NCBI GenBank assembly: GCA_021734905.1 | Contig: JAIPIB010000002.1 | Location: forward strand, 1 to 38,166 | DNA from: Minisyncoccota bacterium | GTDB lineage: Bacteria > Patescibacteriota > Minisyncoccia > Phycocordibacterales > UBA918 | Length of the DNA: 38,166 nt | Direction of reading: 5' to 3' | Shown here: one piece after another, positions 1 to 38,166 of the stretch | Layout: each line of letters begins with the position of its first letter | How positions within the stretch are numbered: the stretch's first letter is position 1 | Position numbers and translations under genes: made by a program | Notes under the pieces: generated by a model | The model's input: only the letters and a program-made list of their open reading frames with translations | The model's database searches: none | Told to the model about the DNA's origin: nothing

Positions 1-2
1 AA

Positions 3-146
3 GGAACACTGAAAGAAGCAGAAGCACTCATGCCAACCGTCTACAAAGCAATTGATAAAGCAGAGAAACGAGGAGTCATCAAAAAGAACACAGCTGCACG
101 AAAGAAATCACGTCTAACTATCCAACTGAAGAACGCGGCGAAGTAA
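3..146 (+). CDS. rpsT: 30S ribosomal protein S20, C-terminal part (5' truncated by window)
   Basis: Manual translation GTLKEAEALMPTVYKAIDKAEKRGVIKKNTAARKKSRLTIQLKNAAK*, typical bS20 C-terminus (AIDKAxxxGVIxxNxAARxKSRL). Confidence 0.9.
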   Translation, partial: GTLKEAEALMPTVYKAIDKAEKRGVIKKNTAARKKSRLTIQLKNAAK

Positions 147-179
147 ATAACAAACCCCGCAATGCGGGGTTTGTTATTT
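145..179 (+). terminator. Rho-independent terminator after rpsT
   Basis: Perfect 16-bp inverted repeat aaataacaaaccccgc-aat-gcggggtttgttattt overlapping the stop codon; GC core flanked by A/T tracts. Confidence 0.9.
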
Positions 180-225
180 ACAATTTAATTGTTACTTAAT
201 TATCACAACTGCAGTTATAAAAAAT

Positions 226-1080
226 ATGAAAATAGGATTTATCGGGCAAGGGTGGATAGGAAAAAATTATGCTGACGATTTCGAGAGCCGTGGTTATGAC
301 GTCGTGCGATACGCACTCGAAGAACCGTACTGCAAAAATATTAATTTAATTAGTGAATGTGATATTGTTTTCATAGCCGTACCAACACCCACCACTGAGA
401 ATGGATTTGATGATAGTATCGTAGAAGAAGCTCTAAAACTTGTAGCCCCAAGTAAAATTGCAGTAATTAAATCGACCATCACTCCTGGTACTACTGAAAA
501 ATTGCAACAAAAATTTCCTGATATTTTTGTACTCCATAGTCCTGAATTTCTTGTTGAAGTGACCGCGGCATATGATGCAGCACATCCAAATCGTAACATT
601 GTTGGAGTACCGACTGACAATTCAGTATTTAGACGCCATGCTGAAACTGTCCTTTCTGTGCTTCCAAAGGCAGAGTACGAGTCAATAATGCGTGCACGTG
701 ATGCTGAATTTGTGAAGTATGCGGGGAATTGTTTTTTGTTTACTAAAGTGATGTATATGAACATGCTCTATGACTTAGTTACAGCAATGAAAGGAGACTG
801 GAGCCAAATTAAGGATGCCCTTGTTCACGACCCACGAGTTGGTGAAAGTCATATGGAGCCAGTACATAAAGGTGGTAGAGGGGCTGGTGGACATTGTTTT
901 ATTAAAGATTTTGAAGCGTTTAGAAGGATGTATGATGTTTTTGTTAAAAACCCGGTAGGGGCTCAAATTCTTAGCTCTAAGGCACATATGAACATCCAAT
1001 TGCTTATGGAAAGTGATAAAGACATAGAACTACTCGAGGGTGTTTATGGTGACCTTGATAAATATCAAAAGCACAATTAG
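226..1080 (+). CDS. UDP-glucose/GDP-mannose 6-dehydrogenase-like protein
   Basis: N-terminal Rossmann motif (IGFIGQGWIGKNYA), IAVPTPT, STITPGTTE, HSPEFL and a GxGGHCFIKD-type catalytic-cysteine motif (GAGGHCFIKDFEAF). Confidence 0.8.
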   Translation: MKIGFIGQGWIGKNYADDFESRGYDVVRYALEEPYCKNINLISECDIVFIAVPTPTTENGFDDSIVEEALKLVAPSKIAVIKSTITPGTTEKLQQKFPDIFVLHSPEFLVEVTAAYDAAHPNRNIVGVPTDNSVFRRHAETVLSVLPKAEYESIMRARDAEFVKYAGNCFLFTKVMYMNMLYDLVTAMKGDWSQIKDALVHDPRVGESHMEPVHKGGRGAGGHCFIKDFEAFRRMYDVFVKNPVGAQILSSKAHMNIQLLMESDKDIELLEGVYGDLDKYQKHN

Positions 1081-1100
1081 GCATCTGATACACTGTACGT

Positions 1101-2081
1101 ATGAGTAGAATTCGTGTGGCAATACTTCGAGGCGGACTTAGTGATGAATACAAAGTTTCTCTATGGACCGGAGCAACGGTTCTTGAAAATATTGATAAAT
1201 CACTTTTTGAACCAATAGATATTGTTATTACAAAAAATGGTGAGTGGCTTTGTGATGGAAGACTCCGTCTTCCGGAGCATGTTCTACATTCTGTGGACGT
1301 AGTTTTTAATGCACTTCACGGAAGGTTTGGTGAAGATGGGACTGTGCAGCGTCTTCTAGAGCGTTTTGCCGTACCATACACAGGAAGCAAGGCGTTTGCC
1401 TCAAGTGTTGCAATGAATAAGGTGACTACAAAAAATTTTCTTAAGGATACTGATGTAAAAGTTGCCAAACACATTCATGTTACAAAGGATTCAGTTGCCG
1501 ACATTGCAAGAGTCTCAGAGAGAATAGTTGATCTTTTTGGTCCTCAATATGTTATTAAACCCGTTTCGTCAGGGTCATCTGTTGGAACAATGATGGTGAA
1601 GAACCCACTGCTTCTTCCCCAAGCGCTTAAAGATGCCCTTGAGCACTTTGATGAGGTTATGGTTGAGGCAAGAATACCAGGCAGAGAAGCCACTTGTGGA
1701 GTTATTGATAGATACCGTGGAGAGGAACTGTATGCACTTCCACCAATTGAAATAGTTATCCCAGAACGTTCCGAGTTTTTTAACGAGGAAGTTAAGTATG
1801 ACGGAACGACGCAGGAAATTTGTCCAGGTCGGTTTGATCGAAGTACAAAAAATGAGATCGAGCGAGTATCAAAACTTGTGCATACAACACTCAATCTTTC
1901 ACAATATTCAAGATCTGATTTTATAATTTCAGATGACGGAATTTATTTTCTTGAGGTCAATACGTTACCAGGTTTAACTAAAGAATCACTCTTTCCAAGA
2001 GCGATCCAAACGGTTGGTGGTACGTATTCTGAGTTTATTACTCATCTTCTCACTGACGCATTAAATGTGAAGAACCATTAA
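1101..2081 (+). CDS. ddl: D-alanine--D-alanine ligase
   Basis: RVAILRGGLSDEYKVS, NALHGRFGEDGTVQ, PYTGS, VKPVSSGSSVG, LEVNTLPGLT motifs of the Ddl family. Confidence 0.93.
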   Translation: MSRIRVAILRGGLSDEYKVSLWTGATVLENIDKSLFEPIDIVITKNGEWLCDGRLRLPEHVLHSVDVVFNALHGRFGEDGTVQRLLERFAVPYTGSKAFASSVAMNKVTTKNFLKDTDVKVAKHIHVTKDSVADIARVSERIVDLFGPQYVIKPVSSGSSVGTMMVKNPLLLPQALKDALEHFDEVMVEARIPGREATCGVIDRYRGEELYALPPIEIVIPERSEFFNEEVKYDGTTQEICPGRFDRSTKNEIERVSKLVHTTLNLSQYSRSDFIISDDGIYFLEVNTLPGLTKESLFPRAIQTVGGTYSEFITHLLTDALNVKNH

Positions 2082-2089
2082 AATTTTTT

Positions 2090-2389
2090 ATGACAAAACA
2101 AATCAAAAAATTATCAACAAAGGAGATTGAAAAGTCTATGAGAAAGGTTTCTGATTGGACTGCAAATGCTAAGCAAACGGAACTTCAACAGACATTCTAT
2201 TTCCCGTCTTTTCTTGCAGGACTTGCCTTTGTGGCAAAAATCGCTGTGCATGCAGAAGTTAGTCAGCATCACCCTGTTATTGAGCTTTCGTATGAAAAAG
2301 TAAAGGTGAAGCTAGCTACTCATGATTGTAAAGGCCTCACAATAAATGACTTTAAATTAGCAGAGCGCATAGATGGAATACTACAGTAG
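2090..2389 (+). CDS. 4a-hydroxytetrahydrobiopterin (pterin-4a-carbinolamine) dehydratase
   Basis: HAEVSQHHPVIELSYEKVKVKLATHDCKGLT matches the PCD/DCoH HHP...Y..V...L.THD signature. Confidence 0.88.
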   Translation: MTKQIKKLSTKEIEKSMRKVSDWTANAKQTELQQTFYFPSFLAGLAFVAKIAVHAEVSQHHPVIELSYEKVKVKLATHDCKGLTINDFKLAERIDGILQ

Positions 2390-2493
2390 TCTGTACACTG
2401 CTGTTACTTGTTAAAGTGCCAAATGCTGACATAATATATAGTGTACTAATTGATAATTCTAATTTATCTCATAAGCTCTAATTTTCTTATAAT

Positions 2494-3024
2494 ATGACCA
2501 TCGAACATATTCTTATATTCGCACACATCATAGGTACAATAATAGGTGTTGGTTCAGCTACAATGCTTGAGTCGCATCTTGGTAAAGCACTTAAAGACAA
2601 GCTTGTTTCAGAAGATGAAAGAGCTATTCTTGGTGTTGACTATAGAGCAATGCGTGTCGGTCTTGTAATTATCATCCTCTCAGGGTTTGGTTTTCTTCTT
2701 TTAGACAAGTTTGAAGGAAAGACAATGTATTTGTATAGCCCGTACTTATGGGCAAAGTTGACTTTCGTTATGGTGATCCTTGCTAACACGTTACTCTTGC
2801 AGGCAAAGAGTATAAATTTGTACTGGGGTTCAACATTTTCTTTTGTCTCATGGTGGTCAGCGGCACTTGTCGGCATGTTTGTAACACATCGGCTTAGATT
2901 TGATTTTTTCGGAGACGGTCAATTTATAACAGTTTTTGCCTCTCTCATGTCACTTTATGTAGTTGCTGTGATCGTTGGTGCCATCGCGCTTAACTTCTTT
3001 AGAAATAAATCTTTATCATCGTAA
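2494..3024 (+). CDS. Multi-pass membrane protein, uncharacterised
   Basis: 176 aa ORF with four or more hydrophobic helices; clean start and stop; tight packing with the next two ORFs. Confidence 0.7.
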   Translation: MTIEHILIFAHIIGTIIGVGSATMLESHLGKALKDKLVSEDERAILGVDYRAMRVGLVIIILSGFGFLLLDKFEGKTMYLYSPYLWAKLTFVMVILANTLLLQAKSINLYWGSTFSFVSWWSAALVGMFVTHRLRFDFFGDGQFITVFASLMSLYVVAVIVGAIALNFFRNKSLSS

Positions 3025-3026
3025 TA

Positions 3027-3481
3027 TGTCAGTATTTTTTGCATCGCTACTTGTAGCACACGTACTATTTGGAATAGTTGGCGTGATTCTCATCTTCATG
3101 GTGACGTTCATGCTATTGAAGAAAGAGTTACAGAAAAAGGAACTCACATGCACGTCTTTTGGGGCATTTCTTGCCTATATAATCTCATGGTTTTCAGGTG
3201 GGTGGTATTACTGGAAGTACTACGGGACAACGGTAAAGCCAGCAATTATGGCCGGTGAATTTAGATGGGCACATTCAATCATTATGGAAGTTAAGGAGCA
3301 TATATTTCTTTTTCTTCCGTTTGCATCTCTGGCACTCGCACTTGTTATTTACCTCAAATTTGACGCTTTATTGACTGACCAGGTATTTAGGAGGAAGGTT
3401 ATACAATTATCGATTGCAGTAACAGTACTCGCTATCATAATTACATTATCAGGCGTTCTAATAACAGGCGGTGCTCGCTAA
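3027..3481 (+). CDS. Multi-pass membrane protein, uncharacterised
   Basis: Start placed at ATG 3027 (MSVFFASLLVAHVLFGIVGV), directly after the previous stop; the tracked ORF start at 2975 overlaps the upstream gene. Confidence 0.68.
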
Positions 3482-3486
3482 TCTAT

Positions 3487-3837
3487 ATGAATAAACATCA
3501 GCTAGTAAAGGGAATTCTTCTTGGTGCAACAATGGCAGTCATCTTTGCAGTTATTATCACTATTGCAGGTGAGCTATATAAAGTTGTTGGCATTGATGGT
3601 AAGAGCCTGAATCCAATCAAGGATTTATTGAAAGAGTGGCACGGTCATCATTGGGTTGGCAAGGGAATATGGGCAGCCATTGTGTTTGGTGTGACAATCT
3701 TAACTTCGTACACTCTTTCTAAAAAAGATTTTTCAGAAGTTAGCTTAAATAAGTACGTATCACTTCTTACCTACTCTGTATCACTAGGAACTATATTACT
3801 TTTTGTATTTTTTGGTTACGAGTACATGATTCATTGA
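3487..3837 (+). CDS. Membrane protein, uncharacterised, with HGHHW motif
   Basis: 116 aa, three predicted TM segments, loop motif DLLKEWHGHHWVGKG; last gene before a strong terminator. Confidence 0.65.
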   Translation: MNKHQLVKGILLGATMAVIFAVIITIAGELYKVVGIDGKSLNPIKDLLKEWHGHHWVGKGIWAAIVFGVTILTSYTLSKKDFSEVSLNKYVSLLTYSVSLGTILLFVFFGYEYMIH

Positions 3838-3857
3838 TGGCGAAATCAAGACAATTA

Positions 3858-3896
3858 TGTACAAAGAAAACCGCCTTTGGCGGTTTTCTTTGTACA
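3858..3896. terminator. Bidirectional rho-independent terminator between convergent genes
   Basis: Perfect 18-bp inverted repeat tgtacaaagaaaaccgcc-ttt-ggcggttttctttgtaca between a + gene (ends 3837) and a - gene (ends 3918); T-rich arm on both strands. Confidence 0.9.
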
Positions 3897-3917
3897 AATT
3901 TTATCCAAAAAACAATG

Positions 3918-4619
3918 TTAAGTAAAATACTTCTTCAAGAGGGAGTGTGTATGCAAGTGATCATCAACAGGATGAGTCTCAATTACGCCAATTACTGTCT
4001 CATCATTACCGCCTGGAAATAGTGCATCACCAAAGTATATACAGTTATCTTTTTCCCAGCCCATTTCTTCTATGAGACGATTAACGTTGTACCCCTTATG
4101 CCTGCCTTTTTGAAAGTAGTCAAAGCAGGTGGTGCCACCAATACGTACTTCAATTTCATCTGATTCAAAAGGAATGTCACGCAACAGAGATTGTCTGACA
4201 GATTTATCTGGATCGCAGGTACGTTTTCTGCAGAGATCTTCATTGTGACCAATGAGGCTGTAACCGATTTGTGCACCTCGGTGTTCGACAAGATCTTCAT
4301 GGTCTCTAATTTCAGCAACATATTTTGAACGGATTTTATTTACATGATCAAGTATTGTTTTCGTGTGGTCTTCATTTAGAAGTTCCGTCCATAGTTGTTG
4401 GTTTTGAGGATCCACAGCCTGATTTCCGTTTTGGCCAAGTCTAAATGCGGGCAGATTTCTAATTTGAATATCAATTTGGCTTACTTGAGCTCCTGATACG
4501 ATGATGATGTCGTGCGGGAGCGATGTGTAAAAAGCAAGAATCTCGTCTTCCATAGGCGTCCTTGATGCAGAGATTGTGTCATCCATATCAAAGAAAAGAT
4601 GCTTTTTGTGTGTATACAT
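3918..4619 (-). CDS. HAD-superfamily phosphomannomutase-like hydrolase (eukaryotic PMM2-like motifs)
   Basis: FFDMDDTISASRTPM (DxDxT), IIVSGAQ, LGQNGNQ, YFGDALFPGGNDETVIG (cf. PMM2 FFGDKTxxGGNDxEI). Confidence 0.72.
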   Translation of the reverse strand: MYTHKKHLFFDMDDTISASRTPMEDEILAFYTSLPHDIIIVSGAQVSQIDIQIRNLPAFRLGQNGNQAVDPQNQQLWTELLNEDHTKTILDHVNKIRSKYVAEIRDHEDLVEHRGAQIGYSLIGHNEDLCRKRTCDPDKSVRQSLLRDIPFESDEIEVRIGGTTCFDYFQKGRHKGYNVNRLIEEMGWEKDNCIYFGDALFPGGNDETVIGVIETHPVDDHLHTHSLLKKYFT

Positions 4620-4632
4620 GTTTAAAATTATA
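4620..4632 (-). promoter_or_regulatory. -10 element, TATAAT-N7-ATG, for the minus-strand HAD gene
   Basis: Minus strand reads TATAATTTTAAACATG. Confidence 0.5.
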
Positions 4633-4645
4633 TCAAATATTTTGG

Positions 4646-4651
4646 TATAAT
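4646..4651 (+). promoter_or_regulatory. -10 element (TATAAT) for the small downstream + ORF
   Basis: ttggTATAATgaatta; divergent from the minus-strand -10 about 14 bp away. Confidence 0.5.
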
Positions 4652-4679
4652 GAATTATTATTCTATAAAAACTGATTTT

Positions 4680-4859
4680 ATGAGCATAGAAAGCTTAGAC
4701 TTTACACCAAATAAAAAAAATGAAGGAGGGCCATCAGTGGAAGACATCTTGCAAGTGAACCTTGAAACGCCTTTTGATGATTTACCAAAAGAGAAGCAAG
4801 AGCAAATAAGGAATTGGACTTTGGGAAGGAAAATTAACGGGGAACAAACATATCATTAA
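4680..4859 (+). CDS. Small hypothetical protein (start at 4680 preferred over 4650)
   Basis: MSIESLDFTPNKKNEGGPSVEDILQVNLETPFDDLPKEKQEQIRNWTLG...; the 4650 ATG overlaps the -10 hexamer. Confidence 0.5.
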   Translation: MSIESLDFTPNKKNEGGPSVEDILQVNLETPFDDLPKEKQEQIRNWTLGRKINGEQTYH

Positions 4860-4913
4860 TTATAAGGCCTATTTGCTACTTTTGTATCCTTGAAATCCCA
4901 TCGTGTAGATTAA

Positions 4914-4940
4914 CAAAATCCGTCTAAAGACGGATTTTGA
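4914..4940. terminator. Rho-independent terminator
   Basis: caaaatccgtc-taaa-gacggattttg stem-loop with T-rich 3' arm. Confidence 0.8.
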
Positions 4941-4982
4941 ATTGCCAAATTACACTTAGACGTTAGTGACTCAATTTCAGTG

Positions 4983-5056
4983 TGGACTCGACAGGAATTG
5001 AACCTGCGACCTCCTGAGTGCAAAACAGGCGCTCTAGCCAACTGAGCTACGAGCCC
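4983..5056 (-). tRNA. tRNA-Ala (anticodon UGC)
   Basis: Minus strand GGGCTCGTAGCTCAGTTGGCTAGAGCGCCTGTTTTGCACTCAGGAGGTCGCAGGTTCAATTCCTGTCGAGTCCA folds as a cloverleaf; loop TTTGCAC gives TGC; acceptor contains the G3-U70 Ala identity pair; 3' CCA not encoded. Confidence 0.96.
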
Positions 5057-5185
5057 ACACTAAAATCAAATGGAACAATGCCTAATGAGTGCATCTTCAC
5101 AGGAATTGCTCAAGGTCTTCTAAAAATATCCTGCATCATTAGAACCCGCATATAATACGCATTTTCCTTGATTCGGTCAACACTG

Positions 5186-5197
5186 TATAATTACTTA
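5186..5197 (+). promoter_or_regulatory. -10 element, TATAAT-N6-ATG (putative leaderless start of tag)
   Basis: TATAAT-tactta-ATG. Confidence 0.6.
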
Positions 5198-5767
5198 ATG
5201 AGTAAAACTCGTTGTGCTTGGGTTAATCTTAAGAACCCTGACTACATAGATTATCATGATCATGAATGGGGGATTCCTATCCTTGATGATAAAACGTTAT
5301 TTGAGTTTATGGTACTTGAAAGTTCTCAAGCAGGACTATCTTGGGAAATTATTCTAACAAAACGCAATGGTTACAAAAAAGCTTTTGCAAATTTTAATCC
5401 AAAAGAAGTTGCAACTTTTACAAACGAACATGTCGAAGTTTTGATGCAAAATATTGATATTGTCAGAAATAGGCTCAAAATTAAAGCCACAATAAATAAT
5501 GCTCAACAATTTCTAAAAATTTGCCACGAGTATGGCAATTTTTCAAAGTATTTGTGGAAGTTCGTGGGTGGAAAACAGCTTGTAAATGACTGGCAAACAA
5601 TAAGGGATGTGCCAACACATACTGATACTTCTATAGAGCTAGCAAAAGACCTTAAAATCAAGGGATTTAAATTTCTTGGACCAACAACTTGTTACGCATA
5701 CATGCAGGCTGTGGGTATGGTGTATGACCACACAAGTAACTGTTTTAAGTACAAAAAACATAAATAG
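5198..5767 (+). CDS. tag: DNA-3-methyladenine glycosylase I
   Basis: RCAWVN, YHDHEWGIPI, FEFMVLESSQAGLSW, GFKFLGPTTCYAYMQAVGMVYDH motifs of TagI; start at ATG 5198 (MSKTRCAW). Confidence 0.92.
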   Translation: MSKTRCAWVNLKNPDYIDYHDHEWGIPILDDKTLFEFMVLESSQAGLSWEIILTKRNGYKKAFANFNPKEVATFTNEHVEVLMQNIDIVRNRLKIKATINNAQQFLKICHEYGNFSKYLWKFVGGKQLVNDWQTIRDVPTHTDTSIELAKDLKIKGFKFLGPTTCYAYMQAVGMVYDHTSNCFKYKKHK

Positions 5768-5854
5768 TAGAGATAGACATTGCTTTTGTTCTCATTTGAA
5801 TGTGTGGAAATCCCTTTATTTTATCTCAGTATTCTGCTATGATTCCAGCGATTT

Positions 5855-6628
5855 ATGAATATTGCACACGCTGCAGTTGAGGGTGGTATTGCGGTACATC
5901 TTTCCGCACCGATTTTGGGGTATTTTTTTGGTATTCCGCTCACAAGCACAATGATTATGGTGTGGGTTACTATGCTTGCACTTGCAGTCCTAGCATTTAC
6001 AATGAAATCCAGACTGCGTCTGATACCAAACAAAATTCAAATATCACTTGAGATGTTGGTTGGGAGTGGGTTTGACTATATGGCAGATGCACTGGAAAGC
6101 AGGGAACTTGCACGAAAATTCTTTCCTTTGGTGATGACCATATTTATCTTTATTCTGTCATTAAATTGGCTCGGTTTACTTCCTGGTGTAGATTCGATTG
6201 GCATTTGGAAAACAGTTCATGATGCTGAGACGTTTGTACCATTTCTTCATCCAGCTAACACAGACCTTAACGTAACGATCAGTTTAGCCATAATAGCCTT
6301 TGTTGCAATAGAAATTGCCGGGATAGCATTTCTTGGATTTGTAAAGTATGGAGGAAAATTTATTAATTTCTCATCCCCGCTCAACTTCCTTATTGGAATA
6401 ATTGAACTATTTAGCGAATTAGCGCGACTAGTTTCATTCTCATTTCGACTTTTCGGCAACATTTTTGCAGGAAAAACTCTATTACTCATTGCAATATTTT
6501 TTGTACCGTTTATAGTTCCGGTTCCAATTCTCGCCTTTGAATTATTCGTCGGTCTTATTCAGGCCTTTATATTTGCAGTATTGACTCTTTTCTTTATCAA
6601 ACTAGCAATTGCAGAGCCAGAGCACTAG
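5855..6628 (+). CDS. atpB: F1Fo ATP synthase subunit a
   Basis: First gene of the atp operon; ELFSELARLVSFSFRLFGNIFAGKTLL (conserved Arg helix), FVGLIQAFIFAVLTLFFI. Confidence 0.93.
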   Translation: MNIAHAAVEGGIAVHLSAPILGYFFGIPLTSTMIMVWVTMLALAVLAFTMKSRLRLIPNKIQISLEMLVGSGFDYMADALESRELARKFFPLVMTIFIFILSLNWLGLLPGVDSIGIWKTVHDAETFVPFLHPANTDLNVTISLAIIAFVAIEIAGIAFLGFVKYGGKFINFSSPLNFLIGIIELFSELARLVSFSFRLFGNIFAGKTLLLIAIFFVPFIVPVPILAFELFVGLIQAFIFAVLTLFFIKLAIAEPEH

Positions 6629-6630
6629 TT

Positions 6631-6951
<321 letters not shown>

Positions 6952-6960
6952 TAGATATAT

Positions 6961-7413
6961 ATGCAAGAAATAATTCACGCATTCGGAATAGACTGGAGAC
7001 TTATTGTCATCCAGATCTTTAACTTCGGTCTCCTTGCTGGAGTTTTGTGGTATTTCTTGTATACGCCTATTTTAAAAATTCTTGCCGAGAGAGAAGAAAA
7101 GATCAAGAAAGGAGTGCTCGACGCAGAGGCTGCTGCAGTAACATTAAATCTTGCCGATGAGGAAAAGAATAAAATTCTAACTGTCGCACACGGCGAAGCA
7201 ACATCAATTGTACAAAGGGCAAGTGAGCATGCTGAACAAAAGGGTGTAAGTATTGTTGCAGAGGCTCACACAAAGGCCGAGAAACTTGCAAGTGATGCAC
7301 GGGCAAAGGCAGAGGAAATCAAGGCACAGGCTCATAAGGAAAGCGAATCTGAAATTGCACAAGTTGCTATACTTGCCGCTGAAAAAATTCTTAATACTCA
7401 ATTGAGTAAGTAA
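6961..7413 (+). CDS. atpF: F1Fo ATP synthase subunit b
   Basis: N-terminal TM helix followed by a long Ala/Lys/Glu-rich helix; operon position. Confidence 0.9.
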   Translation: MQEIIHAFGIDWRLIVIQIFNFGLLAGVLWYFLYTPILKILAEREEKIKKGVLDAEAAAVTLNLADEEKNKILTVAHGEATSIVQRASEHAEQKGVSIVAEAHTKAEKLASDARAKAEEIKAQAHKESESEIAQVAILAAEKILNTQLSK

Positions 7414-7414
7414 T

Positions 7415-7801
7415 ATGTTAGTTCGTGATTATAGAGACGCTCTTTTTGAATTAATTGCGCGGGGTGATGATTATGAAACGACAGTAGATTCATTTAAAAA
7501 ACTCTTAAGACACAAAAAGCACACGAAGCTCTACCCTCACGTCATGAAAGGTCTACTTCAAAAATGCATTAAAAGCGAAAAATTGAATACGACACAGGTG
7601 ACGGTTGGTAGACAGTCTGATATAGAGACACTTAAACCTAACATCCTCCAAGAACTTAGTTTACTAAATTTAAACAGCGAGTTTAAAACAATCATTGACC
7701 CAGGTGTAATCGGTGGATACAAAGTTACCAGTTATGACAAGGTTGTCGACAGAACGTATAAAAAGAAATTGCTAGCGGTTTATCGGTCATTAACAACATA
7801 A
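7415..7801 (+). CDS. atpH: F1Fo ATP synthase subunit delta
   Basis: Operon position; C-terminal IIDPGVIGGYKVTSYDKVVDRTYKKKL (cf. IDPxLIGGxxIRxGDxVxDxS). Confidence 0.82.
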   Translation: MLVRDYRDALFELIARGDDYETTVDSFKKLLRHKKHTKLYPHVMKGLLQKCIKSEKLNTTQVTVGRQSDIETLKPNILQELSLLNLNSEFKTIIDPGVIGGYKVTSYDKVVDRTYKKKLLAVYRSLTT

Positions 7802-7807
7802 AGCATC

Positions 7808-9370
7808 ATGAGTACAGCAATCATAGAAAGAATAAAAAAAGAAATTGAATCTCTAAAAGATGACACCACCTTTGAAGAGGTCGGTGTTGTCGTTACTGTT
7901 GGAGATGGTGTAGCTGAAATTGAAGGTATTCGTGGTGCACGAATGATGGAGATGGTCCTTTTTGATGATGGAGAAGGTAAATCTCTCAAGGAGGCGATGC
8001 AGTATACAGATGCTCTATATGGCCTTATTCTCAATCTTGAAGAGGAGACTGTTAAGGTTGTAATCCTCGGCGATACAGCACGCGTTTCAGAAGGGATGCA
8101 AGTTAAAAGAACAGGGAAACTTCTTAGTATTCCCGTTGGTGAAGAAATAGTAGGAAGGGTTGTAACGCCACTGGGCGAGGTGCTTGATGGAAAAGGTGCA
8201 TTTAAGATGGAGCGAGATATGGCTATTGAGCGTGTAGCATATGGAGTTATGGACAGGTCAGCTGTTAATGAGCCTATTCATACTGGTATCAAGGCGATTG
8301 ATTCGATGATTCCAATCGGTCGTGGGCAGCGTGAGCTAATTATTGGAGACAGGGCAACAGGTAAAACAACAGTTGCTATAGACACCATCATCAATCAGAA
8401 ATTTGAGCCGGTAGAGACTCGCCCAATCTGTATCTATGTAGCCATTGGTCAAAAGGAGTCTAAAACTGCTCGTATTGTTAGAGAGCTTGAAGAGCATGGA
8501 GCGATGGAGTATACGATTGTCGTATCAACCTCAGCTGCAGACCCATCACCACTACAATTCCTCGCGCCATTTGCAGGTGCTGCAATAGGTGAATTTTTTA
8601 TGGAAAAGGGAAAGGATGCACTTATTGTTTATGACGACCTCTCAAAACATGCTGTGGCATACCGACAAATGTCGCTTCTGCTCAGACGACCACCAGGTCG
8701 AGAGGCATATCCAGGTGATATTTTCTATCTTCACTCTCGGCTACTCGAAAGAGCCGCTAAGCTTTCTAAAGAACTTGGAGGAGGTTCATTAACGGCACTT
8801 CCAATTATTGAAACACAAGAAGGTGACGTATCTGCATACATCCCAACTAATGTTATTTCAATTACTGATGGTCAGATATTCCTCGAAACAGATCTCTTCA
8901 ACAAAGGTATCAGACCAGCACTTAACGTTGGTATCTCTGTATCACGTGTCGGTAGTAGTGCTCAAACAAAGGCGATGAAAAAAGTGTCTGGAAAAATTCG
9001 AATTGAGCTAGCGCAATTTAGGGAACTTGAGGCCTTCATGCAGTTTGCTGGTGACCTAGATCAGGATACAAAAAATAGCATCGATAGTGGTCGGCGTTAT
9101 ACAGAACTACTTAAACAAGATCAGCATGTGACATTCCCATTCTTTAAGCAAGTCGTCTCAATATTTGCTGCAAATAATGGTCTCTTTAATGGTTCTGAAG
9201 TAGCAAATGTACGAGCAATTGAAAATGATTTTTTGAGCATGATTGAACGTGACAAAAAGGAAGTCTTTGAAAGTATTGAATCAGAACGTGCGCTAACTGA
9301 TGAGGTTGCTTCTGAACTAACCAAGATGATTGCTGAATTTAAGAATACACAAGTACACTACTACGCATAA
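7808..9370 (+). CDS. atpA: F1Fo ATP synthase subunit alpha
   Basis: [60 protein letters not shown], full length 520 aa. Confidence 0.97.
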
Positions 9371-9373
9371 GCC

Positions 9374-10285
9374 ATGGCTCTCAAGCATATTAAAAACAAA
9401 ATAAAATCAACTGAGCGCACTAGTAAAGTGACGAAGGCTATGGAGGCTGTCTCGGCTGTAAAAATGCGAAAGAGCCAGGAAAAGGCCTTGACTGGACGAC
9501 CATACGCAGAAGCAGCTTTTCGTATCCTAGAAAATATTGCGAGGAGTGTGGACGTTCAACACCATACATTCATTAAAGCAAATGGAGGTAGTAAAGATTG
9601 TCTTATTGTAATTACTTCAGACAAAGGTCTCGCGGGGAGTCTTAATAGCGCTGTACTTAAAGAATCAACACGACTTCTTGGTGGTCAGTCTGCAAATGAT
9701 GTTGAGTTGATATGTTTTGGTAAAAAAGGATACGAACATTTCTTGAGGCGTGGTTATACAATTCCATTACATCACGTGAACATGAGTGATGATGTCACTA
9801 TTGAGGATGTTCAAAGTGTAGTAACTCATGTTGGTAAGCAATTTACCTTAGGTCATTATAAGAGCGTCCGTGTCGTGTACCAACACTTCCTGTCGACATT
9901 TGAGCAGAATGCTATTGTCCGTCAAATTCTGCCGATTAGTAAAGAAGATGTTCGCTTGATGATACGTGATATTCTTCCAAAGCACGGGAAATACAGTGAA
10001 CAGGTTCATAAACAATCTATGATTATTTATACAGCTGAACAGAGCCGAGGAACTGTGTTTGACTCGATATTTTCCATACTAGTTGAAATTATGCTTTATC
10101 ATGCACTTCTCGAGTCGAAAGCAAGTGAGCATTCAGCGAGAATGGTTGCTATGAAAAATGCAACAGATAAAGCCAGAGATGTGATGAAACTGTTAACACT
10201 TTCATACAATAAAAAGAGGCAAAGTGTCATCACGGCAGAAGTGTCAGAAATTACCGGAGGGATAGAAGCCATGAAAGACACATAA
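9374..10285 (+). CDS. atpG: F1Fo ATP synthase subunit gamma
   Basis: IKNKIKSTERTSKVTKAMEAVSAVKMRKSQ; C-terminal SEHSARMVAMKNATDKARDVMKLLTLSYNKKRQSVITAEVSEITGG. Confidence 0.95.
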   Translation: MALKHIKNKIKSTERTSKVTKAMEAVSAVKMRKSQEKALTGRPYAEAAFRILENIARSVDVQHHTFIKANGGSKDCLIVITSDKGLAGSLNSAVLKESTRLLGGQSANDVELICFGKKGYEHFLRRGYTIPLHHVNMSDDVTIEDVQSVVTHVGKQFTLGHYKSVRVVYQHFLSTFEQNAIVRQILPISKEDVRLMIRDILPKHGKYSEQVHKQSMIIYTAEQSRGTVFDSIFSILVEIMLYHALLESKASEHSARMVAMKNATDKARDVMKLLTLSYNKKRQSVITAEVSEITGGIEAMKDT

Positions 10286-11713
<1,428 letters not shown>

Positions 11714-11715
11714 TT

Positions 11716-11964
11716 ATGAAACAAGAGGCAGTATTCAGACTTACAATATCCAAAATCAATGAGCAGCTTTTTAGTGGTGAGGCGAACTCAATAACTTTAC
11801 CTGGTACAGAAGGTGTCCTTACTATTCTTGCCCATCATGAATCACTTGTTTCGCTTCTCAAGGAGGGTACAATACATGTAAGAACAGGAGAAGAAATTAC
11901 TACCTTTCAGATTTCAAAAGGACTTCTTGAGACGAGTAATAATCAAGTGACTGTTTTGGTGTAA
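11716..11964 (+). CDS. atpC: F1Fo ATP synthase subunit epsilon (beta-sandwich domain only)
   Basis: Operon position; LPGTEGVLTILAHHESLVSLLKEGTIHVRTG; 82 aa, ends after the beta domain. Confidence 0.88.
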   Translation: MKQEAVFRLTISKINEQLFSGEANSITLPGTEGVLTILAHHESLVSLLKEGTIHVRTGEEITTFQISKGLLETSNNQVTVLV

Positions 11965-12087
11965 GGAAAAGACTCACATGAAGGTGCTTTGTAAAACATC
12001 TTCAGTGTAAACGTCGAGATAGTCGAGGTGATCTAGAGCTTACATTAAAACATCATTACGTTTTAATTAAATTTAACTATATTCAAT

Positions 12088-12384
12088 ATGTTTGACAATG
12101 CTAAAAAATTCATGATGCGCAAGCTCCTTGAGCGACAACTCAAGAGCGCTCCTCCTGAACAAAGAGAAATGATCCTCACTCTTCTTGAAAAAAATCCAAA
12201 ATTATTTGAGAAAATAGCAGGAGAAATGCAAGCAGAAATCAAAAAGGGAAGCAACCAAATGACTGCAGCGATGAAAGTACTACCGAAGTATCAATCTGAA
12301 CTCCAGGCCGCAATGGGAGACAAGTTTCCAAAGCAACAAAAGAGTGGCGTGCGCTTCAATCCTAACGGAACGCTACATTCCTAA
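12088..12384 (+). CDS. Hypothetical protein, helical, 98 aa
   Basis: MFDNAKKFMMRKLLERQLKSAPPEQREMILTLLEKNPKLFEKIAGEMQ...; intact ORF after the atp operon. Confidence 0.6.
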   Translation: MFDNAKKFMMRKLLERQLKSAPPEQREMILTLLEKNPKLFEKIAGEMQAEIKKGSNQMTAAMKVLPKYQSELQAAMGDKFPKQQKSGVRFNPNGTLHS

Positions 12385-12461
12385 GGCATATAATTGTTCA
12401 CACATTTTTTGAATCCAGTCTTTTTATGTGTACCTATGTGCTAATATAAGATTACAAAAAT

Positions 12462-13037
12462 ATGAAAAAAATACTTGTGTTTCTCGGTAATGGCAACAAA
12501 GACTCATATTCTGGTAATTTGGCAGATGCCTACGTTGATGGTGCGACACTCTCAGGTTTTGAAGTCCAGAGGATTAACATTGGTGATTTGCAATTTGATC
12601 CAATTCTTCATAATGGATACAGAGACATACAACAGCTTGAACCAGACCTACTCATGGTTCAAGAAAAAATTAATTGGGCTGATCATATTGTCTTTATTTA
12701 TCCAAACTGGTGGTGCTCTATGCCAGCGATAATGAAAGGTATGTTTGATCGTATGTGGCTCCCAGGTTTTGCGTTTAATTTTGATAAAGTAGCTAAGAAA
12801 CTTGTACAACGACTAACAGGGAAGACTGCTCGCGTGATAATAGTGGCGGGTTCGCACACTCCGTTTATGACATGGTGGAAGTTTGGAGATTATACAAATG
12901 AAATATCACACGGAATTCTAGGTTTTGCCGGAATTAAAACATCAGTAACTGCACTTGGTCCTTGCGAAAGAGTCGAACAACCAGTTCGAAATGCATGGAT
13001 AGAAAAGATCAAAGGTCTTGGAGCCCAAGGAAAGTAA
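12462..13037 (+). CDS. Flavodoxin-fold NAD(P)H dehydrogenase (quinone)/NADPH-dependent oxidoreductase
   Basis: LVFLGNGNKDSYSGNLADAY, DHIVFIYPNWWCSMPAIMKGMFDRMWLPGFAF typical of the MdaB/KefF-like family. Confidence 0.85.
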   Translation: MKKILVFLGNGNKDSYSGNLADAYVDGATLSGFEVQRINIGDLQFDPILHNGYRDIQQLEPDLLMVQEKINWADHIVFIYPNWWCSMPAIMKGMFDRMWLPGFAFNFDKVAKKLVQRLTGKTARVIIVAGSHTPFMTWWKFGDYTNEISHGILGFAGIKTSVTALGPCERVEQPVRNAWIEKIKGLGAQGK

Positions 13038-13069
13038 GTCTTTTGTCTCAACTAAAGTATTAAATACGT

Positions 13070-13090
13070 TGTGGATAACTCTGTTGATAA
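13070..13090 (-). promoter_or_regulatory. Pair of DnaA-box-like 9-mers
   Basis: tgtggataactctgttgataa; minus strand TTATCAACAGAGTTATCCACA, i.e. a perfect TTATCCACA plus a one-mismatch TTATCAACA. Confidence 0.5.
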
Positions 13091-13245
13091 GTTACTAATA
13101 TGTGGTCTAATTGTCTTAGGTTTAGTGAATCTGGATGAACGCGCGAACATCTAGATCAGTTCCTTAAAAAGCTTTGACACAAGTAGGGCCGTCTGAGGTC
13201 TGAGTCCATCGGGGCGTTTGTAGTGTTAAGTCTTATTAAGAACTG

Positions 13246-14307
13246 TTAGGTTTCCATTTGGAGACCTTTTTTGTTGTTTATGTAAAAAATTTTATCTTTT
13301 GAGAGAATATTTCCGTCTGAAGTAATTTCATTAAAAGATATAAAAAGATCTACATGAAAGCGTGTTTTGTCGGCAACAATCCCGGCTTTTTTGTAAACGG
13401 TGTGTTTTTCACCAAGTGAAAGATGTAGTCCGAGAATTCGCTCGAATGCAGTAATATCATTCACGTAATTCTCTCGTGTGAAAGCACGGTTTAGGCCAAA
13501 GCCAATTTCTCGTATGAGTGCTCGTTCATTACTTTTAACTTGTGCCACCACATCAGTGAATGTTTGTGGTGCATTGTCACCCCATGAAACAACAAGTCCC
13601 TTTTCTACATCAACCCGAAATGGTTCGTGCATTGTGACGTTGTACGTACTGTCAGCAAAAGCATAAACATAAAACGAACCATTCATCTGAATGAAGTCCT
13701 TAGCTTCTGTAAAAACTTCTCCAATAGGAAAGGTTCCCCCAATGTTTTCCATCCCTGAGTAATCACCAATGTTGAGTTTTGGTACTTCAAGGCCACCCTC
13801 GACCTTTAAAGTACTGTCCCTGTACTTAATACAAAAAGTATTCGTACTCTCGAGTCTCTTTTTGAGCGCTTTTCCGGTGCCACGATACCACTCGCTATCA
13901 TATTCAAGAGAATTAATGTATGTCTTCCATGAAGAAGCTATGTTACGTGAGAGGTGAAGATGATCAATCACCTTTAGTTTTCTTTGAAAGAGGTAGATCC
14001 TAATACGAAATGCATTGAGCCTGAAATCAGTTGATTGAATAAGGACGACGAGATCTCGAGGATTCAATAGGTTTATAGCATCAATAACTGAATCATTTTC
14101 TGTCTCATCGAAATTTATAAAAACCGCATGCGGAAGAACTCTTCTGTATGCTTCAGTTAGGATTTGTGTAAGTTCGTTTTGATTATCAAAAATAACAAGA
14201 GCATTTTCAGGTGAGACATGTTCAATTGCTCCACAAATAATACTCCGAACATTTTTTTCGGCGAGTGAGGTTAAGTCTACGATATTTGGTATTGTTGATT
14301 GTGACAT
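13246..14307 (-). CDS. M29-like (AmpS/AmpT/PepS-type) aminopeptidase-related protein
   Basis: GGTFPIGEVFTEAKD, REIGFGLNRAF, GLHLSLGEKHTVY, FHVDLFI resemble the metal-ligand blocks of M29 peptidases. Confidence 0.6.
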   Translation of the reverse strand: MSQSTIPNIVDLTSLAEKNVRSIICGAIEHVSPENALVIFDNQNELTQILTEAYRRVLPHAVFINFDETENDSVIDAINLLNPRDLVVLIQSTDFRLNAFRIRIYLFQRKLKVIDHLHLSRNIASSWKTYINSLEYDSEWYRGTGKALKKRLESTNTFCIKYRDSTLKVEGGLEVPKLNIGDYSGMENIGGTFPIGEVFTEAKDFIQMNGSFYVYAFADSTYNVTMHEPFRVDVEKGLVVSWGDNAPQTFTDVVAQVKSNERALIREIGFGLNRAFTRENYVNDITAFERILGLHLSLGEKHTVYKKAGIVADKTRFHVDLFISFNEITSDGNILSKDKIFYINNKKGLQMET

Positions 14308-14353
14308 AATATTTTACTAACGATATCAGGAAATCAAAAAGTTACTACTGTAG

Positions 14354-14365
14354 TATAGTGAACCT
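14354..14365 (+). promoter_or_regulatory. -10 element, TATAGT-N6-ATG
   Basis: TATAGT-gaacct-ATG. Confidence 0.5.
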
Positions 14366-14581
14366 ATGTCCCACCCTTTTGAAAAAATGTTTGAAAACGC
14401 TCTTAAGAAAAGCAACTCTAATAGGAATGTGGTTTTCGAAGAGGCTACAAGACTGGTGAACATGGGATATTCTCTAGACGAGGTCTCAAGTGTTCTCAGT
14501 AAATTAGCCAAGGGACTGATTAGTGACTCGGATTCAAGCATTGTGCATGAGGCAAATGAACTCCTGAATGAGGATATATAA
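14366..14581 (+). CDS. Hypothetical protein, 71 aa
   Basis: MSHPFEKMFENALKKSNSNRNVVFEEATRLVNMGYSLDEVSSVLSKLAKGLISDSDSSIVHEANELLNEDI; intact, promoter upstream. Confidence 0.6.
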   Translation: MSHPFEKMFENALKKSNSNRNVVFEEATRLVNMGYSLDEVSSVLSKLAKGLISDSDSSIVHEANELLNEDI

Positions 14582-14714
14582 GCACAAATTTACAAATATA
14601 GGGCACAACAATAGACAATAGACAGCTTCTTGATTTTTCAAAAGTCTGATACTCTATGGAACTACTGCCATAGACAGCTCTATACGTTTAATATGTTTCA
14701 AAACAAATAACCCT

Positions 14715-15815
14715 ATGTCACTTTCAGTCGGAATCGTCGGTCTACCGAACGTTGGAAAGTCAACACTTTTTAATGCTCTCACCAAGAATGCTGTGCCAGC
14801 TGAAAATTATCCTTTCTGCACTATCGATCCATCAGTAGGAGTTGTTGCTGTGCCTGACGATCGTCTTGAAACGTTATCCAAAATATCTAGTTCGCAAAAG
14901 ACTGTTCCAGCTATCATTGAATTTGTTGATATTGCAGGACTAGTCAAAGGCGCGGCGTCTGGTGAGGGACTAGGTAATAAGTTTCTCGCAAATATCCGTG
15001 AGGTAGACATGATTGCTGAGGTGGTTAGAATTTTTGAAGACGAAGATATCATTCATGTTAATAGCGCTGTAGACCCATTTTCAGATATTGAAGTAATTAA
15101 TCTTGAGCTCGTACTTGCTGATGCGGAAACTGTTTCAAAACGCTTAGGAAATGTTGCAAAGGACGCCAATAGAGGGATTAAAGAGGCTCTTGTTGAGAAG
15201 AGTATGCTAGAAAGATTGCTTCAGCATCTTGAAGGTGGGAAACTTGCAAGAGCATTTGCCTTTGAAGACAACGAAATCATACCAGTAAGTCATTTGCACT
15301 TGCTCACAATGAAAAAGATTCTCTATGTCTTCAATAAGAAACAAGGGGCATACAATTTTGATGAGACGAATGACAATAGATGGGTGGAGCTTATGGATTT
15401 TATTGAGGAAACAGGATCTGAATATGTCCTCATAGATGCTGGAGTTGAGCATGAACTAAAAGATCTTGAAGAAACAGAAAAAATTGAATTCCGGAGAGAG
15501 TATGCAACACTTGACTCTGGCATTGATTCATTAATCAAAGCTTGCTATCACCGACTTGGTCTAATGTCATACTTTACGACTGGTGAAAAGGAAACACACG
15601 CATGGACGATACCTCAAGGATCAACAGGTCCAGAAGCCGGTTCTGCTATTCATACTGATTTCAAAACTCGTTATATTCGAGCGCAAGTGGTCGCCTTTGA
15701 AGATCTAGTTTCTTGCGGCTCCCTAGCGGTGGCGAGAGAAAAAGGGAAATTAAGAACTGAGGGGAAGGAGTATGTTGTGAAAAATGGTGACGTTATTGAA
15801 TTCATGATTGCATGA
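14715..15815 (+). CDS. ychF: Redox-regulated ATPase / Obg-family GTPase YchF
   Basis: [68 protein letters not shown]-terminal TGS domain. Confidence 0.97.
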
Positions 15816-16069
15816 GTTGGTGCGTGTACATGATTCGCTGCAGTGATGCGACGCTTTATACGGGAGTTACGACAGATATTGAAAGGCGATTTAGAGAGCA
15901 TAAAGAAGGAAAAGTTGGCTCAAAGTATACAAGGGCACGAATTGCGCTTCATGTAGCATACATGGAGCCGTGTTGTTCGAGAAGTGAGGCTCAAACACGT
16001 GAGGCAGCAATTAAAAAACTTAAAAAGGAAGAGAAGGAGGTGCTTATTAAAAAGTGTGATTTGACTTAA
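15812..16069 (+). CDS. GIY-YIG nuclease-superfamily protein (UPF0213-like)
   Basis: [47 protein letters not shown] overlap with ychF stop. Confidence 0.9.
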   Translation: MSWCVYMIRCSDATLYTGVTTDIERRFREHKEGKVGSKYTRARIALHVAYMEPCCSRSEAQTREAAIKKLKKEEKEVLIKKCDLT

Positions 16070-16130
16070 CGGCATTTTTTAAGTAATCTATTCTGACGTA
16101 GCGCCTACGAAATGGCGCATTTTTATTTTT

Positions 16131-17924
16131 ATGCAAGCAAAAGAAACACGAAATATTGCGATAATCGCGCACGTTGACCACGGAAAAACAACCCTTACTG
16201 ATGCTATTATGCGTCAGACAGGAGCTGTTACTGACGCTTCTGCAACAATGGATTCAAATTCTCTTGAGCAAGAGCGTGGTATTACTATTTATGCTAAGAA
16301 TACCTCTGTTGAGTATAAGGATACCAAAATCAATATTGTTGACACACCTGGACATGCTGACTTCGGATCAGAAGTAGAACGCGTACTACGCTCTATAGAC
16401 TCTGTCCTTCTTATTGTAGATGCGCAAGAAGGTCCTATGCCACAGACACGTTTTGTCCTCAAAAAGTCTCTCGAGCTAGGATTGAAGCCTATTGTTGTCA
16501 TTAATAAAATTGATAAACCTGCCGCTGACCCACACAAAGCTGAGGAGCAGGTACTTGAGCTATTTCTAGAACTTGGAGCAAATGACGAACAGGCTGATTT
16601 TACTGTTGTCTATGCTATTGGAAGACAGGGGATTGCAAAACGAAGCCTCGCTGATGAGTCAGCGGATCTTACACCACTTCTCGACACTATATTAGAAAAA
16701 GTACCGCCAGCGAAAGGTTACTCAGAGGGAGAAGTGCTTCGTGCACAGGTGTTTAATCTTGGCTATGATAATTTCCTCGGAAGACTTGCGATAGCACGTA
16801 TTTATGAAGGAGAATTAAAATATGGACAAAATGTCCATATTCTTCATGACGGACAAACACCAAGAAAAGGTAAGGTAACAAAACTTTTTATCTTTAAAGG
16901 AATAGAAAGAGTTGAATCGAACATAGCATATGCAGGTGACATTGTTATTGTTGCTGGATTTAGTGACATTAATATTGGAGAAACAATCAGTGACATTGAA
17001 GCAGCCAAACCACTTGATGCAATTGCTGTCGATGAACCAACTATCGCACTTGATTTTGTTGTCAACAACTCACCATTCGCCGGACGAGAAGGGAAATACG
17101 TAACAACAAGACAAATTCGAGAGCGACTTGAACGTGAACTAGAAGTGAACGTTGGACTTAAGGTCTCCTTTGACAACGGCGATTCATGTAAAGTGTATGG
17201 ACGAGGTGAAATGCACATTTCTATTCTTCTTGAAAATATGCGGAGAGAAGGGTATGAACTTCAAGTTTCTCAGCCACAAGCTATTATTGAAGAGCGTGAA
17301 GATGGAAAATACGAACCTTTTGAAGAAGTTACGGTTGACATACCGAGTGAATTCCAAGGTGTTGTCATTGAACGACTCGGACGAAGAGCTTTCATTATGC
17401 AAGATATGATTATGCATGAAAATCAAGTTAGGTTGATTTTAGAGGGTCCAACACGTGGTCTTCTTGGATACAAGGGTCAATTTATCATCGATACACGAGG
17501 AGAGGGTATTATTTGTTCTCGAGTGCTTGGTTTTAAACCATTTGCCGGAGAAATAAAAAAGCGACAATCAGGTTCTATGGTATCTATGGCTGCTGGTAAG
17601 GCGCTCGGTTTTTCACTTTGGAATCTCCAAGATCGTGGACAGCTCTATATTGGTGCAGGCGCTGAGGTGTACGAGGGTATGGTCATAGGAAATACTTCAA
17701 AAGGTGAAGAGATGATGGTTAATCCAACAAAAGGAAAGCAGCTTTCTAATGTTCGATCATCAGGTACTGATGAAGCACTTACCTTAACTCCGCATCGCCC
17801 ACTTTCGATCGAATTGGGTCTTGAAATAATGTCAATTGATGAGTATCTTGAAGTGACACCGCAATCTGTTCGTCTTAGGAAACAAGTACTCAAAGAAACT
17901 GATCGTACAAAATCTCGTCGCTAG
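16131..17924 (+). CDS. typA: Translational GTPase TypA/BipA
   Basis: [50 protein letters not shown]-terminal BipA region. Confidence 0.97.
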
Positions 17925-17967
17925 CTTCACTTCAACTATCTGTGCTGTTCAGTTTTGCTTAGAATGT

Positions 17968-17979
17968 TATAATCGAAAT
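17968..17979 (+). promoter_or_regulatory. -10 element, TATAAT-N6-ATG (putative leaderless start)
   Basis: TATAAT-cgaaat-ATG. Confidence 0.6.
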
Positions 17980-18372
17980 ATGAAATCTTCATACGTATAT
18001 ATTGGGCTTGTTGTAGTAATCATTGTTGGTCTTGTCCTAATCAGAAACGGTAGCAATGCTTCAAGAGAGAATTTATCTATTACTCAATACGATTCTTTTG
18101 CTCAATGTATAGCTGATGCAGGAGCAAAGTTTTACGGCGCCTATTGGTGTCCTCACTGTCAGGAACAAGAAGAGCTTTTTGATAACTCGAAGTATCTTCC
18201 TTATATTGAATGTTCGACTCCGAATGGGCAGAATCAGACTAAAACATGCGTTGACGCTGGTATTACTGGATACCCGACATGGATTTTTGCTGATGGGAGT
18301 ATTGCTAACGGCCTCCAATCATTTGAAGAGCTTGCTGGAAAGACAAATTGTGAGCTACCAGTGGCGCAATGA
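17980..18372 (+). CDS. Membrane-anchored thioredoxin-like protein (CPHC)
   Basis: N-terminal TM; AKFYGAYWCPHCQEQEELF, TGYPTWIFADG. Confidence 0.82.
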   Translation: MKSSYVYIGLVVVIIVGLVLIRNGSNASRENLSITQYDSFAQCIADAGAKFYGAYWCPHCQEQEELFDNSKYLPYIECSTPNGQNQTKTCVDAGITGYPTWIFADGSIANGLQSFEELAGKTNCELPVAQ

Positions 18373-18905
18373 TAACGATTGAAACTATTTTAAACATGAA
18401 CCATATCCTAGGGATAGGGGGCCTTCTTGTTATTATTTTTTCACTTGTTCTTGTTGTTGATATTTCTGGTATAAAAAAATTTGAAGGTTTAGTTTCCATG
18501 TGGGGGATGGTTTTGGCGTACTCTTCTACGCTCAGCGCAACAGTACTTTCACTAATTTACTCTGAAATATTTGGTTTTATACCGTGTGGGTTATGTTGGA
18601 TTGAACGGATACTTCTCTATCCACAGGTGATTCTAATTGGTGTCGCAGTTTTTATCAAAGATATATCAATGCCAGTTTATGGAATAGTTTTGTCATCTTT
18701 TGGTCTTATCGTTTCGCTGTATCATCACTATTTACAAATGGGTGGTAATGAATTCATCCCATGCCCAGCCTCAGGAGCTGGTTCAGATTGTTTGAAAAGA
18801 TTCTTCTTCGAATTTAATTTTATGACATTCCCTCTACTCTCAACGATTCTTTTTGTTTTTCTTATTGTGCTCTATACTTACATACTCAAAACTAATAAAA
18901 ACTAA
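18369..18905 (+). CDS. DsbB/BdbC-like disulfide bond formation membrane protein
   Basis: FGFIPCGLCWIERILLYPQ (CxxC), CPASGAGSDC second cysteine pair, four TM helices; ATGA overlap with the upstream Trx gene. Confidence 0.87.
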   Translation: MITIETILNMNHILGIGGLLVIIFSLVLVVDISGIKKFEGLVSMWGMVLAYSSTLSATVLSLIYSEIFGFIPCGLCWIERILLYPQVILIGVAVFIKDISMPVYGIVLSSFGLIVSLYHHYLQMGGNEFIPCPASGAGSDCLKRFFFEFNFMTFPLLSTILFVFLIVLYTYILKTNKN

Positions 18906-19171
18906 CTTTTAGTATCTGGCGGATTAAGCTTTTGTACAGGACTGACAATATTTGGATTCCATTCTGCAACAATCGTTCCATTAGCTTTCTCAAATTGTGT
19001 TATTTCATGCGTCAGGTATTGAAGAAATCGTTTTGCATGTGCTGGTGTAAGGGAGTATATCGAAGATTGTGTCCCCGAACTCAAACCAACAACAAAATAC
19101 TCAGGAGTGAAGCCGATTCTTATATTTTCGCAAAATAATTTTGGAGCTTTCTGTAAATCGTCTGGTGACAT
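18902..19171 (-). CDS. DUF3467-like small protein
   Basis: IRIGFTPEYFVVGLSSG...YSLTPAHAKRFLQYLTHEITQFEKANGTI resembles DUF3467. Confidence 0.65.
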   Translation of the reverse strand: MSPDDLQKAPKLFCENIRIGFTPEYFVVGLSSGTQSSIYSLTPAHAKRFLQYLTHEITQFEKANGTIVAEWNPNIVSPVQKLNPPDTKS

Positions 19172-19328
19172 AACGGTATATGTTAGTTGATTGATAGTGT
19201 TGCAAGTATATCAGATTATAACTAGAACAACCTAGTGTGGTTCACTATATGTAAAAATTTTTATAATATTTTATTAGTTATATGATATTGCCTTTACAAT
19301 ATCTTAAAAAAGCGCACAATTTATATAT

Positions 19329-20240
19329 ATGGAAAATACAGCAAAAAATTTCGTTCTACAGCTCGGTTCTCTTGTCACGCTTTACATATCAGTAATTGCG
19401 CTTATAACACTTCTTTTTGGCATTATTTCAGTACTATATCCAGACCCAGCACAAGGATATTATGACCTTGAAAGCTCTACATCAAGCATAAGGTTCAGCA
19501 TTGCTCTGCTTGTTGTTTTTTTTCCAGTATATTTATATTTCACACGAGTTGTAAATGTCATACGAAGAGGTGCCGATGGAATGTACCTTGCTTTAACAAA
19601 ATGGCTCATCTACCTCTCACTTCTTATTGGCGGACTTATTATTCTGGGTGATTTGGTTGCGATAATTAATAGCTTTTTGAATGGCGAATTGACAATACGA
19701 TTTATCCTTAAGGCACTCACGTTCCTGATTGTTGTTGGGGCTGCATTTCTTTACTACTTACTTGATGCCCGTGGATACTGGCAAAGTCATGAGCGTCAAT
19801 CAATTCAATATGGCATCGGAGTGTCTGTAGTTGTCGCAATAGTACTAGTTGCTGGTTTTTTACACATTGAGACGCCAGCACAAGTGCGCGAAATGAAAAT
19901 AGATGAACAACAAATCAATGACCTCATTATGATACAGTTGCGCATAGAAGACTATGTTCGAACCAAGAATGCCTTACCTGAGGCAATTGCGAGTACTTTC
20001 TCTGGAGTAAAACCGCCACAACCAGCTCCTGAAAGAGGCAGTTACTCATACGAGGTCACATCCGATGATTCATTCAATTTGTGTGCTACTTTTGTCTATC
20101 CGTCTAGTCTGAATGATCATCAATACCGATATGTTGAACCAATGCAATATGACGGTAAATCCTTTGTTAATAATTCAAACTGGGATCATGGAGTGGGTGA
20201 GTGGTGTTTTGAACGTCAAATAACCGAAATACAAAAATAG
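19329..20240 (+). CDS. DUF5671-like membrane protein
   Basis: Four or more N-terminal TM helices, SSTSSIRFSIALLVVFFPVYLYFTRVVNVIRRG, soluble C-terminal region. Confidence 0.65.
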   Translation: MENTAKNFVLQLGSLVTLYISVIALITLLFGIISVLYPDPAQGYYDLESSTSSIRFSIALLVVFFPVYLYFTRVVNVIRRGADGMYLALTKWLIYLSLLIGGLIILGDLVAIINSFLNGELTIRFILKALTFLIVVGAAFLYYLLDARGYWQSHERQSIQYGIGVSVVVAIVLVAGFLHIETPAQVREMKIDEQQINDLIMIQLRIEDYVRTKNALPEAIASTFSGVKPPQPAPERGSYSYEVTSDDSFNLCATFVYPSSLNDHQYRYVEPMQYDGKSFVNNSNWDHGVGEWCFERQITEIQK

Positions 20241-20332
20241 GTCACTGTTTCAGTTCATGCTTATCTTGATAGGTATTTTGACTTATTGAGTAATTTCAGC
20301 ATAATTGAGTAATTCTAAAAGATTTTTCACCA

Positions 20333-23176
20333 ATGCATAAAAAATTTGAACACAAAGAAATAGAAAAGAAGTGGCAAAAAATCTGGAAGGAATCTGGAAT
20401 ATACAATGTTGGTACGAGAGACTTGTCAAGGGAAAAAGAATACGTACTTGTAGAATGGCCATATCCCTCAGGCAATCTCCATATAGGACACTGGTTTGCC
20501 TTTGCTGTTGTAGACATCTACGTGCGAGCACACAGAATGCAAGGGAAGCAAGTCCTTTTTCCTATGGGATTTGACGCTTTTGGTCTACCTGCAGAAAACG
20601 CTGCTATCAAAAGAAATTTAGATCCACGTGCGTGGACTGAATCAAACATTGTTCACATGCGAGAACAACTTGAACAAATGGGAAATGCTTTTTCATGGGA
20701 CAAAACGACGTCATCGACTGATGAAGAGTATTTTGAATGGACACAATGGATCTTCACAAGGTTTTTTGAGAAAGATATTGCGTTTCGAGGTGAAGCTACT
20801 GTTAATTGGTGCCCTGGATGTAACACAGTAATTGCAAATGAGCAGGTGCTCTCAGACGGAACTTGCGAACGTTCAGGAGATGTCGTAGATAAACGAAGCA
20901 TGATGCAGTGGATGCTTAAGATCACTGATTATGCAGACAGGCTCATTAATGACCTCGAACCACTCGACTGGCCAGATCATATTAAGGAATCGCAAAAGCA
21001 ATGGATTGGACGATCATCTGGTGCTGAAATTCCATTCACTCTTTCAACGGGTGACGTTTTGAGTGTTTTTACCACTCGTCCCGACACTCTTTATGGAGCA
21101 ACATATCTCGTACTCGCACCAGAACATGATTTTATAATAAGGAGTAAGAATAAGATTCAAAACTGGGAATCAGTTATAAGATATTCACAAGAAGCATCAC
21201 AAAAAGATGATATTGCCCGTCTCAAATCTGAGAAAGAAAAAACAGGGATAAAACTTGAAGGAATCACAGCAACAAATCCGGCGAATGGTGAAGAAATTCC
21301 TGTTTTCATTGCGGACTACGTACTCAAGGGATACGGCACTGGCATAATTATGGCCGTCCCGGCTCACGATGAGAGAGACTATGCATTTGCGACAAAATTT
21401 AATTTACCTATTAAACAAGTTGTTGTTCCTTGTGCAAACGATTCTCACAATCCACCGAAAAATGACTATGGCGAAGTTAAACGAGATACTATAATCGTTC
21501 ATCTGCGAAATAAGTCTACAGGTAAGTTTGCGCTGCTTAACTGGCACGAGAGTCTTGAAGGAATTACTACTGCAATTATGGGGGGCATTGAGCAGGGACA
21601 AACTGCTGAAGAAGCAGTAATTAATGAAATTAATGAGGAGGCTGGATTGAAGAACATTAAAATTATACATAGATTACCATGGGTTACTGCTGCTCGTTAC
21701 TGTGCTTCACACAAGAACGAAAATAGATGCGCACATTCTTTTGCTTTTATTGCTGAAGTAGAAAATCTTAATAATCAAGAAATAACATCGCAACATGAAC
21801 AGAATTTGCATTCACTTATGTGGGTAGAGGAATCAGAAGTTCTTGACTTACTGACTCCAGACCACCAAAAGCAAGTGTGGAAGATGCTGCATTCTAATGA
21901 GGTTGCAACAGCTCCAGGCTACTTAATGAACTCAGAAGAATTTGATGGCATGAATTCAGAAGAAGCAAAAGTGGCAATTACAGAGAAAGTTGGTGGGAAG
22001 ATGAAGAACACCTATCGGCTCCGAGATTGGTCTATAGGACGTCAACGCTACTGGGGAGTGCCGATTCCAATTGTCTATGATCCAGAAGGGAAGCCGCACG
22101 TAATTCCAAAGGAGTATTTACCATGGAAGCTTCCAACAGATGTGGATTTCAAGCCAACAGGTGAAGCCCCTCTTGCAAAGAGTTCGGAGCTCAAGGAGCG
22201 AGTTGAAAGTATCTTTGGTAAAGGGTGGACACCAGAAGTTGAAACTATGGATACTTTTGTTGATTCATCGTGGTATTTCTTTAGGTATCTTGATGCACAC
22301 AATACTGACTTGTTTTCTTCGAAAGAAAAACAGAATGAGTGGATGCCAATAGATATTTACTTTGGAGGTTCAGAACACAATACGATGCACCTTCTTTACT
22401 CTCGCTTCTTTACAAAAGTTCTCTATGACCTGGGTCTTTCTGCTGTAGACGAGCCATACAAAAAAAGAATCAACCGCGGTCTTGTCCTTGGTCCTGATGG
22501 AAACAAGATGAGTAAATCAAAGGGAAATGTAATCGATCCGGATGAACAGGTGAGTAGGCTCGGTGCAGATACAGTTAAAATGTATCTTGCTTTTATGGGT
22601 CCATACGGTGAGATGGCAGACTATCCGTGGGATATGGGAGGCATCGTTGGTCTTAGACGCTTTCTAGAAAGAGCCTACGGTCTTAGTGAACACATTACTG
22701 AGAGCAATTCTCTTGAAACAGCACGACTACTGCATAAAACAATCGATAAAATAACTCGCGATATTGAACAGTATAAGTTCAATACAGCAATCAGTGCTCT
22801 AATGATCTTTATTAATGCAGTAGAAAAAATAGGCATCTCAAATAATGACTATACTATTTTTCTTAAACTTCTTGCGCCATTTGCTCCACACCTTTCAGAA
22901 GAATTATGGAGTGCGATAGGAAACAAAGGGTCAATACACCAGAGCCAATGGCCTGTAGCAGAGGAAAAATTCCTCTTAGAAGAAACGGCGACAATCGGTG
23001 TACAGATTAACGGTAAAATGCGTGGGAGCATTACAGTTGCTTATGATGCAGATGAGGCTTCTGTGGTCACTGCTCTTACTTCATCGGACGAATACTCAGC
23101 TAAAATTCATAGTGAGATTGCACGAGTCATTTATATCAAAAACAAACTTATCAACATAATTCTCAGCAAAACCTAG
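20333..23176 (+). CDS. leuS: Leucyl-tRNA synthetase with Nudix-like insertion
   Basis: PYPSGNLHIGHW, TRPDTLYGATYLVLAPEH, GYGTGIIMAVPAHDERDYAFA, RLRDWSIGRQRYWGVPIP, KMSKSKGNV; extra segment containing GGIEQGQTAEEAVINEINEEAGL. Confidence 0.97.
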   Translation: MHKKFEHKEIEKKWQKIWKESGIYNVGTRDLSREKEYVLVEWPYPSGNLHIGHWFAFAVVDIYVRAHRMQGKQVLFPMGFDAFGLPAENAAIKRNLDPRAWTESNIVHMREQLEQMGNAFSWDKTTSSTDEEYFEWTQWIFTRFFEKDIAFRGEATVNWCPGCNTVIANEQVLSDGTCERSGDVVDKRSMMQWMLKITDYADRLINDLEPLDWPDHIKESQKQWIGRSSGAEIPFTLSTGDVLSVFTTRPDTLYGATYLVLAPEHDFIIRSKNKIQNWESVIRYSQEASQKDDIARLKSEKEKTGIKLEGITATNPANGEEIPVFIADYVLKGYGTGIIMAVPAHDERDYAFATKFNLPIKQVVVPCANDSHNPPKNDYGEVKRDTIIVHLRNKSTGKFALLNWHESLEGITTAIMGGIEQGQTAEEAVINEINEEAGLKNIKIIHRLPWVTAARYCASHKNENRCAHSFAFIAEVENLNNQEITSQHEQNLHSLMWVEESEVLDLLTPDHQKQVWKMLHSNEVATAPGYLMNSEEFDGMNSEEAKVAITEKVGGKMKNTYRLRDWSIGRQRYWGVPIPIVYDPEGKPHVIPKEYLPWKLPTDVDFKPTGEAPLAKSSELKERVESIFGKGWTPEVETMDTFVDSSWYFFRYLDAHNTDLFSSKEKQNEWMPIDIYFGGSEHNTMHLLYSRFFTKVLYDLGLSAVDEPYKKRINRGLVLGPDGNKMSKSKGNVIDPDEQVSRLGADTVKMYLAFMGPYGEMADYPWDMGGIVGLRRFLERAYGLSEHITESNSLETARLLHKTIDKITRDIEQYKFNTAISALMIFINAVEKIGISNNDYTIFLKLLAPFAPHLSEELWSAIGNKGSIHQSQWPVAEEKFLLEETATIGVQINGKMRGSITVAYDADEASVVTALTSSDEYSAKIHSEIARVIYIKNKLINIILSKT

Positions 23177-23272
23177 ACGGGGAAGTAACTAAAGTTAACG
23201 TTGTCCAGTGACCACTTGACTCTCCTAGATATCCGTGCTAAAAATAACTAACAATTTGGAGGAAATATTACT

Positions 23273-23284
23273 TAAATTATCTGT
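23273..23284 (+). promoter_or_regulatory. -10-like element, TAAATT-N6-ATG
   Basis: TAAATT-atctgt-ATG; weaker hexamer than the others. Confidence 0.35.
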
Positions 23285-24310
23285 ATGATCACATTTAAAC
23301 CAAAGACAGTAACAAAAAGGCTGCTTTCTGTGCTGCCACCGCGTGCCCGCGATGTACTTGAAAAGCGGTATGGTTTGGGTGTCACATCAGAAACTCATAC
23401 ACTTGAGTCAATTGGAAAGACATACGGTGTAACCCGAGAAAGAGTCAGACAAATTGAGAATTACGGAATTCAAGCGATACAAAAATCTGATGTCTACGCA
23501 GAATTCAACGATGCAATTGATGAGCTCAAAAACGCATTCGAGTCATTGGGTGGAGTAATTAGTGAGACTGATCTTTTCAATGAACTTTCTAAAGACTCAT
23601 CACTTCATAATCATCTTTATTTTATTCTTGTTGTTGGAGATCCTTTCAAAAGAATTAAGGAAGATACCTCATTTAACTATCGATGGTGTCTTGAGAAGAA
23701 AGTTTCTGAAACTGTAGAAGCTGCACTCAAAAATATTTTTGAATCACTGGGAGAGGACGATCTTGTTTCTGAAAGCGAAATAATTGCCAGACTTAAAAAT
23801 GAACTCGGTGAAATTGAAGAAGATCTTAAGAATGAAACAATTCTTAAGAGGTGGTTGTCAATATCAAAACAAATTGATAAAAATCCACTCGGAGAATGGG
23901 GACCTGCATCAAGTCCAAATGTCCGAGCAAAAGGAATTCGTGATTATGCATACCTAGCTGTGAAAAGACATGGTTCTCCAATGCACTTTAAGGAAGTTGC
24001 TGATTCTATTAAAGAACTTTTTAATAAGAAGGCTCATATTGCAACTACTCATAATGAATTGATTAAGGACAAAAGATTCATTCTCGTCGGGCGCGGCCTT
24101 TACGCACTTTCTGAGTGGGGGTATTCTGCAGGAGTTGTAAAAGATGTTTTGCGAGATATTCTCAATACGCACGGACCACTCACACGTGAAGAAATTATTG
24201 ATAAAGTCAGAAAAGAACGATATGTTAAAGACAATACTATTATCGTCAATCTTCAAGATGTAGCGCTTTTCAAGAAACTATCTGATGGAAATTACATGCT
24301 TGTTGAATAA
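23285..24310 (+). CDS. Sigma-70 region-4-like HTH protein with C-terminal HARE-HTH-like domain
   Basis: LPPRARDVLEKRYGLG...HTLESIGKTYGVTRERVRQIENYGIQAI (sigma region 4.2 hallmark); C-terminal YLAVKRHGSPMHFKEVADSIKELFNKKAHIATTHNELIKDKRFILVGRGLYALSEWGY resembles HARE-HTH. Confidence 0.82.
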   Translation: MITFKPKTVTKRLLSVLPPRARDVLEKRYGLGVTSETHTLESIGKTYGVTRERVRQIENYGIQAIQKSDVYAEFNDAIDELKNAFESLGGVISETDLFNELSKDSSLHNHLYFILVVGDPFKRIKEDTSFNYRWCLEKKVSETVEAALKNIFESLGEDDLVSESEIIARLKNELGEIEEDLKNETILKRWLSISKQIDKNPLGEWGPASSPNVRAKGIRDYAYLAVKRHGSPMHFKEVADSIKELFNKKAHIATTHNELIKDKRFILVGRGLYALSEWGYSAGVVKDVLRDILNTHGPLTREEIIDKVRKERYVKDNTIIVNLQDVALFKKLSDGNYMLVE

Positions 24311-24319
24311 CAAACCCAC

Positions 24320-24359
24320 ACAAACCCCCGAAAAGGCTTCTGCCTTTTCGGGGGTTTGT
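24320..24359. terminator. Rho-independent terminator
   Basis: Perfect 18-bp stem acaaacccccgaaaaggc-ttct-gccttttcgggggtttgt. Confidence 0.92.
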
Positions 24360-24361
24360 TG

Positions 24362-24373
24362 TACAATAGTTGG
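24362..24373 (+). promoter_or_regulatory. -10 element, TACAAT-N6-ATG, directly after the terminator
   Basis: TACAAT-agttgg-ATG. Confidence 0.5.
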
Positions 24374-25714
24374 ATGATCCATTTTATAGAAGCCCCGATC
24401 CATTTTTTGGAAAATCTTGGTGTAAACGTAAAGTGGCTGCTCATTGTTGTTGGCTTTGGACTAGTTTATATAATTTTTACTCTTTTCGATTTTAAGTCAA
24501 ACCAAATCATAGAAGTACTGCTTGCCTCAGCACCTCTATGGCTACCTGTAGTAACATTTGTGTTATTTTTTGATCAATGGCTTGAATATGTAAGAAAGGA
24601 ATTTGATTTGAACCAGGGACGTGTAACACTTGAAATTAAACTTCCACAAGACATTTTCAAATCACCGGAAGCAATGGAACTTGTACTGACGCAGCTTCAT
24701 CAATCAGCCTCTCCGGATAACCACATCCAGACATATTTTGACGGGAAGCATCCTCCAAGGTATGGTCTTGAAATAATATCGCGTGGAGGCGATGTGCGTT
24801 TTTATTTAAGCGTCCCCAGAAAAAAATTTAAGAATATAGCTGAAACGCAGCTATATTCACAATATCCAGGAATAGAGGTGCACGAACTTGATATCGATTA
24901 CACAGCAGAAATTCCATGGGATAAGTCTAGATTTTCTTACTTTTCAATGCATTTTAGTCCAAAGAAAGAGGACGCCTATCCGATTAAGACCTATATCGAG
25001 TACGAGCTCCATAAGATGCCAAAAGAAGAAGAGAAAATTGACCCGATTACTTCTATGCTCGAAATGCTCGGAAGTATGGGCCCTGGTGAATATGTATGGA
25101 TACAAATACTTATTGACGCAAATAGAAAGACATCCTTCAAAGAAGGTTCACTAAAAACCCATCAGGACTGGACTGATGATGCTCGGACAGAAATTAAAAA
25201 GATTATTGAAAACGCAGCAAAAAGAGTCGGAGTTAGCAGTGATGGAATTGGAACAAATGTTAACCAGTTGCTGACGGATGCTGAAAAAGACACAATCAAA
25301 GCCATCGAAAGGAGTCTTGGAAAGAATGCTTTCAACACAACTATTCGAGCGATGTATATTGCACAAAAAGATGCTTTTGCACCTGGTGAAAAAATTGGCG
25401 CAATTATAACTGGATGGCGCGCATACGATGACCTAAACAGAAATGCTATTGGTGTAAGGTGGCGAACTGATTTTGATTGGAATTGGTGGCAGGACCCACA
25501 TGGACACCATGCTGACATGCTCAAAAAACAAGAGCTTGATGAGTACAAACGAAGAGTTTACACAAGCCAAAGTAGTAAGGACGGGGAAAAAGTATTCACC
25601 ACTGAAGAATTGGCTACGATTTTTCATTTTCCTGGAAAGGTTGCCTTTACTCCTTCGTTGGCTCGTATTCCATCAAAGCGCGCAGAACCTCCGTCAAATT
25701 TACCTATTGGCTAA
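24374..25714 (+). CDS. Membrane-anchored protein resembling the domain that accompanies VirD4/HerA-type (DUF87) ATPases in CPR bacteria
   Basis: N-terminal TM helices; C-terminal FTTEELATIFHFPGKVAFTPSLARIPSKRAEPPSNLPIG; start at ATG 24374 preferred over TTG 24356. Confidence 0.55.
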   Translation: MIHFIEAPIHFLENLGVNVKWLLIVVGFGLVYIIFTLFDFKSNQIIEVLLASAPLWLPVVTFVLFFDQWLEYVRKEFDLNQGRVTLEIKLPQDIFKSPEAMELVLTQLHQSASPDNHIQTYFDGKHPPRYGLEIISRGGDVRFYLSVPRKKFKNIAETQLYSQYPGIEVHELDIDYTAEIPWDKSRFSYFSMHFSPKKEDAYPIKTYIEYELHKMPKEEEKIDPITSMLEMLGSMGPGEYVWIQILIDANRKTSFKEGSLKTHQDWTDDARTEIKKIIENAAKRVGVSSDGIGTNVNQLLTDAEKDTIKAIERSLGKNAFNTTIRAMYIAQKDAFAPGEKIGAIITGWRAYDDLNRNAIGVRWRTDFDWNWWQDPHGHHADMLKKQELDEYKRRVYTSQSSKDGEKVFTTEELATIFHFPGKVAFTPSLARIPSKRAEPPSNLPIG

Positions 25715-25717
25715 TTT

Positions 25718-26698
25718 ATGTTTTTTGAGCTTTATTCACAAAACATAAAAGTTATTAAAAAAAAATATATTCTATATTTTTTTACTGCATTTGCATTTTC
25801 TTTTGTTTTTGTAATTTTACTATTTAATTTCATCAATGAAGCACCTAGAAATTTTCCTGTAGCAACAGACATTACCATCGAAGATGGTATGACTCTTAAC
25901 GAAATAACAAAATTGCTAGGCGAAGTAAACGTAATTCGCTCACCGCTTTATTTTTATTTTCTTGTGTCACATTCTTTCAAAAATGCGTATATTCAAGCTG
26001 GGACATATTCGTTTCCAATACCATTAACATCAAAAGATGTGGCAGATAAAATTACAAGCGGAAGAAACACCAAACCGTTGCTTAAGGTTACCTTTCCTGA
26101 GGGTTTCAAAGCAAAAAATCTTCATAGTTTTTTGCCAGAGACATACTCAAACATACCTACTGAGTCATTTTCTCAGTATGAAGGATATCTTTTTCCTGAC
26201 ACATATTTTATTTCAAAAGATATGCCGTTTCAAGAACTTGTTAAACTTATGCAAGTAACATTTATAGAAAAAATTGAGCCACTTATACCACAAATTGAAT
26301 CATCAAAATTTACATTAGATGAGGTAGTTATACTCGCTTCTATTATTGAACGTGAAGCAAAAGATCTTGAATCAAAAAAGATGGTATCTGGTATTTTGCA
26401 AAATAGATTAGCAAAAAACATGCCTCTGCAAGTTGATGCGAGTCTTGATTTTATTTTAGATAAGACAAGTGAAGAACTTACTCTCGATGATTTATCAGTT
26501 GATTCACCCTATAATAGTTACATAAATAGAGGACTTCCCCCGACACCAATCGCAAATCCTGGACTCGAATCACTAATGGCAGTTCTTGAGCCTATAAATT
26601 CTGACAACATCTATTACCTTACTGGAAATGATGGTATGTTCTATTATGCGAAAACTTTTGAGGAACACAAAAAGAATAAGAAACGTTACCTAGAATAA
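25718..26698 (+). CDS. mltG: Endolytic murein transglycosylase MltG (YceG-like)
   Basis: N-terminal TM, FPEGFKAKNL, EGYLFPDTYFI, VILASIIEREAKD, VSGILQNRLAKNMPLQVDASLDF, SPYNSYINRGLPPTPIANPGLESL. Confidence 0.95.
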   Translation: MFFELYSQNIKVIKKKYILYFFTAFAFSFVFVILLFNFINEAPRNFPVATDITIEDGMTLNEITKLLGEVNVIRSPLYFYFLVSHSFKNAYIQAGTYSFPIPLTSKDVADKITSGRNTKPLLKVTFPEGFKAKNLHSFLPETYSNIPTESFSQYEGYLFPDTYFISKDMPFQELVKLMQVTFIEKIEPLIPQIESSKFTLDEVVILASIIEREAKDLESKKMVSGILQNRLAKNMPLQVDASLDFILDKTSEELTLDDLSVDSPYNSYINRGLPPTPIANPGLESLMAVLEPINSDNIYYLTGNDGMFYYAKTFEEHKKNKKRYLE

Positions 26699-26712
26699 TA
26701 TTCTAAATTACT

Positions 26713-27792
26713 GTGCAGACAACATCAAAAAAAGAAATAGTATTTGTAGGCCTCTCTGGTGGGGTAGATTCTAGTGTTGCTGCCAACAGACTTATTAAAT
26801 CTGGACACACAGTTATTGGAGTTTTTATCAAAACATGGCAACCTGATTTCCTTGAGTGCACATGGGAAATAGAAAGACTTGACGCCATGCGTGTAGCAGC
26901 ACACTTAGAAATTCCATTTATGACCTGCGATGCGGAAAGTACTTATCGTGACGATGTTGCTCAATACATGATTGCAGAATACAGAAAGGGAAAGACTCCC
27001 AACCCTGACGTTATGTGCAATAAGTTTGTTAAGTTTGGAACTTTTCTTAAATTTGCAATCGAACATGGCGCCACAAGGGTTGCGACCGGGCACTATGCGA
27101 GACTCGAACAAAAAAATGGAGTGAGTTACCTATATAGAGGTGTGGATCATTCGAAGGATCAAAGTTATTTTTTATGGTCTCTATCACAAGAACAGCTTGG
27201 CTACATGCACCTTCCCGTAGGCGATACAGTCAAGGATGCAGTTAGAAAAGAAGCATCAAGAGAGAAGTTACCAACGGCCATGAAACAGGACAGTCAAGGC
27301 ATTTGTTTTTTGGGTCAGGTTGATATCAAGGAATTTCTTTCACAGTACATTAAATCTGAGCAAGGATCTGTTCTTAATCAAGAAGGAAAAGTAATTGGTT
27401 CACACGATGGTGCTTTTTTCTACACGATTGGCCAAAGGCATGGATTTTTTGTGACGACAAATTCTCATGAAAGTACTCCTTACTATGTTATTGAAAAAGA
27501 TATTCAAAATAACACTATTACAGTCTCAGAAAATCCTAAGCGTCTATCAGGTACAATGATTCAGTTATCGAATGTTAATGCCATAGGAGACCCGATTTCC
27601 GGAGAGTGCACTGCTCAGTTTAGGTACAGACAAAAACCTTTTAAGGTTTTGTATACGCAACACGATAATGACCATGCTATTATAAACATAATAGATCCAC
27701 ACATTGAATTCCCATCTCTTGGACAATCATGTGTCCTCTACAGAGGGGAACGGTGTTTAGGTGGTGGAATTATTAATGATTTTTTATGTTAA
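26713..27792 (+). CDS. mnmA: tRNA-specific 2-thiouridylase MnmA (GTG start)
   Basis: VGLSGGVDSSVAA, GKTPNPDVMCNKFVKFG, ATGHYAR, DQSYFLW, SQGICFLG, YTIGQRHG. Confidence 0.96.
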   Translation: MQTTSKKEIVFVGLSGGVDSSVAANRLIKSGHTVIGVFIKTWQPDFLECTWEIERLDAMRVAAHLEIPFMTCDAESTYRDDVAQYMIAEYRKGKTPNPDVMCNKFVKFGTFLKFAIEHGATRVATGHYARLEQKNGVSYLYRGVDHSKDQSYFLWSLSQEQLGYMHLPVGDTVKDAVRKEASREKLPTAMKQDSQGICFLGQVDIKEFLSQYIKSEQGSVLNQEGKVIGSHDGAFFYTIGQRHGFFVTTNSHESTPYYVIEKDIQNNTITVSENPKRLSGTMIQLSNVNAIGDPISGECTAQFRYRQKPFKVLYTQHDNDHAIINIIDPHIEFPSLGQSCVLYRGERCLGGGIINDFLC

Positions 27793-28613
27793 TTACAAAA
27801 GCTGACGGATCCAAAGAGGAATTCAAGGCCCGCAAACTTGTTGCATCTCTAAAAAAAGCTGGTGCACGCCCTTCAGAAATTGCCAGTATCGTCAAAGAGA
27901 TAGAAGCTTCACTACTTGAAGGAATGAAAACTCAGAATATCTATCAAAAGGCATTCTCACTACTACGAAATAGCAACGACCCTACAGCGGCTAAATACTC
28001 ATTGCGTAGAGCTGTTTTTAATCTTGGGCCAACAGGATTTCCTTTTGAGGATTTCTTAGGAAAAATTTTTGAAGCTGAAGGATATAAAACAAAACGTCGC
28101 CTTATTTTACAAGGTAAGTGTGCAGTGCACGAACTAGATCTTGCTGCATACTCGCCCGGGCATAGCTTTGTGGCAGAAGCGAAATTTCATATGAATCCAG
28201 GTATTAAGTCTGATCTTCAAGTAGCGATGTATTCATATGCACGATACCTAGACCTGCAATCAACAAGAATCTGTACAAATGATACCTGTGGGATTATTTC
28301 TCTTTATGTTATTACGAACACAAAGTTTACAAAAGCAGCGATTGACTATGCTGCATGTACAGGAATTAAACTTTTAAGCTGGGACTACCCATCGCATGAC
28401 TCACTCCATTCTAAAATTGAAAAATATAGTATTTATCCAATAACAGTACTGACACATCTAACCACCACTCAAAGACGACAACTTCTAGAGCTCGGCATTA
28501 TTCTATGTTCAGAACTTGAAAAAAATCAGCAGTTACTACAAAACATTGGATTGTCAAGTCAAAAAATTGATGCTGTACTACATGAAGCTAGCTTATTGAG
28601 TGGCTTGAAATAA
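27786..28613 (+). CDS. ATP-cone domain fused to a PD-(D/E)XK (Mrr-like) endonuclease domain
   Basis: N-term LITKADGSKEEFKARKLVASLKKAGA (ATP-cone); GPTGFPFEDFLGKIFEAEGYKTKRR...HELDLAAYSPGHSFVAEAKFH (E..D..ExK-type core); overlaps the mnmA 3' end. Confidence 0.8.
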   Translation: MLITKADGSKEEFKARKLVASLKKAGARPSEIASIVKEIEASLLEGMKTQNIYQKAFSLLRNSNDPTAAKYSLRRAVFNLGPTGFPFEDFLGKIFEAEGYKTKRRLILQGKCAVHELDLAAYSPGHSFVAEAKFHMNPGIKSDLQVAMYSYARYLDLQSTRICTNDTCGIISLYVITNTKFTKAAIDYAACTGIKLLSWDYPSHDSLHSKIEKYSIYPITVLTHLTTTQRRQLLELGIILCSELEKNQQLLQNIGLSSQKIDAVLHEASLLSGLK

Positions 28614-28681
28614 GTATTTTTGACAAACAAATCCTGATTATGTGCAATTTAACGGCTTATGTATTGGAACTTTTTGCATGC

Positions 28682-28687
28682 TATAAT
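28682..28687 (+). promoter_or_regulatory. -10 element (TATAAT)
   Basis: gcTATAATctt 38 nt upstream of ATG 28726. Confidence 0.45.
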
Positions 28688-28725
28688 CTTTCAATATTAA
28701 TAGATGTAGTAGTTACGTAAGAAAT

Positions 28726-29256
28726 ATGTCAGAAGTAGAAAAGCAGGAAAGTCAGAAGACAGTAGTAGCATTTATTACAGGTTTACTCATCGGCGGTTTA
28801 CTTGTTTGGGTTTTTTCATCTTCACCAGAGAGTAAGGTTGTGGTTGTGGCAGATGACCAAACAGAAAATAAATCTGAGCAAGTGTCAGACACAACTCAAG
28901 GTAGCGACAAGGAAACGTCTGCTACAAAGACAAAAGAAGTTATTGGTAAGGGATCAATTACAATCACCAACCAAGATGCAGGGAACTTCGTAGCGCTTGA
29001 TTCAGTTGAATTTCCATCAAATTCTGGTTGGATTGTTGTTCGTGATTATATGGATGGTGTTCCGGGCAATGTTCTTGGGGCAGCACGATATGATGTAGAC
29101 GGCGGACTGACACCAAATTCAGTTGAACTAATTCGAAACACAACATCAGGTAGTTCATATCAAGTAGTATTTTACACAAATGAAGGCGATATGACTTTCA
29201 AACTTGATGAAGATATGCCTATCGATACTACTGCTGCAACATTCAAAGCTAATTAG
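28726..29256 (+). CDS. Membrane-anchored exported protein, DUF7282-like C-terminal domain
   Basis: TM near N-term (FITGLLIGGLLVWVF), Ser/Thr/Lys-rich linker, VEFPSNSGWIVVRDYMDGVPGNVLGAARYDVDGG. Confidence 0.6.
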   Translation: MSEVEKQESQKTVVAFITGLLIGGLLVWVFSSSPESKVVVVADDQTENKSEQVSDTTQGSDKETSATKTKEVIGKGSITITNQDAGNFVALDSVEFPSNSGWIVVRDYMDGVPGNVLGAARYDVDGGLTPNSVELIRNTTSGSSYQVVFYTNEGDMTFKLDEDMPIDTTAATFKAN

Positions 29257-29273
29257 GTCACGTCTTATTTAGC

Positions 29274-29304
29274 AGCAAAAAAGCCCGACTTGGGCTTTTT
29301 TGCT
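29274..29304. terminator. Rho-independent terminator
   Basis: agcaaaaaagccc-gactt-gggcttttttgct. Confidence 0.92.
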
Positions 29305-29339
29305 ACTTGAAACACGTGAGGTGTTATACTAATAACTAT

Positions 29340-30125
29340 ATGAGTACATTTGTGAAAAAGTATAACCCCAATCGAAATGCTGACTGGAACTATGGCGGTA
29401 CTAAATGGAGGCTTTCGCGTTCAAAAATTGATTTGTTCTTGGAATGTCCACGGTGTTTTTATATTGACAATAAACTAGGAACAGCACGGCCACGTGGTCC
29501 AGCATTTACGCTCAACGTTGCGGTTGATGCTCTCTTTAAGAAAGAGTTTGATATCTACAGAAAGAACAAGGCACCTCATCCACTTATGCAAAAGTACAAA
29601 ATTGATGCAATTCCATTTGAGCATAAAGCACTCAATACGTGGCGTGAAAACTTTGAAGGAATTGATTTCAAACATGAACCAACAGGATTTACTGTTTCCG
29701 GTGCAATTGACGATGTCTGGATTACTCCTGAAAAAAAACTCATTGTGGTTGACTATAAGGCAACGGCAAAAGAAGGCACAATCGTGACACTTGCTGACTC
29801 AGCATGGGAAGACCAGTACAAACGGCAAATAGGAGTTTATCAATGGCTATTTTTACAGAACGGCTTTGAAGTAGACTCAGTGGGGTATTTTGTATATGCA
29901 AACGGTAGTTCAGAGCCGAATGAATTTAATAATGTACTCACATTTGAAACCACACTTGTACCCTGTGAAGGTGACCATACCTGGATAGAACCAACACTTC
30001 AAGAAATTAAGGAATGTCTTGAAAATTCGACATACCCTGCTTCAGGAAATGGATGTGAGTTTTGTTCTTACCGAGAGGCATGTGGTAAAAAATTGCAGGA
30101 TATTTATAAAAATGAAAAAAAGTAG
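29340..30125 (+). CDS. RecB/Cas4-like PD-(D/E)XK nuclease with four-cysteine (Fe-S-type) pattern
   Basis: RLSRSKIDLFLECPRCFYI; SGAIDDVWITPEKKLIVVDYKAT (D...DYK); C-terminal CEFCSYREAC. Start at ATG 29340 (MSTFVKK). Confidence 0.82.
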   Translation: MSTFVKKYNPNRNADWNYGGTKWRLSRSKIDLFLECPRCFYIDNKLGTARPRGPAFTLNVAVDALFKKEFDIYRKNKAPHPLMQKYKIDAIPFEHKALNTWRENFEGIDFKHEPTGFTVSGAIDDVWITPEKKLIVVDYKATAKEGTIVTLADSAWEDQYKRQIGVYQWLFLQNGFEVDSVGYFVYANGSSEPNEFNNVLTFETTLVPCEGDHTWIEPTLQEIKECLENSTYPASGNGCEFCSYREACGKKLQDIYKNEKK

Positions 30126-30384
30126 TACCTCATTTGCCGATACTGTAAGGCTTATAGTTCGAAAAATTCCTTCAGGTAAAACTATGAGTTATAAAGAAGT
30201 CGCCGGAGCAGCAGGAAGCCCTAAGGCAGCCAGAGCAGTTGCTCGTGTTATGGCTATGAATTATGATGAAACTATACCCTGCCATAGAGTAGTCTGTTCA
30301 AATGGTACTCTCGGTGGGTATAATAGAGGAGGATCAATTACAAAAGGCATCTTATTACAACGAGAAGGCGTAACCTTACGATAA
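30112..30384 (+). CDS. MGMT-family (Ogt C-terminal domain-like) DNA alkyltransferase
   Basis: ATG 30112: MKKSSTSFADTVRLIVRKIPSGKTMSYKEVAGAAGSPKAARAVARVMAMNYDETIPCHRVVCSNGTLGGYNRGGSITKGILLQREGV; PCHRVV present; overlaps the upstream nuclease ORF by 14 nt. Confidence 0.9.
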   Translation: MKKSSTSFADTVRLIVRKIPSGKTMSYKEVAGAAGSPKAARAVARVMAMNYDETIPCHRVVCSNGTLGGYNRGGSITKGILLQREGVTLR

Positions 30385-30385
30385 T

Positions 30386-30766
30386 ATGAATAATTCAAAC
30401 TCACTTTCAAACGACACAACGCGACGCTTAGATCGTGATATAGAGACAATCCAGAGATCACTTGTTGATATTCAACGTGACATCGAAGAACTTAAGCGAG
30501 GAGTATCTGATAAAGAGTGGAAGGAAAGAGAGATCGATTCTGAAAAAACAGCAGCTGAGCGAAAGCTTAAGGAAGCACAGCAAGTATTTACAGATTCTGA
30601 AAGGAGACATAAGGATTTCAAAGAAACTATCAGACTCCAGATGCGCGGTCTAGAAGATACAATACGAAAGCAGACTGAGCTCACCCATAGACTTAGTGAC
30701 TACCAAAAAAAGAGAGATGCTGAAACCTCATATTTAATTCGACAATCTTCAGGTGGTCGTCATTAG
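30386..30766 (+). CDS. Coiled-coil hypothetical protein
   Basis: 126 aa, Glu/Lys/Arg-rich heptads. Confidence 0.6.
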   Translation: MNNSNSLSNDTTRRLDRDIETIQRSLVDIQRDIEELKRGVSDKEWKEREIDSEKTAAERKLKEAQQVFTDSERRHKDFKETIRLQMRGLEDTIRKQTELTHRLSDYQKKRDAETSYLIRQSSGGRH

Positions 30767-30775
30767 AATTTATTC
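30764..30775 (+). promoter_or_regulatory. -10 element, TAGAAT-N6-ATG
   Basis: TAGAAT-ttattc-ATG, overlapping the 3' end of the upstream ORF. Confidence 0.4.
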
Positions 30776-31372
30776 ATGAGTTATTCTTACGCTGTTGAAC
30801 AAGCAATTAGAGCTGCATCTGTATTACATAAAGATCAGGTTCGGAAAGGGAAGGTCCCATATCCTTATGTAACACATCTTTTTGCTGTTGCAATGATTGT
30901 TTCTGACTACACATCTGACGAGAATACTATTGTTGCAGCACTTCTTCATGACACACTTGAAGACACTGACTACACGGAAGCGGAGCTTGAGGACGACTTT
31001 GGCGGTGATGTGAAAGATATTGTACTCTCAGTCACTGAGCCGTCTCTTAAAACTGATGATAAATCTGGCGTCTCAGAGCAGAAGAAGCAATACCTCAAGC
31101 AACTCAAGGTAGCCTCCGAACGAGCACTCGTTGTTGCTGCGGCAGACAAAATTCATAATATGCGTTCTATCGTTGAGGAATATTATGATAATCATTCAGA
31201 ATTTATCGCAGATTTTGGATCATCATTTGATGATCGGATGTATATGTACCAAGAGATCAGCAATACACTCAACCGAAATCTAAAAAATGCTATACTGTCC
31301 GAGTTCAATAGTGTCTTTACAGAATATAAAAATTTTATACAAGATGTCGAAAAAAAGAGAAACGAATACTAA
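30776..31372 (+). CDS. HD-domain phosphohydrolase (RelA/SpoT N-terminal-like, stand-alone)
   Basis: HKDQVRKGKVPYPYVTHLFAVA, VAALLHDTLEDTDYTEAELEDDFGGDVKDIVLSVTEP. Confidence 0.85.
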   Translation: MSYSYAVEQAIRAASVLHKDQVRKGKVPYPYVTHLFAVAMIVSDYTSDENTIVAALLHDTLEDTDYTEAELEDDFGGDVKDIVLSVTEPSLKTDDKSGVSEQKKQYLKQLKVASERALVVAAADKIHNMRSIVEEYYDNHSEFIADFGSSFDDRMYMYQEISNTLNRNLKNAILSEFNSVFTEYKNFIQDVEKKRNEY

Positions 31373-32669
31373 CAAATTTTCTACAACAAAAAGTCCTTCT
31401 CTTGCAAAAATTCGTAGTTATAATGAGGTTACTGAATACAAGATCAGAACAAATGGTTTAACTGTGCTTTATGTGCACAAGCCAGGATCTAGTGTTGTTA
31501 CAAGCAACATTATGTATAAAGTCGGCTCGCGAGATGAAAAAAGAGGTGAGACAGGCATTGCACACATGCTTGAACATATGGTTTTTAAACCTACGTCTCA
31601 TGACGTCAAACGAAAAACCGATTCAGCTGCAATGGTTTTTGAAAGTGAGACAGGTGCTATAGTCAACGCAAATACATGGAAAGACCGAACGACCTACTAT
31701 TTCTCTTACCCATCAGAGCATTTTGACAGGGCATTACGAATAGAGGCAGAGCGCATGCATGGAGTAATTCTTACTGACAAACAGTTTAAACCTGAGCGTA
31801 CAAATGTACTCAGTGAGTATGATATGTATGCCGGTGAAGAAGAATTTGCTCTTTCAGTCCAGATGTCAAATGTTGCTTTTCAGTCCCATCCATATGGTCA
31901 TGAAACTATAGGCTTCCGAGAAGATATCGAAGCATATACGACTGAGATGCTTCAAACATTTTATGAGACCTACTATGCTCCCAACAATGCTGTACTTACT
32001 GTTATTGGTGACGTTACTGAAGCAATAATGAAGAAGGCTGTCCTTAAACATTTTGGTTTGCTGACACCCTCTTTGAAACTTACTCCACGCATAAAAATTA
32101 CAGAGCCAAAGCAAGAGGGTCTACGTACAATTACCATTAAGCGTAAGTCTTCAACAAATGTTTACGCGTTAGGTATCCTGAATGACGGCTTTCCTCAAAA
32201 AGGATGGTTCGAAACAATGGCTATTTTAGATATGCTTGCGGGAGGCACAGATAGCATCCTTCATAAAAAATTAGTCGACACTGGCCTTGCTACACAGATT
32301 CAAACATCGATAGAACCTCTGCAAGACAAAAATCTTGCAACTATATTTGTAATACTAAGTACAAAAGCAACGAACGAAAAAATCCACACAATCATCCAAA
32401 ACACCATCAAATCACTTACACTCAAGATAATTAAGCCATATCTAAAGAAAACTACTGCGAAAGCACTCGTTGGGGAGTATACAACCCGAGAAAGTAGCCT
32501 CGGTTACACCGCAGAGCTCGTAGAATACATTAGTGCTGGGGCACCTGAGCAGTTTTTTGCAACTGAAAAACTATTAACCAGTATCACTCCTAGAGACATT
32601 CTCATTCGAGCCAAATCTGTCTTTGATGAGTCACAAATAACCATCGGCTATTTCATTGGAACACCATAA
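31344..32669 (+). CDS. M16-family zinc peptidase (catalytic, HxxEH)
   Basis: VGSRDEKRGETGIAHMLEHMVFKPT (inverted zinc motif HMLEH); start at ATG 31344 overlapping the HD gene. Confidence 0.92.
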   Translation: MSKKRETNTNKFSTTKSPSLAKIRSYNEVTEYKIRTNGLTVLYVHKPGSSVVTSNIMYKVGSRDEKRGETGIAHMLEHMVFKPTSHDVKRKTDSAAMVFESETGAIVNANTWKDRTTYYFSYPSEHFDRALRIEAERMHGVILTDKQFKPERTNVLSEYDMYAGEEEFALSVQMSNVAFQSHPYGHETIGFREDIEAYTTEMLQTFYETYYAPNNAVLTVIGDVTEAIMKKAVLKHFGLLTPSLKLTPRIKITEPKQEGLRTITIKRKSSTNVYALGILNDGFPQKGWFETMAILDMLAGGTDSILHKKLVDTGLATQIQTSIEPLQDKNLATIFVILSTKATNEKIHTIIQNTIKSLTLKIIKPYLKKTTAKALVGEYTTRESSLGYTAELVEYISAGAPEQFFATEKLLTSITPRDILIRAKSVFDESQITIGYFIGTP

Positions 32670-32672
32670 TTT

Positions 32673-33962
32673 ATGCACACAACATCAAAACAAACAAACG
32701 GCGTGTCAGCAGTAAGAATCATTCGTGATAATGAACGTCTTGCTGTGTGTAAAATCTCCATTCCAAATAAAGATGCCCATTCACCAAAGAATGATGTTTT
32801 ACGAACCATATATTCAGAGCTGCTTTTGTCTGGATCCAAAGACTTTTCACGCGAGACACTACATGATGCTCTTGCCAAACTTGGTTCAGAAATATGTGTT
32901 CACGCTGACGCAAAAAATATTAGTATCTCATTAGATGCACTTGATATTACTCTCACGAAGACACTTAAAATTCTTACAAATGTCATCATATTCCCGACGT
33001 TTAAAGACTCTGAGCTAAAACAAGTAAAAGAACATCTTATAAATTCTTTAGTTTTAGAAAAGGAAAATGCTCGTTCACGAGCTCATCAACAATTTGTATC
33101 AGCACTCACAAGCGTAGATGATTTTAGACACCCCTTCAGTATTGACACTCTTATTTCAGAGGTGGCACAAATTAATCGTGACGATATTAAAGCATTCCAC
33201 ACTTCTCTCTGGAGGCAGAACTGGCTCCTCACGTCAGGTGGAACTGATAAAACATGCGCTACGATTGAAAACATTGTGATAAACATTAGAAGATGTGACG
33301 ATACACAAGTAATGGAAGCACCAATTAAGTTAACTGGACTCTCTGTGTCCCGTTGCACACTTTCCCTTATTGACATCCCACACCGACAAAATATTGAATT
33401 CAGCATCGGAAATGTGCTTCCATTATTCAGAAGTGACCCTGATTTTCCAGCATTTTCTTTCGGCTTTAATGTTCTAGCTTTACCGGGCTTTTCTGGTCGA
33501 CTTATGAGTACTGTTCGAGCAAAAGAAGGTCTTACGTACTCAATTTATGGATATATTGAATCATGCACCCTGAGCGAACAAGGTTTTTGGAGGATTGTTA
33601 CTTTTTTCAGCCCTAAGGATGTAGAAAAAGGAATTATGTCTACCACAAGAGAAATAACTCGTATGTGTGAAAAGGGAATGTCAAATGATGAATTGAGAAG
33701 GTTCAAGGCAATCTTACATACTCGATTTGTTCTCGCTGAGGATTCACTTCTAAAGAAGGTGAGTGAGGCTCATTCACTTTCATTGATCGGTTTTTCTCAA
33801 CAAGATTTTACCAAGTATAAACAAGACATTGAAAATATGACTGTTGCAAAAGTTAATACCGCAATGAAAAAATACCTGAGCCCAAAGGCAATTGTTTTCA
33901 GTGGCGCCGGCCCAACTCAAAGTATTACGAAGGTGCTCAAGAAAGCTATATCCCGAATATAA
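32673..33962 (+). CDS. M16-family peptidase-like protein (no HxxEH)
   Basis: M16 fold motifs (LPGFSGRLMSTVRAKEGLTYSIYGYIES); tandem with the active paralogue; HxxEH absent. Confidence 0.88.
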   Translation: MHTTSKQTNGVSAVRIIRDNERLAVCKISIPNKDAHSPKNDVLRTIYSELLLSGSKDFSRETLHDALAKLGSEICVHADAKNISISLDALDITLTKTLKILTNVIIFPTFKDSELKQVKEHLINSLVLEKENARSRAHQQFVSALTSVDDFRHPFSIDTLISEVAQINRDDIKAFHTSLWRQNWLLTSGGTDKTCATIENIVINIRRCDDTQVMEAPIKLTGLSVSRCTLSLIDIPHRQNIEFSIGNVLPLFRSDPDFPAFSFGFNVLALPGFSGRLMSTVRAKEGLTYSIYGYIESCTLSEQGFWRIVTFFSPKDVEKGIMSTTREITRMCEKGMSNDELRRFKAILHTRFVLAEDSLLKKVSEAHSLSLIGFSQQDFTKYKQDIENMTVAKVNTAMKKYLSPKAIVFSGAGPTQSITKVLKKAISRI

Positions 33963-34079
33963 ACGAGCTATATACTAGCTCTCGTACACTTGAGTCTAAA
34001 ATGATTTTGCTCTGGGAAAGTGCTTTGACACTTTATGGGCTAGAAAGAATTCCTTTAATCTTGTATAGTAGCTAACATT

Positions 34080-36020
34080 ATGACTGGAAATGACGTTCGA
34101 GCAAAGTTTTTGACATACATGGAAAAACGTGGCCATGCGCTGATTCCATCATCCTCTCTTGTTCCAGAAAATGACCCCACGACGCTTTTTACTGGGAGCG
34201 GGATGCAACCACTCATTCCTTTCCTTATGGGTGAGTCCCACCCAATGGGTACACGTTTGATGGATTCTCAACGATGTTTTCGCGCTGAGGATATAGAAGA
34301 AGTTGGTGACAATAGACACACTACTTTTTTTGAGATGCTTGGGAATTGGTCTCTTGGTGATTACTTTAAGGACGAGCAGATATCTTGGATGTTTGAATTT
34401 CTGATTGATGAATTAGGCCTGAACCCTGAGAAATTATATATCACGGCTTTCATAGGTGATAAAGTAAACAAAGTGCCAAAAGACACTGAATCTGCAGAAC
34501 TGTGGAAACAACTTTTTCATAAGAAACAAATCGTTGCAGAAGTTGCTGACATGAATACTGAAGAGGAAGCTTCGCAACGAGGAATGAAAGCTGGAGAACG
34601 TATTTTCTATTATAATGCAAAAAAGAATTGGTGGTCGCGTTCTGGTGGTCCTGAGAAAATGCCTGTGGGTGAAATTGGTGGTCCGGATACTGAGATGTTT
34701 TATGATTTTGGCTTACCTCATGATAAAAAATATGGAGAATTCTGTCACCCAAACTGCGACTGTGGGAGATTTATGGAAATTGGAAACAACGTCTTTATTG
34801 AATATGTAAAAAATGAAGATGGCGCATTTAAAAAATTACCAAAAAGAAATGTAGATTTTGGAGGAGGTCTAGAACGAATTGCTGCTGCAGTAAATGACAA
34901 TGCTGATGTTTTTGAAGTTGATCTGCTCAAAAACATAATTGAGAGACTTGAACTACTTTCTGGAAAAAAATATTTTGATTATCCTTTAGCTTTTCGAATT
35001 ATCGCTGACCATATTCGAGGAGCTGTATTCATGATTAGTGATGGAGTATACCCCAGCAACACTGAACAAGGCTACTTCACACGAAGACTACTCCGGAGAG
35101 CTGTTCGCTATGCGGACACCCTTGAGGTGCCAAATGGGGAGTTAAAGGTACTTGCTAAAACTGTAATTGATATATTTAAGGATCACTACGTTCAGATTGC
35201 TGAACGTGAATCAGATATCATTGAGAGCATTTTTGCAGAGGAGATACAATTTCGCAAAACACTCGAACAAGGACTTAAGGAATTTAACAAAGTCGCACTC
35301 AAACTCACAATTCCAGTTAAAAAAGTTAACGGAAAAGTTGTTTCTGATTCTTCAAAGAAGCCGACGCAACAAAAATTCATTACAGGTGAAAGTGCATTCA
35401 ATCTTTTTACCACATATGGTTTTCCAATTGAGCTCACTATCGAGATAGCTAAGGAACGAGGCATGACTGTTGCACTAGACGAATTTAAAACTTGCATGGA
35501 TAAGCATCGTGAGTTATCAAGAACAAGTTCAGAGCAAAAGTTTAAAGGTGGCCTCGCTGATCATGGAAATAGGGTGGTCATGTACCACACAGCCACACAT
35601 CTGCTCTTAGCAGGACTTCGCAAAGAGCTTGGGGACTCTGTGCATCAGGCTGGTTCCAATATTACAAATGAACGTCTACGTTTTGACTTTACCTACGATG
35701 AGAAAGTCACAGATGACATACTAAAGAAAGTTGAAGAATACGTTAACACAGCAATCCGAAACGACTTACCTGTGGCAATTGAGACACTTTCGAAGATAGA
35801 TGCTGAAAATGATCCCACAATTGAAGGGAGCTTTTGGAATAAGTATCCTGATCAAGTGAAAGTTTATACCATAAAGAATTCTCAGGGTGAAATATGTTCT
35901 CGTGAATTATGCGGTGGACCACATGTTGAAAATACGTCAGCTATGCAAGGAACTTTTAAAATCATCAAAGAAGAATCTTCATCTCGAGGTGTTCGACGTA
36001 TTAAGGCAATTCTCGATTAA
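34080..36020 (+). CDS. alaS: Alanyl-tRNA synthetase (lacks C-Ala domain)
   Basis: VRAKFLTYMEKRGHALIPSSSLVPENDPTTLFTGSGMQP, NVDFGGGLERIAAA, HTATHLLLAGLRKELG, CSRELCGGPHVENT; ends at 646 aa after the editing domain. Confidence 0.96.
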   Translation: MTGNDVRAKFLTYMEKRGHALIPSSSLVPENDPTTLFTGSGMQPLIPFLMGESHPMGTRLMDSQRCFRAEDIEEVGDNRHTTFFEMLGNWSLGDYFKDEQISWMFEFLIDELGLNPEKLYITAFIGDKVNKVPKDTESAELWKQLFHKKQIVAEVADMNTEEEASQRGMKAGERIFYYNAKKNWWSRSGGPEKMPVGEIGGPDTEMFYDFGLPHDKKYGEFCHPNCDCGRFMEIGNNVFIEYVKNEDGAFKKLPKRNVDFGGGLERIAAAVNDNADVFEVDLLKNIIERLELLSGKKYFDYPLAFRIIADHIRGAVFMISDGVYPSNTEQGYFTRRLLRRAVRYADTLEVPNGELKVLAKTVIDIFKDHYVQIAERESDIIESIFAEEIQFRKTLEQGLKEFNKVALKLTIPVKKVNGKVVSDSSKKPTQQKFITGESAFNLFTTYGFPIELTIEIAKERGMTVALDEFKTCMDKHRELSRTSSEQKFKGGLADHGNRVVMYHTATHLLLAGLRKELGDSVHQAGSNITNERLRFDFTYDEKVTDDILKKVEEYVNTAIRNDLPVAIETLSKIDAENDPTIEGSFWNKYPDQVKVYTIKNSQGEICSRELCGGPHVENTSAMQGTFKIIKEESSSRGVRRIKAILD

Positions 36021-36078
36021 ACCTGCTGACTCATAGTGAGGCTGTAGATTACGGACATTTTATAGAGGTGACACAAGG

Positions 36079-36092
36079 TATACTGTTTCTAT
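36079..36092 (+). promoter_or_regulatory. -10 element, TATACT-N8-ATG
   Basis: TATACT-gtttctat-ATG. Confidence 0.45.
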
Positions 36093-37289
36093 ATGTTAAG
36101 TTTTGGACACAGAGACCATAATAAGGCGAGGTACGCTGCAGTTATTGACATCGGTTCCGGCACTGTTGGGGTCGCTATAGTTGCATCATTGCCAAACAAA
36201 AGTCTGCCAACACTACTTTATACACACCGCACATCGATGCGTATAACAAAGCAAAATAAGCAAAGTGTTGACGATATTCGGCGTGTTCGCGAAACACTTC
36301 TTTCTGAATGCCTCTTATTATCACAAGATGGCTATGCAGAACTTAAGCGCTTTGACCCCAATGCAAGTATTACAAAACTTCACGTTACCTGCGCGTCACC
36401 GTGGGCTTACACCCAAGAAAAAAATGTCCAATATACTGATGATGAGAATTTCAAAGTCACGCACTCAGTAATTGATGACCTTGTGCAAACCGCAGAAACA
36501 GAAATTGCGGATTCCCTTAAAGAAGCACATGAAATAACTGCTCTTGGATTTGATATTGTTGAAGAATCAACAGTTGATATTAAGATTAATGGTTATTCTG
36601 TTGAGAACCCTTTCCATTTATCTGGAAAAACACTTAGTCTTTCACACATAGCTGGACTACTACCAAAAGAAATTATCAATACCGCGTATGAAGTACAGGA
36701 AAAACTTTTTCCGAACTCGGAACTAAATGCACACACTTTTATGCTTGTTATATATTGTGTTCTTAGAAATATTTTTCCAAAAGTTACTTCAGCGTGTGTT
36801 ATTAACATAACCGCAGAAGCAACGGAGTTTGGTCTTGTTCGAGATGGTGTATTGCTTGAAAATAACTCATTACCATACGGAATTAATTCTTTTATAAGAG
36901 AAATAATGGAGAAAACTAACAAACCAGAAGCTGACGTCTCAACAATCCTAAGATCATTCTCCACCGATACACATACGCGTGATACTGAAATTAAAAAGTA
37001 CATTGATCTCTACAAAGAAAAAGCGTATTCCCACATTGTGGAAATGCTTGAGAAAACAGCATTACCAAAAACTGTTATAGTTTCTGCACAAGAACCCCAT
37101 CAGGCGCTTTTGAAGGAAATTGTATCGTCTGCTTTTTTGAAAGCTGAATTAGATACATCAAATATCATTTCAATAGAAACTTCATTGCTGGCTGAAATAC
37201 CTCCAGAAAGTACAAATGACCTATATCTTGCGATAAGTGCTTACTTTTTCCACACGTTAGACGCTTCTAGCGAAGTGAATAAAAATTAA
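36093..37289 (+). CDS. Actin-like ATPase (FtsA/PilM-like)
   Basis: AAVIDIGSGTVGVAIV phosphate-1-like motif; overall FtsA/PilM-like organisation. Confidence 0.65.
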   Translation: MLSFGHRDHNKARYAAVIDIGSGTVGVAIVASLPNKSLPTLLYTHRTSMRITKQNKQSVDDIRRVRETLLSECLLLSQDGYAELKRFDPNASITKLHVTCASPWAYTQEKNVQYTDDENFKVTHSVIDDLVQTAETEIADSLKEAHEITALGFDIVEESTVDIKINGYSVENPFHLSGKTLSLSHIAGLLPKEIINTAYEVQEKLFPNSELNAHTFMLVIYCVLRNIFPKVTSACVINITAEATEFGLVRDGVLLENNSLPYGINSFIREIMEKTNKPEADVSTILRSFSTDTHTRDTEIKKYIDLYKEKAYSHIVEMLEKTALPKTVIVSAQEPHQALLKEIVSSAFLKAELDTSNIISIETSLLAEIPPESTNDLYLAISAYFFHTLDASSEVNKN

Positions 37290-37294
37290 GGGTA

Positions 37295-37306
37295 TATACT
37301 ATATAC
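37295..37306 (+). promoter_or_regulatory. -10 element, TATACT-N6-ATG
   Basis: TATACT-atatac-ATG. Confidence 0.5.
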
Positions 37307-38166
37307 ATGACTCAAAAATGGAACCTCCAAGACATAAGACCTGCAGGGAAGCCTCGGCCAACCATGAGGGAAGCTCCAATACGTAAACCAAGACAGGACA
37401 TAACGATCCGTCAGAGACAAGTCGACCCAGAGCTGCAGTCATTTGATACTGAGCTCTCGTCAATTGACGTCATTGATGGAAACAGTGTCAAGCGAAAACG
37501 TGTGATGATAACTGTTGTTGTTGCGTTTTTTATTATCGGTGTTGGCTTTGTTACAAATTTACTTTTAGGAGGGGCTGATGTTACGGTCTATCCAAAAATA
37601 AAGGATGTGTCAGTGCAGGCAAGTTTTTCAGCCTATACAGCACCTCAGGTTGATGAGCTTGGTTATGAACTGCTTACACTTGAAAATTCTGGGGAAAAAC
37701 AAGTTAAAGCTTCAGGTAAGGAAGTTGTTTCATTAAGGACAGAGGGAAAAATCTTTGTCTACAACACAAAGGGTAGCGTTTCACAGAGACTCATTAAAAA
37801 CACTCGTTTTGAAAGTAAGGATGGTCTCGTTTATAGAATTAATGAATCAGTGGAAGTCCCAGGAACCTCCACTGATTCCAATGGAAATATTGTGCCGGGT
37901 TCTATAGCAGTAAATGTTATAGCTGATGGGACTGGTGAACAATATAATATTGAACCACAACGATTTACAATCCCTGGTCTAGAAGGAACGCCACAGTTTG
38001 AATCAATCTATGGAGAATCAACGACACAGTTTACAGGTGGCTTTGAAGGTGAGAAATATATTATAGACGAACAAGAACTTAATACAGCAAAACAAGCGCT
38101 ACACATTGAGCTTCGTGATTCACTTCTGAAAAAGCTTACCGAGGAACGTCCTGCAGGGTATGTTAT
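37307..38166 (+). CDS. Membrane-anchored protein with baseplate-J-like extracellular region (3' truncated by window)
   Basis: MTQKWNLQDIRPAGKPRPTMREAPIRKPRQD..., single TM (VMITVVVAFFIIGVGFVTNLLLGG), then beta-rich region; reading frame open to window end. Confidence 0.6.
   Translation, partial: MTQKWNLQDIRPAGKPRPTMREAPIRKPRQDITIRQRQVDPELQSFDTELSSIDVIDGNSVKRKRVMITVVVAFFIIGVGFVTNLLLGGADVTVYPKIKDVSVQASFSAYTAPQVDELGYELLTLENSGEKQVKASGKEVVSLRTEGKIFVYNTKGSVSQRLIKNTRFESKDGLVYRINESVEVPGTSTDSNGNIVPGSIAVNVIADGTGEQYNIEPQRFTIPGLEGTPQFESIYGESTTQFTGGFEGEKYIIDEQELNTAKQALHIELRDSLLKKLTEERPAGYV

Follow-up and report, generated by a model that had tools for sequence, protein, structure and literature searches.

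A Nudix-fold domain nested in the editing domain of a Patescibacterial leucyl-tRNA synthetase represents a wider pattern of exchangeable synthetase inserts

The window analyzed here, a stretch of 38,166 nt from the genome of a Minisyncoccota bacterium, encodes a complete leucyl-tRNA synthetase (LeuRS) which carries a Nudix-fold domain within a variable loop of its own editing domain. This insert is an exchangeable module common to many synthetases and constitutes one case of a wider pattern. With a probability of roughly 0.6, we read the domain from its sequence as a working hydrolase and as one of several interchangeable synthetase cassettes that were probably spread by recombination and are likely to clear nucleotide-type compounds.

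Few enzymes are as conserved as the aminoacyl-tRNA synthetases, which usually gain domains slowly and keep them as fixed traits of a lineage. The enzymes nested in the middle of three essential synthetases of Patescibacteria differ greatly from one another, and those in LeuRS are replaced even between proteins of one genus whose remaining sequence is 90% identical. Such cassette exchange offers a clear handle on the acquisition of enzyme functions by bacteria with minimal genomes.

Results

The host LeuRS and the position of the insert

In a profile search, the 947-aa product of the open reading frame (Table 1) reached 876.6 bits against the bacterial LeuRS model TIGR00396 (leuS_bact), exceeding the curated cut-off of 548, and the HIGH, KMSKS and editing motifs are all present, which places the protein among bacterial LeuRS. 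A LeuRS query gave a single match across the window's own genome. The full-length structure model (pLDDT 90) resembles LeuRS-tRNA structures (2bte, TM-score 0.82). In the alignment with LeuRS of Thermus thermophilus, residues 4-366 of the query correspond to residues 3-364, the alignment then breaks, and it resumes with query residue 527 at residue 379. The net surplus of the window LeuRS at this break is about 146 residues; T. thermophilus has a loop of only about 15 residues there, which rules out that the segment is a normal CP1 or zinc subdomain. Elsewhere in the window (34080-36020), an alanyl-tRNA synthetase of only 646 aa stops at the SAD domain, its usual C-terminal region apparently missing.

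Table 1. Features of the LeuRS gene and its Nudix insert, in positions of the window
Feature	Residues	Position	Strand	Evidence
LeuRS gene, host of the insert	947 aa	20333..23176	+	ORF; TIGR00396; alignment; structure match; single genome match
HIGH motif, synthetic site, intact	50-53	20480..20491	+	H50, G52 and H53 invariant in alignment of 44 LeuRS
CP1 editing domain of LeuRS, portion preceding the insert	222-372	20996..21448	+	PF13603, E 1.6e-57
HDERD motif of editing site, intact	345-349	21365..21379	+	ORF translation; LeuRS alignment
Inserted segment, LeuRS insertion site B	366-527	21428..21913	+	T. thermophilus alignment; site mapping
Nudix domain proper	381-520	21473..21892	+	PF00293 aa 391-512; secondary structure of the model; Foldseek
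Nudix box GGIEQGQTAEEAVINEINEEAGL	417-439	21581..21649	+	ORF translation; insert alignments
Q423, replaces first Glu of the box	423	21599..21601	+	Alignment of 67 inserts
N431, replaces Arg of the box	431	21623..21625	+	Alignment of 67 inserts
Expected metal-binding glutamates, kept	E432, E435, E436	21626..21640	+	Alignment of 44 LeuRS; 67 inserts
HKxxNR signature of the inserted Nudix family	460-465	21710..21727	+	K461 nearly invariant; K/N/R columns
KMSKS motif, intact	725-729	22505..22519	+	ORF translation; LeuRS alignment

Profile and fold of the inserted domain

The original prediction had placed a Nudix-like domain in the CP1 editing region of LeuRS, and sequence, profile and fold agree in supporting it. 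The Pfam family NUDIX (PF00293) matches residues 391-512 with an E-value of 9.4e-9 and 35.8 bits, above the gathering cut-off of 21.1, so that the domain belongs to the Nudix superfamily by this score; the insert segment searched alone against the same family gave an E-value of 1.3e-9. An AlphaFold model of the insert, built on an alignment of 55 inserts, has a mean pLDDT of 94.2 and arranges its strands about the box helix in a Nudix-like order, corresponding to the alpha/beta/alpha sandwich of the Nudix fold in this predicted structure. Foldseek returned 539 matches in the PDB at E<=0.001; among the matches listed, all are Nudix proteins, including 2azw, NUDT15, Ap4A hydrolases and RppH at E-values of 5e-7 to 4e-9. 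With the NCBIfam equivalog models for RppH, NudC and MutT, the domain stays below every cut-off (best NF001936, 29.1 bits versus 118).

Catalytic residues and selection

The predicted location of the Nudix box proved correct, as did its departures from the strict consensus Gx5Ex7REUxEExGU, namely Q for the first Glu and N for the Arg, the three metal-binding glutamates of the REUxEE core (E and EE) being retained. The equivalents of E432, E435 and E436 occur in 67/67, 65/67 and 66/67 inserts, respectively, and are invariant in the alignment of 44 LeuRS. The first Glu and the Arg of the box, which in Nudix enzymes help to position the catalytic loop and are not metal ligands, are both intact in 55 of the 67 inserts. 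Among the 12 departures, both residues are lost together in seven (Fisher p 2.9e-6, with no correction for phylogeny). A joint loss of this kind is seen in the window (Q, N), L009 (Q, Q), L050 (Q, A), L062 (Q, S), the site-A insert of L070 (Q, A) and L262 (Q, A). This recurrence rules out a degeneration of the box private to the window. Since the two lost residues are not expected to bind metal, activity of the window domain is plausible, if not certain.

When inherited vertically with their host, the inserts are strongly conserved and under purifying selection: in co-inherited pairs where it could be estimated, dN/dS of the inserts is 0.01-0.10 and similar to that of the synthetase body. Complete conservation, or nearly so, of the three glutamates together with these low ratios favors an active over a degenerate fold. 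Some copies may nevertheless be inactive, since the window carries Q423 and N431 and the Nudix-looking insert of L183, a LeuRS from gut Bacilli, lacks a recognizable box.

Distribution of the inserted Nudix family

The original prediction called for a survey of LeuRS across Patescibacteria, and the insert recurs there; across 67 inserts, the metal-binding glutamates are nearly invariant. Most sequences come from draft genomes and probable MAGs, and the loci were chosen non-randomly. At E<=1.6e-31, a profile of the insert matched 35 of 239 genomes of the phylum (about 15%); 34 of the matches lie in open reading frames of LeuRS size, among them one at site A (G269), and one lies in a valyl-tRNA synthetase (ValRS; G182, L107). 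Free-standing members of the family were absent from the 239 genomes at this threshold, the best free-standing Nudix protein scoring 1.2e-22. Judged from these profile matches, the Nudix family has so far been seen solely inside synthetases, namely at sites A and B of LeuRS and in one ValRS. In a second, overlapping sample, we counted a Nudix domain at site B in 17 of 114 LeuRS, and about 30 of the same 114 are at least 900 aa long or otherwise insert-bearing. A full-length match was obtained for 19 of the 49 genomes in the family to which the window belongs.

Named records with the inserted Nudix domain come from Parcubacteria, Moraniibacteriota, an unclassified Patescibacterium, a further bacterium (L188) and MAGs of gut Bacilli/Tenericutes; since the named collection was scanned with insert-derived peptides, these records give no prevalence. 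A phage search yielded nothing beyond a weak match to an ordinary Nudix protein. In L124 and L118, a sequence which by eye is NusB-like lies in frame upstream of the Nudix domain. Two open reading frames of about 350 aa (G140:C20 8469-9470 and G085:C1 126317-127318) match both Ham1 and Nudix and are apparent Ham1-Nudix fusions.

Exchange and co-inheritance

On a tree of 194 LeuRS bodies, from which the columns of sites A and B were excluded, the presence of Nudix at site B changes no fewer than 38 times, against a mean of 56 (range 47-63) for shuffled states. In L020, the sister of the window LeuRS and from the same genus, site B holds a domain with a GFWNEY motif, and in L023, the next relative, it is empty. 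Identities of body and insert are hardly correlated (Spearman 0.12, 65 sequences). The sharpest case is the pair L263/L272 with bodies 90% identical and insert segments only about 34% identical between sharp breakpoints, the nucleotide identity across the insert passing from about 80% to 34-50% and back to 84%. Other pairs are co-inherited, with body and insert identities of 91% and 96% (L014/L015), 98% and 99% (L072/L073) and 84% and 83% (L045/L054).

In AU tests, a single insert clade was rejected for L009+L014+L015 (p 0.008) and for family f45 (p 0.004) and was not rejected for f68 (p 0.099); these p-values are optimistic, because the groups were picked after a tree had been seen. In the insert tree, the ValRS copy and two copies from LeuRS site A are nested among the site-B copies. 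On long branches apart from the main family, L017/L018, L081/L084 and L064 may derive from other Nudix origins. Taken as sequence evidence, the comparisons demonstrate replacement in place by a distant homologous Nudix domain, by unrelated domains or by nothing.

Other enzyme cassettes in LeuRS, IleRS and ValRS

Four insertion sites were mapped in LeuRS: A at about 241, B at about 370, C at about 431 and D at about 505 (numbering of the insert-less LeuRS L022). Pfam families found in these inserts are Ser_hydrolase (A, B, C), Ham1 (A), HAD (A, and also behind Nudix at B in L085), ASCH (A), methyltransferase (B), nucleotidyltransferase (D) and Nudix (A, B). The extreme, with up to five inserted domains in one LeuRS, is L080 (G033:C23), a fragment of 1687 aa in which all of sites A-D are occupied, by HAD + Ham1, Nudix, a Ham1-like domain (by eye) and a nucleotidyltransferase. 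The LeuRS L092, L089 and L093 display ASCH at site A, a SAM methyltransferase at site B and a domain of about 180 aa lacking an assignment at site D. Five LeuRS of 769-811 aa (G054:C1, G116:C2, G135:C1, G040:C11, G063:C45) have a profile match that breaks off near 355-400, approximately at site B, and resumes after few or no residues; their editing domains may be shortened.

The window genome also encodes an isoleucyl-tRNA synthetase (IleRS) of 1193 aa (G000:C9 approximately 22696-26274; L127:197-3775) with a histidine phosphatase at site C, placed after SRQRYWGAPLPIW (PF00300, E 5e-37). One genome (G075) has GNAT and histidine phosphatase domains in its IleRS (L130) and two histidine phosphatases in tandem in its ValRS (L132). 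IleRS of 1441-1480 aa (L148, L149, L155) each gave two histidine phosphatase matches, and in the ValRS L107 the inserted Nudix domain occupies site C, far from the editing domain. The large open reading frames checked are IleRS or ValRS where they contain a histidine phosphatase and LeuRS where they contain Ser_hydrolase, with the exception of dehydrogenase fusions and lipase-like secreted proteins. L146 and L147 are, by eye, phosphoglycerate-dehydrogenase-like proteins with a histidine phosphatase at the C-terminus.

The GFWNEY-motif domain comprises about 110 aa and occurs in the LeuRS L020, L036, L077, L101, L186 and L261 at site A or B. A genome scan found it in two of 192 genomes, in LeuRS both times. 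It has no relative in Pfam or the PDB, and a scan of a viral collection did not reveal one either. L103, and perhaps L096, are possibly distant members (hhalign for L103: E 4e-4 at a probability of only 37). Because synthetases are the only context found for the LeuRS Nudix family and the GFWNEY domain, the function of both can be asked about directly.

Discussion

The preferred explanation comprises several steps. E432, E435 and E436 would enable Mg2+-dependent hydrolysis of a nucleoside-diphosphate-type bond. The domain would belong to a group of enzyme cassettes that can replace one another in LeuRS, IleRS and ValRS of Patescibacteria, and these cassettes would spread through homologous recombination in the conserved synthetase sequence flanking them. 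The least certain step concerns the job itself, the likeliest being the clearing of dinucleoside polyphosphates or adenylate-like inhibitors that differ among habitats; compounds varying in this way would explain the rapid turnover. The presence of hydrolases, an acetyltransferase, a methyltransferase and a nucleotidyltransferase among the inserts argues against a single substrate common to all of them.

Of the alternatives, the one that survives best regards the inserts as ordinary house-cleaning enzymes that settled by chance in loops tolerant of insertion. Within an essential gene of high expression they would be hard to delete, and they would act independently of aminoacylation. It is possible, though clearly less probable than the hydrolase reading. 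The sharing of sites by unrelated enzyme families, the crowding of L080 and the house-cleaning character of several inserts (Nudix, Ham1, HAD, histidine phosphatase) all fit it. For general cargo, however, it would be odd that the main Nudix family and the GFWNEY domain are found only inside synthetases, and that large open reading frames with His_Phos_1, Ser_hydrolase or the inserted Nudix are almost all LeuRS, IleRS or ValRS.

The original prediction suggested that the Nudix domain could hydrolyze aminoacyl-AMP or Ap4A. We regard it as unlikely that the domain acts on compounds made by LeuRS itself, such as Leu-AMP, norvalyl-AMP or Ap4A. The location within the editing domain, the Ap4A hydrolases and RppH among the closest folds and the dedication of the family to synthetases speak for such a clean-up, but most LeuRS of the phylum have a normal editing domain and no insert, unrelated enzymes take the place of Nudix at the same site, and in ValRS the same family lies remote from the editing domain. 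A fixed role in post-transfer editing is made less likely by how rapidly unrelated enzymes replace one another at these sites, and the unrelated chemistries at shared sites favor, with moderate confidence, a general detoxification-type cassette over such a role. As to the choice between an active hydrolase and a degenerate sensor, which the prediction had left undecided, conservation across the 67 inserts and dN/dS favor the active fold.

A similarly low probability is assigned to immunity, in which the cassettes would inactivate nucleotide or aminoacyl-adenylate antibiotics directed against LeuRS, IleRS and ValRS, and the turnover would reflect an arms race. Acetyltransferases act on processed microcin C. 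Exchange inside one genus, the restriction of the hosts seen to branched-chain synthetases and the GNAT insert in the IleRS L130, for which NCBI has a corresponding model (NF040702, ileS_w_GNAT), agree with immunity. Against it, neither an inhibitor nor its producer nor a resistance phenotype is known from these uncultured lineages, and PADLOC matched the window LeuRS to no defense family.

It is likewise doubtful that the domain has become a degenerate, purely structural or sensing module in the window genome. Q423 and N431 and the box-less insert of L183 point in this direction, but the retained glutamates, the sharing of the Q and Arg-loss pattern with five other inserts and the very low dN/dS of other inserts speak against it. 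An assembly or gene-calling artefact, conceivable as most sequences stem from draft and probably metagenome-assembled genomes, is ruled out by reading frames that stay open and in frame across more than 60 genomes, of which several consist of a single contig (G020, G187, G222, G355).

Beyond the preferred reading of the insert as a hydrolase cassette, we tentatively propose a broader picture, in which, both in Patescibacteria and in some gut Bacilli, the branched-chain aminoacyl-tRNA synthetases could serve as a docking platform for exchangeable cassettes at few fixed sites, including domain families restricted to synthetases, and thereby form an adaptive system for detoxification, immunity or regulation. 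No description of LeuRS or other aminoacyl-tRNA synthetases together with a Nudix domain, a histidine phosphatase, domain insertion or CPR/Patescibacteria was found in the open-access papers searched. InterPro or UniProt may already list the bare architecture.

Comparison with known systems

With canonical bacterial LeuRS (TIGR00396; T. thermophilus 1h3n/2bte), the window protein shares all core domains and the HIGH, KMSKS and editing motifs, and it differs in having the Nudix domain in place of the short loop at about 365-379 (T. thermophilus numbering). Nudix hydrolases, especially of the Ap4A hydrolase and RppH types (PF00293), have in common with the insert the fold, the position of the box and the catalytic glutamates, as well as the profile and Foldseek matches; unlike them, the window domain is nested in a synthetase, bears the HKxxNR signature and has Q and N at two box positions. 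A survey based on ECOD described the LeuRS editing domain itself as an insertion module of class I synthetases (PMC13114784). Both cases are domain insertions, the window LeuRS having a further enzyme nested within that editing domain. Inteins in essential genes resemble the cassettes as extra domains with fixed sites and a patchy distribution, whereas the cassettes are whole enzyme domains in which Pfam recognizes no splicing domain; the absence of a self-splicing Hint domain among the Pfam matches rules out an intein. The IleRS with a GNAT domain, already named by NCBI (NF040702), is also a class Ia synthetase with an extra enzyme domain; in the window, both host and domain are different, and the NCBIfam model itself bears no sign of exchangeable sites or turnover.
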